A stretch of DNA of 64,000 bases from contig NZ_CP134696.1 of assembly GCF_031851795.1 (NCBI RefSeq), positions 248,001 through 312,000 on the forward strand, written 5' to 3'. A program made the translations under genes and the position numbers. Positions 1 through 64,000 of the stretch are shown here, in pieces. Source of the stretch: Pontibacter sp. G13. Its GTDB lineage: Bacteria; Bacteroidota; Bacteroidia; J057. The first letter of the stretch is position 1. Every line of letters starts with the position of its first letter. The notes beneath the pieces were generated by a model. The model was not told the DNA's origin and ran no database searches. It worked only from the letters and a program-made list of their open reading frames with translations.

Positions 1-977
1 CGTCTTGCATAAGGCAAATTTCGAAGGATCTTGTAGGAATCATCGTCTTTGGTGTGGAGGAGATACTGAAAATTGACCCAATTATAGGGAAGCTCGAATG
101 CGTTGAAATCGAACGCCACCTCCCCAGAAACAAACTCGAAATTCCGCAACAAATAAACTTTCAATTCACCCTCAGGGGAGAAATTTTTCATCTTGAATTC
201 AAGTGGTTGATCCCCGACAACTACGCCCATGATCCCATAATTCTGTGTAGCGTACGGGATCTTTTCCCCCTCTACGAATTTTCGAACCCCTTTCCAATTT
301 GAAGGGCCTTGGAAAAAGGTCTCTGCGATATTGAAGGAGGTAAAATCCCCCATGTCCACAATGAGCGTAAAATCGTCGATTTGCTTGTTGGCCCAGCGAT
401 TGGCCGCTGTCAGGATGTAATTGAAATTATAGACTAGGTCGATAGAATTCGAAAGTCTGAATTCATATTCGTGATGGACGCGATTTTCCCCAGACTGAAA
501 ATTTGCATAGAAGTGATACACATAGAAATAATCGGGGTAATCTGTCTCAGCCAATTCCTGCTCGATGAGTTCCCGTTGATCTTGAATGCTCCCATTGACA
601 TAGTAGGTATTGGTGTTGACCATGTCCACTTGATATCTCAGGGTTTGGTCATTCATCTGCACGAGGAAATTTTCCATGTAGGGGTGTCGACCATTCTTGG
701 GAGTGTGTGAAACGTCCCCCACTGGTGAGGCAGCCTCAAACCCTACCAAGATTCTCTTGGCTTCGCCGGGATTGTAGAAGACATAGTCCACCGTGACCTT
801 GAGGTAATCGCCATGGATTCGTTCCACTTTGAGGACTTCCTTCTGGACACTCACTTGTGTTTCTGAAACTGGAATCAACTGATTGCCAGACATAAAGAAA
901 GCGCCATCATTGGCCTTCAATGTGGAAAGGCTCAAAGTCAGAATGACGAGCAATTGCGCGAGGAATTTCATATTCAT
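1..977 (-). CDS. Secreted protein with the start of a YARHG-like domain (3' end cut by window edge)
   Basis: The reading frame is open from an ATG at 977 down to base 1, so about 325 codons are visible and the C terminus lies outside the window. The first 22 residues form a signal peptide (MNMKFLAQLLVILTLSLST, then KAND). The middle part is rich in beta-strand-like segments with many Tyr, Phe and Asn and no recognised catalytic motif. The last visible residues (ILRNLPYARR) look like the opening of a YARHG domain, a short extracellular module known from secreted bacterial proteins. An ATG at 971 is an alternative start. Function unknown; probably exported to the periplasm or surface. Confidence 0.7.
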   Translation of the reverse strand, partial: MNMKFLAQLLVILTLSLSTLKANDGAFFMSGNQLIPVSETQVSVQKEVLKVERIHGDYLKVTVDYVFYNPGEAKRILVGFEAASPVGDVSHTPKNGRHPYMENFLVQMNDQTLRYQVDMVNTNTYYVNGSIQDQRELIEQELAETDYPDYFYVYHFYANFQSGENRVHHEYEFRLSNSIDLVYNFNYILTAANRWANKQIDDFTLIVDMGDFTSFNIAETFFQGPSNWKGVRKFVEGEKIPYATQNYGIMGVVVGDQPLEFKMKNFSPEGELKVYLLRNFEFVSGEVAFDFNAFELPYNWVNFQYLLHTKDDDSYKILRNLPYAR

Positions 978-1129
978 AGAATAGGATATTTAGGCGGGAA
1001 GAAACGAAATTTCCGGAAAGATTACATAGATATGCCCTCAACAGGCCTTGGGTGAGATCTGCTTTCACGTGAAGGATGGGTTACTTGAGTAGGACTCGAT
1101 TGAGCCATTCGGAAGTAAGGACGATTGGT

Positions 1130-1402
1130 TCAGGCAAAGTCAAAAAGCCCCACTGCCAATTCTGCCCAAATCAGCAGGAGTATCCCGAGAATGGCCACGA
1201 TCCAGATGGCCCGGTTTCTAACGGTTTTTTGACTGCGCAAGGCCCATTCTATCGCCAAGCCGGCACCGAGCAACAAACCGCCAGCAAGGAGAAAATCCCC
1301 AAATGACCAGTTTACCTCTGTTGAAAACTTCATGGCGATCAGTGGAATCAGCAAGACCAGACCTACCACACTGAGGATGATCCATAGACTTTGTTTCTTC
1401 AT
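1130..1402 (-). CDS. Small three-helix membrane protein of unknown function
   Basis: The 90-residue product has three hydrophobic stretches at about residues 6-25, 35-52 and 65-86, separated by short charged loops (for example ALRSQKTVRNRA). This is the pattern of a small inner-membrane protein. There are no cysteines or conserved polar residues inside the helices to suggest transport or catalysis. It lies just downstream of, and on the same strand as, another small membrane protein starting at 1819 (gap about 60 bases), so the two may be co-transcribed. No family was recognised. Confidence 0.6.
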   Translation of the reverse strand: MKKQSLWIILSVVGLVLLIPLIAMKFSTEVNWSFGDFLLAGGLLLGAGLAIEWALRSQKTVRNRAIWIVAILGILLLIWAELAVGLFDFA

Positions 1403-1462
1403 GATCGGAAAGGGTTTGGGGATGCTAGTTTAATGAGGGAAGACTTGCCTTGAGCGTTTCTC

Positions 1463-1819
1463 CTATCTGAAAATCAGAATCGCCACCACCGTCCAAAGTA
1501 AAAACGATATCGTGATGAGTTTCCAAAATTTATCCCAGAGCCTAAACTCGCCACGGATTAAATATCTGCCTGCGACCAAAAAATGGAGGATGATGAAGGG
1601 GGGAAACAGGATGAAAAAGACTTTTTCCCACAGCTTAAAATCTGCTCTGGTAGCTTGTGGATTGGGCGTATCGGCAGCAGCTCGAAGGGTCTTCAATTCC
1701 TTGGAGGAGAAATTTCTGGCTTGAAACTCCTTCAACGCGGCCTGATGAACAGGCTCAGGAAGCTTTTCATCTCGAAGAAGCAAAAATAGCTGAAGGTCGG
1801 AAAGGGCTTGAGGGTTCAT
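1463..1819 (-). CDS. Small membrane protein, soluble N-terminal half and two C-terminal helices
   Basis: I chose the ATG at 1819 (MNPQALSDLQLF). The frame extends five codons further to a TTG at 1834, which is a less likely start. The 118-residue product has an amphipathic, helical N-terminal half (about residues 1-60, including a LKEFQARNFSSKEL segment). Two membrane helices follow, at roughly 70-90 and 98-117, and the protein ends in an IFR tail. The soluble part could bind a partner at the cytoplasmic face. It probably forms a transcription unit with the three-helix protein downstream. Function unknown. Confidence 0.6.
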   Translation of the reverse strand: MNPQALSDLQLFLLLRDEKLPEPVHQAALKEFQARNFSSKELKTLRAAADTPNPQATRADFKLWEKVFFILFPPFIILHFLVAGRYLIRGEFRLWDKFWKLITISFLLWTVVAILIFR

Positions 1820-1891
1820 GGTGTGTTGAATCAATGATGCGGCGTAAAGATAGTCTTAATTACGAGCTCATCTATCCAACTTTCCGAAATA

Positions 1892-2659
1892 TCAATCCTG
1901 TCCGAGCACATCCTCGACAATCTGATCGAGATGCTGGAGCTCCGCCAAGGAAGTCAATCGCTCATCGGTCCGGGATTCTCCCATTTCCTGCGCTCGATAA
2001 TCTGGCAATTCCGAGCCAAAATGCAGCAGGACGATGGTATCCACGATTCGCTCTTTGAGGGTATGGGGCACCTTGTATTTCCGGATGATGGAGTTTTCAA
2101 TGCCAATATGCACCATCTCGTGAATCAGGGTATTGATGGGATTGTCGTAGCTTTTGAATCGCCCATCTGGGGTGGTGTAGATAATGATGGAGCCAGCATC
2201 TGGGTCATAGCTTCCGCCCGGCCCGTAGAGGGTAAGCCGCACCTCGTATTGTTCAAACAGCTGGAATCCCCAAACATATTCGCAGGCCGCAAGTGTCTGG
2301 AGCATGTCGTTGAGTCGGGGTAGTTCCGCCTTGATTTTTTCATAGCCCGCCCGATAATCTTCGGGTTGGTACACGTTGTCCTTGAAAAAGCCTTCAAGTC
2401 GCTCAAAGTCGCTATCCGAGAGCCTTCCCGCGCGGGCCTTTTCCTTCAATTCCTCCACCAATTCTCCCGCCGGCAAACTCACTTGATACCCATGCTCCTC
2501 GAAGAATGAGATGTCTCGGATCGTCTGCCAAATATACGCCACCTCAGATTCAGCAGTGGGAATTTGGAGGTTGATTCGATCCTGTCCCATGCTTGGCAAG
2601 GTCAAGAAAATCGTCATCAGGAGGGAGAAGACAGGACGCAAAAAACAGGCATTAGGCAT
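1892..2659 (-). CDS. Putative secreted zinc metallopeptidase-like protein (HEMVH motif)
   Basis: The start chosen is the ATG at 2659, which gives a signal peptide ending near PSMGQ; the frame also runs ten codons further up to 2689. The motif HEMVH at about residues 180-184 fits the HExxH zinc-binding pattern of zincins, and a nearby glutamate (GIENS) could be a third ligand. The preceding segment (GSIIIYTTPDGRF) looks like the edge strand above a zincin active site. The N-terminal half is helical and charged. Function is inferred from the motif alone; no specific peptidase family was recognised, and an inactive or structural role is possible. Confidence 0.6.
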   Translation of the reverse strand: MPNACFLRPVFSLLMTIFLTLPSMGQDRINLQIPTAESEVAYIWQTIRDISFFEEHGYQVSLPAGELVEELKEKARAGRLSDSDFERLEGFFKDNVYQPEDYRAGYEKIKAELPRLNDMLQTLAACEYVWGFQLFEQYEVRLTLYGPGGSYDPDAGSIIIYTTPDGRFKSYDNPINTLIHEMVHIGIENSIIRKYKVPHTLKERIVDTIVLLHFGSELPDYRAQEMGESRTDERLTSLAELQHLDQIVEDVLGQD

Positions 2660-2731
2660 AGCTAGGGATTGAGGATAAAAACGTTCCAAGGAGTTGGTAG
2701 CGGAAATGGAGTTGCATCTACCGGGGAATTT

Positions 2732-4162
2732 CTACCCTGCCAAGCCCACTTCCAAATCATTGATGATGGCTTGTCCGCATACTGCATCCAGAATTTCAAT
2801 TTTGAGGAAACGCTGTCTGGTGGCCTCAAAGGATACAGCCCTGAAGCTTGAGGGTGCCGTCCAACGCTCTTGGGCGATCTCCTCAAAATGTAGGCCATCG
2901 GAGCTGACTGAAACGATTACCCTCAGAATATTCCCATCTGGCAATGCTTGCTCTGGAAAAGGCTTGCATCGGTGTTTGTGAACGATCGTCAATAGATCAA
3001 CCGCCTGATGTTCCACTCCCAAATCCAGTACAATGTTTTGGGGAAAACCCGGCTCTGCTTCCCAATCGTAGTAGTTTTTGCCGCCTATCTTAGCTGATTC
3101 AATGAGGAAGTCCGCATGACCAGAACTTGCACGTGCATCGAGGATCGGAACGGATTTTCCGATGGCAGGGCCTTGATCAGGTAATGGGAGACGATTTTCG
3201 TTAGGGCTCCACTTCTGACCAATATCCGCCAGCAGATCCAGATAGATCGTGTCGAGCAATCCTTGTCGATTGGGCATGCAGTTGAGCATGAAATTACAGT
3301 AGCGTTCTTCACATGCACGGAGCTTGGTCAGGATTGAATCCACGCCATCGTTTCGTTTCATTCCAGTTGGAGTTCGTTCTCCCCAAAACCATCCATTGCC
3401 TTGAATGCTACAATGCCCAAGTGCCGAGGCCATCGTGTTTCCTTCTTGGGGAAATGCTCCAAACGGCCCTTCGAAATAGGGAATATCAGCGTGATAAGGA
3501 GCCTGAATATGCGTGTGTTCCGTGATCAGGCAATGGGGTTGTAGCGACTTGATCAAATCCCGAATTTCCTGATACTGAACATCTTCCCGATGGCCCATTC
3601 GCCAAAACCAACCATCTATCACAAAATAGTCGATCTGTCCATACTGGGTGAGCAATTCGGAGATTTGACCTTTAACTATCGTGAGTTTTTCTGGCGTGAT
3701 CTGCCCTCGGTCAATTTCATGGGTACTGTCCCAAATCGAAAAATACAGCCCTACGCCCAATCCATGGCTCCGAAAAGCATCGACAAATTGCCGCACAATA
3801 TCTTTGCGGTAGGGAGTTCCTGCTACATCGTATTCCGTATACTTGGAGTCCCACAGACAAAATCCTTCGTGGTGCTTCGCCGTAAGCAAGCCAAATTTCA
3901 TATTGGCGGAAATAGCCGCATTTGCCCACTGCTGAGCATCCAGTTCCCGAGGATTGAATCCATCGATGGGATAGTTCGCTTCACCCCAATTCGCCCCATA
4001 GGACATGATGTTGTAGCAGATGAACATCCCGAAGCGTTGATCAATGAAAGCTGATTTGAGGGATTGGAGCGATGATGCCTCGGATGAATCGACAGGAATA
4101 GTTTCACAGGCGATGAGCCAAACGGACATTGTCAGGATAAGAAAGTAGGAAAATAGTCTCAT
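2732..4162 (-). CDS. GH29-type alpha-L-fucosidase (or alpha-L-galactosidase) lipoprotein with C-terminal discoidin-like domain
   Basis: The ATG at 4162 gives a lipoprotein signal with lipobox LIAC at about residue 19; the frame continues 12 codons further but without a signal. Residues 30-340 match the GH29 barrel: RFGMFICYN near the start, LLTAKHHEGFCLWDS (substrate-binding His-His), LYFSIWD, and DYFVIDGW, whose Asp is the expected catalytic nucleophile. LNCMPNRQGLLD closes the barrel. Residues 350-476 form a beta-rich domain resembling F5/8 type C (discoidin) modules. GH29 enzymes remove terminal alpha-L-fucose; some act on the related L-galactose of red-algal galactans. Substrate here is unproven. 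It is one of four GH29 lipoproteins in the window. Confidence 0.85.
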   Translation of the reverse strand: MRLFSYFLILTMSVWLIACETIPVDSSEASSLQSLKSAFIDQRFGMFICYNIMSYGANWGEANYPIDGFNPRELDAQQWANAAISANMKFGLLTAKHHEGFCLWDSKYTEYDVAGTPYRKDIVRQFVDAFRSHGLGVGLYFSIWDSTHEIDRGQITPEKLTIVKGQISELLTQYGQIDYFVIDGWFWRMGHREDVQYQEIRDLIKSLQPHCLITEHTHIQAPYHADIPYFEGPFGAFPQEGNTMASALGHCSIQGNGWFWGERTPTGMKRNDGVDSILTKLRACEERYCNFMLNCMPNRQGLLDTIYLDLLADIGQKWSPNENRLPLPDQGPAIGKSVPILDARASSGHADFLIESAKIGGKNYYDWEAEPGFPQNIVLDLGVEHQAVDLLTIVHKHRCKPFPEQALPDGNILRVIVSVSSDGLHFEEIAQERWTAPSSFRAVSFEATRQRFLKIEILDAVCGQAIINDLEVGLAG

Positions 4163-4252
4163 AAGGATCGAACAATACGTACGGGGGGATGATAGCATCC
4201 CCAGCGATCACCTCCCATTCAGGACATCCCAATTCTTAGCAGGAATGGTTCC

Positions 4253-4765
4253 TCACCCAAAATCATACCCTGTTTCGACCCATATTGCTCCTTCCATCCA
4301 ATCCACAGTCATATACCACATCGAATAATTATGTCCTGTGAAAATCAGATGGATGCGTGTTTCGGTGGAGTGATCTTCATACTGCTTGAGCTCGATCATC
4401 TGGTCAAATGCCTTCCAATCCGACTCCGGCATCAAACGGCTGGAGATCCATCGAGCTTGCCCGATCCAATGCGCTAGGTCTTGCATGGAATGTTCGTCCT
4501 GATCCAATCTGAGGCTACCCGATACGCCAAAGTGATCACATCCTCCTCGTCGCGCAACCAGAGAATCTCCCGATTGCAGGAGGATTCGGGCGGTTTTGGT
4601 TCGATCATTCCAGGTATAATCCTTCAGTTCGGGGAGAGCCCTCACAAACGCATCGGTCTGGGTATCGAGATCGAAGATGCAATCTTCTCCTGCTCCTTGA
4701 TCGGTGGAATTGGAGCAACTTAGGCAGCAAATAAGCAGGAGAATCAAGAATGGATGAATATTCAT
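4253..4765 (-). CDS. Lipoprotein of unknown function
   Basis: The ATG at 4765 starts a lipoprotein signal (MNIHPFLILLLICC, then LSCSN); the frame continues 27 codons further without adding a plausible export signal. The mature part of about 150 residues has alternating strand-like and helical segments and contains several tryptophans (WIGQARWISSRL, MWYMTVDWMEGAIW). No family was recognised. The base composition just upstream (4766-4850) is AT-rich, as expected of a promoter region. It is presumably anchored in the outer or inner membrane, facing the periplasm. Confidence 0.65.
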   Translation of the reverse strand: MNIHPFLILLLICCLSCSNSTDQGAGEDCIFDLDTQTDAFVRALPELKDYTWNDRTKTARILLQSGDSLVARRGGCDHFGVSGSLRLDQDEHSMQDLAHWIGQARWISSRLMPESDWKAFDQMIELKQYEDHSTETRIHLIFTGHNYSMWYMTVDWMEGAIWVETGYDFG

Positions 4766-4852
4766 GTGTGTAAATGAAAGAGATAGATTCGATGCGAATA
4801 TGGAGATGTATATCGAATTGCCATAATATATGAAATATAAAATCATTTCATT

Positions 4853-5677
4853 CTACCGAGAATCATCCGGTTTCGCGTATTTGGCACGTTGGGCTTCTGA
4901 CAGCTCCAACACGAGCGAATTTCTTTTTTCTAGCGGCTTCCCTCGGCGTAAATATACCTCCCAAGGCGGCATCGATCGGGTGATTTGCTTGAGATGTTTG
5001 CGCATTTTGGCAGTGATCCTTCGACCCGAAATCTCGATGTTGTATGGTTTGCCTGACGCACGGAGGTCAAATCTGATCCACAATCGGATTACCCGATCAC
5101 CCAAATCAGGAATTTTCGCCCAATCAAATTGTTGGTAGAGATGCCGCTCGGTCCTGTTCAGGTTTTCTTGCCTAGCCTTAGTTGAATCCTCTGGACCCGA
5201 GTTATGGTAGATTTTCAGGCGTTTGACCCGCCCGGTTTTGATGGTGAACTCCCATTCTTCTTCGAATAGGGACGCATAGGGATCATCCTCATACAGGAGC
5301 AGCTTTCCGCGCGGTGCTAATAAGGTCCCTGAATACCAAGAAGCATCGACCTTGGCGGTTCCAAATTCTGCTTCCAGATCCAGAAATTCATCGGGACCCA
5401 ATACGCACCCCAATCTCAATTTGATCAGGAAGAGTCGCCCTGAAACGATCTCCCAAGTGGCCCTATATCCTCGATAGCAAGCAGTTGACGTAGCCCCTAG
5501 CTCCATACCGTTTATGCGCCGATCTCCTTTGGCCGCCAAATAGTCTTCCAATGGGAGAGCATAGATCGACATCGTATCTCCCTTGTATATCAATCTATCC
5601 AAAATTTGGGCGGTAGAAAATCCCCGAACTGGGAAAATCATCAAGCTCGCCAACAAACAGCTCAATCGTATTCCCAT
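4853..5677 (-). CDS. Secreted protein of unknown function with a TonB-C-like C-terminal region
   Basis: The product of 274 residues begins with a signal peptide (MGIRLSCLLASLMIFPVRG). The mature protein contains a run of beta strands (GYRATWEIVSGRLFLIKLRL, then TIKTGRVKRLKIYHNSG). A C-terminal segment of about 75 residues (VIRLWIRFDLRASG, MRKHLKQITRSMPPW) has the strand-strand-helix-strand order seen in TonB C-terminal-like folds of Bacteroidota secreted proteins. It is unlikely to be TonB itself, because there is no N-terminal membrane anchor plus proline-rich region. Function unknown. Confidence 0.65.
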   Translation of the reverse strand: MGIRLSCLLASLMIFPVRGFSTAQILDRLIYKGDTMSIYALPLEDYLAAKGDRRINGMELGATSTACYRGYRATWEIVSGRLFLIKLRLGCVLGPDEFLDLEAEFGTAKVDASWYSGTLLAPRGKLLLYEDDPYASLFEEEWEFTIKTGRVKRLKIYHNSGPEDSTKARQENLNRTERHLYQQFDWAKIPDLGDRVIRLWIRFDLRASGKPYNIEISGRRITAKMRKHLKQITRSMPPWEVYLRRGKPLEKRNSLVLELSEAQRAKYAKPDDSR

Positions 5678-5936
5678 AAATGCTTTATGTTCCTAGATAT
5701 CGGTTCATCACCCAATTCTTAACCCTGCCTGAATTCCTCTACAGACATTTCTCCTCCTTCTTCATTTTTTCATTTCCCTAAAGAAAGGCAAATCTGCTTT
5801 TTCGGAGGAAAGGATCTTGAATTAGGATACACCAACAAACAGACACCTATTGACACAATCAAGTCATTCCTTACAACCATTCCCACATCGGACAGCTATT
5901 CCCTAAATTCATCATTCCCCCCAAACATCTTAGATC

Positions 5937-7805
5937 ATGAACAGACTGATTTGCTGTTTGATTTTCCTTTCGCTTCTGGGTTGCCAAAAGGACTCGAGCC
6001 CAAAATCTTCATCTTCCGATTCTCCTTCCCGTACCGAATCCGCTACTCCATCGGGATATCCCACGGAGGTCTATTTCGGCGACACCCACCTTCACACTGA
6101 GTATTCGATGGATGCAGGTGCATTTGGGAATACCCTGGGATTGGATGAAGCCTATCAATTTGCCAAGGGCCAGGAAGTCACCTCCTCCACAGGACTCAAA
6201 GCCAAACTGTCCCGACCCCTGGATTTCCTTGTCATTGCGGATCATTCAGACGGCATGGGCGTATATCAAGCCCTCGAAAAAGGCGATGATTGGGTCATGG
6301 GCACCAATCAGGGAAAACGATGGAACAAGCTTATCCAGGACGGAGATGGTCCTACCGCAGCGGTAGAATTGATCAAGGCATTCTCCCAAGGCGAAATGGA
6401 GTTCGACGTCAATCAACAAGAGTTGCAGGAAAGCGTTTGGGCAGAGATGGTCAATGCCGCCGAAACCTACAACGAGCCGGGGACATTCACCGCCTTCATC
6501 GGCTACGAATGGACCTCTCTCATCAAAGGCAACAACCTCCACCGCGTTGTCATCTATCGGGATGGGAAGGCAGAGGCCATCCAAAAGATTCCCGCCAATA
6601 CCAATGCCAACGACACCCCCGATCCCGAATACCTGTGGAATTATCTTACAGAATATGAGCAATTGACGGGCGGAAAAGCACTCGCCATTCCCCACAATGG
6701 CAATTTGAGCAACGGGATGATGTTCACCGAAACCCGCGTCAATGGCCAGCCCTTCGATGAATCCTACGTCAAGGAACGCATCAAATGGGAGCCGCTCTAC
6801 GAGATCACCCAGATCAAAGGAGATGGCGAATCGCACCCATTCCTGTCCCCCAATGATGAATTCGCAGACTTCGAAAACTGGGATGTAGGCAATCTGGACC
6901 TCAGCGCCCTGAAGACCAATGACATGCTCGCAGGCGAATACGGTAGATCAGCACTTAAACTCGGTCTGAAAATCAAAAACGACGTTGGGACCAATCCCTA
7001 CAAATTTGGCCTGATCGGAAGCACCGACGCGCATACTTCCCTGGCCACGGCGGATGACAACAACTTCTACGGGAAAGCTGTGAATGTTGAAGGCGGCAAG
7101 GATCGCTGGGAGCACGTATTCATCGGGTCGGATCAAGCGGAAATCCTCACCTGGGAGACGGTCGCTTCTGGATATGCCGCAGTTTGGGCACATGAAAACA
7201 CCCGAGCATCCCTATTCGATGCCATGATGCGCAAGGAAACGTATGCCACCACGGGTCCGAGAATGAAGGTCCGCTTCTTTGGGGGATATGATTTTGCAGC
7301 GGGAGATTTGGAGGGAGACTGGGTCAAGAATGGCTACGAAAAGGGCGTGCCAATGGGGGGAGATCTAGCGAAAAGTGACAAGGCTCCGAACTTTATCGTT
7401 CAGGCGAGTATGGACCCTGAAGGAGGGAGTCTCGATCGCATCCAAATTGTCAAAGGTTGGGCAAATCCGGATGGCACGCTTTCCGAAAAAGTCTATGAGG
7501 TGGTTTGGGCAGGCGACCGTCAGGCAGATGCCAATGGAGCCATTCCTCGTCTCGAAAGTACAGTCAATGAGGCTGACGCAACTTGGGATAATTCCAGCGG
7601 TGCTTCCGAGCTCAAGCAAGTCTGGCAAGACCCGGACTTCGACCCTGCTTTGGAGGCATTCTATTATGTACGGGTACTGGAGATTCCGACGCCTCGATGG
7701 ACCCTGTACGACAAAATCCGAATGGGCTCCGAACTCAGCGACGAGGTCCCGCTCATCACCCAACAAAGGGCCTACACTTCGCCCATTTGGTATTCTCCCA
7801 AGTAA
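5937..7805 (+). CDS. DUF3604 family lipoprotein with PHP-like metal-binding motifs
   Basis: The ATG at 5937 gives a lipoprotein signal (LLGC lipobox at about residue 16). The 622-residue product matches the DUF3604 family throughout. Visible metal-site candidates are GDTHLHTEYSMDAG (HxH, about residue 50), VIADHSDGMG, AIPHNGNLS and GSTDAHTS, the order of histidines and aspartates in PHP-type phosphoesterases. The C-terminal third is beta-rich (VQASMDPEGGSLDRIQIVKG). The reaction is unknown; a metal-dependent hydrolase acting outside the inner membrane is the best guess. It is followed after 25 bases by a peptidyl-prolyl isomerase and then by a HupE/UreJ protein, a combination I recall as recurrent in marine bacteria. 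Confidence 0.85.
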   Translation: MNRLICCLIFLSLLGCQKDSSPKSSSSDSPSRTESATPSGYPTEVYFGDTHLHTEYSMDAGAFGNTLGLDEAYQFAKGQEVTSSTGLKAKLSRPLDFLVIADHSDGMGVYQALEKGDDWVMGTNQGKRWNKLIQDGDGPTAAVELIKAFSQGEMEFDVNQQELQESVWAEMVNAAETYNEPGTFTAFIGYEWTSLIKGNNLHRVVIYRDGKAEAIQKIPANTNANDTPDPEYLWNYLTEYEQLTGGKALAIPHNGNLSNGMMFTETRVNGQPFDESYVKERIKWEPLYEITQIKGDGESHPFLSPNDEFADFENWDVGNLDLSALKTNDMLAGEYGRSALKLGLKIKNDVGTNPYKFGLIGSTDAHTSLATADDNNFYGKAVNVEGGKDRWEHVFIGSDQAEILTWETVASGYAAVWAHENTRASLFDAMMRKETYATTGPRMKVRFFGGYDFAAGDLEGDWVKNGYEKGVPMGGDLAKSDKAPNFIVQASMDPEGGSLDRIQIVKGWANPDGTLSEKVYEVVWAGDRQADANGAIPRLESTVNEADATWDNSSGASELKQVWQDPDFDPALEAFYYVRVLEIPTPRWTLYDKIRMGSELSDEVPLITQQRAYTSPIWYSPK

Positions 7806-7830
7806 TCGTTCTAAGCCTCAACCTGTTGCC

Positions 7831-8658
7831 ATGATCCTGAAAATCATCCAAGAACCCCTCGTCCACTTTCTGGCTGCGGGTTTCCTGTTCTTCATCGCCT
7901 ACGCTTGGCTAGGGAATCCTGAGAGCGAGCGGCAAATCCGCATTGATCAGTACACGCTGAATGAGATGGTCTCCAAATGGCACCAGCAATGGGACCGAGA
8001 CCCTTCAGAGGCAGAGCTCAAGGGCCTGCTCGACCATCATATCAAGCAGGAAATCCTCTCGCGAGAAGCTCAGGCTTTGGGATTGGACCAAGACGATGAC
8101 ATCATCCGTAAGCGACTCGCCCAGAAAATGGAGTTCATCGCGGAAAATATGTTCTCCCACCTTTCTCCCAGCGATGAAGAATTGCTGCAATTCTTGGAGC
8201 AACACAGTGAGCGGTACCAAACCGATTTGCGGATCAGTTTCCGGCAGGTTTGCTTTCGATCGGACCTGAGGGAAAGACCAGCAGAGGATGCGGCTGCCAG
8301 CTTGAATACAGGGGTCCTGATAGGCGACTCCAATCCGGCGAAACCCTCCTACCAGTTGGCTACTTCTTCGGAAATCCGCAAAGATCTTGGAGCAGATTTC
8401 ACCCAATCGTTGGAACAGTTGGAGGTTTCCAATGGGTGGCAAGGTCCGATTCCATCGGCATTTGGCGAGCACCTCGTGCTGATCGAGGCCAAGGCAACCC
8501 CTCAAGCTCCAGATTTCGAAAGCATTCGGCAGCGACTTACACAAGATTATGTGTATGCGCTTCGACAGGAGTATCAGCAAGATCTGATGCGTGAATTACT
8601 GGAGAAATACGAAGTGGTGATTGATTTGCCGGAAATCGACTATGCGTACCATGAATAG
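7831..8658 (+). CDS. Membrane-anchored peptidyl-prolyl cis-trans isomerase (parvulin/SurA-like)
   Basis: The ATG at 7831 (MILKIIQEPLVHFL) starts a 275-residue protein with one N-terminal membrane helix at about residues 10-28. Next comes a SurA/PpiD-type N-terminal helical region (LLDHHIKQEILSREAQALG, DDIIRKRLAQKMEF). A parvulin-like half follows (DLRISFRQVCF, then GPIPSAFGEHLVLIEAK), the latter matching the conserved strand GPxxSxxGxHLV. It would help fold exported proteins near the inner membrane. The frame is open for 152 further codons upstream, but this lies inside the DUF3604 gene. The gene overlaps the start of the HupE/UreJ gene, so translation is probably coupled. Confidence 0.85.
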   Translation: MILKIIQEPLVHFLAAGFLFFIAYAWLGNPESERQIRIDQYTLNEMVSKWHQQWDRDPSEAELKGLLDHHIKQEILSREAQALGLDQDDDIIRKRLAQKMEFIAENMFSHLSPSDEELLQFLEQHSERYQTDLRISFRQVCFRSDLRERPAEDAAASLNTGVLIGDSNPAKPSYQLATSSEIRKDLGADFTQSLEQLEVSNGWQGPIPSAFGEHLVLIEAKATPQAPDFESIRQRLTQDYVYALRQEYQQDLMRELLEKYEVVIDLPEIDYAYHE

Positions 8659-9634
8659 GAATATCTCCATCCTGCTGATATGGCTTTTTCCGGTCTTCCT
8701 GCATGCGCATGAGGTGAGACCAGCCTATCTGGAAATCCTGCAATTGACGGACAGCTCCTATCGGGTCAGCTGGAAAATTCCCGCGAGAGGAGAACGCACG
8801 CCCCAAATCAATCCCATTCTCCCCAATCATTGGAAACAGACGGATTTCCGTGCCCACCTGCTGATCGATGCAGTCCACCGTCAATGGGAAGTTCTGTCCA
8901 GACAGCCACTCCACGGAGAGCTCTTTTACATAGACGGGTTGGAAACCACCATGATCGACGTGCTTGTGAGGGTGGAAATGCTCGATGGAGAAGAATTCAC
9001 CCAGATGGTGCGACCTGATCAACCCTTCTTCCAGATCCCGGAATCTTTCAGTGTCAAGCAAGTCATCCTCACCTATTTGTGGTTGGGCATTGAGCATATC
9101 CTGTTCGGAATCGACCATCTATTGTTTGTGCTGGCGCTTTTGCTCATCACCGACGATCGCAGGAAACTCCTCAAAACCATTACCGCATTTACTATTGCCC
9201 ACAGCATCACCCTGAGTTTGGCGTCGTTGGATCTGGTACAGATTCCCATTCCTCCTGTGGAAGTGATCATCGGGATGAGCATCGTTTTCTTGGCTCGGGA
9301 AATAGCCATTCATCGCCCATCGGCCCCTTCCCTCACCTATCGGAATCCATGGTTGGTGGCATTCCTATTCGGATTGCTGCATGGATTTGGATTTGCCTCA
9401 GCCCTGACGGAGACCGGACTCCCCCATGCCCACATGCTTCCGGCACTCGCTTGCTTCAATGTGGGGGTGGAACTTGGACAATTGGCTTTTGTAGCGGCGC
9501 TGTTGATCGTATTCCGATTGGCACGACTACTTCCGATCCGGTATTCATCCCAAGATCTCCTGAAATACGCCTCATATGGACTCGGCACTGTCGCCAGTTT
9601 TTGGATGATCGAGCGTTTTTGGGGATTTTTTTGA
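8651..9634 (+). CDS. HupE/UreJ family integral membrane protein
   Basis: The start chosen is ATG 8651, which opens a clean signal peptide (MNRNISILLIWLFPVFLHA); ATG 8642 is an alternative, and both overlap the preceding isomerase gene. Residues about 20-145 form a beta-rich periplasmic domain. Residues 150-328 contain about six membrane helices with the family's conserved histidines (GIEHILFGIDHLLF, AHSITLSLAS, GLLHGFGFASAL). HupE/UreJ proteins are membrane proteins linked to nickel or other metal movement. The link to DUF3604 and the isomerase suggests a secreted metalloenzyme with its own folding helper and metal supply, which is an inference. The gene ends 21 bases from a convergent gene. 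Confidence 0.85.
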   Translation: MNRNISILLIWLFPVFLHAHEVRPAYLEILQLTDSSYRVSWKIPARGERTPQINPILPNHWKQTDFRAHLLIDAVHRQWEVLSRQPLHGELFYIDGLETTMIDVLVRVEMLDGEEFTQMVRPDQPFFQIPESFSVKQVILTYLWLGIEHILFGIDHLLFVLALLLITDDRRKLLKTITAFTIAHSITLSLASLDLVQIPIPPVEVIIGMSIVFLAREIAIHRPSAPSLTYRNPWLVAFLFGLLHGFGFASALTETGLPHAHMLPALACFNVGVELGQLAFVAALLIVFRLARLLPIRYSSQDLLKYASYGLGTVASFWMIERFWGFF

Positions 9635-9655
9635 ATGGACGGGAGGGAAACTTAC

Positions 9656-10438
9656 TCATGCTCTTTTCATGGCGGCCATCATTCGGGAAAAATATCGGAA
9701 GACTTTCCGATCCGTTCTGCCTTTGCTCCATGTCGGTTTGATTCGAAGAAATGATCTTGAGGAACCTTGCCCCCATAACCCTGAAGCAAGTTTCAATCTA
9801 TTTTTCTGGACTTTCAGCATTTGAAACTCCATCACCTCCTCGGCATCCATGTACCGGATATTTCGATCTAGGCACAAACCCACTTCGACTTTTGCGGACC
9901 GTCCCCTGAATGCTTCAAGCTCCACTTGCTGCGGTTCATAATCAGGACCGTTTACCCAAATTTGGATATGAGCCTTATGGATTGGAACGCTCAGATTGGC
10001 TCCTCCCGACCTATTCCCCAACGTTGAATCAATCAACGCTCCAGACAAGGAGTCCCAAACGGATACAATTGGATAACCAACGGAATCCCCTGTATGGCAA
10101 TCAATGACCTGAATGTCCAAATCCAGAGAATCTGCATCCAAATTCTCAGGTCCATCTTCAATCAGGGCGTAGGGCCTTCCAGCGGAAATGGTATCTACAA
10201 ATTCTTCAAAGGAAAGTGTGAGCGTATCTCCATGCACCGAATAGATGCCTGTTCCCACCAAACTACCCGACCCTCCCGAGGCCGAATAACTAAACCGCTG
10301 GTCATTCTTGAATGTCAGGGTTATTCCAGAGCCATCATGAAAGTTGATATAATCACCAGAAACCTGCGCCGAAAGGGATGGCATCGGCAGAATCGCCAGC
10401 ACAATTATCCAAAGGCAGAAGAAAAGGCTTGCTTTCAT
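9656..10438 (-). CDS. Secreted protein of unknown function with a carboxypeptidase-regulatory-like central region
   Basis: The ATG at 10438 (MKASLFFCLWIIVLAILPM) provides a signal peptide; the 13 upstream codons do not. After the signal there is a short beta-rich domain with the lipocalin-like phrase TFKNDQRFSYSASGGSG followed by GTGIYSVHGDTLTLSF, as in small lipocalin-like or META-type domains. A second strand-rich region (DIQVIDCHTGDSVGYPIVSVWD, GGANLSVPIHKA) resembles carboxypeptidase-regulatory/TonB-plug-like folds. The C-terminal 60 residues are basic. The upstream region carries two copies of a perfect palindrome (10518 and 10620) that could control this gene. Function unknown. Confidence 0.65.
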   Translation of the reverse strand: MKASLFFCLWIIVLAILPMPSLSAQVSGDYINFHDGSGITLTFKNDQRFSYSASGGSGSLVGTGIYSVHGDTLTLSFEEFVDTISAGRPYALIEDGPENLDADSLDLDIQVIDCHTGDSVGYPIVSVWDSLSGALIDSTLGNRSGGANLSVPIHKAHIQIWVNGPDYEPQQVELEAFRGRSAKVEVGLCLDRNIRYMDAEEVMEFQMLKVQKNRLKLASGLWGQGSSRSFLRIKPTWSKGRTDRKVFRYFSRMMAAMKRA

Positions 10439-10517
10439 GAGCATGAAGTTTTCAGGTAAGACAATCATTACCCACAAGATCCACCTTCGATGAGCGGTAA
10501 AATTTTTCTTCCAAATC

Positions 10518-10641
10518 CCATAACAGTGTTATATTTTATTTCACCATATCAACTTTGCTCCCAGATACGATTCCCTCGCCCATCATTGCTTGGGCAAATT
10601 TCTCGCGAGAACTCACTCTCCATAACAGTGTTATGTTTTAT
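10518..10641. promoter_or_regulatory. Twin 13-bp palindromic operator candidates (ATAACAGTGTTAT)
   Basis: A segment at 10518-10540 and a second at 10620-10641 agree in 21 of 22 bases. Each holds ATAACA-G-TGTTAT, a perfect inverted repeat about one central base. The two copies are 102 bases apart, close to ten helical turns, which suits looping or cooperative binding. They lie upstream of the secreted-protein gene that starts at 10438 on the minus strand and downstream of the GH2-like gene. The bound regulator is unknown. Confidence 0.5.
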
Positions 10642-10710
10642 ACTATCAATAAATCACACAGAGAATGCTCCACCTGCATGATCATTCTCCCGACAAGTAT
10701 GTTTCTATCG

Positions 10711-12051
10711 CTATTCCACCAAAAACGGAATATTGGCATTGGCCACCTTCTCGGCATCATAGAGGTAGCAAAAAAGGCGGTATTCTCCCGAGGTAGCCGG
10801 AGCGCGAAATTTCAGAAACCCATTTTCTTCCTCCAAGACCTCGATCTCTAAGTACTCGGGCTCCTTTTCATGGGCTCCACCTAAGCTCCGAGTCTCGACT
10901 TCCTGCATCAATCTCCATTGAAAGGTCAATTTATCTTTCTCATAGTCAAACGATTTCACCCGAATAGCGCACACCTGACGGGGAGTCAACGAAATGCTGG
11001 CCGAACTCTCTTGGACATTCAGGGTCATGGATTGGATGACTGGTGCTCGGTTGACGGGGTAGCTTCCCGTCCAGTATTTGGTCAATTCATCCAAAACCGC
11101 AGTCGGTCTGCCGTCCTTGTTGAAAATCCCGTACCACGTGGGCGTTCGCTCTTGCTTCTGCCCCCAGATGAAGGCAAAACCGCCCATATTTCTACCGGTG
11201 GTATCCGACTCCAATCCTTGTTGAATGCGGGCCTTGAGGCCATCTGCCTTTTGAGTAGAGTTCTCTTCAATTTCTCGTCCCCATGCCGTGGCAGGCATTT
11301 CCCAGTGGCCCTTGGGACCAAACTCGGAAACTACGTAGGGAATATCCAGTCCATTGGCCATTTCCTGCTGGGGAAGTGTCGCTAGTTCATTATAGACTTG
11401 GTAGGAAAGGAAATCCAAGGACGGGCAGCGCTCCAACGCCACTTGAATGTGATCCAGTCGGGCCCCAGCTGCAAAGGTGGTGGTGACGGGGTGGTGAGGA
11501 TCGACCTCATGGATAAATTGCACGATCTCGTTCAAAGCGTCATAGGCTTTGGGATTGACCACGCCGAGCGAACCGTCTTCGCGGATCAAAAGGTTCAACT
11601 CATTTCCCACGACCCAACAAAGCAAGGCAGGATGATCCTTGTACTTCAAGACCTCTTGCTTGAGACGCTCCAACTGCGCTTGGACAGCCTCGGTATCCTC
11701 GTAGTCGAATCCGTGAAGCTCTTTGTCCATTTCTAGGCCCATCGCAATTTTGAGGTTGTACTTGGAGGCAGAATCTAGTTCCATTTCCGCATGATCGGTC
11801 GACCAAGTCCGGAATGTATTAGCGCCAGCAGTGGCAAGTGCTTGGAAATCTTGCCCCGAATTGAAGTCTAACCCCGCTCCCTTTATTTCGAATTTTTGGC
11901 CATTTACATAGAAATCATATTGGCCGTCTACCTGTTTGATTTCAACCTTGCGGGAAATTTCGCCTTTAGGGAATTCGCAGCCGAATAAAGCCACGCAAAT
12001 CAAGGGTAGAATCGTCCATCGCGAGTAGGATCGTAGTAGGAAATGAAGCAT
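10711..12051 (-). CDS. GH2-like TIM-barrel glycosidase lipoprotein
   Basis: The ATG at 12051 gives a lipoprotein signal (LICVALFGC, lipobox near residue 27). The frame stays open about 94 codons further upstream but without coding features. Residues 35-330 look like the catalytic barrel of clan GH-A, closest to GH2: DFYVNGQKFEIKGAG, GANTFRTWSTDH, LLCWVVGNELN (acid/base Glu after Asn) and PYVVSEFGPKGHW (candidate nucleophile Glu). The family-typical beta-sandwich domains are absent at the N terminus, so it is short for GH2. Residues 340-447 form a beta-rich tail (RAPVIQSMTLN, EYRLFCYLYDAEKV). Substrate unknown; it could equally belong to an unassigned GH-A family. Confidence 0.75.
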   Translation of the reverse strand: MLHFLLRSYSRWTILPLICVALFGCEFPKGEISRKVEIKQVDGQYDFYVNGQKFEIKGAGLDFNSGQDFQALATAGANTFRTWSTDHAEMELDSASKYNLKIAMGLEMDKELHGFDYEDTEAVQAQLERLKQEVLKYKDHPALLCWVVGNELNLLIREDGSLGVVNPKAYDALNEIVQFIHEVDPHHPVTTTFAAGARLDHIQVALERCPSLDFLSYQVYNELATLPQQEMANGLDIPYVVSEFGPKGHWEMPATAWGREIEENSTQKADGLKARIQQGLESDTTGRNMGGFAFIWGQKQERTPTWYGIFNKDGRPTAVLDELTKYWTGSYPVNRAPVIQSMTLNVQESSASISLTPRQVCAIRVKSFDYEKDKLTFQWRLMQEVETRSLGGAHEKEPEYLEIEVLEEENGFLKFRAPATSGEYRLFCYLYDAEKVANANIPFLVE

Positions 12052-12700
12052 CGTAGCAAATGTTGTTTCATGCAAAATGGTCGCCGATGATAGCCCTAAT
12101 TCTCCTGAAATGCGACGATTCCCCTTCCCAAAGGCCCTTTGAAGTACCGAAAATTGCCTAAGACGTAGTAATGAAGTGGTGAGCAAAGACCTTGAAATGC
12201 CATTGATATAGCCCTTTCCTTCTCCCAAATAGCTCTTCCCCCATCCGACCCTGGAATGTTCCGATTGACAAAAGCTAGAACCATTGCTCGCATCCTCTCC
12301 TCTTATGGGCCCAACCGCCAAGTGAAGACTCAAATTGTCTAGTACTGGCGCTCACATCCTGATCATCAGGCACATAATAAACCCATTGACCGAAATTTAT
12401 TTGAGATGGAAATCAATCTGATGTGTTAGTTCCTAACGGCCATGAATTTGGAGGAAACGGCATTTTGGGCGGAAAACTTCCCAGTATTTCGGACTGCTAG
12501 ACAATCCATAGACAGGGCATTGTGCAGTTCTCGTCTAGTCACAGTCGTAGGACAAATCATTTTAAAAGTATCAGATTTTCAATGCCTTACGAGGAAAACA
12601 CAGCCATGAATTGGCACTTTCCTCCAATTGCCAGAAGGCGCCAAAGCGCAATTGGAAGAGACTACTATGTATTGTTTACCGCTCTCAATTTTTACTACTC
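12052..12700. other. 649-base gene-free stretch upstream of GH86
   Basis: No convincing gene was seen. A frame at 12096-12293 on the minus strand lacks coding features. The stretch holds TTGTCTAGT near 12336, GCTAGACAA near 12496 and CGTCTAGTC near 12534. These are three copies or near-copies of the ACTAGAC word that also forms an inverted repeat in the agar divergent promoter region (50219-50253). It probably contains the promoters of the GH86 gene (plus) and the GH2-like gene (minus). Confidence 0.4.
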
Positions 12701-15700
12701 ATGACTAAGTATTCCATCCCCTTTCTGGGTATGATTTGGTGCTTGCTCTTTGCTCCGAATCTCTATGGACAAAGTACGAATGTCGATGTCAACCTCAACA
12801 TCAAGCATGAGGTCAACGGGGTTTCAGACTTCGGTCGAGACCGCCACATTACGGTTCACGCCTCGCTTGCAGAACCCGACTGGATAGGCGAACAAGACAA
12901 AATCGCCTACCTGCTGGATAGTTTGGACGTGTTTCTGGGTCGCGACAATGGATCTGCCACTTGGAAATTCCAATACACGGCGGAAGACGCCAACAACCCC
13001 AACCATCCAGATTTGGACAGCTTGGAGGAGTTCAACAATTGGTACAAAGGCCACTACGAACAAATCCTCTCTGACAACAACCTCAATCCCTATGAAAGCC
13101 GCTCTACCGGCATGATCATGGGGACCAATCCCCACCCCACCTACCCTACCTTGTCCTACTGGTACATGTGCGGTACAGAATGGGGACGCCAGAACGGCTA
13201 TGATTGGATTCCTCAGGATATCGAGACCTCCGCCGAATGGATGGTGGAGTACCTCGACAAGGGATTCGTCAGCTCCTTGGCGGATTCGGGGGAATTGCGT
13301 CCCGAGTATTGGGAGGTCATCAATGAGCCGGACATGAAGATGAACACCGGAGCATTCATGATCACCAGCTGGGAAGACATCTGGGAATACCACAATTTGG
13401 TGGCTACCGGGGTCAAAGCAAGACTTGGGGCCAATGCGCCCAAAATTGGCGGGATGACCTGGGGTCTGCACGACTTCTTCGCGGATGACCTTCACAGATC
13501 CCGTACCGTCGGCTATTCCGATTCATACTACGGCAATACCCCGGCCGATGAAGTTGCCAAGGCTTATGCCCGCCAGCAAACAGAATCCGCTTACCTCAAC
13601 CAAACAGGTCCTTGGACCCAATGGGACGTGCTCTGGAAAGGGTTCATGGACAATGCCGGACACAACATGGATTTCTATTCCGTGCACATCTACGACTGGC
13701 CCAACTACAACGCATCAGGCGGTACCATCCGCTCTGGCGGTCACACGGAGGCCATGTTGGAAATGATCGAATGGTACGACGTTCACGAGAATGGATTCGC
13801 CAATCGCAAGCCGATCGTCATCTCCGAATATGGCGCCGTACAAGGAGCTTGGGATTATCTGCCGCACGATCGTCGCTACGATTGGGAGTGCCTCAAACCC
13901 TTCAATTCCATGATGATGCAGTTTCTGGAGCGCCCAGACTACATCGTAAAATCCATGCCATTTACCCCGATGAAGGCAGAATGGTGGAAGGCAGCCTATG
14001 GCGTCGACTATCACTATCGCATGCTCGAAGAACAAAATGGCGACTGGGTGTGGACCGATTACATCAAATGGTATGAATTGTGGAGAGACGTCAAGGGAAC
14101 CCGCGTAGATACGCGCTCTGAAGATCCCGATGTCTTGGTGGATTGCTATATTGACGGTTCTACCGCCTACCTGATCCTCAACAACTTGGAGGACGATGCT
14201 ACAACGGTCAATCTCAATTTCTTCGACGATTACTCCACGTCTATCCAAAATGTGAAGTCGCGCCACATGTATCTGCAAGGCACCGACAACATCATGTTGG
14301 ATGAAACGAACTTGGGTTCTGCGCCATCCAGCGTGTTGCTCCAAGGCGACGGCACCATGATCTTGGTCTATGAATTCGGCGGAAACATCACCATCGATGA
14401 AACTTCGAATGAGAAGAAGTACTTCGGGGAAAGTGTCTCTGGGGGATCTGTTCCTCACCGGATCAACATCGCCGGAGGAGCCAACACCTTCAACATCAAC
14501 GGCGTGAGCGTCCCTTCCAATGCAGAAGTCATGCTCAAGATTACCGGAGCCTTGTTCAATGATGACGATGACAAAGTCGGACACCTGTCCATCGACGAAC
14601 TCAAGGTGAATGGAACCGTCGTGCCCACCCCGTTGGATTGGAGAGGTACCAATCAGAATCGGAGCCGCTACTTTGGCACGTTGGAGATTCCGATTCCTGC
14701 CAATCTCATCCAGACCAATAACACCATCGAAGTGGACTTCCACCACGTGGGCGAAGTCACCGTAGCGAACTTGGTTGTCTGGGAATTTAGCCAAGCACCG
14801 GGCCGCACCAACAGTACCCCCAGCGTAGATGTAACCGGTGTGACCATGTCTCCACTGACCGCTTCACTCAACCCCACGCAAACCCAGCAACTAAGCGCCA
14901 CCGTTGCGCCATCCAACGCCACCAATCAGGCGGTAACTTGGAGCTCCAACAATACCGGAGTAGCAACGGTAGATGCCCAAGGGTTGGTGACTGCCGTGGC
15001 GGCTGGTAGCGCTACGATCACCGTTACAACCGTCGATGGTGGATATACCGCAACAGCTGGTATCACCGTGACCGATCCTCCAACTGGGGGCGGAAGTGGT
15101 CACCAAATTGTCATCGAGGCCGAAAATTTCGACCGTACAGGCGGAACCTACAATGACGGATTCGTGCCAAACGGCGTGAATGTCAACGGCAATCTCGGCA
15201 TCAACTGGGTCAATAGTGGCGACTATGCAGAATATGACATCATCGTTGATTCCGCAGGCGTGTACGACATCGTGTTCTACATCTCTACCCCGGTGGCCGG
15301 AAATACCGAGGTGGAACTCTTCCTCGATGGCGTCAGCATCACCAGCGTTGCCGTGCCCAACAACGGACAATGGGATGCATATCAGCCACTTGCTGCCCCT
15401 AACTCCATGACCTTGACCGCAGGCGCGCACACCGTTCGAATTCTCGCATCCGGCAGCAATGCATGGCAGTGGAATCTCGACAAAGTGATTCTGACCAAAG
15501 TGGGAGACTTGTCTACTGGAGTTGCAGTTACAGGAGTTTCCGTAGCACCAGCAACATTGGCACTGACCGCAGGTGGAACAGGCCAATTGCAAGCTACAGT
15601 TACTCCCTCCAATGCCTCCAATCCAGCTGTCACATGGTCTTCCTCCAACCCCAATGTGGCCACTGTCAATGGCTCCGGTTCGGTTTCCGCCGTGGCACAA

Positions 15701-16441
15701 GGAACGGCCACGATCACGGCAACCACGGTAGATGGCGGATTCACGGCCACTGCGCAAGTGAATGTTGCCTCCGCATCCGGCAGCGAGACCTTGGTCATTG
15801 AGGCTGAGAGCTTTGCCACCACTGGCGGAACCTACAATGGATTCCAGATCTACACGGTCGGACCTGTCACTGCCACCAACTGGAACCAGACAGGTGACTG
15901 GGCGGATTATGCCGTGACCATTCAGGAAGGAGGAACCTACAGCATCGAGTATTTCATGGGAACCACCGTGAATGGCGCAGCGGTAGAAATCATCTTGGAC
16001 GGTACCAGCATTCGCACCGATGCAGTACCCAACAATGGCAACTGGGACAATTTCGTATCGCTGGAAGCAGGCGGAACCGTCAACATCACCCCGGGTGCCC
16101 ATACCATCCGATTGTTGGGAGCCGGTACCAACGGCTGGGAATGGAACATGGACTACTTCGTGTTGAGCAATGACTTCAGCGGCGCTCGCAGGGCAGATCT
16201 GGATACTTCGCCGATCGTAGTCTATCCGAACCCTGCAGATGATTTCCTTCAAATCAGCGGCATGCCGTTCGGGAATTATCGCGTAAACATGCTCAATAGC
16301 GTAGGCCAACTGGTTCAAACACGCGAATTCACCGACACCGAATTGATCAAGACCGACATTTCCGAGCTTCCTGCCGGTATGTACTACCTACAGATTCAAG
16401 GAGCTGACGTCAATGAGACGATAGCCGTTCAGATTCAGTAG
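12701..16441 (+). CDS. Secreted GH86 beta-agarase/porphyranase with two BIG2-CBM6 pairs and T9SS tail
   Basis: The ATG at 12701 (MTKYSIPFLGMIWC) opens a signal peptide ending near LYGQ; 30 further upstream codons lack a signal. Residues 25-600 match GH86: YWEVINEPDMKMN contains the likely acid/base Glu209 and IVISEYGAVQG the likely nucleophile Glu376. Then come a beta domain, BIG2 (about 710-790), CBM6 (803-935, IVIEAENFDRTGG), BIG2 (943-1025), CBM6 (1030-1160, LVIEAESFATTGG) and a T9SS sorting domain (VVYPNPADDF, 1175-1246). GH86 enzymes cleave internal beta-1,4 bonds in agarose or porphyran. The CBM6 modules would hold galactan. The protein is secreted or surface-attached. It lies far from the main agar locus (44527-55683) but belongs functionally with it. 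Confidence 0.9.
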   Translation: MTKYSIPFLGMIWCLLFAPNLYGQSTNVDVNLNIKHEVNGVSDFGRDRHITVHASLAEPDWIGEQDKIAYLLDSLDVFLGRDNGSATWKFQYTAEDANNPNHPDLDSLEEFNNWYKGHYEQILSDNNLNPYESRSTGMIMGTNPHPTYPTLSYWYMCGTEWGRQNGYDWIPQDIETSAEWMVEYLDKGFVSSLADSGELRPEYWEVINEPDMKMNTGAFMITSWEDIWEYHNLVATGVKARLGANAPKIGGMTWGLHDFFADDLHRSRTVGYSDSYYGNTPADEVAKAYARQQTESAYLNQTGPWTQWDVLWKGFMDNAGHNMDFYSVHIYDWPNYNASGGTIRSGGHTEAMLEMIEWYDVHENGFANRKPIVISEYGAVQGAWDYLPHDRRYDWECLKPFNSMMMQFLERPDYIVKSMPFTPMKAEWWKAAYGVDYHYRMLEEQNGDWVWTDYIKWYELWRDVKGTRVDTRSEDPDVLVDCYIDGSTAYLILNNLEDDATTVNLNFFDDYSTSIQNVKSRHMYLQGTDNIMLDETNLGSAPSSVLLQGDGTMILVYEFGGNITIDETSNEKKYFGESVSGGSVPHRINIAGGANTFNINGVSVPSNAEVMLKITGALFNDDDDKVGHLSIDELKVNGTVVPTPLDWRGTNQNRSRYFGTLEIPIPANLIQTNNTIEVDFHHVGEVTVANLVVWEFSQAPGRTNSTPSVDVTGVTMSPLTASLNPTQTQQLSATVAPSNATNQAVTWSSNNTGVATVDAQGLVTAVAAGSATITVTTVDGGYTATAGITVTDPPTGGGSGHQIVIEAENFDRTGGTYNDGFVPNGVNVNGNLGINWVNSGDYAEYDIIVDSAGVYDIVFYISTPVAGNTEVELFLDGVSITSVAVPNNGQWDAYQPLAAPNSMTLTAGAHTVRILASGSNAWQWNLDKVILTKVGDLSTGVAVTGVSVAPATLALTAGGTGQLQATVTPSNASNPAVTWSSSNPNVATVNGSGSVSAVAQGTATITATTVDGGFTATAQVNVASASGSETLVIEAESFATTGGTYNGFQIYTVGPVTATNWNQTGDWADYAVTIQEGGTYSIEYFMGTTVNGAAVEIILDGTSIRTDAVPNNGNWDNFVSLEAGGTVNITPGAHTIRLLGAGTNGWEWNMDYFVLSNDFSGARRADLDTSPIVVYPNPADDFLQISGMPFGNYRVNMLNSVGQLVQTREFTDTELIKTDISELPAGMYYLQIQGADVNETIAVQIQ

Positions 16442-16560
16442 GTCTCCGAGACTGGCTTATCATTTTGCATAAAGTACTCGTGCGAAAGCACATGATGTTC
16501 AGTGCGCCGGCGGCCCTAGGGTTGCTGGCGTTTCTTGGGATTTTGAATGATTGGACATAG

Positions 16561-16725
16561 TTGGGCGATCCCCCGCGTGCTAGGCAATGGGTGCTTTTCT
16601 TAGCATCACGGTCGCGGGGTCAGGCTGTTCGGGAGTCCGCTGCGCTACCGTCCTCCGCTGAAGGCTCCGGACCTCGTTGCACTCGTCCCTACCATCCTTA
16701 TCGCCGCCGCAGGCCATCCGCACAT
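16561..16725. repeat. Dispersed intergenic element A, copy 1
   Basis: A segment of about 165 bases that starts GGGCGATCCCCCGCG and ends GGCCATCCGCACA recurs at 25341, 26608 and 39297. The 3' half is nearly identical in all copies (GTCCTCCGCTGAAGGCTC, then CGGACCTCG). The 5' part can fold: CCCCGCG pairs with CGCGGGG, and inside it TGCTA pairs with TAGCA. This copy lies between GH86 and a convergent gene. It does not code for protein. Confidence 0.8.
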
Positions 16726-16739
16726 GGAGGCGATTCGGA

Positions 16740-17303
16740 CTAAGCCGTCACATCTATCAATTCAAAACTTAAGCCATCCTTCTGGTGATAATCGGGCAGC
16801 TGGTTCATTCGATAAAAGAGGGCATCTGATTCCTGAGACCAGATATACAAAAAATCTCCAGACTCAAAGGCTATTTTGCAGCCACTCTGGATCATTCCAT
16901 GAGGATAGGAAAGCCATTCAATTGCGCAGCCGATCACGGTTCCCAATTGAGAGATTTGAAGCTCATCCCAAAAAGGCTTCAACTCCCACTCGAAATCCCG
17001 AGGTTCTTCATCAGTTTCGAAACTGCCTTTGTCGGAAAATCCCCCAGATTGAATGAGAAGTGATTCAGCATCCCCATGACAATCAAATCTGATTTCCTGC
17101 CCCGTGGTGAATGCCAGCTTTAAGGTGCCCAGAGATTCTTCATCCAGCTTCCCTTGATAGAAATACTGCTCCATCACAGCAGATTTCACGGAAAGGCCGA
17201 TGATGCCACGCAGAAGATCTTGATTGCTATGGTAAAATGGTGGGTGGTCCATAAGCTCAAAATAAGGCAAATCAATCTCCCCTTTCAATTTTTGAAACTC
17301 CAA
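16740..17303 (-). CDS. Hypothetical cytoplasmic protein
   Basis: The frame begins with a TTG at 17303 (read as MEFQKLKGEIDLPYF) and is blocked by a stop codon six codons further up. The first ATG is at 17252 (MDHPPFYHSNQDLL). The upstream residues look coding, so I kept the longer form of 187 residues. The product is acidic, has no signal peptide or membrane helix, and contains strand-rich segments (LKLAFTTGQEIRFDCHG, QISQLGTVIGCAIEWL, KIAFESGDFLYIWSQESD). The pattern suggests a small beta-barrel or immunity-protein-like fold, but no family was recognised. Confidence 0.6.
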   Translation of the reverse strand: MEFQKLKGEIDLPYFELMDHPPFYHSNQDLLRGIIGLSVKSAVMEQYFYQGKLDEESLGTLKLAFTTGQEIRFDCHGDAESLLIQSGGFSDKGSFETDEEPRDFEWELKPFWDELQISQLGTVIGCAIEWLSYPHGMIQSGCKIAFESGDFLYIWSQESDALFYRMNQLPDYHQKDGLSFELIDVTA

Positions 17304-17451
17304 AATGATTCAAATTTTCAACTCAGGAGTTTTGGAAAATTTGCCCTTATACTTCCGCACATCCATGTTCAATGGGTTAATGGGTTCCACACCCGCCTCG
17401 TCTATCCAAATACTTCTTCAAAAACCAATAAAGCATTTCCCAAACTCCAAT

Positions 17452-17484
17452 AAAAACACAGGGACATCCCGGAAGATGCCCCTG
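17452..17484 (-). terminator. Rho-independent terminator after the GH29 gene
   Basis: On the minus strand CAGGGGCATC pairs with GATGTCCCTG around a short loop (one mismatch), followed by GTTTTTA. It lies about 22 bases beyond the stop codon of the fucosidase-like gene at 17507. Confidence 0.7.
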
Positions 17485-17506
17485 CGCATAATCGTAAAAC
17501 CGAACG

Positions 17507-18511
17507 TCAAGGCTGATAAGCCTCGCCTACTTCCCGGAGTCGGTCGATGACATTTTGGTCGAGCAAGCCGTCGGGATTGGGCGCTACATTGAGCAGGAGA
17601 TTGCAGCTCCGAGTCGCCAATACCCCCAAATGTCCCTCCACAATTTCCTCGACAGACATCAATTCCTCCTCGGGAAATCGCTTCTTCCAGAACCATTTGC
17701 TCTGAATCGTGGGTCCCTGATGCCCTGCGTAGGGATTTCCTTCAGGTGCCCAAGCCCACTTGCCGCGAGGTTCCTCGAAGTGCAGGAAGTCATTGATTCG
17801 GTAAGCCTCCTCAATGGTCATTTCCTTGTCACGGTACACTTTCTGGATCATATAGTGGTCGGTGATCAAGATCTCAGGCTGGATGGATTTCGCGAAATTT
17901 GAAAGTTCGTGATAGTCCTTTTCCAACCAGACTGTGCCACAGTTGCCCCATCCGTCCAAGGTCAGCGTGCCGATCTTGCCATAGTTGGTCAGCAATTCGC
18001 GCAGCTGGGTCTTGATCAGCGTCATGTGCTCCACCGTGATGGTATCCTCGATTCCCAAGGTCTTGTCCCAAATCGAAAAGTAGAAATGCGGCTCAATCCC
18101 ACGCTTTCTGAATTCATCGCAATACTCCTGTACAAGATCGCGCCCCTTCAATGGCGTGGAAGCCACATCATAATCGGTCACCTCCGTATCCCACAGACAG
18201 AATCCATCATGGTGCTTGGTCGTCAACACCGCATACTGCATCTTGGCAGATTGAGCGGCATCCGCCCATTGACCGATGTCCAACTGCGTGGGATTGAAAG
18301 TCATCGGATCTTTGCCCGGATCGACCCATTCGATTTCGTAATAGGTTCCCATGTTGAAATGGATGAACATTCCGAACTTGAGTTCCAAAAAAGCCTGACG
18401 AAGTTCATCTCGCGTCCTGGGGGCTTCTGCCTCAGATTCCTGAATGGTACAGCCTGCAAAGGCCACAGCTAGCAGCGCAAGCGCCAGAAACGCCGATTTC
18501 AGTCCTTTCAT
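17507..18511 (-). CDS. GH29-like fucosidase/galactosidase lipoprotein, short form
   Basis: The 334-residue product starts at ATG 18511 with a lipoprotein signal (LLAVAFAGC). The rest is a GH29 barrel: KFGMFIHFNMGTYYE, LTTKHHDGFCLWDTE, HFYFSIWDK and TLTLDGWGNCG, whose Asp is the likely nucleophile. It closes with LLLNVAPNPDGLLD. The protein ends straight after the barrel and lacks the C-terminal beta domain common in GH29. It would remove terminal alpha-L-linked fucose or a related L-sugar at the cell surface or in the periplasm. It is close in sequence style to the GH29 at 2732 (shared KHH-GFCLWD and RNA-independent order of motifs). Substrate not established. Confidence 0.85.
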   Translation of the reverse strand: MKGLKSAFLALALLAVAFAGCTIQESEAEAPRTRDELRQAFLELKFGMFIHFNMGTYYEIEWVDPGKDPMTFNPTQLDIGQWADAAQSAKMQYAVLTTKHHDGFCLWDTEVTDYDVASTPLKGRDLVQEYCDEFRKRGIEPHFYFSIWDKTLGIEDTITVEHMTLIKTQLRELLTNYGKIGTLTLDGWGNCGTVWLEKDYHELSNFAKSIQPEILITDHYMIQKVYRDKEMTIEEAYRINDFLHFEEPRGKWAWAPEGNPYAGHQGPTIQSKWFWKKRFPEEELMSVEEIVEGHLGVLATRSCNLLLNVAPNPDGLLDQNVIDRLREVGEAYQP

Positions 18512-18674
18512 CTAAAAAATGTGTTGATCTGATTATGAGAAATAGATCAATCGCTATCTGGTACCAAATTAGGAAATATTGCAACGTATGAGATTTTGGA
18601 GCCGTCCAAGCTGGTCCCCACAGCGATGAAAAGTGTGGGATTTGGGATGAGCAGGGATACTGGCAGTTTCATGC

Positions 18675-19172
18675 TCACAACTCCCGACACATCCACACGC
18701 TTGGAATTTCCACCTCAAAACCCGCCTTTCGATAGGCTTTTCTTGCAGGTAAATGGGCGGGATCTCCCCCCGTAGCGACTGTCGCCACTTTCATTCCGGC
18801 TCGTTTCATTTCAGCCACCGCAAATTCATACATCTGGGTACCAATGCCCTGCCCGCCAACCTTGGGGTGTACTGCATTCAAGCCAATTTCTCCGACTCGT
18901 TGGTCGGAATCAAGTCGGATAGAAACAAAGCCTACCATCAGTGAAGTTTGCCTGACCGCCCACAGTTGCCATACAGAGGAAGGTTCCAAGTAACTCTTGA
19001 GCAAATCTGCCTGTGCGAGATCTTCCTGTAGCTGGGCGGCTTCGTAGATGGTCTCACCCAAGATATTCCGGAAAGACTCAAAAATGGGGACAAAGGCCTG
19101 AGAACGGATTTCTTCCAGAATAGGCAAGTCATCGGTTGTTGCCAGTTCGAAAGAAAGCTTGGAATGGTTCAT
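18675..19172 (-). CDS. GNAT family N-acetyltransferase
   Basis: The first ATG is 19172 (MNHSKLSFELATTDDLP); a TTG one codon upstream is less likely. The product of 165 residues has the GNAT fold: SLMVGFVSIRLDSDQRVGEI for the central strands, then VHPKVGGQGIGTQMYEFAV, where GGQGIG is the acetyl-CoA pyrophosphate-binding loop. ARKAYRKAGFEVE is the usual last helix-strand. It transfers an acetyl group from acetyl-CoA to an amine of an unknown small molecule or protein in the cytoplasm. Neighbours give no substrate hint. Confidence 0.9.
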   Translation of the reverse strand: MNHSKLSFELATTDDLPILEEIRSQAFVPIFESFRNILGETIYEAAQLQEDLAQADLLKSYLEPSSVWQLWAVRQTSLMVGFVSIRLDSDQRVGEIGLNAVHPKVGGQGIGTQMYEFAVAEMKRAGMKVATVATGGDPAHLPARKAYRKAGFEVEIPSVWMCREL

Positions 19173-19264
19173 CAATTCAATTTTGGGGGCTAATTACTGA
19201 TCATCCGTTCGTTGCGCAATGCGAACCCTAAGTCTTGGGGATTTTCTATCGCAACGCCTTTCAC

Positions 19265-19654
19265 TTATTTCCCTTCCTTCAAAATCTCCTCCCGCCGAAA
19301 TCTCACCATTTGCATGATCAATTCCTTGGGAAGCGGTTGGTCGAGGGGAAATTGGACCGAGCCCTTTCCTTGCTTGAACCCTTTGAGCGCTTCGGCAAAT
19401 GCAGCCAGAGTCGTAGGAAACGGATAAAAGCTCACAAACTTGGCATATCCCGCCATCATGATCTGCTGATCCCGTTTTCCACGAGGCACCAGCGTAAAGG
19501 TCGGCACCTTGTAATTGGGCACCTCCACAGCGTCAGGCGCCGCTTCTCGAATAATGGCCCGAAGCTCCTGAAGCACGGATTGAACTTCGATAGGCTGATC
19601 GGCGATATAATCGTCAATCGTCGCGTAGGTGGGCATGGGGCCTTTTTTCGGCAT
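19265..19654 (-). CDS. DUF1801 domain protein (YdhG/frataxin-like fold)
   Basis: The product of 129 residues starts at ATG 19654. It shows the DUF1801 signature: TIDDYIADQPIEVQSVLQEL, then AIIREAAPDAVEVPNYKVPTF, a YAKFVSFYPFP strand and a C-terminal KGSVQFPLDQPLPKELI. Proteins of this family are small, cytoplasmic and of uncertain role; some have been described as iron-binding, but nothing here identifies metal ligands. It is transcribed on the same strand as the acetyltransferase and the DUF5519 gene but with sizeable gaps, so co-transcription is unsure. Confidence 0.85.
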   Translation of the reverse strand: MPKKGPMPTYATIDDYIADQPIEVQSVLQELRAIIREAAPDAVEVPNYKVPTFTLVPRGKRDQQIMMAGYAKFVSFYPFPTTLAAFAEALKGFKQGKGSVQFPLDQPLPKELIMQMVRFRREEILKEGK

Positions 19655-19784
19655 AAGGGTGGAAGGTTCGAGGAAGATCTTTGTTCAAAGAAAGAGCATC
19701 CGTTGCAGATGCCCCAGTCTTTCTCAAGATAAAAAATAGCGGCGAACCGAAGGAAACAATTCCCTGAATTCGCCGCAGGTATGT

Positions 19785-20243
19785 TCAGCTTACTGGGCCT
19801 GAGTTTCCGCTTCTGAAGTCATAAGTCATCTGCAAAACCTCCTTCAATTCATCGAGATCGGTCTTTCCCGTGATGGGGTAACTCACCCAATCTCCCTGGG
19901 CTTGAACGTGATGCACCTCGGCAGATGAGGAATCCAGCACGCGATTTTTGTGACCGCGCGGGAGTCGGATATCCACCAAACCGTCTCCGTGGATGTGGCA
20001 AATCTCGCGATTCTCCACCCGGAATTCCATCCCGCCAAAACGATGATATCGAGTGTAAACCCCTGGCAAATCTCGTAGCCACTGGACGATGTCCATCATG
20101 CGCTCGAACACCCTTGGCCGAAAAAACAAGGTCAAGATTTTCAATTGCTCATCCACCAGAATTGGGAGATAAGGCACGCGCTTCAAGGGTGCAAAGATCT
20201 TCGCAAGCCAGTAGGCGGGCTGGAATCTATCGTCCTTCGACAT
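19785..20243 (-). CDS. DUF5519 (luciferase-domain) family protein
   Basis: The product of 152 residues starts at ATG 20243, inside the 3' end of the upstream SRPBCC gene (17-base overlap), so the two are translationally linked. Conserved phrases are GGMEFRVENREICHIHGDG, LVDIRLPRGHKNRVL and AEVHHVQAQGDWVSYPI, the pattern of DUF5519 proteins, which databases often label luciferase family because of a domain found in fungal luciferase-like proteins. No light production is implied. The histidines in CHIHGDG and VHHV could bind a metal or ligand. Role unknown; cytoplasmic. Confidence 0.8.
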   Translation of the reverse strand: MSKDDRFQPAYWLAKIFAPLKRVPYLPILVDEQLKILTLFFRPRVFERMMDIVQWLRDLPGVYTRYHRFGGMEFRVENREICHIHGDGLVDIRLPRGHKNRVLDSSSAEVHHVQAQGDWVSYPITGKTDLDELKEVLQMTYDFRSGNSGPVS

Positions 20244-21111
20244 CTTTGCGGAGGTTGCGAAACACGAAATCGTGCTCGGATTCGATGGTGAGATGCTCCA
20301 TATACGCCCAATAAATCCGGGGCTTCAAGGTAGAAGAATAGGTGGTCGTCCGGGAAATGCGGGTCGTGCCATCGCCAAGATCTTCGATCTGATAAATGTC
20401 CTCGTCAAATGTCAGCCAGGTGCGTTCGTGCCCCAATTCCACCTCGGTCACTTCCATTCGGAGGTATTCATTGGGGACCAGCTCCTGAATGGTCTCCACA
20501 ATACGTCCTTCCTCGAAATCACACAGCCGAAGGCCCCCCACCTGTGCGGCGGTCAGGACACATTTCCGCGGCGTTGGAAGCCCGATTTTGTGAAGCAGAT
20601 TGGTTTCCACGTCTACGGTATCCACTTCGATGATCTCGGCATACACAGCCTCAGGCGTACCATTCAGGACCATGCTCGTCGTACTCGCGTCCGGAACGGC
20701 GGAACTGCCAGAGAAGAGTTCGAGGATATTCGCTACGATGAAAATCAGGATAGGCGCAAAAGATGCTTTCACATCGGGTTCACCTTTGTTTTTCCGAAGC
20801 ATTTTCCCGATCCACCAGCCAATCCAAACAGCAGTCAATAAGATCGGAGCAGCCATCAGCAGACAAATCACCCCCTCAATCTTGGTCGCAATGACAAACA
20901 CGGAGAACACCGCCAAGCTTGCCAAGGTCCCTAGAAATGCTTGTTTCAGGTTGGGGAGCAAGCCAGAAGAGATTCCGATAGCCAGCGGTAAGAAGAAGAA
21001 GATGGACATTCCGAGATCGGCCATATCAAGCAACATCAGCGTCAGCCCAGTGCTCGTAAAGGTCAATCCGACAATAAAACTCAGGATAAATGAAACTTTC
21101 CGATTCTTCAT
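20227..21111 (-). CDS. Membrane protein with C-terminal SRPBCC (polyketide-cyclase-like) domain
   Basis: Start ATG 21111. The first 150 residues hold about five membrane helices (FILSFIVGLTFTSTGLTLML, IFFFLPLAIGISSGLL, LASLAVFSVFVIATKI, LLMAAPILLTAVWIGWWIG, FAPILIFIVANILELF). From about residue 165 a soluble SRPBCC/START-type domain follows (MVLNGTPEAVYAEIIEVDTV, REVTEVELGHERTW-like strands, DLGDGTTRISRTTTY), which normally forms a hydrophobic ligand pocket. The gene overlaps the DUF5519 gene by 17 bases. The pair may sense or carry a lipid-like compound at the membrane, which is an inference. Confidence 0.8.
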   Translation of the reverse strand: MKNRKVSFILSFIVGLTFTSTGLTLMLLDMADLGMSIFFFLPLAIGISSGLLPNLKQAFLGTLASLAVFSVFVIATKIEGVICLLMAAPILLTAVWIGWWIGKMLRKNKGEPDVKASFAPILIFIVANILELFSGSSAVPDASTTSMVLNGTPEAVYAEIIEVDTVDVETNLLHKIGLPTPRKCVLTAAQVGGLRLCDFEEGRIVETIQELVPNEYLRMEVTEVELGHERTWLTFDEDIYQIEDLGDGTTRISRTTTYSSTLKPRIYWAYMEHLTIESEHDFVFRNLRKDVEGR

Positions 21112-21427
21112 GATTTATTCAATTCTTGCAGAAACACATCCGCGCGTTTCCACAACATCCACACAAATATTCATCCCAAAGAATCCGCTATTTCGATAGA
21201 TCTATTTTAGCACGGAGGAAGCTGATGATTCTTCAGTTTCCAGCGCTATCAACTTCGAATAAATGACAAAGATAAAATATATGAAACACCCAAGCAATCA
21301 CTTTCTACTTTCGAAACAAATTGCTCGGTCGTTTGTACGGAGTTGGGGAAAATGGTTTGGAGGAAAATGAAAAAAACGATCTGGCTAGCTTTGGCGAACT
21401 AAAGTCTCCAGATGGATCGCAAGTGGA
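21112..21427. other. 316-base gene-free stretch
   Basis: No gene was recognised. It holds the start region of the SRPBCC gene. On the plus strand there is an 11-codon frame at 21367-21402 reading MKKTIWLALAN and then stop, which looks like the opening of a signal peptide and might be a gene remnant. Otherwise AT-rich without a clear repeat. Confidence 0.3.
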
Positions 21428-22189
21428 TCATTTCTCATGCAGACTCCCCACAATCTCCTTCCATCGCTCCAACAACAGATCTGTATACACCTCCGCATCA
21501 AGTCCATACGCCCCCAACGCAAACCCATCATTCCATTCGATCAGGGTCGTCTCCCCTTGTTCCAACACCCCAAAATCGATTCCATAGCTGGCCGTATGTT
21601 CGTCCGAGGCTTCGAACTGCACAACGGATCTTTGCACGACATCCATATTCAGGCGGAGCGAAGGATCTCCATCGTAATGCCGAACCCCGACGATTTCGCC
21701 ACGATTGACAAATACCCGAAACTCGGAGACCCAATTCACGACAGAAGATCCATAAATCTCCGTTTTCTTGGGGATGGTGTCCAGACGATACAAATCGGCC
21801 TGGGATTGCAGGACAAGGCCCGTGAATAATTTCGCCCGGGATTTGGGTTTGATGAAGATGGGATAGTCTGAATGCATCCGTCCCATGAGCAAATGTTTGA
21901 CGGTACTTTGCCAAATCTGCCGTTGAAGAAATGACCGCAAACTCACTGGATAGCAATCATTTGAATACGAATACTTCAATCTCTTGAAGACCGCCTCCAT
22001 CGTCGGATGATCTCCAACCACCAAGGTACTTGGCCCCAAATTCAGCTGGTTTCTGGACAGCCGTTTGGCGGTAAACAACTCACAGGGAATTCCGCGAGAT
22101 TCCAGCACTTGTTTCACCGCCAGATGCTCGGGTTCCAATTCCCCGTTTCCGTATTCGTGGATGTATGCGTGGGAGATCATGGCCATCAT
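21428..22189 (-). CDS. ATP-grasp domain protein (DUF4343-like)
   Basis: The first ATG is 22189 (MMAMISHAYIHEYG); ATG 22180 is a later alternative. The product of 253 residues has an N-terminal Rossmann-like part (VLESRGIPCELFTAKRL, LVVGDHPTMEAVF). The ATP-grasp fold follows: PIFIKPKSRAKLFTG (nucleotide-binding lysine), VSEFRVFVNRGEIVGVRHY and YGIDFGVLEQGETTLIEWND, where the last Glu and Asn-Asp fit the metal-binding end of the site. It probably ligates a carboxylate to an amine with ATP in the cytoplasm, but the substrate is unknown. It stands alone between gene-free stretches. Confidence 0.8.
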   Translation of the reverse strand: MMAMISHAYIHEYGNGELEPEHLAVKQVLESRGIPCELFTAKRLSRNQLNLGPSTLVVGDHPTMEAVFKRLKYSYSNDCYPVSLRSFLQRQIWQSTVKHLLMGRMHSDYPIFIKPKSRAKLFTGLVLQSQADLYRLDTIPKKTEIYGSSVVNWVSEFRVFVNRGEIVGVRHYDGDPSLRLNMDVVQRSVVQFEASDEHTASYGIDFGVLEQGETTLIEWNDGFALGAYGLDAEVYTDLLLERWKEIVGSLHEK

Positions 22190-22436
22190 CAATTTCCTAG
22201 ATGCAGCCTCAATCTACGCCTTTAAACAGACCAGAGGAAGGAAAATGAAAATAATCGAGGAAATGTTCTACATCTAGAATAAATCAAATTATATAATATT
22301 CCCCCAATATAATCAGGCCACATCAATAGGACGAATGGCTACCCAGGATTCCTTCGAATGAAATCGCATAGAAAATCCACGACAGAAGGAAACGCCCAAG
22401 CCCTTTGCTTGCGATTCTCTCCGCCGTGGAAATTAT

Positions 22437-23972
22437 TTACTTCAACCGCACCTCAAACACCGTAGCAATCTCATTCATCTCGGTTGCCTTGGGCGCTTGG
22501 ATACGCAACACCTCGTCGTAGCTCCATTCGATGGCAGATCCGTCAGCCAAGGAAATGACCTCGTGGATCTCCGCGCCGGGTTGGCCGTCTAGGAGGTGGC
22601 GAATTTCCAGCGGAGTTCCCTCCTCAGGTTGTCCGAGCAAGAACACAAACATGGAGGTGCCATCCTTGGAACGGGTGAATCTGACATCCTGCTCGCTATA
22701 TTTGATCGTAGCGGCCTGTCCCCCAAAATGACCGTCATGTATGGCGGCATCCCCGTAGCCGTAAATTTCGTGATTCTGCGTTCCGTAGACTGCACGACCA
22801 TAGTGATCCATCCATGCACCGAGGCCTTTGAGCAAGTCGCGTTGTTCTTGATTGATCACACCATCGGAGCGCGGAGAAATGTTCAAGAGGACAATGCCCT
22901 TCTTACTCCAAACATCGATCATATTGCGGATCAACAGCGGCAGCTCCTTGTAGGTTTGGCCCTGGACGTATCCCCAGCTCTTATTGCTGAGTGTGATATC
23001 CGTCATCCAAGGGTCCTGCGGCATTTCCTTGAGTCCGCCTTGCTCGATGTCCAGAATCCGGATATTCGCTGGAAGGTCCTCTTGCTTGCAGATGATGCCG
23101 ATTTCCTGATTACGGGAATGCGCCGCATTGAAGGTATGCGCGACCATCGACTGGCGAAACAGCTCCGGCGCTTGATCCAAATCCGAATCAAACCACGTCA
23201 AATCTGGGGAGTATTTGTCTACCACCTCCGTCGTCATATTCAACCAATACTGGAAGTATTCCTCCTGCGGCAGATTTCCATAAAATTTGCGCAGCTCCGG
23301 ATCAGTCGTCGAGGTGAAATAGTCCTCATTGTAGGGAAAGAAGCTCCCTTTCAGCGTCGTGTCCTCTGGGTATTTCTGGTGTGTCCAGGCGTGGTGAAAA
23401 GTCGCCAATGTCTTCAAGTCCTCCTTGCGAAGTTCCTCGAACATCTCGCCCAATACATCGCGCTGGATCGCCTGATCTCCGACGTTCCACGGGTTGACGG
23501 CACTGTGCCACATCGCAAATCCATCGTGGTGGATCGCTACAGGCCCGGCAAATTTGGCCCCTGCTTGCTTGAAAAGCTTTGCCCAATCTGCCGGATCGAA
23601 TTGTTCACCCTTGAACATCGGGATGAAGTCGTGATACCCAAATTCCGAAGGATCGCCGTAGGTTTCCTTGTGATGTTCATAGCTTCCCGCGCCCCATTTC
23701 GGAGGATTCGGTACGTGCATCCACTTGGAGTACCATTCGCTGGAATAGGCCGGAACGCTGTACAGACCCCAGTGAAAGTAGATGCCCAGCTTGGAATCCG
23801 CAAACCACTCGGGCACTTTGGGATGCTCCGCAAGGCTCTCCCAATCAGCTTGGTACTGCTCGGGGTATTGGCTGGGTTGATAGCGGTTGGAGGTCGGAGC
23901 AGTGCTTTGCGTGCATGACTGAACGATCATCGCACAAAGCGCTCCGAAGAGTAGAAATGTCCTTTGTTGCAT
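22437..23972 (-). CDS. GH29 alpha-L-fucosidase-type lipoprotein, full length
   Basis: The product of 511 residues starts at ATG 23972 with a lipoprotein signal (CAMIVQSC lipobox). The barrel shows classical GH29 phrases: WFADSKLGIYFHWGLYSVP, FNPADW-type FDPADWAKLFKQAGA, AIHHDGFAMWHS, and YSPDLTWFDSDLD, in which the second-last Asp-containing strand carries the nucleophile. LLNISPRSDGVINQEQ closes the barrel, and a C-terminal beta-sandwich of about 120 residues follows. Length and order agree with typical fucosidases of algal-polysaccharide degraders. It acts on terminal alpha-L-fucosyl or related residues at the cell surface. It is not in an operon with other carbohydrate genes. Confidence 0.9.
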   Translation of the reverse strand: MQQRTFLLFGALCAMIVQSCTQSTAPTSNRYQPSQYPEQYQADWESLAEHPKVPEWFADSKLGIYFHWGLYSVPAYSSEWYSKWMHVPNPPKWGAGSYEHHKETYGDPSEFGYHDFIPMFKGEQFDPADWAKLFKQAGAKFAGPVAIHHDGFAMWHSAVNPWNVGDQAIQRDVLGEMFEELRKEDLKTLATFHHAWTHQKYPEDTTLKGSFFPYNEDYFTSTTDPELRKFYGNLPQEEYFQYWLNMTTEVVDKYSPDLTWFDSDLDQAPELFRQSMVAHTFNAAHSRNQEIGIICKQEDLPANIRILDIEQGGLKEMPQDPWMTDITLSNKSWGYVQGQTYKELPLLIRNMIDVWSKKGIVLLNISPRSDGVINQEQRDLLKGLGAWMDHYGRAVYGTQNHEIYGYGDAAIHDGHFGGQAATIKYSEQDVRFTRSKDGTSMFVFLLGQPEEGTPLEIRHLLDGQPGAEIHEVISLADGSAIEWSYDEVLRIQAPKATEMNEIATVFEVRLK

Positions 23973-24181
23973 GTTTGAAGGTCAATTATCGTGTGAGAGC
24001 ATGAATCTGCAATTTCACCCGAATCGGCCTCAAAACGCTTGATTGTGGGATTTTTCCATACCACAAATGACCTTTCATGTTCAGCTTTTGTACGATCTCG
24101 CCCATTTGGGGTAGAATTGTATCAAGAGATTATGGAGATCCAACCCGCTAGTTCAGGCGATCAATCCCAATCTCCAGCCCA

Positions 24182-25132
24182 TCACAGCCGCAACCATACC
24201 CCCAAATTTCCGCCAATCCAGAACTCCCCTTTTCCATCCGACCACTCGTTGTCAAAAATCGTGTAAGGCACATTCAACGTACCGAGATCGCCATTGACGC
24301 GCTCTTCTGTGAGGTAATAATTGAAGGAGGGCCCCACCAATATCCCAAATGACGGCATAATGGCCCATTCGTAGTTGAGATCCAATTTGGCCAACAAATT
24401 CAATTCATTGTCCCATTCGTTGTCATAAATGATCTGACTACCCGACAGATCCAGACTCAGATGATGATCGTCGGTCCGCACCAGATAGCTCCCGAATCCA
24501 AAGCCGAAGCTGTACACGGGATTCGACTCGTAGCTCGATATCCCCACCTTATAGATCGAGTAAAAACGCTCCACCCCCATCTTGAAATTCAAATTGCCGT
24601 AGATCGTTTCCCCAGCCGTCAGCTCAAATTGATACAATCCGCCCACCGCAATGTTGATCAATCCGATTGGAACGCCCTGATTGTCCCCCTGAAAGTTCAC
24701 AATGCCCAATTGAACCCCTTTCAGCGTATTCCGGGTGATATTGATGACCCCAAGCTGGAATCCATTGAAATCCTCATGGATGTAATTCCCTACGCCGGCA
24801 ATCGCCGCGCCATTGAAGCTTCCGCCAGATACATTGGCCACCCCCGAGAGCATCAGACCATCTCCGTTCATCGTGTTGATATTGGAGACTCCGCCAATTT
24901 GGACGCCATTCATGTCACCCGCATTGTAGTTGAATATCGATCCGATTTCGACACCATTGACCCCACCGTTCAGGCCAAACAGCACATTGAAAGAGAAATT
25001 ATTGGCGTATTCCATCGACCTTACCCCATTGGTTCCCAGCGGGTAAAAGAAGGTGACTTGGGCAACGCGGGATTCTTGGGCATAGGCAGAAAAACCAGCC
25101 AAGGCAAGGGCGAAAAGTACGAACGTTCTCAT
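24182..25132 (-). CDS. LA_2272-type surface-repeat outer-membrane protein
   Basis: The ATG at 25132 (MRTFVLFALALAGFSAYAQ) gives a signal peptide; 12 upstream codons do not. Residues 50-170 hold about seven degenerate repeats around the pattern NGVQIGxxxNxN (GVEIGSIFNYNAGDMNG, VQIGGVSNINTMNG, FQLGVINITRN, VQLGIVNFQGDN), typical of the LA_2272 surface-repeat family. The second half (about 180-316) is a set of amphipathic strands rich in Tyr and Asp ending in L (GVWLRL), as expected of an outer-membrane beta-barrel or its cap. Function unknown; location outer membrane. Confidence 0.75.
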   Translation of the reverse strand: MRTFVLFALALAGFSAYAQESRVAQVTFFYPLGTNGVRSMEYANNFSFNVLFGLNGGVNGVEIGSIFNYNAGDMNGVQIGGVSNINTMNGDGLMLSGVANVSGGSFNGAAIAGVGNYIHEDFNGFQLGVINITRNTLKGVQLGIVNFQGDNQGVPIGLINIAVGGLYQFELTAGETIYGNLNFKMGVERFYSIYKVGISSYESNPVYSFGFGFGSYLVRTDDHHLSLDLSGSQIIYDNEWDNELNLLAKLDLNYEWAIMPSFGILVGPSFNYYLTEERVNGDLGTLNVPYTIFDNEWSDGKGEFWIGGNLGVWLRL

Positions 25133-25340
25133 GCTTGAATGGATTGGACACACAGCAGGCAGGTACATTCCTTGCTCAACACGGGCAAGCTAGGCTCGTG
25201 CAGGCGTGGCGCACCCCATATATCCAAGGATATAAAACTTCCACTCAAGACAATATGCGATCAACGAAGTTTTATGACAAGCAACCAAACACCGTTAGCC
25301 TTCATTTCCTTCTTGTTCAAGCAACTATGCTGGAGCATCA

Positions 25341-25507
25341 TTTGGGCGATCCCCCGCGTGCTGGAGGATATGGACGCGCTTGGCACAAATGTCGCGGGGT
25401 CAGGCTGTTCGGGAGTCCGTTGACACTTCCGTCCTCCGCTAAAGGCTCCGGACCTCGCTACGCTCGTCCCTACCATCCTTATCGCAGCCGCAGGCCAACC
25501 GCACATT
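25341..25507. repeat. Dispersed intergenic element A, copy 2
   Basis: Same element as at 16561: it begins GGGCGATCCCCCGCG and ends GGCCAACCGCACA. CCCCGCG near 25351 pairs with CGCGGGG near 25393, with GTGC and GCAC pairing inside. It lies in the 429-base gap (25133-25561) between the start of the surface-repeat gene and the end of the deacetylase gene. Nothing else was recognised in that gap. Confidence 0.8.
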
Positions 25508-25561
25508 TTATGGAAGACGGAAAAAAGAAGAGATTAGCCCCTTGATATACCTCCCATTGAG

Positions 25562-26341
25562 CTACCTCTCCTCCATGTTCAAATTTCGGTATCTCATGAT
25601 ATTGAGGTAGGTATCTACATAGTATAGATCTTCATTTTTGCTGAGGAATCGCAGCAATTCTTCATGTGCCTCGGCTGAGGTCGTCAGATAATCTCCCCCC
25701 ACCCCGTGAAACACCAAATTGATCAATCCCACCCCTTCGGGGGCTTGCTGTATCAAACTGATCAGGGAATCCCCCGAAATATCAAATGGCACATGAAGTA
25801 GCGCAAACCCCTCTGGAGTCTCATGCCCCTTCACTGCGACGAATTGATCCGAGATCTCCTCGATATAGTCCTCCCCCTCAATCATGCGATCTCCACAAGG
25901 GGGATTGAACGTACGTTCGGATTGACCATCCAATGCCTGAAGAAAAGTATTGGCCGTCCGAATTTCCTCCTTGATCTGCATCATGCTGTAGGCATCCAAA
26001 TCCTGATGGGGAGGAACCCAATCTCTACCCGGCAGAGAAGCGCGACAAGGATGATAGACGCTATGGTTGCCAAGTTCATGGCCCTTTTGTGCGACGGCCT
26101 TCCAATCTTCCATCCGATTGCTCAAGGAAGGAGAGCTTGAAACCAGATAGAATGTGGCTTTCAATTGATACTTTTCAAGTGCTGGAAGCGCGAAATCGAG
26201 TTGGCTATCCAATGCGTCGTCGTAGCAGAGACTCACTGCAACTTTCTGGCTATCAGGCCAGAGAAACGGATCTTCAGATGCTTGGGAGAAAGCGCATTGC
26301 CCTGCAAGGACCATCGCTGCTAGAAGGAGAAATTTAGGCAT
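25562..26341 (-). CDS. Secreted polysaccharide deacetylase (NodB-fold) family protein
   Basis: The ATG at 26341 (MPKFLLLAAMVLAGQCAFSQ) gives a signal peptide. The NodB homology domain shows motif 1 as SLCYDDALDSQ (Asp-Asp, metal and base), motif 2 as HELGNHSVYHP (HxxxH zinc ligands), motif 3-like RTFNPPCGD and a late strand INLVFHGVGGDYL with the last His. Enzymes of this family remove N- or O-acetyl groups from chitin, peptidoglycan or acetylated polysaccharides. Location is periplasmic or extracellular. The substrate cannot be told from the sequence. Two copies of element A flank the gene (25341 and 26608). Confidence 0.85.
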   Translation of the reverse strand: MPKFLLLAAMVLAGQCAFSQASEDPFLWPDSQKVAVSLCYDDALDSQLDFALPALEKYQLKATFYLVSSSPSLSNRMEDWKAVAQKGHELGNHSVYHPCRASLPGRDWVPPHQDLDAYSMMQIKEEIRTANTFLQALDGQSERTFNPPCGDRMIEGEDYIEEISDQFVAVKGHETPEGFALLHVPFDISGDSLISLIQQAPEGVGLINLVFHGVGGDYLTTSAEAHEELLRFLSKNEDLYYVDTYLNIMRYRNLNMEER

Positions 26342-26607
26342 GAAATATCTGTTAGTGACTGTTCCGATTCCGGAGGATTGGCGAGTAGATGCACCAATTC
26401 TATCGTTTCCGAAATGTTCACTGGAAGATATCATTTTCTGGACCCATTGATATTCGAGCGGGGAATATTCTCAGAATTTGGCAAGAAAGGCAGCAAAGCA
26501 CCGCTAGATGGACCACTTCCAAGTACCTGATTGGGCTGCCCCAGTTCTTCCCACGCTTGCATCCTTTCCGGTGTCATCCTGAATGCCCATAGCCGAGACC
26601 AGTGAGA
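26342..26607. other. Gene-free stretch with a half copy of the GTCAT hairpin
   Basis: No gene recognised. Near 26572 the words GTGTCATCCTGAATGCCC, then ATAGCCGAGACC, match the left arm and loop of the hairpin type found at 27101-27156 (read in the opposite direction), without its right arm. Element A copy 3 follows at once. Confidence 0.45.
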
Positions 26608-26777
26608 TTTGGGCGATCCCCCACGTGCTGGAGGATATGGACGCGCTTGACCCAAGTGTCGCGGGGTCAGGCTGTTCGGGAGTCCGTTGACACTTCCGTC
26701 CTCCGCTGAAGGCTCCGGACCTCGCTACGCTCGTCCCTACCATCCTTATCGCCGCTGCAGGCCAACCGCACAGTTTT
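26608..26777. repeat. Dispersed intergenic element A, copy 3
   Basis: It starts GGGCGATCCCCCACG and ends GGCCAACCGCACAG, closest to copy 2. A linker (TTTGCTTGATCTTTTGTTC, then GGATACT) follows and is also present after copy 4 at 39297. The lower stem has one mismatch here (CCCCACG against CGCGGGG). Confidence 0.8.
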
Positions 26778-26838
26778 GCTTGATCTTTTGTTCGGATACT
26801 GCGCCTGAAAATATTCATTTGGGCGCGCCCACATGCCC

Positions 26839-28165
26839 CCTCGGCGATCCCCCGAGATGCCACGCGAGCAGGAGCCGGATTACCCACGGGCCGGTGCAAT
26901 TGCAGAAATCCGGCTCAGGCAGATTCCACCTCTGCCACCGACGCGCAGGCCGTGGCTGATGGCAGGCTGGAATGACGAGATGGGGAATTAGATAGATGTT
27001 AGACAAAGCTTTTGTGTCATTCTGGAAAATCTGAAGCGGGGGCCTGTGCGCTGGAGATTTATTCAGAATCTTGGCCGGGATGAATGCCCAGCAACACAAG
27101 AGATCCTGAATCGTCCGCCATCGCTATGGGCCTCGGCGATGGACCTTGAGGATGACCTGATGACGGTGGATGGAATCCTGCCCTACAGGCGCCCAATCCA
27201 CGACTCCCGTTGCAGGGACGCGAGATCCCGTATAAATTTCCCGGCACACAGTCTCCAGCCCTCCGAAATTTTACGGGATGACACTTTTTCTGCTTGGCAT
27301 GATAATCCGCGCTCAGGCAGATTCCACCTCTGCCACCGACGCGCAGGCAGTGGCTGATGGCAGGCTGGAATGACGAGATGGGGAATTAGATAGATGTTAG
27401 ACAAAGCTTTTGTGTCATTCTGGAAAATCTGAAGCGGGGGCCTGTGCGCTGGAGATTTATTCAGAATCTTGGGCGGGATGAATGCCCAGCTCCACAAGAG
27501 ATCCTGAATCGTCCGCCATCGCTATGGGCTTCGGCGATGGACGTTCAGGATGACATGATGGCGGTGGATGGAATCCTGCCCTACAGGCGTCCAATCCAAG
27601 ACTCCCGTTGCAGGGACGCGAGATCCCGTATAAATTTCCCGGCACACAGCCTCCAGCCCTCCGAAATTTTACGGGATGACACTTTTTCTGCTTGGCATGA
27701 TAATCCGCGCTCAGGCAGATTCCACCTCTGCCACCGACGCGCAGGCAGTGGCTGGTGGCAGGCTGGAATGACGAGATGGGGAATTCGATAGATGTTAGAC
27801 TAAGCTTTTGTGTCATTCTGGAAAATCTGAAGCGGGGGTCTGTGCGCTGGGGATTTATTCAGAATCTTGGCCGGGATGAATGCCCAGTATCACAAGAGAT
27901 CATGAATCGCCCGCCATCGCTATGGGCCTCGGCGATGGACCTTGAGGATGACATGATGGCGGTGGATGGAATCCTGCCCTACAGGCGCCCAATCCACGAC
28001 TCCCGTTGCGGGGACGCGAGATCCCGTATAAATTTCCCGGCACACAGCCTCCAGCCCTCCGAAATTTTACGGGATGACACTTTTTCTGCTTGGCATGATA
28101 TTCCGCGCTCAGGCAGATTCCACCTCTGCCGCCGATGCGCAGGCCGTCGCTGATGGCAGGCTGGA
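26839..28165. repeat. 398-bp tandem repeat array, three full units plus a partial fourth
   Basis: A head segment (26839-26912) precedes units at 26913, 27311 and 27709 and a partial unit at 28107; the period is 398 bases each time and the units are nearly identical. Each unit begins GCTCAGGCAGATTCCACC. In unit 1 three hairpins are visible, at 27016-27071, 27101-27156 and 27223-27282, all with the layout GTCAT-stem-loop-stem-ATCT (the second and third in reverse orientation). Long open frames in these units contain no protein features and are by-products of the repeat. A further copy with the same head is at 40147-40484. Confidence 0.9.
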
Positions 28166-28561
28166 CTGCACAGCAAACCTGAATAGCAAATCCGCATTCC
28201 ATATAGGCATTGCGGAAAGGAAGACATGAAAAAAACGTGCGGATGGCCCGTGTGGCGTGAGCGGTCTGGAAGGTTCAGTCGGTGGAAGAGAGGAGAATTC
28301 CCAGGCTTGAAAGATGGTCCGGAGCGTTCGTTTTGCCCATGTTCGCATGAATGCCACCGACCGAGCGAACGGCGAGCCTGGAAGATCGCGACCCGGCGGC
28401 CAATTTTGCCGAGCGCAGAACTTCCAGCCAAGACGCCGGGGCACGCCCAAATCATCTCCCAACATGTCCAGCCTACAAAAAAACCACCGGAGCACAACTC
28501 CCCCATCCGGAAATTGGCCCCTAGTGGTCCTAGACTTGCTCATAAATCGTGTGGCACGTGA
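28166..28561. other. Gene-free stretch with a large imperfect hairpin
   Basis: No credible gene. CCAGGCT near 28299 and AGCCTGG near 28375 are complementary, with CGTTCG and CGAACG pairing inside, so an 80-base hairpin is possible. Codon-like open frames here lack any family resemblance. It separates the repeat array from the Asp-box gene. Confidence 0.35.
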
Positions 28562-31183
28562 TCAGCGATCTATCCGTGCCTTGAACCAACCACTGCCCCA
28601 AGCCGCACACCAAATGATGGCTGGGTCTTTGGGGTCTAGCTTGATGTCGGTCATCTTGTCGGGTTGTCCGAGTCCGCGGTTGATCTTGGCCCATGATTTT
28701 CCGCCATCTCGCGTCAAATAAATCCCTGGATTCTTGAAAGAATCCCCGCGGCCCTTTCGGTGCAAAGGCACATTGACTAGCATCAGATTGGGGTCCACCG
28801 TGGAAACCTCCGTTTGCCAGACATAAGGCGCCTCAAAAAATCGCTTCCATTTCTTGCCTTGATTCGAGCTTTTCCAAACCCCTCCACCGGAATACGCGCC
28901 GTCCCGATAGCCACAGGAGAGGTACATATCGCCAGATTCGGGATGAATAAACAGATTGTTCACCCCTTGAATATTTGCAGGAATAGGCACTTCCTCCCAC
29001 GTCTGGGCGCGATCATGAGACACATACAGTCCGCTGGGATCTTTGTCCCCGCGCTTGTTGATGCAGGCGTAGATCGTGGTGGGATCTTTCGGGTCCATGA
29101 CCATGCGGCGGACACTTGCATGCTTCGGCAGGCCTGCATTGCTCAAAGCCCAATTGTACCCCCCATCCGTCGAGCGGTACACCCCATAATCCCCTTGTTC
29201 GATCTCATTGGGTCGAGTCCCGCCGCCCACTTCCTGAACCGGTTTGCGGATGGAGCAGAAGTACATGTGATTGGGGTCTTCCGGGTCGATCAACAAGGAA
29301 GCTTGATAGGGCACATTTTTGGCCTTTTTCTTTTTCACATGGATGGTGGAGATATTCTCCCAAGTTTTGCCGCCATCGGTGGTGCGGCGCAATTTCCCAA
29401 GATGCTCCTGCCGCCAAGCCAAAATATAGATGGTATTGGGGTCCTTGGGGTGTACAGCCACCGTGGAAATAGAATGCATGTCGTGATGCCCTTTGACATC
29501 ATGGACTTGTCCCTCGATCTGCTGGACGGCCACCGCATCCCGATCTGGCCAATCGCCGATGTCCGTCGTCTGCCATAACCCATGCTCACCAGAACACAGC
29601 AGGTAGCGATCTTCGATGCCGGTATGCATGAGCATTTGTCGACCGGGCAGATTGCTTCCTCCACGACCGATCCATTTTCCACTCCCCGGTGCTGTCTCAA
29701 AATCATCCACCTGCTGCCAAGAATCGCCCCCATCGTTGGACCGGAGCGTCTGCTGATTGATGCCGATAAACACCTCTCCCACGGAGTTGATGGCCAGCAT
29801 GCGATTGGCGGATCGGGTTTCAGATTGGACATCCAAAGACGATTGCAGATGCGCAAATGAGACATTGGTCCCCAACTCAAAGCCCTTTCCGAGCCAGTAT
29901 TCACGGTCCATCCCTTCCTTCCAGTACTCGCCGATTCGGGCGCAGATCTTCCAAGTCTTGCCGCCATCCTCTGTTTTCCAGGCATCTCCGGGGCCAAAAC
30001 TCTTGTCGTGTCGCTGATTGGCTACGAGGTAGAGTTCATCCTTGTCCTGAGGATTGACGACGATGCGGTTGAAAATCGAATAGGTATGCCGGGGATATTC
30101 GGGATACGCCTTTTTGGAATTCACCCCAAACCAATGATTCAACACTCGGTGATAGTTGCTTCGATGATGGTAGTAGGTGATCTGGCTAAAATCTACGCCC
30201 AGATCTCCTGTGATGCTCGTCCATTGTCTACCGCCATCTGTACTCTTGAATACTCCGCCACGGGTTTCGATCGATTGGCCAGCAGGCAGATACATGGTTT
30301 GCTCCACAAGGTACAGGGTGTGTACGCCTGTTTCCGGATCGAAATGGCCCGTCAAGTCCCGAGGCAGATTATTGGGCAAGCCTTGATGCGCAGGCTTCCA
30401 AGTCTCTCCGGTATCTTCGCTGCGAAAGACCCCGAAATTGGTGGCGATCACCATTTCGTTGGGACGGGTGGGGTGGATCAGGATACGTGCCACATCCAAG
30501 CTATCAGGCGCAATATCCTGAGCGACCTTCTTCCAAGTTTCTCCCCCATCGGAAGTCTTGAGGATATAGCCATAGGCAGCCCGTTCATGGATCAACCCTC
30601 GTGGAGCCTTGAGGGAGCGGTGATTGTGCTTGACATTCCAGAAATCCCCTGCACCGATGAACCAGATATCGTCATCCTCCGGATGAATGGCCATCTTGGT
30701 GTGTGCATTGGTATGCTTGCTTTTGGCGGCATGGGGAATCACATGTTTCAGCGTCCAAGTTCTCCCCCGGTCTTGGGTCGTGAATACTTTTCCCCGTCGC
30801 TCAAGTGCCACGGCAAAATCCGGATTCTGGGAGGAAAAGGCGATATCCAGCACCCGCTCCAGATCCTGTCCATCCCCATCGCTGTCCTTGATGGTGTGCC
30901 ACGACTTCCCATTGTCCCAAGTACCATAGGCCACGTGCATATCCGGCCCCATAAACATGACATTGGTGTCTGTGGGATGGCACCAAAACTCCTCACAATA
31001 CCCCGACATTCCGGGTCCGAAATTCTTCCAAAGGACAGATTGATCCGAGGTAATCCGCTCGGATTTCATGCGCTTGAAGAACTCCTTGCTCTTCTCGGGT
31101 CCTTGATCGAGTACGGTTGGCTGGACGTGAAGGAGCAGCCCCCCCAGAAGAAACAGGGGAATGAGTTTGACGATCTTCTTCAT
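28562..31183 (-). CDS. Secreted multi-blade beta-propeller with Asp-box (BNR/VPS10-like) repeats
   Basis: The product of 873 residues starts at ATG 31183 with a signal peptide (MKKIVKLIPLFLLGGLLLH). At least ten Asp-boxes of the form S/TxDxGxTW are visible (TQDRGRTW, TSDGGETW, SEDTGETW, STDGGRQW, TEDGGKTW, SNDGGDSW, TTDGGKTW, STDGGYNW, SHDRAQTW, TRDGGKSW), which fit two seven-bladed propellers as in GH74 or sialidase-like proteins. Catalytic residues of GH74 or sialidase cannot be assigned. It is the last gene of the five-gene sulfatase operon (gap of 56 bases to the GH29), so a role in binding or cutting a sulfated polysaccharide is likely but unproven. Confidence 0.8.
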   Translation of the reverse strand: MKKIVKLIPLFLLGGLLLHVQPTVLDQGPEKSKEFFKRMKSERITSDQSVLWKNFGPGMSGYCEEFWCHPTDTNVMFMGPDMHVAYGTWDNGKSWHTIKDSDGDGQDLERVLDIAFSSQNPDFAVALERRGKVFTTQDRGRTWTLKHVIPHAAKSKHTNAHTKMAIHPEDDDIWFIGAGDFWNVKHNHRSLKAPRGLIHERAAYGYILKTSDGGETWKKVAQDIAPDSLDVARILIHPTRPNEMVIATNFGVFRSEDTGETWKPAHQGLPNNLPRDLTGHFDPETGVHTLYLVEQTMYLPAGQSIETRGGVFKSTDGGRQWTSITGDLGVDFSQITYYHHRSNYHRVLNHWFGVNSKKAYPEYPRHTYSIFNRIVVNPQDKDELYLVANQRHDKSFGPGDAWKTEDGGKTWKICARIGEYWKEGMDREYWLGKGFELGTNVSFAHLQSSLDVQSETRSANRMLAINSVGEVFIGINQQTLRSNDGGDSWQQVDDFETAPGSGKWIGRGGSNLPGRQMLMHTGIEDRYLLCSGEHGLWQTTDIGDWPDRDAVAVQQIEGQVHDVKGHHDMHSISTVAVHPKDPNTIYILAWRQEHLGKLRRTTDGGKTWENISTIHVKKKKAKNVPYQASLLIDPEDPNHMYFCSIRKPVQEVGGGTRPNEIEQGDYGVYRSTDGGYNWALSNAGLPKHASVRRMVMDPKDPTTIYACINKRGDKDPSGLYVSHDRAQTWEEVPIPANIQGVNNLFIHPESGDMYLSCGYRDGAYSGGGVWKSSNQGKKWKRFFEAPYVWQTEVSTVDPNLMLVNVPLHRKGRGDSFKNPGIYLTRDGGKSWAKINRGLGQPDKMTDIKLDPKDPAIIWCAAWGSGWFKARIDR

Positions 31184-31239
31184 CAGATGTTTGGTTAGGC
31201 GAATTCGCTAGCTTTAAGCAGGTGGTAGATTTCGGGTAC

Positions 31240-32748
31240 CTATCTCGCGCGTTCGATTTTCAGCACATAGGCAAAATCACAGGGTCTTTTTTCAGGGAGG
31301 CGCACAGAGAGAAAATTGGGACCTTGCTCCCACTCCAATTCTTCCGGAACCCCAAGCATGTCAATCCGCTGGATGTCGCCGGGATACATTTTTCCCTTGT
31401 ATCCCAACGCATGAATCAACGCCTCTTCTCCCGGCCAATCGAGCAGGATCGCGTAGAGATAGCCGTTGTTTTCGGTAAATCGAATATCCTGAGGACCGTA
31501 TTCGGGAATTTCTTTGCCTTGCTTCTTGCCTTGTCCATGGTGCCCGGGATTTTTGACGTAGGCAGGTCCCTCTCCGTAGGTGATCCAGGGTGTACTGCCG
31601 TAAATCGCCTCTCCATTGAGTTGGAGCCAATCCCCCATTTTGTATAGCTCGTGCTGGATGTTCTCTGCGAATGAACCATCCGCCTTGGGAGGAACATTGA
31701 GGAGCATCCGGCCATTTTTCGAAGTGATATCCACCAACATGTCGATGAGGATTCCGGCATCTTTGGGCTTATTCTCAGGATTGTAGAACCACACGGCGGG
31801 CCATTGGATGTGCTGTTGCATATTGATGTCAGCCATCCAAGGATCGTATTGCAGGCCGTCCAGATTGCCATTCTCGATATCGCGCATCCCGATTCCCGGT
31901 GGAATATCGAAGCTCTTGTAAACGAAGTCGACCTCCTTGCCCCATTCCTCCGCAGCATTATAATAGCTACTGATGTATGCCTGTTGGATGTTTTCGGGAA
32001 TCCCATTGACCCCGAAATCTATTGCACCTTGCATCATCTTCCCCTCGACCAGCATCTTGCGCTTTTCCAACTGGAGCGTTCCTCCAAATCCAACATCCAC
32101 CCACACCATATCGGGCTGATGGAGTTCGTAGCCTTCCTTCATGCGTTCCAGCCAGCCTGCCATGTATTTCTGGTTGAATCGACCTTCTGGACCGTAGACC
32201 AGCGGATAAGTGCCCGTACGCTCGTAATTGCTATCAGGCGCGATGTACACACGGTTATGCTTGCTCATATTTCCCCAAAGGGTCACGCTGTGAAATGAGG
32301 CGATCAGCTTGAGATCAGTCTTTCGAATTTCCTTGGCCAATTCGCCATAGATGTCAATCCGAGGGCCCTTATCCACGGTGTTCCAATCGGTGATAGCACT
32401 ATTCCAATTGAGGCAACCATTCACATGCCAAGCAACTGGCCCTGCGAACTGCGCCCCTGATCGTTGGAACAAATCGACCCATTCCTTGGCATCGAATTGG
32501 TCGCCCTTCCACTGCAAGATCGCATCCCGATCGAGCATATCTGGTTTGCCGCGATCGAGCTTCACGGATTGGGCACCCCAATGGCAGTAAATCCCAAACT
32601 TGGCATCCTTGAGCCACTGCGGAGTTTCGTGCCGGGCCAGTGAAGACCAAGTAGGTTGATAGGGTTCCGATTGATCGGCGGGCTCATCGGCATCTTGCGC
32701 ACATCCCATGAGGAGGCCCAAAAGCATACAGAGAAAAATCCGGTTCAT
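31240..32748 (-). CDS. GH29-type alpha-L-fucosidase/galactosidase lipoprotein of the sulfatase operon
   Basis: The ATG at 32748 (MNRIFLCMLLGLLMGC) gives a lipoprotein signal; the frame is open 70 codons further but this is non-coding in character. GH29 motifs: WLKDAKFGIYCHWGAQSV, PVAWHVNGCLNWNSA, and QPDMVWVDVGFGG, with the Asp of WVD as expected nucleophile. MLLNVPPKADGSF closes the barrel and a beta domain ends the protein (502 residues). The usual His-His pair of the sugar pocket (HHDGF in its paralogue at 22437) reads HVNGC here, so the substrate may differ from plain fucose. Neighbours are a sulfatase upstream and the Asp-box propeller downstream. Confidence 0.85.
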   Translation of the reverse strand: MNRIFLCMLLGLLMGCAQDADEPADQSEPYQPTWSSLARHETPQWLKDAKFGIYCHWGAQSVKLDRGKPDMLDRDAILQWKGDQFDAKEWVDLFQRSGAQFAGPVAWHVNGCLNWNSAITDWNTVDKGPRIDIYGELAKEIRKTDLKLIASFHSVTLWGNMSKHNRVYIAPDSNYERTGTYPLVYGPEGRFNQKYMAGWLERMKEGYELHQPDMVWVDVGFGGTLQLEKRKMLVEGKMMQGAIDFGVNGIPENIQQAYISSYYNAAEEWGKEVDFVYKSFDIPPGIGMRDIENGNLDGLQYDPWMADINMQQHIQWPAVWFYNPENKPKDAGILIDMLVDITSKNGRMLLNVPPKADGSFAENIQHELYKMGDWLQLNGEAIYGSTPWITYGEGPAYVKNPGHHGQGKKQGKEIPEYGPQDIRFTENNGYLYAILLDWPGEEALIHALGYKGKMYPGDIQRIDMLGVPEELEWEQGPNFLSVRLPEKRPCDFAYVLKIERAR

Positions 32749-32843
32749 TTGAATGATTGGTTGAATTCCATCGAATAGGCAGTGGGAAAAGGAGTCAAAG
32801 GAAGCAGGGGCACAATCCGCCCCACTCCACTCGTATTCAGGGA

Positions 32844-34280
32844 TTAGCGCTCTTCTTGCCCCATGATTGCTTGCTGGTAAAACAAGGCTCGTTGGCGATG
32901 ATACTCCTTGTAGCCCATGAGGGTATTGGGGATATTTTGCTCGTCCCAATCTTCCCATTGGGCGCGCAACTTTTTGGCGCGCTTGGGATGATCTGCCATT
33001 CGGTCGTGAGCTTCAGACACGTCTTCCGGCAAAAAAAACAGTTGGGGTTCCTTGCTGTCCTTGTCCTTCAAGTGCTTGGTGCCATCAGAGGCGAGGATCG
33101 ACCATTGCTTGCCATTTCCGCCTCTCCAAAAAATCCCTTCATGTGGCGCTTGGGATTTCTTTCCCGTGACGAAGGGCACTAAATTGACGCCTTCCATCGC
33201 ATGTGCACTTGTGGGATCTCCGCCCGCCAATTCCACCGCCGTCCTTCCGATGTCCAATGAGTGTACCGGAAAGTCATAGACCATCGGCTTGAACTTGGCG
33301 GGCCAATGTGCAAGGAATGGAACATGGACGCCGCCATCGTAGAAATTGCCTTTTCCCCCACGGAATGGTTCATTGCTAGAGGCATTTCCGCCCTTCCCGG
33401 TTTTGGGATTGGGTTGAGGTCCGCCATTGTCGCTGAGGAAGAAGATCAGGGTATTGTCATAGATTCCCTGCTCTTTCAATGCTTGCACCACTTCGCCGAT
33501 TCCTCGATCCATCACATCAATCATCGCGGCGTATGTTCTCCGCTTTTTGTCCTCGATATGGGCGTATCGGGCAATGTCCTCCTTGGGTGCCTGCAATGGT
33601 TGGTGAGGGGCGTTGTAGGCGACATAGAGGAAAAAGGGATCATCCTTGTTGTCCTTCACAAATTGGGCGGCATCTTGACTGAGGGCAGTCGTCAAATATC
33701 CGTCGAAACCCGCTGGGCGGCCATTTCGCTCCAATCCCTGCTTGTAGGCTTCCCAAACCTCCTGTTTGAGGTCAATTTTGAAATAATCATGTCCACCCCC
33801 CAAAAAGCCATAGAAATAATCGAAGCCCCGATTCAGTGGATGAAACTCCGAAGCAGCGCCCAAATGCCATTTCCCTACCGCACCTGTGGTATAGCCAGCC
33901 GTTTGCAATCTGGCCGGAAAAAGCGTTTCATCCACGCTAATCCCCAGATGTGGATTGGCGGGATCGTACGCGGGATTGGTTTCAAAGCCGAATCTGTAGG
34001 GATATCTGCCCGACAACAAAGCCGCGCGGCTCGGACCGCAAAACGCATGGTTGACATAGCCTTGACGGAATACCACACCATTGGCGGCTAGCTGGTCCAA
34101 GTTCGGTGTTTGGATGTCTTGGGCTCCGGTGAAGCCCACATCTGCATATCCCATATCATCCGCCATGAAGATGATGATGTTGGGGCGTTCGTCCTTGGGT
34201 TCGGAATCGCTGGGACTTACAGCGGAAATGCCTATGCCAAGTGCGGCAAGGAGCATCAAGAGTCCGATGGAATACTTCAT
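32844..34280 (-). CDS. Secreted type I formylglycine sulfatase (S1 family), operon gene 3
   Basis: The ATG at 34280 ([18 protein letters not shown]) gives a signal peptide; ATG 34289 adds three residues. N-terminal metal-site strand [18 protein letters not shown] (Asp-Asp for calcium). The maturation motif [13 protein letters not shown] fits C-x-P-S-R, whose Cys would become formylglycine through an anaerobic or aerobic maturase not seen in this window. GKWHLG and [13 protein letters not shown] supply the further metal and substrate ligands. About 478 residues, normal for S1. It removes sulfate esters from an algal polysaccharide. The subfamily cannot be fixed by eye. It sits 41 bases after the GH28-like gene and 95 bases before the GH29. 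Confidence 0.9.
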
Positions 34281-34321
34281 CTGGGTCATAGATCTGAGGA
34301 GTTGGAAAGGAAGCTGGAGCA

Positions 34322-35902
34322 TTATTTGATCTTGGCGGCTTTGATGGGCGCATTCAAGGAGTAGATCACCTCCTGATTGGCACCCTCGGAATCTTGGAGG
34401 ACAATCTTCTTGGAACGTTCTCCCTGAATTTCCACGAGCGCCTGTACGGTTCCTTGGGCTTGCAGGCCGGAGAACTTCGAATTGACCACATTTTTCAGGA
34501 CTACCCCAACTTGTGCAGCCATGGTGATATCGAACGTCACATTCGCCCATTCACTATTCTCCACATCATCCATCACGATGGCCTGACGATCGTCATGATT
34601 TCGGAGGGAGAAGGCCACATCCTTCATTTTCAGCCCCTTCACGTGGCGGACATACATGCCATAAGCCGGCAGCACCCCAAAGAACAATTGCTCGGGATAT
34701 CGGGCCTCATCTTCCTTGATCTCACGGTCCCGGACATTCAGATCCCCAAATCCTGTGTAGGAGAAATGGACGTTTTCCATGGTGATATCCTCGATGTAAT
34801 GCCCCGGCAATCCCGTGAACATGATGCATTCCGTGGGCGGATCAATCCGGCCAGTCAATCGGCCTTCGATGTTGCGAAAGGTGATATTGCGAATGGCCCC
34901 AACAGGCCTTCCTTCCGGTTGTGCATCCTCGCGGTACACCTGCCGGATGGATTCGGCATAATCTCTCCCCCGATTCCCCAGGCGAATGAAGATTGGACCT
35001 CCGCAGTTAAACATCTTGATATTAGAGAATTCTACATTTTCGATGATCGCCCCATCCACTGCCAGCAACTTGATCGCGCCATGTCGGCTGTCGAAAAATT
35101 GGCAGTTCTCGACCTTGATGTTCCTGAATCCTGTCTTGGAAGCGGTCCCAAATTTCACACTTGCCCAATAGCTACTCACCGTACAATTGGAGATGTGGAA
35201 ATTCTCGGTCATTCGGTCCACACTACTTTTGAGGCAGATCGCATCGTCCTCCACCTGTAGGTTGCAATCTGAAATCCGGACATTGGAACAACCATCGAAA
35301 TTCATCCCGTCATTGTTCTTGTTTTCCTTGTTGTACAGCGCAGTATGGTGAATGTACACGCTGTCACACTCCCGGAAATACATACACCAAGACCCGGAGT
35401 TCTTGATGATCATATTGTCAAATTCCACCTGGGTGCATTCCTCGATCCGGAAAAGCTTGGGGCGTTCCTTGCTGTGCTTGAAGAAGTAGCCTCGGCCGTT
35501 GAGATGCGTTCTCGGATGACCGATGAACTTGATGTTCTTCTGTCCCTTGGCGTAGAACAGGCATTTGGAGAAATGGGGTTCTTCTGTCGCAACGGGCACC
35601 TCCGCATAGTGATCCAGCGTGGTTGCGCCATACAAGTTGGACCAAGGTTCAAACTGGATGGTGACATTACTTTTGAGGAAAAGCGTTCCCGTGGTGAAAG
35701 TCCCTTTGGGAATGATCACCCTTCCCCCGCCATTCGCAGCACAGGCATCAATCGCCGCCTGAATCGCTTCGGTACTAGGTTCCGAGTGAGATTTCTTGGC
35801 TCCATAGTCCAAGATATTGAAGGTCTTTTCCTGAGCCTGAGCTGAGCCAATCGTCATGATCGTCCAGAACAGTGCGAGTAGATAGATTGAGGTCTTTTTC
35901 AT
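34322..35902 (-). CDS. GH28-like right-handed beta-helix protein lacking the usual catalytic histidine
   Basis: The product of 526 residues starts at ATG 35902 with a signal peptide ending at AQAQE. The N-terminal [20 protein letters not shown] and [11 protein letters not shown] are hallmark phrases of polygalacturonase-type beta-helices. Two of the GH28 motifs are present: NNDGMNFDG (NxD) and EDDAICLKS (DD). At the place of the third motif (GHG) the sequence reads [12 protein letters not shown] with no His, and the fourth RIK region reads RNIKVEN. Classical GH28 enzymes hydrolyse polygalacturonan, so this one may act differently or only bind. It lies between two sulfatase genes in one operon. 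Confidence 0.8.
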
Positions 35903-35926
35903 GACTTGAAATATGCGTTATTGGGG

Positions 35927-37498
35927 TTATCGAGCGTCCTCTTCAGATTCGAAGTATGTCCAGAAGTCTTCTCGGGTCCGCATCCCATCGGCGACATCTC
36001 CCAGTGCCTCCGCTTCCTTCCGCATCTCGGCCCGCATCTCGGCGATCTTTTCGGCATACTGAGGAAAGGCCGCCAGATCCAACGTTTCCCATGGATCTTC
36101 GGAGACATTGAACAATTGGGTGACCCGGGAGCCCGCCACGAATTCCCCTCGTTTCTTGTGAAAATCTGGTGCACGAACGTATTCGATCAGCTTGAAATCG
36201 CCCTTCCGGAAGGCTCGCTGATGCTGGCGATATGCATGGTAGGTGTAGGTGCGAATCTGTTCCGATTCTCCTCGGATCACGGGCCCTAGGCTCAGCCCCG
36301 ACACGGATTCTGGAAGCTCCACTCCCGCCAATTCACACACCGTCGGATAAATGTCATGGATATAACTCATCGCCTCAATGCGTTGGCCACGGTAGGATTC
36401 CCTCAAGCCTCCACCCGAGATGATGAAGGGGACATGGACCCCATCTTCATCATAGATGTTTTGCTTGCCCAATAGCCCATGATTTCCCACGCCCAAGCCA
36501 CTATCTCCCGCCATGACGATGAGGGTGTTTTCGTACTGGCCACTTGCCTTCAATGCTGCGATGACTCGGCCAATCTGCGCATCGAGATGCGTGATGATCG
36601 CATAGTAATCCGACAAATGCTGACGGGCGATTTCAGGGGTACGTGGCCAAGGTGCCAATTCTTCATCCCGAAGGACGATATGCCCATTGTCGAATGGATG
36701 TTGCGACAGGTAGGAAGGCGGCAATTCGATTTCGGCCTCCGGATAGAGATCCTTGTACGCTTGGGGAGCTTGCCGAGGATCATGTGGCGTGGGGAAAGCC
36801 AGATACATGAAAAATGGCTGCTTCTTCGGGCGACCCTTTTCGATAAAATCAATCGCATCATCCGCCAACACCTCCGAAACATGGGGGCCTGTATGCTCGG
36901 TACCCGTTGGGCCGCGTTTGTCTGTCTTGGCCAAAGGTCGACTCACGACATTGCCCGACTCATCATATTCCAGCAAATAGCTATTCTCGCGTTTCAGCAC
37001 ACCATCTGGATTCCAAGGCGTAAATGGCATCCGGAATTGATCGGTGAGATAGGCAGGTTTGCCGCAGACTTTGCCGCCGGATTGATAGGCACGGCTAAGA
37101 GATTTGGGATCTTGGTGCCATTTCCCTACGTGATGCGCATGGTATCCTGCACGGGAAAATGCCTCGCCCATCATGGTATGCTCTAGCGGGATGGTGTGTC
37201 CAGCTCCCGCCAATTCGAAGAGATTTCGGCCTGTAAGCAACATCGCACGGCTCGGAATGCACGTGGCCCCCAAAAAAGAGCCCATCAGGTAAGTCTGGGT
37301 AAAGGCTATTCCCTCATGAGCCAATTGATCCAAGTGGGGCGTTTGGACAGCTTGGCCGCCCAAGGCATGAACCCCGCTAAACCGATGGTCATCCGTGTAG
37401 ATCACCAAGACATTGGGATGGTCGCGATGTTGGGCAGGGAGCCGCCAGAAGACGGACACGACAAAGAGTGCGAGGAGTAGAATTCGTTTCATTGACAT
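35927..37498 (-). CDS. Secreted type I formylglycine sulfatase (S1 family), first gene of the operon
   Basis: The start is ATG 37498 (MSMKRILLLALFVVSVFW); ATG 37492 is possible. The signal peptide is followed by HPNVLVIYTDDHRFSGV (Asp-Asp metal site). The formylglycine motif is ATCIPSRAMLLTGR (C-x-P-S-R). Other metal and substrate strands are HVGKWHQDPKS, and VMAGDSGLGVGNHGLLGK, a common ending of iduronate-2-sulfatase-like and choline-sulfatase-like S1 enzymes. It has 523 residues. It differs clearly from the second sulfatase (32844), so the two probably desulfate different positions. It is the promoter-proximal gene, with the GH28-like gene 24 bases downstream. The regulator at 37689 is divergent. 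Confidence 0.9.
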   Translation of the reverse strand: MSMKRILLLALFVVSVFWRLPAQHRDHPNVLVIYTDDHRFSGVHALGGQAVQTPHLDQLAHEGIAFTQTYLMGSFLGATCIPSRAMLLTGRNLFELAGAGHTIPLEHTMMGEAFSRAGYHAHHVGKWHQDPKSLSRAYQSGGKVCGKPAYLTDQFRMPFTPWNPDGVLKRENSYLLEYDESGNVVSRPLAKTDKRGPTGTEHTGPHVSEVLADDAIDFIEKGRPKKQPFFMYLAFPTPHDPRQAPQAYKDLYPEAEIELPPSYLSQHPFDNGHIVLRDEELAPWPRTPEIARQHLSDYYAIITHLDAQIGRVIAALKASGQYENTLIVMAGDSGLGVGNHGLLGKQNIYDEDGVHVPFIISGGGLRESYRGQRIEAMSYIHDIYPTVCELAGVELPESVSGLSLGPVIRGESEQIRTYTYHAYRQHQRAFRKGDFKLIEYVRAPDFHKKRGEFVAGSRVTQLFNVSEDPWETLDLAAFPQYAEKIAEMRAEMRKEAEALGDVADGMRTREDFWTYFESEEDAR

Positions 37499-37602
37499 TT
37501 GCTTTCAGACCGGATTGAGCGGCAGGGATCTTGCGCCCAGAAGGGCTTGCAGGATTCCTTCAAAGGTCTGGATAAGCTGATGCACCGTCCTTGTTTTTGG
37601 CA

Positions 37603-37648
37603 ACATATAAACTATACAATCCCCCAATTACCCCACATATAAACTATA
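37603..37648. promoter_or_regulatory. 14-bp direct repeat in the divergent sulfatase/regulator promoter region
   Basis: ACATATAAACTATA occurs at 37603-37616 and again at 37635-37648. The start-to-start distance of 32 bases is about three helical turns, so both would face the same side of the DNA. It lies between the sulfatase operon (start 37498, minus) and the TPR-HTH regulator (start 37689, plus). A binding site of that regulator is a reasonable guess. Confidence 0.5.
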
Positions 37649-37688
37649 TTCACCTGCGAGAAAGGAGGACGAAACGCCTAACAAGCAC

Positions 37689-39263
37689 ATGAATAAAAGG
37701 GGCCTATTACATATCGTTGTTTTTCTATCACTCTTTCACATTTGTAGCCATACAAGTCTGGCACAAGGAAATGGAGGATTCGACACCACCCTGTACCACA
37801 AGAAGCAATTCGTCAACTATGGCTATTCGCTCCACCGCGAAGACGTCCGGAAAGGGAAGGAATACTTTGAAAACGGCGCTCAGTTTTTCAGGAAAAAGCA
37901 GGATACCGCCTCCTACCTGTTCTGCATGATGGCGCTGTCCGACTTCGAAAAACTTGTGGGAAATTTCAATGGCGCCTTTGATATCCTTTCCGACATCGAG
38001 TATGCCGCCTATCACTCCCCGGATCACCTCGTCCAGATGCGGATTCTGGGAAAATACGCCGAGCTGTATGGAATCTATGGTCAGGATAGTCTCGCGCTGC
38101 GCTACCTGAATCGAAGCCTAGACATCGCCAAAACTGCCGGAAAGCCCCATCAAAAGGTGCAGCCCTATTTCGGCTTCGCGCAGCAATACGTGAACATGCA
38201 GGAATATCGCCAAGCCCTACACTATCTGGATTCCTGCTATCTGTCCGCACCCGCCAAAAAGCGCATGCCTTACGTCGATGCGCTCTATGGACACATCTAC
38301 ACCGAGCGAAAGGAATACCGAAAAGCGGGGATATATTTCCGGGACATATTGAACCACTTTGAGCGCCAAAAACCCGCATTCATCGTTGTGGTCTACGACT
38401 ATTTGGCGGATTACCACCTGGCCATTGACCAGCCGGATAGCGCCATGCATTTTTGGCAACAAGGGCTCCGGGCGATCAACACCATGAACGTCAACATGGA
38501 GAAAAAGCCCATGATCCTCCAAAAGCTGTCCGAGCTACATGCTTCCAGAAAGCAATTCAAAAGGGCTTGGGACTACATGGCCGCCTCCAAGGAAATTTCA
38601 GACAGCCTTTTTCATACCCAGAGTCAGCAAAACAAGCAACTCTTTCAGCTCAAGGGCGCATTCAGCGCGACGCTCTCTCGCATGGATCAGCAAATCGAGG
38701 CACAGCAAACGCTCATTCAGGAACAGGGAGAAAAAAGCTTCCGCCTGCAGATCGGGATGGGTATCCTCCTGTGCATCGCGATTGCGGCAGTCGTCACTTT
38801 CAGGATCAGGACCAAAATGCGCCAGATGGCCCTGGAACAGGAGAAGACCGACACCATCCTACAAATCAAGAACAAGGAACTCATCGTCAGCACGCTACAA
38901 CTCATCGAAAAGGAGCAGTCTATCGACGAGCTTTTGGGAATCATCGAAGAACAAGCACCCGAGCGATTCAGCAGCTTGAAGAACAAACTACAGCAGCACG
39001 ACCAGAAGATCTGGGAGGATTTCCACAGACGATTTACCCAGACCAACAGCAGATTCTACGAACAACTGCTCAAGCTCCACCCGAGTCTCACCCAAAACGA
39101 CCTCAAGCATTGCGCCCTCATCAAGCTGAAATTCGACAGCAAGGAGATGGCCCAGATCCTCGGCATCTCCGTGAATAGCGTGCATGTCTCCCGATCCAGA
39201 ATCCGCAAGAAACTGGGCCTTAATCGCGCTGAGAGTCTGGGAGGCTATTTGGAGGGGATTTAG
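37689..39263 (+). CDS. TPR-transmembrane-HTH transcriptional regulator
   Basis: The 524-residue product starts at ATG 37689 with an export signal ending at SLAQ. About six TPR-like helical pairs occupy residues 40-330 (QKVQPYFGFAQQYVNMQEY, KEYRKAGIYFRDILNHF). One membrane helix lies near 354-374 (IGMGILLCIAIAAVVTF), followed by a charged coiled coil (MALEQEKTDTILQIKNKEL). The C terminus is a LuxR-like HTH (LTQNDLKHCALIKLKFDSKE, then MAQILGISVNSVHVSRSR). Such Bacteroidota proteins are thought to sense a signal outside the inner membrane and bind DNA inside. It is divergent from the sulfatase operon by 190 bases and is its likely regulator. Confidence 0.85.
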   Translation: MNKRGLLHIVVFLSLFHICSHTSLAQGNGGFDTTLYHKKQFVNYGYSLHREDVRKGKEYFENGAQFFRKKQDTASYLFCMMALSDFEKLVGNFNGAFDILSDIEYAAYHSPDHLVQMRILGKYAELYGIYGQDSLALRYLNRSLDIAKTAGKPHQKVQPYFGFAQQYVNMQEYRQALHYLDSCYLSAPAKKRMPYVDALYGHIYTERKEYRKAGIYFRDILNHFERQKPAFIVVVYDYLADYHLAIDQPDSAMHFWQQGLRAINTMNVNMEKKPMILQKLSELHASRKQFKRAWDYMAASKEISDSLFHTQSQQNKQLFQLKGAFSATLSRMDQQIEAQQTLIQEQGEKSFRLQIGMGILLCIAIAAVVTFRIRTKMRQMALEQEKTDTILQIKNKELIVSTLQLIEKEQSIDELLGIIEEQAPERFSSLKNKLQQHDQKIWEDFHRRFTQTNSRFYEQLLKLHPSLTQNDLKHCALIKLKFDSKEMAQILGISVNSVHVSRSRIRKKLGLNRAESLGGYLEGI

Positions 39264-39296
39264 GCAAGGAATATGAGATCCGGTCTGATCATGATC

Positions 39297-39470
39297 TTTG
39301 GGGCGATCCCCGCGTGCTGGCATTCGATGCTCGCTTGGCCCATGAGACGCGTGGACGGGCTGATCCAGGGGTCCGCTGGCGCTCCCGTCCTCCGCTGAGG
39401 GCTCCGGACCTCGCTGACGCTCGCCCTTTCTATCCCTATCGCCGCGGCAGGCCATCCGCACAGTTTTTTG
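39297..39470. repeat. Dispersed intergenic element A, copy 4 (most diverged)
   Basis: It starts GGGCGATCCCCGCG and ends GGCCATCCGCACAG. The 3' half keeps CCTCCGCTGAGGGCTC and CGGACCTCGC, while the middle differs from copies 1-3 (GACGGGCTGATCCAGGGG). It lies straight after the regulator gene and is followed by the same linker as copy 3. Confidence 0.75.
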
Positions 39471-39500
39471 CTTGATCTTTTGTTCGGATACTACGTTCGA

Positions 39501-39943
39501 AAATGCTCATTTGGGCCCAGTCATCTAAACCCAGGACGTCATCCCCGACGGCAATGGCCAAGGCCTCAGCGATGGCACCGATCGGGGATCTCCTGAGCGA
39601 AAAACCGAATCTGAAAATGTTCATTTGGCCCCAGTCATCTAAACCCAGCACGTCATCCCCGACGGCAATGGCCAAGGCCTCATCGATGGCACTGATCGGG
39701 GATCTCCTGAGCGAAAAACCGAATCTGAAAATGTTCATTTGGCCACAGTCATCTAAACCCAGGACGTCATCCCCGACGGCAATGGCCAAGGCCTCAGCGA
39801 TGGCACCGATCGGGGATCTCCTGAGCGAAAAACCGAATCTGAAAATGTTCATTTGGCCACAGTCATCTAAACCCAGCACCTCATCCCCGACGGCAATGGC
39901 CAAGGCCTCAGCGATGGCGCCGATCGGGGATCTCCTGAGCGCG
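39501..39943. repeat. 114-bp tandem repeat array, four units (last one incomplete)
   Basis: Units begin at 39501, 39615, 39729 and 39843, exactly 114 bases apart and nearly identical. Each holds a hairpin: GTCATCCCCGA, a loop with ATGGCCAAGGCCTCAGCG, then TCGGGGATCT (39538-39592 in unit 1). Because 114 is a multiple of three, open frames of repeating 38-residue blocks appear on both strands. These lack any start or export context and I read the array as non-coding. Confidence 0.85.
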
Positions 39944-39970
39944 AAGCATCATACCAAGCGAAAAAGATGC

Positions 39971-40031
39971 GTCATCCCGCAAAATTTCGAAGCGATGGCA
40001 CCTGTGGGCCGGGGAAATTTATGCGGGATCT
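39971..40031. repeat. Single inverted copy of the GTCAT-ATCT hairpin module
   Basis: GTCATCCCGCAAAATTTC pairs with GAAATTTATGCGGGAT, followed by CT. It matches, in opposite orientation, the third hairpin of the 398-bp unit (27223-27282), whose arms are CCCGTA/TACGGG, where this copy has CCCGCA/TGCGGG. The similarity extends outward through the CCAAGC-GAAAAA flank. Confidence 0.75.
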
Positions 40032-40083
40032 CACGCCTCGTGCATGCCAAGGCTAGTTTTTTGCCAAGCACAATCATGAATGC

Positions 40084-40128
40084 CTTTTTCAGTAGAGGAG
40101 CCCCTTGTGGGCTCCTCTACTGAAAAAG
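40084..40128. repeat. Perfect 20-bp palindrome with CTTGT loop (left copy)
   Basis: Arms 40084-40103 and 40109-40128 are perfectly complementary, from CTTTTTCAGTAG at the base to GAGCCC at the loop CTTGT. A related palindrome with the same outer bases and the same loop is at 40509-40554. The T-run is inside the stem, so it is not a standard terminator, though it may act as one in both directions. Confidence 0.8.
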
Positions 40129-40146
40129 AAGCCCACCCACAATCCC

Positions 40147-40484
40147 CCTCGGCGATCCCCCTAGATGCCATGCGAGCAGGAGTCGGATTACCCACGGGCC
40201 GGTGCAATTGCCGAAATCCGGCTCAGCAGATTCCACCTCTGCCGCCGACGCGCGGGCCGTGGCTGATGGCAGGCTGGAATGACGAGATGGGGAATTACAT
40301 AGATACTAGACGACACTTTTGTGTCATTCTGGAAAATCTGAAGCGGGGGCCTGTGTGCTGGGGATTTATTCAGAATCTTGGGCGGGATGAATGCCCAGCA
40401 CCACAAGAGATCCTGAATCGTCCGCCATCGCAATGGGCCTCGGCGATGGACGTTCAGGATGACATGATGGCGGTGGATGGAATG
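40147..40484. repeat. Isolated copy of the 398-bp repeat unit with its head segment
   Basis: The head (40147-40220) matches 26839-26912, and 40221-40484 matches the first two-thirds of the 398-bp unit, including its first two hairpins. It ends within GTGGATGGAA, where the third hairpin would begin downstream. CTTGT-loop palindromes lie on both sides (40084-40128 and 40509-40554). Confidence 0.85.
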
Positions 40485-40508
40485 ACGGGATGGGGTGGGA
40501 AGATTCAT

Positions 40509-40554
40509 CCTTTTTCGTAGGGGCACGGTCTTGTACCTGCCCCTACGAAAAAGG
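40509..40554. repeat. 17-bp-plus palindrome with CTTGT loop (right copy)
   Basis: CCTTTTTCGTAGGGGCA at 40509-40525 pairs with TGCCCCTACGAAAAAGG at 40538-40554; GGT and ACC pair inside, leaving the loop CTTGT. It lies 29 bases beyond the stop codon of the minus-strand propeller gene and could limit read-through into the repeats. Confidence 0.8.
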
Positions 40555-40582
40555 CAGATCCAATGCCCCATCCCCACATGCG

Positions 40583-41779
40583 CTAGATCCCCACCTCATA
40601 CAGCTCCAATGTAGAGCCTTCATAGGCACCGACGAGCAAATACCACGTTCCGTTCAACTTTTGGACCGTCATGCCATTGTAAACGCCATAGCCCAAATCT
40701 AGCGATTGAATCGGCCTCAGTATCCCGTCTTCCTGCATAGAACAAACCTGTATGCCGTGATCATCTCGCGTGGCGATGAATACGAGTGCTTCTTGAGAAT
40801 TTTTCTGAATCAACTCGATGCGGGTGTTCCCTTTCAGGCGAATGTTCTCATCATCCTTGAGCTGGTCATGAAGCGTCATCTCGCCATTCGCAGATACTTC
40901 AAAGACATTGATGCCATCCCCGTGATACCGCTCTGCTGCTCCCTCGATTCCTTTGTAATGGACTGTGTGACGATGACCCGCCAGTAGGAAATGACGTCCT
41001 CCGAGCTGCACCGTATTCACCGCGAAGGCTCCGTCCAAAAACAAGGTCTCATCATCTTCGATACTCGCAACATGCGCCAAATGGCCATTTTCCATCACTC
41101 GGAAGCTGCTGACGCCATTGTCAAAAAAGGCTCCGGTGAACAGAAACAACTCGTCGCCAATCTTCATGGAGGACATCCCGATCATCCCATGGACATGGAT
41201 CGCATCGGTGTCAGCGATGGACTGAATATGGATCAGCTTCCCCGCATTCGTCAGTTCAAAACAGGAAAATCCCTCGTCCAATCCCCCTGCATAAATGAAG
41301 TGTCGCCCCTCCAACTCAACCGCGTGTATCGTGACAATCTCGTCGATGAAGGTGGAATCCGTATCGAATACTTCATGGATTTTTTCCAACGCGCCATTCG
41401 ATTCAATGCGGTAGACTTCCAGTGCATTTTCCGCTTTATTACCCAACAGCAGAAACTCTGTGCCGCTGATGTTGACAGGAGTCAATGCGCGAGCACCTCC
41501 AAAGCGTTCAGTCAGGGAATATTGTGCAAGCATCTCCAATTTTCCGGACTCCGAAATGACATACGCTTCTGCGGTCTTGCCTTCCCCCGTGGTATATCCG
41601 ATCATGTCCGGACCGGTAGCGTGCAATTGCACAGATACGAGTTTGGAGGGGTGCTGAATCGAGTCCAGCAACGTCAGGGAAACAGTTGGGAGAGAAGCTT
41701 GGCGAGGAGCGGTGCACGAAGCGATGCACATTCCGAGGACAAGCAAAATGGCCAAGGAGCGGCCTGGTGAATTCAGCAT
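40583..41779 (-). CDS. Lipoprotein, predicted beta-propeller of unknown function
   Basis: The product of 398 residues starts at ATG 41779 with a lipoprotein signal (VLGMCIASC). The mature protein shows about seven repeats of a four-strand type, each with a strand such as GRHFIYAGGLDEG, DELFLFTGAFFDNG, GRHFLLAGHRHTV and TWYLLVGAYEGSTL and a following segment naming a value, as in WD40/YVTN or lactonase-like propellers. No catalytic residues for lactonase were found. It may bind a ligand at the cell surface. It lies alone between the repeat island and a gene-free stretch. Confidence 0.7.
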   Translation of the reverse strand: MLNSPGRSLAILLVLGMCIASCTAPRQASLPTVSLTLLDSIQHPSKLVSVQLHATGPDMIGYTTGEGKTAEAYVISESGKLEMLAQYSLTERFGGARALTPVNISGTEFLLLGNKAENALEVYRIESNGALEKIHEVFDTDSTFIDEIVTIHAVELEGRHFIYAGGLDEGFSCFELTNAGKLIHIQSIADTDAIHVHGMIGMSSMKIGDELFLFTGAFFDNGVSSFRVMENGHLAHVASIEDDETLFLDGAFAVNTVQLGGRHFLLAGHRHTVHYKGIEGAAERYHGDGINVFEVSANGEMTLHDQLKDDENIRLKGNTRIELIQKNSQEALVFIATRDDHGIQVCSMQEDGILRPIQSLDLGYGVYNGMTVQKLNGTWYLLVGAYEGSTLELYEVGI

Positions 41780-42090
41780 AATGAGGAATTGTGAGAAAGG
41801 TCAAAGATACGCCTTTCGATTCTTCCCTTGGGCCAAATGCGTCCGGAGCAGCCCCGATATTCGCACCATGAATTTCCCGATGATTGCCACAAATGGGCCC
41901 GTCCATAGCGCCTCTCGGTCAGGTTGTCTTTTCAGGCTCAACAAAAACTAGACAAATAGTGGTAAATGCCATCCTTCTGGTGGAATAGTCAACATGTACC
42001 TACTCATACCTCACTTCTTCTATCGAATCAGGTTCATCATATTCAAGCGTGCGCACTTGCCAAGTCCCTACCTTCCGAGAAATTTCCAGT
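41780..42090. other. 311-base gene-free stretch
   Basis: No gene recognised. AACTAGACAA near 41947 matches the arm of the inverted repeat in the agar divergent promoter region (50219-50253). It contains the upstream region of the propeller lipoprotein. Confidence 0.3.
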
Positions 42091-42735
42091 TCAAATAGAT
42101 TCGTTGCAATTCGAGAGGAGCATATACAGCAAGCATATATCCGATGTCCGCATACAGGATAGTTCAGATATATGGATTGAAATCCCGTGACCGTACCAAT
42201 GATCTTCAGGATGATGTTCAGATTTCCAGTGTACGGGGTTTAGGAATTCCCTGTAGGCAGAATCATATCTGGAAACCAGTCGAGTGTGGCAATTCCAACT
42301 CATCAGCTGCAAGTCGGGGGGGTATAAAAAATCCGTTTTTCGCTTGGGAATTCCTACTTCTACAAAATACAATTCATTCAAATATTCGGAGGTATCGCTG
42401 TAATGATATGAATAGGAAACACCCAACCCTTTGCCTTCCGCCATCCTAAGCCATTGTGGGACGATATTAATTTCAGATGTCGGAATGGTGTCATAGACAG
42501 TACCCGCTGAAGTCCGCTTTTGCTCCACGATAAAATCGTATTCGGAGCGGAGAGAGTCCTTCACTTGCTGCTGGCCCAACTGAATCAGGGAATCCAACAT
42601 CCATAGGGCGTGATTCAGGTTTTCGACGTGGTTAAACGTGGACAATTGACAGGAGTCAGAGGGGGTTTCCTGACATCCTAGAACCAAGCAGAGCCCCACC
42701 ATTCCCACAATGATGCTGCGTTTTACAATTTTCAT
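42091..42735 (-). CDS. Lipoprotein of unknown function
   Basis: The product of 214 residues starts at ATG 42735 with a lipoprotein signal (VGLCLVLGC, lipobox near residue 21). The mature part begins with a helical segment (LNHALWMLDSLIQLGQQQVK) followed by strands rich in Tyr and His (VSYSYHYSDTSEYLNELYFV, YGHGISIHISELSC). Four cysteines in the C-terminal 60 residues could form disulphides in the periplasm. No family was recognised. Confidence 0.6.
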   Translation of the reverse strand: MKIVKRSIIVGMVGLCLVLGCQETPSDSCQLSTFNHVENLNHALWMLDSLIQLGQQQVKDSLRSEYDFIVEQKRTSAGTVYDTIPTSEINIVPQWLRMAEGKGLGVSYSYHYSDTSEYLNELYFVEVGIPKRKTDFLYPPDLQLMSWNCHTRLVSRYDSAYREFLNPVHWKSEHHPEDHWYGHGISIHISELSCMRTSDICLLYMLLSNCNESI

Positions 42736-42950
42736 TATCCAAAAATATGGAAAGATTCCCGCCTTTATCCTTTCGGGTAGCCTTTATTTTAGGGATTTGA
42801 AGCAAACGAAAAATTTGTTGATAAATAAGCGTTTTGCCATACAATAAAATAATCACGATCAGATAAATAAACAGTATTTCATATTTATGGATATTCATTA
42901 TCTTAACAAGATTCAACCCAACCTTTCACGCTTTACAAAATACTGAAGAA

Positions 42951-43718
42951 ATGAAAAAACTGATTGCCTTGGCCATTCTGATTGCTGCGGGCTGGAATCT
43001 GTATGCACAGGAAAGTGGCGCATCTGCCGAAGCTCCCATGTTTCTGCTCTCGGAGGATGTGATCGATCCTGCCATGAAAGCCACATACGAAGAAGGCCTC
43101 CAGACCATGCGGAGCACCATCGTGGACAATGGGATCGACATGAATTGGACGATGTCAGAAACCGACCACAACTCCTTTCTCGTCGTGGTGCCATTCAAGA
43201 ATTTCGCCCAATTGGATGAAAACCCGTTCATCGCCGTCATGGAAAAAATGGGACCAGACAAAGCCCAAGAAACCATGGGCAAAATCAGGGGCTCAATTGT
43301 TTCCAGCACCGAAGCCATGATGCAAGCGGTTCCCCAGATGTCTTATGTACCAGAAGGTTCTCATGCGCCCATGGGAAATGTCTACGAATTGCATTACTAC
43401 TACATCAAGCCTTCCAGCTATCCAAAATTCAAGGAATTGGTCGCCAAGGGCAAGCAAATGTGGGTAGATAAGGCCTTGCCGTATTCGTATTTTGTTTCGG
43501 CTCAGGAATTCGGCGGAGAACCATTCGTGCTGATCCACATGGCCTACGACAGCGAAGAGGAAATGAAAGCCACGCAAGCAGACTATGTGGCTCAATTAGG
43601 GGAAGATTTCGGTGCTTTGATTGATGATTTGGATGCACTTTGCAATCGCGTCACGCATGTGAAGGCCATTTATCGTGAAGAACTCTCCAATCCACAAATT
43701 CCTCCTACTGATCAATAG
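42951..43718 (+). CDS. Secreted protein with a tandem ferredoxin-like (dimeric alpha/beta barrel) pattern
   Basis: The product of 255 residues starts at ATG 42951 with a signal peptide (MKKLIALAILIAAGWNLYAQ). The mature protein repeats a beta-alpha-beta-beta layout twice: MNWTMSETDHNSFLVVVPF and later VYELHYYYIKPSSYPKFKEL, then GGEPFVLIHMAYDSEEEMKA. Similar tandem layouts occur in NIPSNAP/ABM-like small proteins, but with no catalytic residue identified I do not name a function. It is followed by a strong terminator at 43750 and is probably monocistronic. Confidence 0.65.
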   Translation: MKKLIALAILIAAGWNLYAQESGASAEAPMFLLSEDVIDPAMKATYEEGLQTMRSTIVDNGIDMNWTMSETDHNSFLVVVPFKNFAQLDENPFIAVMEKMGPDKAQETMGKIRGSIVSSTEAMMQAVPQMSYVPEGSHAPMGNVYELHYYYIKPSSYPKFKELVAKGKQMWVDKALPYSYFVSAQEFGGEPFVLIHMAYDSEEEMKATQADYVAQLGEDFGALIDDLDALCNRVTHVKAIYREELSNPQIPPTDQ

Positions 43719-43749
43719 CGATTTCTGGGTGACCAGCAATTTCTGCAAA

Positions 43750-43784
43750 CGGACCTGAGTCACTGACTTGGGTTCGTTTTTTTT
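43750..43784 (+). terminator. Rho-independent terminator
   Basis: CGGACCTGAGTC pairs with GACTTGGGTTCG (three wobble pairs, loop ACT), followed by eight T. It ends the gene at 42951-43718 and faces a convergent gene. Confidence 0.8.
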
Positions 43785-43793
43785 CTCCCTACC

Positions 43794-44384
43794 CTATTCC
43801 TTCAACAGCTTGATACACCTGACCGAGAAAGCGTAGGGAGGATGCTGAGAAGCGGATCTGATGGAATCGCGGCCCGATTCTGCGATATAGGTCCACACAA
43901 ATTCCTTCCCATCCCAAGTGCAGGACCAGAGGATGGCCCTTTCACCGAATTGGTTATCATGTTCCCCTTCATTGCCATAGCCGGAAGGCCGCAAGGTAAA
44001 CCCACTCTCATTCGAGTTTGATTCCCCGTTCCAGAATAGGCTATCCTTGAATGATGCTGCTAGGTTGGCCATTCGCAGCAACGAATCCCAATCTTCATTC
44101 GTCGGCAGTTTCCAGCCCCTGGGACAGACTTTACAGGCAGTTTCAAAATCGTACAACAAACCAAATTCAGCGGCATTCGAAGGCGCACCATTTGGAAAAT
44201 AATAGGTCACCAAATCTCCTTGAGCGTCCCGGGTGGTCCTGAGATTCTCGGTCATCCACAGGGTGTTTCCGTACTGGCGAATCTGGTACCTGTTGCCTGA
44301 TGTATCGGTCAACTCATCCGATTCAGTAGGAGAACAACCAGAAAGCAAGGCCAAACACACAAACAGGAGATAAGCATTTTTCAT
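43794..44384 (-). CDS. FISUMP-domain lipoprotein
   Basis: The product of 196 residues starts at ATG 44384 with a lipoprotein signal (LALLSGC). It matches the Fibrobacter succinogenes major paralogous (FISUMP) domain: DTSGNRYQIRQYGNTLWMTE, then ENLRTTRD, LLYDFETACKVCPRGWKLPT, and DWDSLL, with the typical late SGFTLRPSGYGNEGE and FSVRCIKL ending. These domains are common on surface proteins of Bacteroidota and Fibrobacteres and have no known enzymatic role. The position just downstream of the agar operon terminator suggests an independent transcript. Confidence 0.85.
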   Translation of the reverse strand: MKNAYLLFVCLALLSGCSPTESDELTDTSGNRYQIRQYGNTLWMTENLRTTRDAQGDLVTYYFPNGAPSNAAEFGLLYDFETACKVCPRGWKLPTNEDWDSLLRMANLAASFKDSLFWNGESNSNESGFTLRPSGYGNEGEHDNQFGERAILWSCTWDGKEFVWTYIAESGRDSIRSASQHPPYAFSVRCIKLLKE

Positions 44385-44453
44385 GTAGGTAGTTTACGAA
44401 ATCATACATTCTCTCCGGCTAAATCCTCCCAATCTAGCAACATTGGGAGCATC

Positions 44454-44480
44454 AAAAAAGGCGCCCGGAATTCGGACGCC
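44454..44480 (-). terminator. Rho-independent terminator of the anhydrogalactose operon
   Basis: On the minus strand GGCGTCCG pairs with CGGGCGCC around the loop AATTC (one T-G wobble), followed by six T. It lies 47 bases after the stop codon of the cycloisomerase gene, the last gene of the operon. Confidence 0.85.
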
Positions 44481-44526
44481 CTATGGACTACTACTACTAT
44501 TAAACTACACAATAATCGTTATGCAC

Positions 44527-45636
44527 TTACGCCAATTCTGGCGCGCGATATTCGTATGGAGCGAGCTTGTCCCAATCAAATGTCACCCCTGTACCCGGCT
44601 CATCGGGAGCCACTGCACGGTGATTCTCCACCTGCAGGGGACGCGTGGTGTATTGATCAATTGGGAAACTGTGCACTTCCAGCCATCCGGCATGAGGTTG
44701 TGCGGAGACCAAGCTCACATGCAGCTCCTGCATCCCGTGGGAACAAACGGGAATTCCGTATTGCTCGGCGAGTTTAGCTGCTTTCAGCCATCCAGAAACT
44801 CCACCACAGTTGGAAGCATCCGGCTGGATGAATGAGAGTTTGGCCTGTTCGAAGGCATATCCAAACTCATAGATCGTATGGAGGTTTTCTCCCATCGCAA
44901 GCGGCATTCCGGTTGCATCGGCAATCTTGGCAAAGCCGAGATAGTCATCCGGCAGCGTCGGCTCTTCAAACCAGTAAATGTTGTACTGCTTGAAGGCATT
45001 GGCTGCCTCAATGGCCTTTTCGACAGACATGGAGTAGTTCGCATCCACCATGAAGGTCACATCTGGGCCGATCAGTTCACGCACTGCGGCTATTCGCTCG
45101 ATATCTTCCTCAAGCTTCTCGCGTCCGATCTTAATCTTGACTGCGTTGTATCCACTGTCGAGGTATCCTTGGATATTTCCGAGCAATTTCTCCAATGGGA
45201 ATTGCAGGTCAATTCCTCCACAATACGCCTTACAGGTCTTGTCAACCCCTCCGGCCATTTGCCACAGTGGCTTGCCAGCGGTCTTACAACGAATATCCCA
45301 AAGCGCGATATCCACTGCAGAGATGGCGAAAGAAGCGATTCCTCCGCGGCCGACATAGTGAATATGCCATTCGAGGAAATCATAGATATGCTCGATATCG
45401 GAACCATCCATGCCGATGAGTGCAGGGGCAAGATCATGCTCGATCATCGCCTTGATGGCATGGCCTCCTTTTCCGCCAGTGTAGGTATACCCTGTTCCCT
45501 CCGAACCATCTTCCAAGGTCACAGTAGCCGTCACCAATTCGAAGTGAGTATGATCACCATGCTTGGCATCGTTCAGCACTTCGGGGAGGGGCACCTTGAA
45601 CAGGCGAGTCTCAATATGTTTGATGCTTGTACTCAT
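44527..45636 (-). CDS. 3,6-anhydro-L-galactonate cycloisomerase (enolase superfamily, MR subgroup)
   Basis: The product of 369 residues starts at ATG 45636. Enolase-superfamily residues are in place: KIKIGR (Lys167, Lys169), Asp198 in FMVDANYS, Glu224 in WFEEP, Glu250 in MGENLH as metal ligands, and His300 in [10 protein letters not shown] as second base. It lacks a signal peptide and is cytoplasmic. In agar degraders this subgroup opens the anhydro ring of 3,6-anhydro-L-galactonate to 2-keto-3-deoxy-L-galactonate. The assignment rests on the neighbours (GH117, aldehyde dehydrogenase); without them it would only be called a mandelate racemase-like enzyme. The gene follows the dehydrogenase by 4 bases and is last in the operon. 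Confidence 0.85.
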
Positions 45637-45640
45637 CGGA

Positions 45641-47098
45641 TCAATAGTTTACGTAGAAGGACTTCTTTTCCAAGTATTGCTCAAAGCCATATTTCCCATC
45701 TTCACCACCGGAACCACTCATTTTCAATCCATTGTGAAAGCCTTGATGTTGCTCACCATGTCCGCGGTTGATGTACACTTCGCCGAATTCCAGCTCGTCC
45801 ACCAATCGCATGATCTTGCGCATATCTTGGGTAAATACCATTGCAGCCAATCCAAATTCGCTGTCGTTGGCATATCCGATGACCTCGTCGAAATCCTTGA
45901 ACTTGAGTACCGGCAGGATGGGACCAAAGATTTCCTCCTTGACCACGGTCATATCTTGGCTGACATTGGTGAGGATGGTTGGCTCGAACCAGTATCCTTT
46001 TTCAAATTCAGCACCTGCTGGACGGCTTCCACCAAATTCCACGGTAGCCCCCTCTTCGATACTGATTTTGACCAATCGCTCCATGTTGGCTACTTCAGCA
46101 GCATTCATCTTGGGACCGATATCGGTGGTTTCCAGCATGGGATCGCCTACCTTCAGATCCTTTACACGCGCCATGAATTTCTCCATGAAGGTGTCGTAGA
46201 TATCCTCGTGGACGTACATGCGCTCATTGCAGGTACACACCTGACCGCAATTGTCGAAGCGGGAATGAAGGGCTCCTTCAACCGCCTTGTCCAGATCGGC
46301 ATCATCAAACACGATACAAGGTGCCTTTCCACCCAATTCGAGCTGAACATGCGTCAAGTTCTCCGCTGCGGAACGGAAAATCGCCTGCCCTGTCGGAGTA
46401 CTTCCCGTCATGGTGACCATTCCTGTCAATGGGCTCTCCACGAGGGTTTTGCCTACTTCGATTCCTCCAGTCACCATGTTGATGACCCCATCAGGGAATC
46501 CCACCTTCTTGGCCATATCGCAAAGGGCAAGCGTGGAAAGCGGAGCCTCAGGCGTAGGCTTGAGGACCAAGGTATTTCCGGCTACAAGAGCTGGTCCCAA
46601 TTTCCGGCCAGCCAACGCAAGGGGGAAATTCCATGCGGTGATGGCTACCACTACGCCACGAGGCACCTTCTGAATCCAGATCTGCTCATCAGGATTGTCG
46701 GAAGCGACGATATCGCCTTCGATCCGACGTGCCCATTCGCAGGCATATTCGATGAATGTACAGGTGACCTCAACCTCCATCCGTGCGACCACGAGCAATT
46801 TGCCCTGTTCGCTGACAATCAACTTCGCTAAATCCTCGGCATTGGCACGAATTTCCGCACACAGCTTGTGCAGGTAATTGGCACGCTGACGGGCTGGCAG
46901 TTTTCGCCATGCCACTTGAGCGGCCTTGGCAGCCTCAAGGGCCTGAATCGCGTCGGCAGCAGTTCCCTGCTGTACCGTTCCCACCACCTCTTCGGTCGAA
47001 GGATTGAGGATCTGGTCTACCTCCCCAGAAGCGGAAGGGACCCATTCGCCATTGATGTACTGGCGGTAAGCGTGTAGTTCAGTTAGCGTAGAATCCAT
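45641..47098 (-). CDS. 3,6-anhydro-L-galactose dehydrogenase (aldehyde dehydrogenase family)
   Basis: The product of 485 residues starts at ATG 47098. It has the ALDH layout: [20 protein letters not shown] with the catalytic Asn, [10 protein letters not shown] for NAD(P) binding, [12 protein letters not shown] with Glu255, and [12 protein letters not shown] with catalytic Cys288. [13 protein letters not shown] is in the expected late place. It oxidises the aldehyde of AHG to 3,6-anhydro-L-galactonate with NAD(P). ALDHs with this sequence style also act on lactaldehyde and other sugars aldehydes, so the substrate is inferred from the operon with GH117 and the cycloisomerase. Cytoplasmic. The gap to the upstream SDR gene is 21 bases. 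Confidence 0.85.
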
Positions 47099-47119
47099 GA
47101 TGATTGCGTGATTTGGAGG

Positions 47120-47890
47120 TTATCGGCCCATCCATCCCCCGTCGACGAGGACAATGGAACCATTCATATAGCTAGAGGCATCAGACGCGAGGAATACGGT
47201 CGGGCCTTTGAAATCTTCAGGTTGTCCCCAACGACCTGCGGGGATACGTGCCAAGATGGAATCCGCACGCTCAGGATTGTTGCGGAGCGCCTCGGTGTTG
47301 TCGGTGGAGATATATCCGGGAGCGATCGCATTGACATTCACGCCTTTTCCAGCCCATTCATTGGCAAAAGCCATGGTCATTTGGCCTACGGCGCCTTTAC
47401 TGGCTGCATATCCGGGAACGGTGATTCCGCCCTGGAAGGTCAGTAGGGAAGCTGTGAAAATGACTTTCCCAGATCCGCGCTCGATCATGTCTTTACCGAA
47501 TTCGCGGGTCAGGATAAATTGTGCAGTTTGATTCACTTCGATCACCTTGTCCCAGTACTCGTCTGGATGCTCGGCAGCTGGCTTGCGGAGAATGGTACCC
47601 GCATTGTTCACGAGAATATCGATCTGCGGGAAATCAGTCTTGACAGATTCGATGAATGTATAGAGGCTTCCGCGGTCAGAGAAATCACATTGGTACGCCT
47701 TGAAATTGCGTCCCAAAGCCGTTACTTCCTGCTCCACTTGGCTTCCTGAAAGTTCCAGAGAAGCGGAAACCCCGATGATATCTGCTCCGGCTTCTGCTAG
47801 ACCGATGGCCATGGCTTTACCGATTCCGCGCTTACAGCCTGTGACAATGGCTACCTTGCCGGAGAGATTGAATTGGTCGAGAATGCTCAT
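47120..47890 (-). CDS. SDR oxidoreductase, candidate 2,5-diketo-3-deoxy-L-galactonate reductase (KduD-like)
   Basis: The product of 256 residues starts at ATG 47890. Classical SDR features: TGCKRGIGKAMA (cofactor loop), LVNNAGT, and the catalytic Ser148, Tyr161, Lys165 in TASLLTFQGG and PGYAASK. The sequence style is that of 2-deoxy-D-gluconate 3-dehydrogenase/KduD. In the agar context an SDR and a zinc-type dehydrogenase have been described together converting 2-keto-3-deoxy-L-galactonate to 2-keto-3-deoxy-D-gluconate through a diketo acid; this gene would be the reductase. Which of the two does which step is inferred. Cytoplasmic, NAD(P)-dependent. Gap of 12 bases to the upstream dehydrogenase gene. 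Confidence 0.75.
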   Translation of the reverse strand: MSILDQFNLSGKVAIVTGCKRGIGKAMAIGLAEAGADIIGVSASLELSGSQVEQEVTALGRNFKAYQCDFSDRGSLYTFIESVKTDFPQIDILVNNAGTILRKPAAEHPDEYWDKVIEVNQTAQFILTREFGKDMIERGSGKVIFTASLLTFQGGITVPGYAASKGAVGQMTMAFANEWAGKGVNVNAIAPGYISTDNTEALRNNPERADSILARIPAGRWGQPEDFKGPTVFLASDASSYMNGSIVLVDGGWMGR

Positions 47891-47902
47891 GAGAAAACTG
47901 TT

Positions 47903-48922
47903 TTATGCTTGGCAGTTGATGAGGTATTTCATCCCTGCTGGATTGTTGTCGATTTCTTCGAATACAGCTTGGATATCGTCCAGATTGCGGACTTGGGTGA
48001 TGAGGGTTTCAAAAGGAATAGCGCCAGAAGCGGCAATTCGGATGGCTTCCTCGTAGTCATCCTCTTCGTAGAGGCGGGCACCGATCAATTCGATTTCGGA
48101 CCAGAAAAACTTGAACAAATCCACCTGACGGGGACCTCCACCGTGGATAGCCACCATGACGATTCGACCACGGACATTCACCACCTCGGTCATGGAAGTG
48201 ACAGCTGCCTGAGAACCAGAAACTTCGAAGGCGCAATCGATCATGGCCGTACCCGTCAACTCGGAAATGCGCTCCAGCAGATTCTCCTCGGCAGGATTGA
48301 CTACCTGAAAGCCCAGTCCACGAAGCATGTCCACGCGGGTCTTGTTCACCTCGGACATGATGACATTCGCGCCTTTTTCCTTGAGGACGAATGCGATCAA
48401 GGTTCCAATAGGTCCGCCGCCCATCACGAGGCAGTTTTCACCTGCCTTCACTCTGCCCAATTTCACATCATGGCAAGCCACAGACAGCGGTTCGATGAAT
48501 GCTCCGTGCTCCAAAGACAATGCCTCGGGGAGCTTGTGAAGGGTGTAGGCTGGAACGGTCCAACTCTGCTGAAAAGCTCCTGCGCTATCAATTCCGATGA
48601 ATTTCAGATTCTTGCCTACGTGCTTGTGGCCCTTGTCAAAAGGGTGCGCAGCTCCGAAATGCAAGGGGCGGATGGCGACCTTATCTCCTACGGCAAATCC
48701 TTCGACGCCTTCGCCGAGTTCTGCCACGGTTGCAGATGCTTCGTGTCCGACAATTTGGGGAGGACCGATGCGCTGGTCCATGACTCCGTGATAAATGTGG
48801 ACATCAGTTCCACAAACACCACAGTAGGCGACTTCTAGCCGAACCTCGCCCGCAGCAGGAGCAATAGGTGCGTTGGAACCAACCTCAAAAGTTCCTTTGG
48901 ATGTATAGTATGCAGCTTTCAT
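47903..48922 (-). CDS. Zinc-type medium-chain dehydrogenase, candidate 2-keto-3-deoxy-L-galactonate 5-dehydrogenase
   Basis: The product of 339 residues starts at ATG 48922. Catalytic zinc ligands fit the MDR family: Cys37 in YCGVCGTD, His60-Glu61 in IVGHEASA and FIEPLSVACHD. The cofactor fold follows in LVMGGGPIGTLIAFVL. The usual four-cysteine structural zinc lobe is absent: after GDKVAIRP the sequence runs LHFGAAHPFDKGHKHVGKN without any Cys. It would oxidise the C5 hydroxyl of the keto-deoxy acid made by the cycloisomerase, before reduction by the SDR. The substrate is inferred from operon and pathway logic. Gap of 37 bases to GH117. Confidence 0.75.
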   Translation of the reverse strand: MKAAYYTSKGTFEVGSNAPIAPAAGEVRLEVAYCGVCGTDVHIYHGVMDQRIGPPQIVGHEASATVAELGEGVEGFAVGDKVAIRPLHFGAAHPFDKGHKHVGKNLKFIGIDSAGAFQQSWTVPAYTLHKLPEALSLEHGAFIEPLSVACHDVKLGRVKAGENCLVMGGGPIGTLIAFVLKEKGANVIMSEVNKTRVDMLRGLGFQVVNPAEENLLERISELTGTAMIDCAFEVSGSQAAVTSMTEVVNVRGRIVMVAIHGGGPRQVDLFKFFWSEIELIGARLYEEDDYEEAIRIAASGAIPFETLITQVRNLDDIQAVFEEIDNNPAGMKYLINCQA

Positions 48923-48959
48923 TGTTCAGGAATGGGATAAATGAGTTGAAGACGATGGA

Positions 48960-50075
48960 TCAGTGGGTTTTGGACTTTTCTCCTTTTGCGACATGAGTCG
49001 TGACTCGATGGCAAGAGAATCGACGGATGTACTGATAATCGTCATTCATGTATTGGTGGGTCAATCCCCACTGGAGTGCGGAGATAGGGGTTTCTTCCGA
49101 ATCGAAGGAGCGATTGATCCCGATGGCATGAGGCGCTCCTTTAATGACCGATTGAATTTCGAAATTGATCCCATCAGGGGCCCATTGAAGGGTATTTTTC
49201 TCGGGACCGTCTGTGGTAATCAGCGATGCTACGCCACCCTTGTGGGGCCAGACGCAAATTTCATGACCGCTATTGGAGATGGGATTGTAGGGCGATTTGG
49301 TGTATGGGCCCAATGGATGATCGGCCACTGCCACCCCGTGTCGGATCTGACGTCCTCCCCAGGTGATCTCCTCTCCCATTTGCTCACCTTTGTAGTACAG
49401 GTGGAATTTCCCGTTCACATGGAGAATGCAGGGATCGTGCACCTTGTGGCTATCGAAATCACCCTTTTTGATGACGTTGAAGCGGTTGTCATCTTCTCCT
49501 GCCCAAATCCCGTTGTCGGCAGGGCTGAGGATCGGTTCTGCGGATTTGGTCCAAGGACCGTGCGGATTGTCCGCATAGGCGATCCCTACTTGGTTCTTGA
49601 CTCGGACGGTGTATGGATATTGAACGGTCTGGTAGACGAGGTAATAAGTTCCTTCGTGCACGAAGATCTCAGTCGTGAATACGGACCGGTCGTCGTAGGT
49701 ACCATCTGGGCCTCTTTCCACGGCTGGTCCCTGTTCGGTCCAGGTCCATCCATCCTCTGAAGTGGCGTACCAGATATCGCACATGTCCCAAGGGAAAACG
49801 CGCCATTCTTTCGGCCCGGCGAATCCTTGGGTAGGACCCTCGCCACGGGTGTACCAGACATAGTAAAGTCCATCCACTTCGATGATGGCACTCGGATCGC
49901 GTCTGACGATTCCCTCTTCGTAGGCCAAATCTCCTTTTAGATCGAAAACTTCGAATTCACAGAACCACTCATTGCCTCGTTCTGGCCAATTCAAAGCCCG
50001 TTTGGATGCAGCGCTCAAGTAGTCCGGATTCGTGATGCCCAATCTGTCAAAATCACGCTCTGTGTATGATTCCAT
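48960..50075 (-). CDS. GH117 alpha-neoagarooligosaccharide hydrolase (1,3-alpha-3,6-anhydro-L-galactosidase)
   Basis: The product of 371 residues starts at ATG 50075. An N-terminal helical arm (SYTERDFDRLGITNPDYLS) is followed by a five-bladed propeller with GLYYVWYTRGEGPTQGF, DIWYATSEDGWTWTEQGP, and GKFHLYYKGEQMG. Candidate active-site acids are Asp60 (RRDPSAI), Asp214 (KVHDPCIL) and Glu272 (GHEICVW). GH117 releases AHG from the non-reducing end of neoagarobiose, leaving D-galactose. No signal peptide is visible, so it probably acts in the cytoplasm. It is the first gene of the AHG operon and is divergent from the GH50 gene. Confidence 0.95.
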   Translation of the reverse strand: MESYTERDFDRLGITNPDYLSAASKRALNWPERGNEWFCEFEVFDLKGDLAYEEGIVRRDPSAIIEVDGLYYVWYTRGEGPTQGFAGPKEWRVFPWDMCDIWYATSEDGWTWTEQGPAVERGPDGTYDDRSVFTTEIFVHEGTYYLVYQTVQYPYTVRVKNQVGIAYADNPHGPWTKSAEPILSPADNGIWAGEDDNRFNVIKKGDFDSHKVHDPCILHVNGKFHLYYKGEQMGEEITWGGRQIRHGVAVADHPLGPYTKSPYNPISNSGHEICVWPHKGGVASLITTDGPEKNTLQWAPDGINFEIQSVIKGAPHAIGINRSFDSEETPISALQWGLTHQYMNDDYQYIRRFSCHRVTTHVAKGEKSKTH

Positions 50076-50528
50076 AAACCCGCAAATCGTATTTCGTGTC
50101 CAATTCTGTAGCGGTCAAATCCGCGGCTTCCAAATAGGGGAATTTCCAGTTGCCTTTAGCTACGAGACACTGAACAAGAACTTGACAGGGCGATTTTTAT
50201 CGGAAAAATGAACATATGGTCTAGTTGGGACATTTGGATTTGAACAACTAGACAAGCACTTCCTTCGGGTTTTGGAAATCCTTCTCAAGTGGAAACCCCA
50301 GAGATCGGAGGGGTACTCACTCCTCGCGGTTCCCTTTCCCAAAAAGTATCTTGACGCCCAGCCCATTTCCCCAAATAGCTCAAGGTTGTCCAGTCAAAGT
50401 TGAGCTAGGTGTCCAGTTTTTGTCAAGTCGGGCTCAATGGCATTCCCCCAGCCTACCGCGAACTTCATCCTCACAAGTCCGAACCGGGATTTTGGCCCGA
50501 ACACACGGAATTTCCACACATATCTACT
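50076..50528. other. 453-base divergent control region between the GH117 and GH50 operons
   Basis: No gene recognised. It holds the promoters of both agar operons and an inverted repeat at 50219-50253. Further words of the same style (GTCCAGTCAAAGTTGAGC, then GTGTCCAGT) are near 50392-50415. Confidence 0.5.
50219..50253. promoter_or_regulatory. Inverted repeat GTCTAGTTG / CAACTAGAC, candidate operator of the agar genes
   Basis: Two perfect 9-base arms are separated by 17 bases. It lies 144 bases upstream of the GH117 start and about 275 bases upstream of the GH50 start. Single ACTAGAC words also occur upstream of GH86 (near 12336 and 12534), at 41948 and near 60973. Confidence 0.45.
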
Positions 50529-52640
50529 ATGAAGCTGAATCTTCTCCTGCCGATTCTGGGGGGATCACTCCTATTCGCGCCCCTTTCCGGATGTGAACAC
50601 GCCCCATCCGAAGCCAGACAACCAGAACTCGTCCTATTCGATTTCGAGCAGGCCGAAAGCACATTGGAAATCGAAACGTTCCATTCCGCCTATGAATGGG
50701 GCGGAGATGCGGAAGACCATCATCTGCATGTCAAAACCGCATTGGGTTCATCCAAACCCGCGGTGATTCTACACAAACCGGCAAATGAACCCTGGGACCT
50801 TCATGGATTCCACCAGATCCAAGCTGATGTCGCGAATTTGGGGGAGGACACGATTCAAGTAGAGATGTTTGTCGGAAATGATCCGGACGGATTGATCCGT
50901 TGGTATTGCTCAGATTATCTGGACTTGCTGCCGGGTGAAACGGGCACCATCACGGTAGATCTCAGTTGGACCCCTTGGGTATTCGAGCCCCAACCAGAGA
51001 TGCGCGGCATGCGTGGAATGCCCGGTCTGATCAAGACGGACCTAGACAAAATCGATCAATTCACCTTCAATGTACGATATGCCACCGGGACCCACGATTT
51101 CTCTGTGGACAATGTGAGAGCGGTGGGATTGGTCAACACGAGGGATACAGCGGGTTTCTTTCCCTTTATCGACGAATTCGGCCAATACATCCACCGAGAC
51201 TGGAAAGGCAAAATCCATTCGCAGGAAGAACTCAAGCAAACTGCCGAGCGGGAAGCCACTGGGTTGGCCGCTACTCCCGGGCCGGCAGATTGGAGCACAT
51301 TCGGTGGTTGGAAAGGTGGTCCAAAATTGGAAGCTACGGGGTTTTTCCGCGCAGAGAAATATCAAGACAAATGGTTCATGGTCGATCCAGAAGGATACCT
51401 TTTCTGGTCAGCGGGCCTGAACTGTGTCTCCTCCTTGACGGGGCTTTCGGGCGTGTTTGGTCGTGAAAATTACTTCGAAGGCCTACCCGATCAGGAAAGC
51501 GACTTGGTACAATTCTACGATGAGGGCAATTGGGCTTCTCATGGATTCTACAAGGACAAGATCCCCTTCACGGCCTACCACTTCTACCAATCCAATCTTT
51601 ACAAGAAATACGGCACCCAATGGCTGGAGACTTTCCGGGAGCAGGCACATACACGTCTCCGAAGCTGGGGACTGAACACCATCGGCAATGTCTCCGATAT
51701 GGCTGCCAACCGGATGAGCAAGACCCCTTACACAGGAACTGTCTGGATCAACGGAACGCCCAAAATTGAGGGCTCCGATGGATACTGGGGCAAATTCCAC
51801 GATGTGTTTGACCTGGAGTTCCGAGCGGCTGTTCGACGGTCCATGGAGCATCAACAAGCAGGTGCTAATGATCCGTGGTGTATCGGATTCTTTGTGGACA
51901 ATGAATTGTCATGGGGCGACCCCGGGTCATTGGCCATGGCAGCGCTAAAAAGCCCGGAAACCCAAGCGGCCAAGCGCGAATTCCTCTATGACCTCAAAGC
52001 CAAGTATGGGAGTATCGAGCAATTGAACACCCAATGGGGGACCCAGCATGCCGACTGGAAGGCATTGCTTGTGTCCACAGAGACTCCCGCTTTTGAACGG
52101 GCCAAGGAAGACCTGCTCGCATTCTACCAGAAGATCGGCGAGACCTATTTCCGGACGATCAAAGAAGAACTATCCCGGATCGCACCCAACCAATACTATC
52201 TGGGATGCCGCTTTGCTTGGGCCAACAACGACCTCACCATCCGTGCAGCTGCGGCCTACTGCGACATCCTCAGTTTCAACAAATACGAGTACAGTGTAGA
52301 AGCCGTGGGACTGCCTGCTGGTGTCGATAAACCCATCCTCATTGGGGAATTCCACTTTGGTGCGCTCGATCGGGGACAATTCCACGTCGGCGTCAAAAAG
52401 GCGGTCAGTCAGGAGCATCGAGGCCAACTTTACCAATCCTATATCCAAGGAGCACTCCGCAATGATGCGATTGTCGGTGCCCATTGGTTCCAATACATTG
52501 ACGAGCCCACCACAGGCCGTCAGGACGGAGAAAACTACAATGTGGGGCTTGTGGACATCTGCGACACCCCATACGACGAATTGATTTCAAAAATCAGAGA
52601 GACCAACTATGAAATGTACCAGTACCGCTTGAATAACTAA
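50529..52640 (+). CDS. GH50 beta-agarase lipoprotein
   Basis: The ATG at 50529 (MKLNLLLPILGGSLLFAP) gives a lipoprotein signal with lipobox LSGC; 40 upstream codons in frame lack any signal. Residues 45-215 form a beta-sandwich, CBM-like domain (LVLFDFEQAESTLEIETF). From about 250 the GH50 barrel shows KWFMVDPEGYLFWSAGLNCV, LRSWGLNTIGNVSD, GFFVDNELSWG (acid/base Glu459), ILIGEFHFGALDRG (nucleophile Glu607), and HWFQYIDEPTTGR. GH50 agarases release neoagarobiose or neoagarotetraose from agarose chains. As a lipoprotein it works at the outer membrane or in the periplasm. Length 703 residues is normal. The GH86 gene follows after 13 bases. Confidence 0.95.
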   Translation: MKLNLLLPILGGSLLFAPLSGCEHAPSEARQPELVLFDFEQAESTLEIETFHSAYEWGGDAEDHHLHVKTALGSSKPAVILHKPANEPWDLHGFHQIQADVANLGEDTIQVEMFVGNDPDGLIRWYCSDYLDLLPGETGTITVDLSWTPWVFEPQPEMRGMRGMPGLIKTDLDKIDQFTFNVRYATGTHDFSVDNVRAVGLVNTRDTAGFFPFIDEFGQYIHRDWKGKIHSQEELKQTAEREATGLAATPGPADWSTFGGWKGGPKLEATGFFRAEKYQDKWFMVDPEGYLFWSAGLNCVSSLTGLSGVFGRENYFEGLPDQESDLVQFYDEGNWASHGFYKDKIPFTAYHFYQSNLYKKYGTQWLETFREQAHTRLRSWGLNTIGNVSDMAANRMSKTPYTGTVWINGTPKIEGSDGYWGKFHDVFDLEFRAAVRRSMEHQQAGANDPWCIGFFVDNELSWGDPGSLAMAALKSPETQAAKREFLYDLKAKYGSIEQLNTQWGTQHADWKALLVSTETPAFERAKEDLLAFYQKIGETYFRTIKEELSRIAPNQYYLGCRFAWANNDLTIRAAAAYCDILSFNKYEYSVEAVGLPAGVDKPILIGEFHFGALDRGQFHVGVKKAVSQEHRGQLYQSYIQGALRNDAIVGAHWFQYIDEPTTGRQDGENYNVGLVDICDTPYDELISKIRETNYEMYQYRLNN

Positions 52641-52653
52641 CCCCTAGGACTTT

Positions 52654-55600
52654 ATGCAATCAATCACTCGCCTACTACTAGGAGGCCTGTTACTACTTCC
52701 TTGCTGGGTATCTGCCCAAATCACGGTAGATGTAAACCTAGACACTCGCCATACCGTCGGAGGTGTGGACTCGTTTGATCGTTCCGTCTTCATCCAATTG
52801 CACGCCGACCCTACGGAGCAAGAATGGGGAGGCTGGAATTTCCCTGCAGGCGACAATCTGCGGGATACATTCTTGAATGGACTGGATGTCTATATGGGCC
52901 GGAATACCGGACTCATCTCTTGGCAACTCAATCAGATGAACGAGGACCCCAATCGCCCCGGATATGCCGATCCCGCGCACATCGCCCAGCGAGGTGCCAC
53001 ACACAAAAACAATTACGCTGCACAGACTTCCATTCACCCGTATCAAGCTAGGCACAATCTGGTCCTAGCCGCCCAACAAAATCGGTTCTTCCCCGATGGC
53101 ACCTTGACCGGACAAGGTTGGGCATTTGCCAATGGCCATGCTACCGGTGAATACATGGGTAGATTCATTCAGGAATTTCATGGAGGAATCGGACAACCCA
53201 AACCCAAATATATCGAGGTCATGAATGAGCCCCTCTGGGATCTCGTGACTTTGAGCGGGGACCACGAGCCTTTGGAGATCTTCGAATTTCACAACGATGT
53301 CGCCGAGGAAATCCGCAAATACGACTCTACCGCAGTCATTGGCGGGTATACCACTGCATTCCCCAATCTAGAAGAAGGCAATTTCTCCCGTTGGCACAAT
53401 CGCTGGAAATTGTTCATGGATGTATCGGGTGCCAATATGGATTTCTGGTCCATTCACCTGTATGATTTCCCTGTATTTGGCGGAAAGGCGATCTACCGAA
53501 AAGGAAGCAATATGGAGGCGACCTTGGACATGATGGAGCATTATAGTATGCTTTCCTTCCAAGAGGCCAAGCCATTCATTGTGTCGGAATACGGTGCCCA
53601 GCTTCACGACCTCAGCAAGCAACCGTGGACGCCTTATCGGGACTGGGTGTTCATGAAATCTGCGAATTCCCAGCTGCTCTCCTTCATGGACCGTCCTGAC
53701 CGGATGCTTAGCGTGATTCCATTTATCCTGCCCAAAGGAGAATGGGGACGCCACGCCAATGGACAACCCTACGAATACCGGATCATGCGTCAGGCCTTCG
53801 AAGGCCCCGGAGAATCCGGCAACTATTGGGTCTACACCGACATGGTAAAGTTCTACCAGCTGTGGTCAGATGTCAAAGGCTTGCGGATTGACTCCAGAAG
53901 TACCGATGCAGATATTCAAACCGACGCATTTGTCAATGGAGACAAAATGTACCTGATCATCAACAACCTGTACTTTGACTCCACCACCGTGGATTTGAAC
54001 CTTCAGGGACTTGACCAAAACATGGTTCAGAATATTCGGGTCAAGCATCTGCACCTGAGCGGAAATGCCCCGGTGATCACCGAAACCAATCACGCTAGCT
54101 TGGACTCCGTGATGCTCCAGTCTGAATCCACCATGATCTTGGAATACACCTTCCAACAGCCTGTAAGTGTGCCGGAGACCTCCAGTGAGGTCAAATATTA
54201 TGCGACAGATTACCTCAAGCCGATTGTCGCAGGTAGCACCATCACGTTCCAGATCAATGATGTCGTACTTGACCAACAAGGTGAAGCGGTATTGCGATTG
54301 GGCATGGGCCGCGATCATGGCACTTCCCTCAAGCCGACCATTCGCGTCAACGGAAAATTGATCCACGTCCCAGACAATTACATGGGATACAATCAGTTGA
54401 GTCGTTTGACTTGGTTTGGGGTGAAGGACATTCCGGTACCTTATGCCCTGCTTCGCGAGGACAATACCATCACCATTCAATTCCCAGACAATGGCGGGCA
54501 TGTCAGTAGCGTAACCATGCAGGTGTACAACTTCACAGAATCTCCGGATCGCACGGATCGTGTAGCAGTCACAGGGGTCATGATGCTTCCGGACACCAAA
54601 CTCATGGAGCCGACCACTACCTACCCACTTCTGGCAGAAGTCCTTCCAACGGCCGCAACCGATCATCGTCTGACCTGGGAATCCACCGATACCAGTGTCG
54701 TGAAGGTAGATGAATTTGGCATGCTGACAGCTGATGCTATTGGTACTGCTTGGGTAATTGCGACAACCGTAGAAGGTGGATTTTCCGACTCTACATGGGT
54801 AGAAGTCATGAATTCCGTACCTGCAGTACAGATATCTAGTTTTGCAGTGATCCCTGACAGCTTCCTCCTCAATGCGGGTCAATATTTCCAGCTCAACGTG
54901 GACATTTCTCCAATCGACGCAAGCAATCAGGATGTGACTTGGTACTCTACCGACAGCACCATTGCCACGGTAGATTCCAACGGGATGGTCTATGGCAAGA
55001 AGTCAGGAATGGCCATGCTCGTGGGAACTACTGTAGATGGCGGCCTGATGGATACCTGTCATTTGGAAGTATATGCGCAGTACTCCAATACATTGGGGTG
55101 TCTTTTGCTCCCATTGAATGTAGTCAGCGATACTACCTACCAACTCAAAGTCGATTACACTGCAGGTGAAGAATATGACCTTGCCATCGAATTGGCAGAC
55201 GCCAACAACAATTGGGTTGGTGAAGGTCGTGTGACGGTACAGCCCGGTATTGGCACTGCCGAAATCGAGCTCAATTGTGTCAGCACCGTGAACTGGACTG
55301 ATCCGGTATTCCCGACTCCCGGTCCTGACTATACCTGGAAAGCCTGGATTCGCGACGTAGGCGGAGATTGGAGCACCAATAAAGGAGGGTGCCAACGGAG
55401 CAACGTCACCATTTCAGAAGCGACAAGTATTGAGCGGCCAGAATTGGCTGGCGTAAAGCTCTACCCCAACCCAGTCAACCACCTCATGAATATCGACATG
55501 ACCGAGCCTTTCCAGCAAGGTCTAGTCTCCTTCCTCGACCTGACGGGAGCCTTGGTCAAGACGCAAGTCCTCCAGCCCGGTTCCAATCAGGTTCAGGTGA

Positions 55601-55683
55601 TGGATCTGCCCGCGGGATACTACATCGTCCGGGTAGAAACTGAACAAGGTGCATTTACGCGGACCATCGCAGTTTCGCAGTAA
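52654..55683 (+). CDS. Secreted GH86 beta-agarase/porphyranase with two BIG2 domains and T9SS tail
   Basis: The product of 1009 residues starts at ATG 52654 with a signal peptide ending at WVSAQ. The GH86 barrel runs to about residue 600 with YIEVMNEPLWDL (acid/base Glu192) and FIVSEYGAQLHD (nucleophile Glu312). Two BIG2-like Ig domains follow (about 636-716 and 725-808; ending VDGGLMDTCHLEV), then a beta domain (815-930) that ends with KGGCQRSNVTIS. The T9SS sorting tail is KLYPNPVNHLMNID. It lacks the CBM6 modules of the paralogue at 12701. It is co-transcribed with GH50 (13-base gap) and is the long-chain cutter of the agar set. Confidence 0.9.
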   Translation: MQSITRLLLGGLLLLPCWVSAQITVDVNLDTRHTVGGVDSFDRSVFIQLHADPTEQEWGGWNFPAGDNLRDTFLNGLDVYMGRNTGLISWQLNQMNEDPNRPGYADPAHIAQRGATHKNNYAAQTSIHPYQARHNLVLAAQQNRFFPDGTLTGQGWAFANGHATGEYMGRFIQEFHGGIGQPKPKYIEVMNEPLWDLVTLSGDHEPLEIFEFHNDVAEEIRKYDSTAVIGGYTTAFPNLEEGNFSRWHNRWKLFMDVSGANMDFWSIHLYDFPVFGGKAIYRKGSNMEATLDMMEHYSMLSFQEAKPFIVSEYGAQLHDLSKQPWTPYRDWVFMKSANSQLLSFMDRPDRMLSVIPFILPKGEWGRHANGQPYEYRIMRQAFEGPGESGNYWVYTDMVKFYQLWSDVKGLRIDSRSTDADIQTDAFVNGDKMYLIINNLYFDSTTVDLNLQGLDQNMVQNIRVKHLHLSGNAPVITETNHASLDSVMLQSESTMILEYTFQQPVSVPETSSEVKYYATDYLKPIVAGSTITFQINDVVLDQQGEAVLRLGMGRDHGTSLKPTIRVNGKLIHVPDNYMGYNQLSRLTWFGVKDIPVPYALLREDNTITIQFPDNGGHVSSVTMQVYNFTESPDRTDRVAVTGVMMLPDTKLMEPTTTYPLLAEVLPTAATDHRLTWESTDTSVVKVDEFGMLTADAIGTAWVIATTVEGGFSDSTWVEVMNSVPAVQISSFAVIPDSFLLNAGQYFQLNVDISPIDASNQDVTWYSTDSTIATVDSNGMVYGKKSGMAMLVGTTVDGGLMDTCHLEVYAQYSNTLGCLLLPLNVVSDTTYQLKVDYTAGEEYDLAIELADANNNWVGEGRVTVQPGIGTAEIELNCVSTVNWTDPVFPTPGPDYTWKAWIRDVGGDWSTNKGGCQRSNVTISEATSIERPELAGVKLYPNPVNHLMNIDMTEPFQQGLVSFLDLTGALVKTQVLQPGSNQVQVMDLPAGYYIVRVETEQGAFTRTIAVSQ

Positions 55684-55709
55684 GTGTGATTCAAGCAGTA
55701 GCCGTTTTG

Positions 55710-55746
55710 AAGCCCCGGTATGGTAGTTCCATGCTGGGGCTTTTGC
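55710..55746 (+). terminator. Rho-independent terminator of the GH50-GH86 operon
   Basis: AAGCCCC pairs with GGGGCTT and, inside it, TATGG with CCATG around TAGTT. The stem is followed by TTGC. It lies 27 bases after the GH86 stop. Confidence 0.75.
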
Positions 55747-55977
55747 TTCGAATTACACATGGTAGGAATATGGGGGAATGCCGGAATCGATCATTCCTTC
55801 ACAAATTCGAGTATTTTAATCAGGTAAATGATATCTTGGACAGGAAATCAAACGAATATCCTATCGAACAAGGGTTGGAGACTCGCTTTCTGGCAACCCG
55901 AATGAAACACCCCTATATTCTGCTCTAATCTCCGTACCCATATTCAATTTTACTCACCAATGGTCCCTATACACATC

Positions 55978-56511
55978 ATGAAAAATCTCATCTACTGCAT
56001 AATCGCCGTTGCCCTGCTAGGCATTTCCGATGATCCTCCCGTGACCGATCGGGTCAAGTTTGACATGTATGAAAAGGCCATCGACGAAAGTGGATCTTCC
56101 CCCTATTACGTAGTTGTGAATGTCAAAAATCTCCAGACGGGGGAGGTGAAGGAAGTTTGCACAGAAGTCTATTGTGTGATGGGAGCACTGAAAAGAGAAA
56201 ATTGCCCGGATCGAGCCCCATTCAATAATCGGCTTTACCATAAGTTCCGGTACTTCGAATTCAATTGTCCAGAAGCCTTGAAGAATATTGGCTTTGATCG
56301 ATACACCCCAGAGGAACTTTCTCTCTTGGAGCAAAGTCTTGACATGGATAGCCTTGTATCGGCCGTTAAAAATGGGCGATTGGACGGTATGACTTTTCTT
56401 CCAACGGAAGAGAAAAAGCAGGTCATGTACGCTCACCTGATGTTCAATCGAGGCATCATGATGAGACGCGGGTGCAGGTCCGGGAACAATTGCTACCTGG
56501 AAGCATTTTGA
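55978..56511 (+). CDS. Secreted protein of unknown function
   Basis: The ATG at 55978 (MKNLIYCIIAVALLGIS) gives a signal peptide; ATG 55960 adds six residues. The mature protein of about 160 residues opens with strands (PYYVVVNVKNLQTGEVKEVC) and continues helical (YTPEELSLLEQSLDMDSLVS). Five cysteines (EVCTEVYCV, RENCPD, FNCPE, RRGCRSGNNC) suggest disulphides in the periplasm. No family was recognised. It is followed by a coding-like remnant at 56524. Confidence 0.65.
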   Translation: MKNLIYCIIAVALLGISDDPPVTDRVKFDMYEKAIDESGSSPYYVVVNVKNLQTGEVKEVCTEVYCVMGALKRENCPDRAPFNNRLYHKFRYFEFNCPEALKNIGFDRYTPEELSLLEQSLDMDSLVSAVKNGRLDGMTFLPTEEKKQVMYAHLMFNRGIMMRRGCRSGNNCYLEAF

Positions 56512-56523
56512 GATCCAACAGGT

Positions 56524-56784
56524 AAAAAATTCGCCCATCCCCATATTTTCATTTCTTTTTTCTGGCCAAAAAAGCCGGGCAACTGTTCAAGCCTAAGATC
56601 TTTCAAATCCCATTTAATGAAATCAGCGTCCGCATAGAAAACAACGTCATGATGGTGTCATCCAAGACAGGCAAGAATGCATGGATCAACCTATATCTCT
56701 TAGATGTATGGAATGCAGGATTGATCGAACCATTGATTTCCAACCTGTCAGAACGCACAAAGACCTCCGCGGCCCAATCATAGC
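56524..56784 (+). pseudogene. Coding-like fragment without an early start codon
   Basis: After a TAA near 56523 a frame runs to TAG at 56784 and reads as plausible protein (FLAKKAGQLFKPKIFQIPF, then NEISVRIENNVMMVSSKTGK, NLYLLDVWNAGLIEPLIS). The first ATG is halfway through, so it may be a degraded gene end. No family recognised. The other strand in this stretch has a longer open frame with less protein-like composition. Confidence 0.25.
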
Positions 56785-56847
56785 AACCGAAACCTGATGG
56801 AAGGGATTTTGAATGGGTGAAAATCCCCATCCACATCCCGCCAAAAA

Positions 56848-56882
56848 CAAAAGCCGACAGGAATAATCCTATCGGCTTTTGT
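56848..56882. terminator. Bidirectional terminator
   Basis: AAAAGCCGA (56850) pairs with TCGGCTTTT (ending 56880), with AGG and CCT pairing inside around AATAAT. It lies 24 bases beyond the stop of the minus-strand haloperoxidase-like gene and also faces plus-strand transcription. Confidence 0.8.
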
Positions 56883-56904
56883 CATGTATGGGTGATCATG
56901 AATG

Positions 56905-59900
56905 CTACTGCACAAGCACCTTCCACACGGATTCTCCAAATCGTACAAAGTAGATTCCCGCTTCAATCGGGTCCAGATCCAATGTAGCGGTGCGCGTTTC
57001 CTGATGATACTCTACCCGATCAAAATCAATTTCACGGCCTTGCACATCCAGCAATTGGAAGGATTCGCTAGGCAGTACGTTTCTGACGATGATTCTTTCA
57101 CCACGATTGACTGGGTTGGGATACAGCTCGGTTTCAGGCAGTTGTCCGGGCACAAAATTCGCAGTGCCGTCAAAATATCGAGTGGCCAAATTATACGCCT
57201 CAATTCCTACCTGTTCCCCGATGAATCGACCGGGAATATCATCGGCTGGGGGATGAATTCCTCCCCAAATCCGAGAGAGGCTACATTGATCCGAAGCATC
57301 CCGATAAGTCGCCCATTGTAGCACAACGTCTTGGCTCGGGCCTTCCTCAAACACCAGAAAGGCATCCTTAGGAGCGACAAATTCACCCATTCCTCCGGGG
57401 AAATAGGGATCTCCTGTCATCAAAGTCATCACCTCCGCCGCTGCACGAGAATAGGTGGAATGTCCAGACACATATCCCGCAAAAGGAGGGGTCACAAACG
57501 ACGGTCGCTGATACGGCATCCAATCTTCCGCCAAGATCCAGCCCGATCCTGCCTGGTCCACTTCGGGATCTCGGATAAATCGGTGGCCCTTCCAGCTGTA
57601 GAGCTTTATCTTGCCGACATGTTGTCCTTTGGCTCCAGCCAATTCATCCCCGGCATCCACCATTTCGACCAAGCCGGGCACGAGGGGAATTCCTTGAGGA
57701 TGATATCGACCAGCACTCGGATCAGAAGATTGGCCCAATTCCGCCATATACCGAATCGCTGAAACGGGCCGAATGTAATCATACCATCCCTTCACGCTCC
57801 AAGCGGCGATCGCGGCATCATGCATAGCCCCTGCAAGCGTAAAATAGGTTTTCACCTCCCACTCGATGGGTTCCAAGGCAGGCCCCTCCCCATTGAATTT
57901 CTTCTCGGTCAAGGGATGATCAGACACCGTATTCAAGATCGTAAACCAATGCCCCGGAGGGGTTTCCGAATCGGGACCGTCTGCCCAGAATTCTGCCAAT
58001 ACTCGGGCGTAATCTCCACGCGGAACCATCTGGGGTTCATAGGGTTGTCCGGTGTGAGGATTCAGATCATAGCCATTGCCGGGGTCCCCTCCTGCTGGTT
58101 GGTAGAAATCGGGATAATCGGCAAAGTCTTTGGGAAAGTCATCGATGTTCAAATTGCCTATTCCGCCCGGCGAGATATCCCACATCACCCCATCAAACGG
58201 ATCTAAATGCGCCCCCCAATGCGAGACCAAAGAAAAACCCCATTTGTATTGCTCGGAAGTCTCGGGAGCATTTGCGTCCAGATAGGGAGGTTTGCCAGGG
58301 TCGTGATATACCCAGTAGGAATTGCCGGATCGTAGATACCCTTCGGCTTGTGTTCCATCTAGCGCAAAAGGCATTACCTCGCCCCACTCTGGGCTCAAAA
58401 AAGGGATGACCTGCCCCGGGATGGGAATGCCTGCTTGGTCGATAAACACATCGAACGCGAGGGGTTGCCAGCGATTGGGATCTTCCAGAATAGGGTTTCC
58501 AGATTCATTGATCACCAAAGGTGTATTCACCGGTTGGTAATGCCCATTGTCGTAGAATGTCTCTTCTCTGGCTCCGTCTTGCAGGCCAAATTCAATGAGC
58601 TTTTCGCCCAGATAATTGCCCATAGCGGCTGGTAGCCCAGTATCGTAATCTGTGGTAACAATTCCCGAATTATAATTGAGTTCGCGCATCAACAAATCAA
58701 ATCGGTCGATGCTCTCCACCGCTCCCGGAGAGTAGAAGAAACGATGGGATAGGAGTCGATAAACCGCAAAGCTCAGGACTTCGTCGCGCGCTTCCTCCTT
58801 GGAGATATCGGTCACAAATCCGGTGTAGGGAGTTTCAAACCCGCCCACTGTTTTTCCTAGCAGATACGTTTCCGCTTCATCATCGAAAATAGCCCATGCG
58901 TCGTACATCGCTATCGCAGTGTGATACAGATTCCGGGCATGAACCGTCGGGCGGGCAAAATCCTTTCGGATAGCTTCGAGCAATGCTTCATTCCACAGTC
59001 TAGCGATTCCGATGTCTTCAGGAGTCTCCTGTAGTGTCAGATTAACGCCTAGTTCTGCCATTGGGCTATAGCAATCCCCTATTTCACGAACAGACACCCT
59101 TCCAGAATCCGCGATTCCCCATTTGATCGTGATGGTAGAAGTTCCTTGGCCCTTGATGATTTCACCATGAGAAACCTCCCAATGGAAACGGCTCTCCGTA
59201 GCACCGGGATATTGGTACTCGACGGTCTCCACAAATCCCGCCAACGAAGGTCCAGAAATCGTACCGGCGGGGAGATAGGTGCAAGATCCATCATCGATCA
59301 CCGCTTCCGGATTGTAAGAGCAAGACTGCGGGTCCATACATCCCGCTACCTTGGCAGCGGGTTGGAGATCAATGGTCTGTACCCCAGTCCCTTCGATGAT
59401 TTTGAGGCATTTATGAATAGGTAGATTTTGATGGGATTCCATCGTGCCGTTGGGCCAATAGATCACCATGCTGTCAATCGCCGTTGCACTGCCAAGGCAG
59501 ATATGAATGGGTTGTTGACTTTGAGAAAGAAATCCAGCTCCTGTATAAAAGCGTGTAAATTGTTCCCCTTGAGCAAATACTTCCACTCGGGAGCCGATGG
59601 CATCTCGATTCGACACGGTTCCCTCCAGGTCTACATACACCCAAGATTGAGCGAATGGATTACCGACGTTGGAGACCTCGTTTTCATGAAACAGGATTCC
59701 TGCATCTGTGGAAGTCACGATCACATCCAAATCCCCATCCCAGTCATAGTCAAAGGTTTCCATCCCCATACTGTTGGAAAACACCGCGACTCGGGCCTGC
59801 TGAGAAATGTCCAGAAAAGAATTCATTCCCTGGGCGTGCTGATTTTCGAAGAGGAAATTTGTCTTCAATCGCGAAAAGAAAATCTGATCTCGTTCATATC

Positions 59901-60906
59901 CATTGGCGACGAACAGGTCTTCGTCTCCGTCCAAATCAAAGTCTCCAAATCTGGTTCCCCAAGCCCAAAAGGAGCTCAAAACCCCCATTTGCAGCGCTTG
60001 ATCTTCATACTGTCCGGAAGATTGGCGAATCAGCATCCGGTTATCAGAGATATTGGAAATGAACACGTCTAGTTCGCCGTCTAGATTTACATCCGAAATG
60101 GCCATTCCCATCTCATTTCCATCGGAATTCGCCCCGAAAGCCCCAGCCAAATTCAAGAAGGAGCCATCCATCTGTTGGATATACAATGCATCCGGCCCAA
60201 AATCCCGCGCCACGAACAGATCCCACCGTCCGTCTTCATTGGCATCGATCGGCATAGCCATCCAAGTTTCTGAGGGCTGATCCATCCCTACCTGCTGAGT
60301 CACAAGACTAAATGTCCCATCTCCTTCATTGTGGTAGAGCTTGTCTGGCGAATCATCCCCCCAAGTTCCTACAAACAGATCCAACCAGCCATCCTGATCA
60401 TAATCCCACCAGAGCGAAGTGGTGTGATAAGCCGAATCGGTGGCCACCAATCCAGCAGATTGGGTAATCTCGACAAAGGTTCCGTCCCCTTGATTGCGGA
60501 AAAGCTGATTGTGCAGGTAATTGGAGAGAAAGAGATCTGGAAACCCGTCATTATCAAAATCTCCCCATGAAGCGCCCATTTTGACGCCATATCCCCATCC
60601 CGGATCGGAGTCATCGTAATTGTGCAGTCCCACAAAGCCTGCCTCTTGGGTGACATCCTCAAATCGACCGCTCCCTGTGTTTCGGAAGAGCCTACTCTGG
60701 GTTGTGGGATCGGCTACGTCCCAATCCTGTTTGGCGACCACAAATACATCTAGGTCTCCATCCTGATCATAGTCAGCGACAGCGACCCCGGTATTGTCGC
60801 CAAGATCCCCAAATCCTACTGCTGTTTCGACGCGATTGAAGGTCTGGCCCCAAAGGACCGTCGGCACAGTCAGTCCGATCCAAATTGCCAAGGTTAAGTG
60901 TTTCAT
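56905..60906 (-). CDS. Secreted fusion of FG-GAP propeller, ASPIC/UnbV and vanadium-haloperoxidase-like (PAP2) domain with T9SS tail
   Basis: The product of 1333 residues starts at ATG 60906 with a signal peptide (TVLWGQ). Residues 25-420 hold about seven FG-GAP/VCBS repeats with calcium loops (DYDQDGDLDVF, DFDNDGFPDLF, DLDGDEDLF). ASPIC/UnbV follows (about 430-510, IGSRVEVFAQGEQF), then a short Cys-rich module (AGCMDPQSCSYNPEAVIDDG) and a PKD-like domain. From about 640 comes a vanadium-haloperoxidase/PAP2 domain with the full oxyanion-site signature: KGWYDYIRP (Lys1039, Kx6RP), YVSGHSTYS (His1149) and SRIWGGIHPPAD (His1218, SRx5HxxxD). The T9SS tail is ELYPNPVNRGER. It may halogenate or dephosphorylate outside the cell; the activity is unproven. 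Confidence 0.85.
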   Translation of the reverse strand: MKHLTLAIWIGLTVPTVLWGQTFNRVETAVGFGDLGDNTGVAVADYDQDGDLDVFVVAKQDWDVADPTTQSRLFRNTGSGRFEDVTQEAGFVGLHNYDDSDPGWGYGVKMGASWGDFDNDGFPDLFLSNYLHNQLFRNQGDGTFVEITQSAGLVATDSAYHTTSLWWDYDQDGWLDLFVGTWGDDSPDKLYHNEGDGTFSLVTQQVGMDQPSETWMAMPIDANEDGRWDLFVARDFGPDALYIQQMDGSFLNLAGAFGANSDGNEMGMAISDVNLDGELDVFISNISDNRMLIRQSSGQYEDQALQMGVLSSFWAWGTRFGDFDLDGDEDLFVANGYERDQIFFSRLKTNFLFENQHAQGMNSFLDISQQARVAVFSNSMGMETFDYDWDGDLDVIVTSTDAGILFHENEVSNVGNPFAQSWVYVDLEGTVSNRDAIGSRVEVFAQGEQFTRFYTGAGFLSQSQQPIHICLGSATAIDSMVIYWPNGTMESHQNLPIHKCLKIIEGTGVQTIDLQPAAKVAGCMDPQSCSYNPEAVIDDGSCTYLPAGTISGPSLAGFVETVEYQYPGATESRFHWEVSHGEIIKGQGTSTITIKWGIADSGRVSVREIGDCYSPMAELGVNLTLQETPEDIGIARLWNEALLEAIRKDFARPTVHARNLYHTAIAMYDAWAIFDDEAETYLLGKTVGGFETPYTGFVTDISKEEARDEVLSFAVYRLLSHRFFYSPGAVESIDRFDLLMRELNYNSGIVTTDYDTGLPAAMGNYLGEKLIEFGLQDGAREETFYDNGHYQPVNTPLVINESGNPILEDPNRWQPLAFDVFIDQAGIPIPGQVIPFLSPEWGEVMPFALDGTQAEGYLRSGNSYWVYHDPGKPPYLDANAPETSEQYKWGFSLVSHWGAHLDPFDGVMWDISPGGIGNLNIDDFPKDFADYPDFYQPAGGDPGNGYDLNPHTGQPYEPQMVPRGDYARVLAEFWADGPDSETPPGHWFTILNTVSDHPLTEKKFNGEGPALEPIEWEVKTYFTLAGAMHDAAIAAWSVKGWYDYIRPVSAIRYMAELGQSSDPSAGRYHPQGIPLVPGLVEMVDAGDELAGAKGQHVGKIKLYSWKGHRFIRDPEVDQAGSGWILAEDWMPYQRPSFVTPPFAGYVSGHSTYSRAAAEVMTLMTGDPYFPGGMGEFVAPKDAFLVFEEGPSQDVVLQWATYRDASDQCSLSRIWGGIHPPADDIPGRFIGEQVGIEAYNLATRYFDGTANFVPGQLPETELYPNPVNRGERIIVRNVLPSESFQLLDVQGREIDFDRVEYHQETRTATLDLDPIEAGIYFVRFGESVWKVLVQ

Positions 60907-61118
60907 CTGCTTTCCAACTTTTCGATGATTCTCACAATTTAACCAACAACGAATTTCATTCCCAAATCCGGAACTAGACGACTTGACGGAAAAACTGAAC
61001 GAAACCCCTTGGAAATTTCATTTTGTTTAGTTTTTGCCCAGTCTGACAGTCAGGAGATTAGGTTCTATATATAGTACTTGAGGTCAATCATTACCAACTC
61101 ATTTCAACCTATTATCAC

Positions 61119-61838
61119 ATGAAAAAAGGGTACTTTACAAACCTCGTCTTGACCGGATTCTTGACACTTGCAGCCGGTGCAGCCATGGCCCAATCTACTG
61201 CTGGCCCAATTCAGATCACCGAGTTTGCCGATTCCACCAATGTGACCGCAGGTGACAACTTTCCTGCCCCATTGCTTCGTGGAAACACCTACACCGTGAA
61301 GGGATCTTACGGAAACATCGGTGCCGCTCAGGCCGTGCGCATTTCCTATGATGTGTATGCCGCTGACTGGTCTGGTCTGGAGTACAGCCACCAATGGATT
61401 TTGGCTGACGACACGACTGGCGTATTGGATGGAAACATCAACGCTGACATTACGATCCCTACCGATGCTGCTTTGGTGACTGACTATGTAGGTGCATTCT
61501 ACATCGTTCAGGTTCGCGTGGTATACGATCCGATCGAAGACACCTTCTGGAACCTTTTCGTGGAAGTTGTAGACGGCAACCCTGCTTCTATCAAGCTTCC
61601 AGAAATCGCTGGTCTTCGTGCCTACCCGAACCCTGTTTCCGGTGGATTCTTGACCGTCGAAACCCCTAACAATCAGCCTAAGTCCGTACGCATCTTCAAC
61701 GGAGCTGGACAAGAGATGATGAACCGTGAGTTGATGGGCAATGGCCGCATCGACGTTTCTGGTATGGAAACAGGTATCTACGTGGTAGAAATCATGGAAG
61801 ACGGACACCTCTCTCACATGCGTATGCTGATCAAATAG
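61119..61838 (+). CDS. Secreted T9SS-cargo protein, probably highly expressed
   Basis: The product of 239 residues starts at ATG 61119 with a signal peptide (AAGAAMAQ). The central part is an Ig-like or CARDB-like beta domain (RGNTYTVKGSYGNIGAAQ, then AVRISYDVYAADWSG). The last 75 residues are a T9SS sorting domain (LRAYPNPVSGGFLTVET, GIYVVEIMEDG). Codon choice is clearly more biased than in neighbours (CGT, GGT, GCT, CTT and GAA dominate), a sign of high expression in many bacteria. Strong hairpin terminator downstream; monocistronic. Probably an abundant surface or secreted protein of unknown role. Confidence 0.75.
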   Translation: MKKGYFTNLVLTGFLTLAAGAAMAQSTAGPIQITEFADSTNVTAGDNFPAPLLRGNTYTVKGSYGNIGAAQAVRISYDVYAADWSGLEYSHQWILADDTTGVLDGNINADITIPTDAALVTDYVGAFYIVQVRVVYDPIEDTFWNLFVEVVDGNPASIKLPEIAGLRAYPNPVSGGFLTVETPNNQPKSVRIFNGAGQEMMNRELMGNGRIDVSGMETGIYVVEIMEDGHLSHMRMLIK

Positions 61839-61882
61839 TCTCTGAAAAGATATTATTTAATTGAAGCGAATTAAATGATGAC

Positions 61883-61918
61883 CGCCCCAGACCGATTGAG
61901 TCTGGGGCGTTTGTTGTT
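61883..61918 (+). terminator. Rho-independent terminator
   Basis: CGCCCCAGAC pairs perfectly with GTCTGGGGCG around a 7-base loop, followed by TTTGTTGTTT. It ends the T9SS-cargo gene at 61838. Confidence 0.9.
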
Positions 61919-61961
61919 TGCATGGGGAAGATTGGCGGTGCCTCAGCGGCATGGGAGCATC

Positions 61962-62531
61962 CTAAGACTGGTTTTGTCCGGTGAAGATATCCACCCTCGG
62001 ATCGATCGGATTCCCTGAGGCTCTCCGATAGGCTACCACCTGCCCAACGTGATAGATCGCATCGGAGATTGGGCCATTCAGCAGGTTCCAAAGCGGCATT
62101 TGAAATTGATGCTCTCCTTGCTGGACCTTGATGCTTAGTTGCAAAAACTCATCTTCGGTCATTTTTCCGAAAAGCTCACTCGCTGCACTCAGTCGATCCA
62201 ATGTCTGAGTTCGCAATTCTTGAAAAGTCAGATGCCCGCTTTCCGCTACAGGGCCATTGTATGCCTGTTGCGCCACGCCCAACACAAATCCCGATATATC
62301 ATAAATATGCACAATCGTTTCAAATGAGGATCGCGCTCCTTCACAGATCCGAAAAGCAAGGTCTGTCTCGCTGAGAGATTTGGTCGCCCAATGGTAGCGA
62401 TAGCCCAAGCCATCGAGGAATCTTTTGAGCAGGTTACTCGGTGTGATCGAACTCGGAAAGTCACCAATTTGCTCATAGGGAATGGATTCGGTCTTTGAAC
62501 CGTGGTTCTGGGTAGGTCGATTGTTCATCAT
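61962..62531 (-). CDS. DinB superfamily protein
   Basis: The first ATG is 62531 (a TTG lies one codon upstream). The product of 189 residues is all-helical, as expected of the DinB/YfiT four-helix bundle: LLKRFLDGLGYRYHWATKSL with the first His, SFETIVHIYDISGFVLG with the second His, and NGPISDAIYHVGQVVAYRRA with the third His, which together can bind a metal ion. Family members include thiol transferases and damage-inducible proteins; the substrate is unknown. It is divergent from the HxlR regulator gene (about 120 bases apart), so it is a likely target of that regulator. Confidence 0.85.
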   Translation of the reverse strand: MMNNRPTQNHGSKTESIPYEQIGDFPSSITPSNLLKRFLDGLGYRYHWATKSLSETDLAFRICEGARSSFETIVHIYDISGFVLGVAQQAYNGPVAESGHLTFQELRTQTLDRLSAASELFGKMTEDEFLQLSIKVQQGEHQFQMPLWNLLNGPISDAIYHVGQVVAYRRASGNPIDPRVDIFTGQNQS

Positions 62532-62652
62532 CAAGTGAGGATTAAGGAATGAAACACGTCCACCAAAACAAAACCAGTTGCATTAGTGAACTAGTTGCAA
62601 CAATAATGAAACTACTCTATATTTACAAGCAGTTTCAAAGTAAAAGCACTCA
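62532..62652. promoter_or_regulatory. Divergent promoter region of DinB and HxlR genes
   Basis: AGTTGCA occurs twice (near 62576 and 62592), and the second copy sits in GTTGCAAC, a perfect 8-base palindrome. TAGTGAACTA lies between them. These are candidate binding words for the HxlR protein, on weak evidence. Confidence 0.3.
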
Positions 62653-63096
62653 ATGAAAAAGGAACCCAGATCACACTGCTCCATCAATTTGGCCTTGGAA
62701 GTTTTCGGGGATAAATGGACGTTGTTGATCATTCGAGACATCATGCTGGGAGACAAGCGACACTTCCGAGAAATCCTCCAGTCCGACGAGCGGATTTCCT
62801 CCAACATTCTCACCACTCGCCTCAATATGCTGGAGGAGCAAGGGATCATCACCAAGCAGAAGGATGATTCGCACAAGCAGAAATTCCTCTACAGCTTGAC
62901 GGCCAAAGGGATAGATCTACTTCCCGTGATCACAGCCATGGCCGAATGGAGCCTCAAGCACGAACCCGTGGATGAAGTCTCCTCGCAGCATACCCAGGCG
63001 CTCGTAGATGGTGGAGCTCCCCTTGTCCGGCAATTCATGAAAACCCTCACAGACAAACATTTACCCACTGACGACCAAGCCCAAAGCGCCAAATGA
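62653..63096 (+). CDS. HxlR family transcriptional regulator
   Basis: The product of 147 residues starts at ATG 62653. The N-terminal phrase RSHCSINLALEVFGDKWTLL, then IIRDIMLGDKRHFREIL, is diagnostic of HxlR winged-helix proteins; the Cys near residue 8 is the position used for redox or aldehyde sensing in several members. Recognition helix region DERISSNILTTRLNMLEEQG and wing KQKFLYSLTAKG follow. It binds DNA as a dimer in the cytoplasm. It probably controls itself and the divergent DinB gene. The C-terminal 40 residues extend the family core. Confidence 0.9.
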   Translation: MKKEPRSHCSINLALEVFGDKWTLLIIRDIMLGDKRHFREILQSDERISSNILTTRLNMLEEQGIITKQKDDSHKQKFLYSLTAKGIDLLPVITAMAEWSLKHEPVDEVSSQHTQALVDGGAPLVRQFMKTLTDKHLPTDDQAQSAK

Positions 63097-63203
63097 GCCC
63101 CTCGAAAAATCCTTTTGCCCCCTGAACTATTTCTCCTATCTTGCGGTCTACCTTTAGAGCAGAATCGTACCGTTCGTACCCAAACCATACGATTATCCAG
63201 TTC

Positions 63204-63668
63204 ATGAACCCATTTGAACAAACCGCCTTCAGGTTGATTGGCCTGACACTCGAAGGAAAAACCACCAATCAAGACAATCAATCCGCTGTAGACTGCGGAA
63301 ACCTCTGGCAGCGTTTTGAACAAGCGCAGATCTTCAGCCAGATCCCCAACAAACTCAACGATGCGATATTGGCCGTGTACTACGACTATGATGGGGATGA
63401 AACACAGCCATTCTCATATATGATAGGCTGTCAGGTATCCGATGAGGCGCTTGTTCCCGAAGGTTTGAACGAGCTCAAGATTCCTGCTCAAACCTACCAG
63501 AAGGTTGAAGCGAAAGGTGCGCTGCCCGCTTGCATTGGTGCAGCATGGGTTGGAATTTGGAATTCCCAGCCAGATCGCGCGTTTGGATATGACTTTGAGG
63601 TCTATGACGAGCGCAGCAAGGATTGGAGCCAAGCCGAGGTGGATATTTTCCTCTCGATGCATGCCTAG
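63204..63668 (+). CDS. GyrI-like small-molecule-binding (AraC effector-binding) domain protein
   Basis: The ATG at 63204 (MNPFEQTAFRLIGLTLEG) is preferred; a TTG at 63141 lies further up in frame. The product of 154 residues shows the GyrI-like fold: FRLIGLTLEGKTTNQ, AVDCGNLWQRFEQAQIFSQI, ILAVYYDYDGDETQPFSYMI, then GCQVS and IPAQTYQKVEAKG. The Glu after VE-KG and the Trp near GAAWVGIWN line the ligand pocket in the family. It stands alone, without a DNA-binding domain, so it may bind or break down a toxic compound, or act with the HxlR protein 107 bases upstream. The ligand is unknown. Confidence 0.85.
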   Translation: MNPFEQTAFRLIGLTLEGKTTNQDNQSAVDCGNLWQRFEQAQIFSQIPNKLNDAILAVYYDYDGDETQPFSYMIGCQVSDEALVPEGLNELKIPAQTYQKVEAKGALPACIGAAWVGIWNSQPDRAFGYDFEVYDERSKDWSQAEVDIFLSMHA

Positions 63669-63690
63669 AAATGGTTTTATTCCACTTGGA

Positions 63691-63727
63691 CCCGAGCTTC
63701 TTCGATTGAAAGAAGCTCGGGTTTCCT
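63691..63727 (+). terminator. Rho-independent terminator
   Basis: CCCGAGCTTCTT pairs perfectly with AAGAAGCTCGGG around CGATTGA, followed by TTTCC. It ends the GyrI-like gene. Confidence 0.85.
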
Positions 63728-63840
63728 GTATGTGGTAGACGATCCTTCAGGTTTTCCAACCCATCTGAGAAATCCGAGTTTTTGGGCATTCCTATGACTG
63801 ACATTATCCATAGATTGCCTAGACTAACCCCCTCTCACTC

Positions 63841-64000
63841 ATGCATCAAAAAGTCTCCTTTCGAAGGTTTTTCCTACTGGTCCTCCTCTTGCTGGCCATT
63901 CCTGTGGTTCATGCACAAGACTGGACACGGCGACACCAATTTGCCAAGACTTATTTTGGGCTGAGTACGTTCGTAGCTCCCAATTGGAGTGATGGGCCCT
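63841..64000 (+). CDS. Secreted protein, N-terminal fragment (cut by window edge)
   Basis: An ATG at 63841 opens a frame that runs to the end of the window. The first 26 residues are a signal peptide (MHQKVSFRRFFLLVLLLLAI, then PVVHAQ), followed by DWTRRHQFAKTYFGLSTFV. About 53 codons are visible. The mature start resembles small outer-membrane beta-barrel proteins, but that is a guess. A shorter overlapping frame starting at 63782 has no such features. Confidence 0.65.
   Translation, partial: MHQKVSFRRFFLLVLLLLAIPVVHAQDWTRRHQFAKTYFGLSTFVAPNWSDGP

Follow-up and report, generated by a model that had tools for sequence, protein, structure and literature searches.

The repeats of this stretch of Pontibacter sp. 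G13 DNA are built around one family of bulged hairpins with covarying arms, which is spread over the genome and across the phylum, is organised in arrays and is used as an insertion site by IS110 transposons. In the window, that is, the whole 64,000-nucleotide stretch analysed (G000:C1:248001-312000, from a genome of 7.67 Mb), a covariance model identified 21 hairpins of this family (E ≤1.7e-7, with E-values of these models being rough). We consider it probable that they are non-autonomous REP-like repeats, a long-loop subtype akin to CGTC-class REPs, seeded by a trans-acting enzyme and serving as landing sites for IS110.

Hairpins in the window

The hairpins lie in two groups (Table 1). All the arm pairs that the first-pass annotation had listed could be read directly from the sequence at their positions, and the three hairpins that it named in each 398-bp unit are present, but the covariance model finds four per unit, the additional class being TTCCA/TGGAA, always on the minus strand. 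The strand order within the unit is -,+,-,-, with both strands used. The complementarity described for CCTGAA/TTCAGG holds in the middle unit, which is fully paired, but not in the other two, where CCTCAA leaves one broken pair. Similarly, the GTCAT end, described as fixed, is found in three of the four 114-bp units, while one has CTCAT (39879). The GTCAT and ATCT ends are better read as a foot GTC and a tail CT; the stem then begins with the pairs A-T and T-A. The 398-bp module recurs in part at 40225-40464, 3' of the CCCGCA hairpin at 39970.

Table 1. Hairpins and arrays of the window, with covariance-model scores
Feature	Position	Strand	Score (bits)
Array 1: composite unit of 398 bp in 3.2 tandem copies, each unit with four hairpins	26907-28172		
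Hairpin, outer arms ATTCCA/TGGAAT	26918-26977	-	66.0
Hairpin, outer arms ATTCTG/CAGAAT	27015-27074	+	69.3
Hairpin, CCTGAA class, degenerate (CCTCAA)	27098-27157	-	43.0
Hairpin, outer arms ATCCCGTA/TACGGGAT	27220-27283	-	53.3
Hairpin, TTCCA/TGGAA class	27316-27375	-	62.4
Hairpin, TTCTG/CAGAA class	27413-27472	+	69.3
Hairpin, outer arms ATCCTGAA/TTCAGGAT, intact CCTGAA/TTCAGG copy	27496-27555	-	64.2
Hairpin, CCCGTA/TACGGG class	27618-27681	-	52.5
Hairpin, TTCCA/TGGAA class	27714-27773	-	61.4
Hairpin, TTCTG/CAGAA class	27811-27870	+	67.9
Hairpin, CCTGAA class, degenerate	27894-27953	-	36.7
Hairpin, CCCGTA/TACGGG class	28016-28079	-	52.5
Hairpin, TTCCA class, degenerate	28112-28172	-	39.4
Array 2a: unit of 114 bp in 3.9 tandem copies, each with one CCCCGA/TCGGGG hairpin	39499-39941	+	
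Hairpin, CCCCGA/TCGGGG	39537-39594	+	58.8
Hairpin, CCCCGA/TCGGGG	39651-39708	+	48.7
Hairpin, CCCCGA/TCGGGG	39765-39822	+	58.8
Hairpin, CCCCGA/TCGGGG, foot CTCAT	39879-39936	+	53.9
Hairpin, CCCGCA class, outer arms ATCCCGCA/TGCGGGAT	39970-40034	+	57.4
Hairpin, TTCCA/TGGAA class; belongs to the fourth, incomplete 398-bp module	40225-40284	-	64.3
Hairpin, TTCTG/CAGAA class	40322-40381	+	68.7
Hairpin, CCTGAA/TTCAGG class	40405-40464	-	65.2

Architecture and covariation

Each hairpin consists of the foot GTC, an 8-bp outer stem starting with the A-T and T-A pairs, an unpaired A, an inner stem, an apical loop and the tail CT. In an alignment of 32 sequences (A1), selected only for the feet and four outer-stem pairs, the unpaired A is found directly 5' of the 3' arm in 32/32, the fourth outer-stem pair is always C-G (near-fixed overall), the base before the foot is C or T, and the inner stem of about 5 bp carries a variable apical loop. 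Changes on both sides occur in 10 of the 13 pairs, 96.9% of the 416 cells are paired and 126 cells show a double change vs 37.7 in shuffled alignments, while with slid pairings as a control the paired fraction drops to 23-51%. RNAalifold arrived independently at the identical structure. Because A1 was chosen without regard to the inner stem, this stem is an independent test of covariation, and each of its five pairs covaries. The proposal that the different repeats form a single family with covarying arms is thus borne out, and it extends to genome-wide matches.

The outer stem could be assessed separately in 313 copies from this genome, which were located by their inner segment alone, without the outer stem. 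At least seven of the eight outer pairs are kept in 286 of them (91%), vs 141 expected with right arms dealt at random, so that arm differences breaking the pairing in most other copies, an outcome which the first-pass annotation had set against its own proposal, are not what is found. The bulge base is A in 306 of these copies and the tail CT in 292, followed by mixed sequence, while the foot is GTC in 260 and CTC in 36. Among the 214 distinct copies the first pair is A-T in 199 and the second T-A in 200; wobble pairs, read on the GTC strand, are G.T in 64 cases vs A.C in 24. Arm diversity is low in this genome, with eight perfectly paired outer stems accounting for most of the 313 copies, and therefore the covariation rests on few founder events and the sequence counts overstate the number of independent changes.

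Pairing is also found when the sites are chosen by their ends. Feet of the GTCAT..ATCT type with at least four inner pairs number 207 in 414 kb of array regions, vs 0-4 for eleven permuted feet in which the first two stem pairs were kept, and 27 in 680 kb of unselected regions, vs 0-7 for the permuted feet. Among all 929 GTCAT sites followed downstream by ATCT, taken irrespective of pairing, 183 have 6/6 inner positions paired, vs 16 with right arms reshuffled.

Copies and arrays across the genome

A covariance-model search of this genome and its relatives, advised by the first-pass annotation, returned hundreds of copies here and matches across the phylum, and the family is therefore not limited to the copies noticed initially. 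In this genome the copies reside mostly in intergenic mosaic arrays. All 150 scored candidates matched the covariance model (R1), giving at least 150 genome-wide; R1 matches number 354 in the array regions (414 kb) and 33 in the unselected regions (680 kb), and the 398-bp unit alone has 179 matches in the genome.

Arrays contain up to 25 hairpins, with classes combined in fixed modules (for example CCTGAA+, 29 bp, TCTGAA-). Neighbours are oriented tail-to-tail in 103 cases, head-to-tail in 90 and head-to-head in 64, and the spacings of 29, 18, 30 and 33-37 bp between hairpins recur. With palindromes in alternating orientation and spacer modules, placed between genes, the arrays have the organisation of BIME-like mosaics. 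The genes flanking 38 arrays are unidirectional in 18 cases, convergent in 10 and divergent in 10, i.e. about 2:1:1, without a preference for gene ends. No gene recurs beside the arrays apart from spurious ORFs built of the repeats and common paralogues, and no recombinase gene recurs there. A search for joined hairpin flanks in 1.09 Mb of this genome gave no clean empty site, only module joins with diverged junctions, which weakens the case for insertion of the hairpin as a unit.

Relatives in the family and the phylum

Model R1 has matches in at least 28 of 247 phylum genomes. A second model (R2), which describes the short core and to which this genome did not contribute, matches at least 66 of 247; both counts are lower bounds, as filters were strict and candidates per genome few. 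R2 cross-matches the long hairpins of the window, which, together with the short-core relatives across the phylum, upholds the suggestion that they form a local offshoot of a wider family of palindromes. The commonest core in the phylum, GTCATCCCGGA-CTTGA-TCCGGGATCT, has an 8-bp stem and a 5-nt loop ending in A, and corresponds to the published CGTC-class REP. Of 66 hairpins from the relatives, with loops of whatever length, 57 have an A before the 3' arm, and this A is kept in most of the forms in which 16-51 nt replace CTTGA. Genomes of the same family (G002, G004 and G010) have 54-55-nt hairpins with the same bulged A. The long inner part may have originated as an insertion into the loop.

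Within one genus there is turnover: at four assessable syntenic gaps the hairpins of G120 are absent from G124, with hairpin boundaries unmappable because identity is only ~70%. In two further loci (L176 and L178) the loop contains a second, smaller hairpin, suggestive of a nested insertion into the CTTGA loop.

IS110 elements at the hairpin foot

The sole PF02371 gene of the genome (L061 8645-9614, G000:C1:1706645-1707614, minus strand) interrupts a hairpin array at C1:1705-1708k. The element splits a hairpin at GTCA|TC, the joined flanks being GTCATCCCCGACGG..CCGATCGGGGATCT, and comprises the PF02371 transposase, the core dinucleotide TC at both junctions and an upstream ncRNA for which folding predicts target and donor loops. 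The hairpins are used as an IS110 insertion site in two more genomes. In G167, from another class (L241, L242, L243), two copies, both of 1,235 bp, split hairpins at GTCA|TC, and the third copy lies at GTCATCCCGAA, where there is no hairpin. In G004 (L256, L261, L263-L269) the site is GTCA|TCCCGG in 9/9 copies; the right flank of one copy makes up a perfect hairpin, and the right flanks of most of the rest are similar to the hairpin 3' half. Overall, 13/13 copies from three genomes and two classes are inserted at GTCA|TC|CC, 12/12 in G167 and G004, and three of these 12 split perfect hairpins.

DNA upstream of each recombinase is predicted to fold into two loops with the loop order of reported bridge RNAs, whose 5' guide base-pairs to the bottom strand on the left and whose 3' guide base-pairs to the top strand on the right (PMC11208160). 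The guides, as read from the sequence, would be CGUCAU and CGGGGAUG in this genome, CGUCAU and UCCGGGAUGA in G167, and UGUCAU and UCCGGGAUG in G004, so that in each of the three genomes the predicted guides follow their own target. The antisense match between guide and target is 8 nt for the IS110 of this genome (68/1000 shuffled targets are as good) and 10 nt in G167 (2/1000), and the same-sense match of guide and foot is not significant alone. Statistical support from a single predicted guide is modest, and the case for bridge-RNA targeting is made by the insertion sites and the parallel between genomes. A GTCA target was not seen in the IS110 groups of G281, G397, G202 and G112, and therefore it is not a property of the whole IS110 family.

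The arrangement resembles that of IS621/IS110 on REPs (PMC11208160, PMC11187229, PMC1525189) in the recombinase, the two-loop upstream ncRNA and the core dinucleotide, and the guides, here predicted from sequence only, would likewise match a palindromic repeat. In contrast to IS621, the elements are directed to GTCA|TC, the CGTC-type foot of this phylum's hairpins. With these cases, REP targeting by bridge RNAs would reach a further class of REPs. Landing-site use explains the position of IS110, not the existence of the hairpins.

In a fourth IS110 group, that of G061 (L249-L252), CGTCA is found at the left junction in 4/4 copies, and G061 has CGTCATTGCGAG..GCAATCT repeats.

Kinship to known repeats

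CGTC-class REPs (Di Nocera et al. 2013) are small, widespread in bacteria, reported also in Bacteroidetes, and include Neisseria dRS3 and Rickettsia RPE-6/RPE-4; they have a terminal CGTC (or TGTC, CCTC), an 8-9-bp stem with A-T and T-A as first and second pairs, a 4-5-nt loop and an unpaired tail CCA, and have neither a dedicated transposase nor an identified mover (PMC3733652). The window elements share with them the foot of CGTC/TGTC/CCTC type, the A-T and T-A first pairs, an 8-bp stem, high copy number, intergenic location and lack of an adjacent dedicated transposase. They differ in three respects: a bulged, re-paired inner part of 33-40 nt takes the place of the 4-5-nt loop, the tail reads CT and not CCA, and the copies form large tandem mosaic arrays. 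CTTGA loops of the short type were seen in relatives only. Since loop and tail depart from the definition, we regard the elements as a long-loop variant of a CGTC-class REP and not as a plain member.

A comparable organisation is known from the neisserial intergenic mosaic elements, in which CGTC-type inverted repeats alternate with other modules in arrays of 0.2-2.7 kb (PMC3898611). The combination of dRS3 with RS repeats is thus similar to what is observed here, but dRS3, ATTCCC(N8)GGGAAT, an integration target of Nf1 phage, has 20 bp (PMC3898611), whereas our hairpins have 54-61 nt and many arm classes. GTAG REPs, BIMEs and REPINs (PMC2817692, PMC3116915, PMC6006769) likewise have a fixed foot on a bulged hairpin and form dimers and alternating arrays. 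Unlike GTAG REPs with their RAYT, the foot here is GTC, and the RAYT genes that we examined have none of these hairpins alongside.

Rfam gave no match in the window at the gathering score, and literal GTCATTC-type strings returned only primer-like matches in unrelated papers. Integron attC sites were also considered for the bulged hairpins and set aside on inspection, as the GTC/CT ends are not attC boxes.

Possible origin of the hairpins

In the scenario that we favour, the functional form would be folded single-stranded DNA, with the fixed feet and the bulged A read by a trans-acting enzyme. This enzyme, no longer adjacent and possibly lost, would have seeded the copies, and the arrays may then have expanded through tandem duplication and recombination. 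Owing to the fixed foot, IS110 transposons guided by bridge RNA would find in the hairpins a dispensable place to land, in parallel to GTAG REPs for IS621 and to Neisseria dRS3 for Nf1 phage.

Could the enzyme be a Y1 (HUH) REP-associated tyrosine transposase, of this genome or of relatives, mobilising the hairpins in trans? The foot-stem-bulge-stem design does resemble REP and IS200/IS605 ends, a Y1 gene is present in 30/33 hairpin-rich genomes (at least 10 R2 matches) vs 146/214 others, and this genome contains two, at C1:1435526 and C1:5488564. However, the partnership which the first-pass annotation had proposed to look for is not supported. Both genes are flanked by other, private repeats: AGGGAATGAAATTCCCT..TGTCGGGCCTACAGCCC at C1:1435526, which is subclass-1.2-like by its motifs, and CGCGGACTTCCGG..AGTCCGCG on both sides of the RAYT-like gene at C1:5488564 (L033 1258-1803; SNHIHL and YIHQNP motifs). 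A Y1/RAYT partner was sought beside the hairpins in this genome, the family and the phylum sample and was not found; neither R1 nor R2 hairpins occur in any of 53 Y1 loci (162 kb; two own and 51 from the family and phylum), and the hairpin-rich genomes G136, G227 and G247 gave no match to a Y1 gene. Mobilisation by Y1 therefore appears unlikely to us. Another role altogether would be that of RNA, as terminators, mRNA stabilisers or processed small RNAs, which we find quite improbable: no T-run follows the hairpin, 10 of the 38 arrays lie between divergent genes, adjacent hairpins point both ways at fixed spacing and no Rfam family reaches the threshold, although covariation is a classic mark of structured RNA. 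The excess of G.T over A.C on the GTC strand also leans towards RNA, but within-class inheritance may explain it instead. It is very doubtful that the hairpins are passive tandem repeats that spread by homologous recombination only and whose pairing is inherited without being selected or needed. Long identical arrays, constant module order and the few arm classes would be expected in such a case, but other genera and classes share the architecture with different arms and loops, and degenerate copies hold at least 7/8 pairs far above dealt arms.

Returning to non-autonomous REP-like repeats seeded in trans, a more far-reaching version, which we offer tentatively as possible but not likely, is that CGTC-type feet act as general addresses in the genome. 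Guides of IS110/Piv elements to GTCA|TC would then have evolved repeatedly (in this phylum, and in Neisseria by literature), hairpins and RNA-guided transposons would co-evolve, and movement of the hairpins would be due to an undescribed enzyme, which recognises single-stranded DNA by its GTC foot and bulged A. The phylum-wide covariance model, the invariant features, a heavily loaded genome and natural IS110 insertions make the mover of CGTC-class REPs testable.

Other repeats and genes

The repeats around the Y1 gene at C1:1435526 (L032 1486-1938) covary themselves, with TGTC-GGGC-CTACA-GCCC here and TGTC-GCGC-CTACA-GCGC in arrays. Their TGTC foot and 5-nt C..A loop recall the CGTC core and are possibly a lead to the missing enzyme.

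In the window, two perfect inverted repeats of 20 and 17 bp (40084-40128 and 40509-40554), starting with CTTTTTC and CCTTTTTC, lie beside the second array and are outside the hairpin family. A further recurrent palindromic module, CCGGATTACCCACGGGCC..GAAATCCGG, is interleaved with the hairpins at 26843-26918, 40151-40226 and in many array spacers. Direct repeats of 48-96 bp, 86-92% identical (26679-26918 and 39368-40226), flank a segment (28.5-39.3 kb) with Sortilin-Vps10, fucosidase and two sulfatase genes. At 52654-55683 the window encodes a porphyranase-like protein with a Por secretion tail, which fits a member of the Bacteroidota that degrades seaweed polysaccharides.
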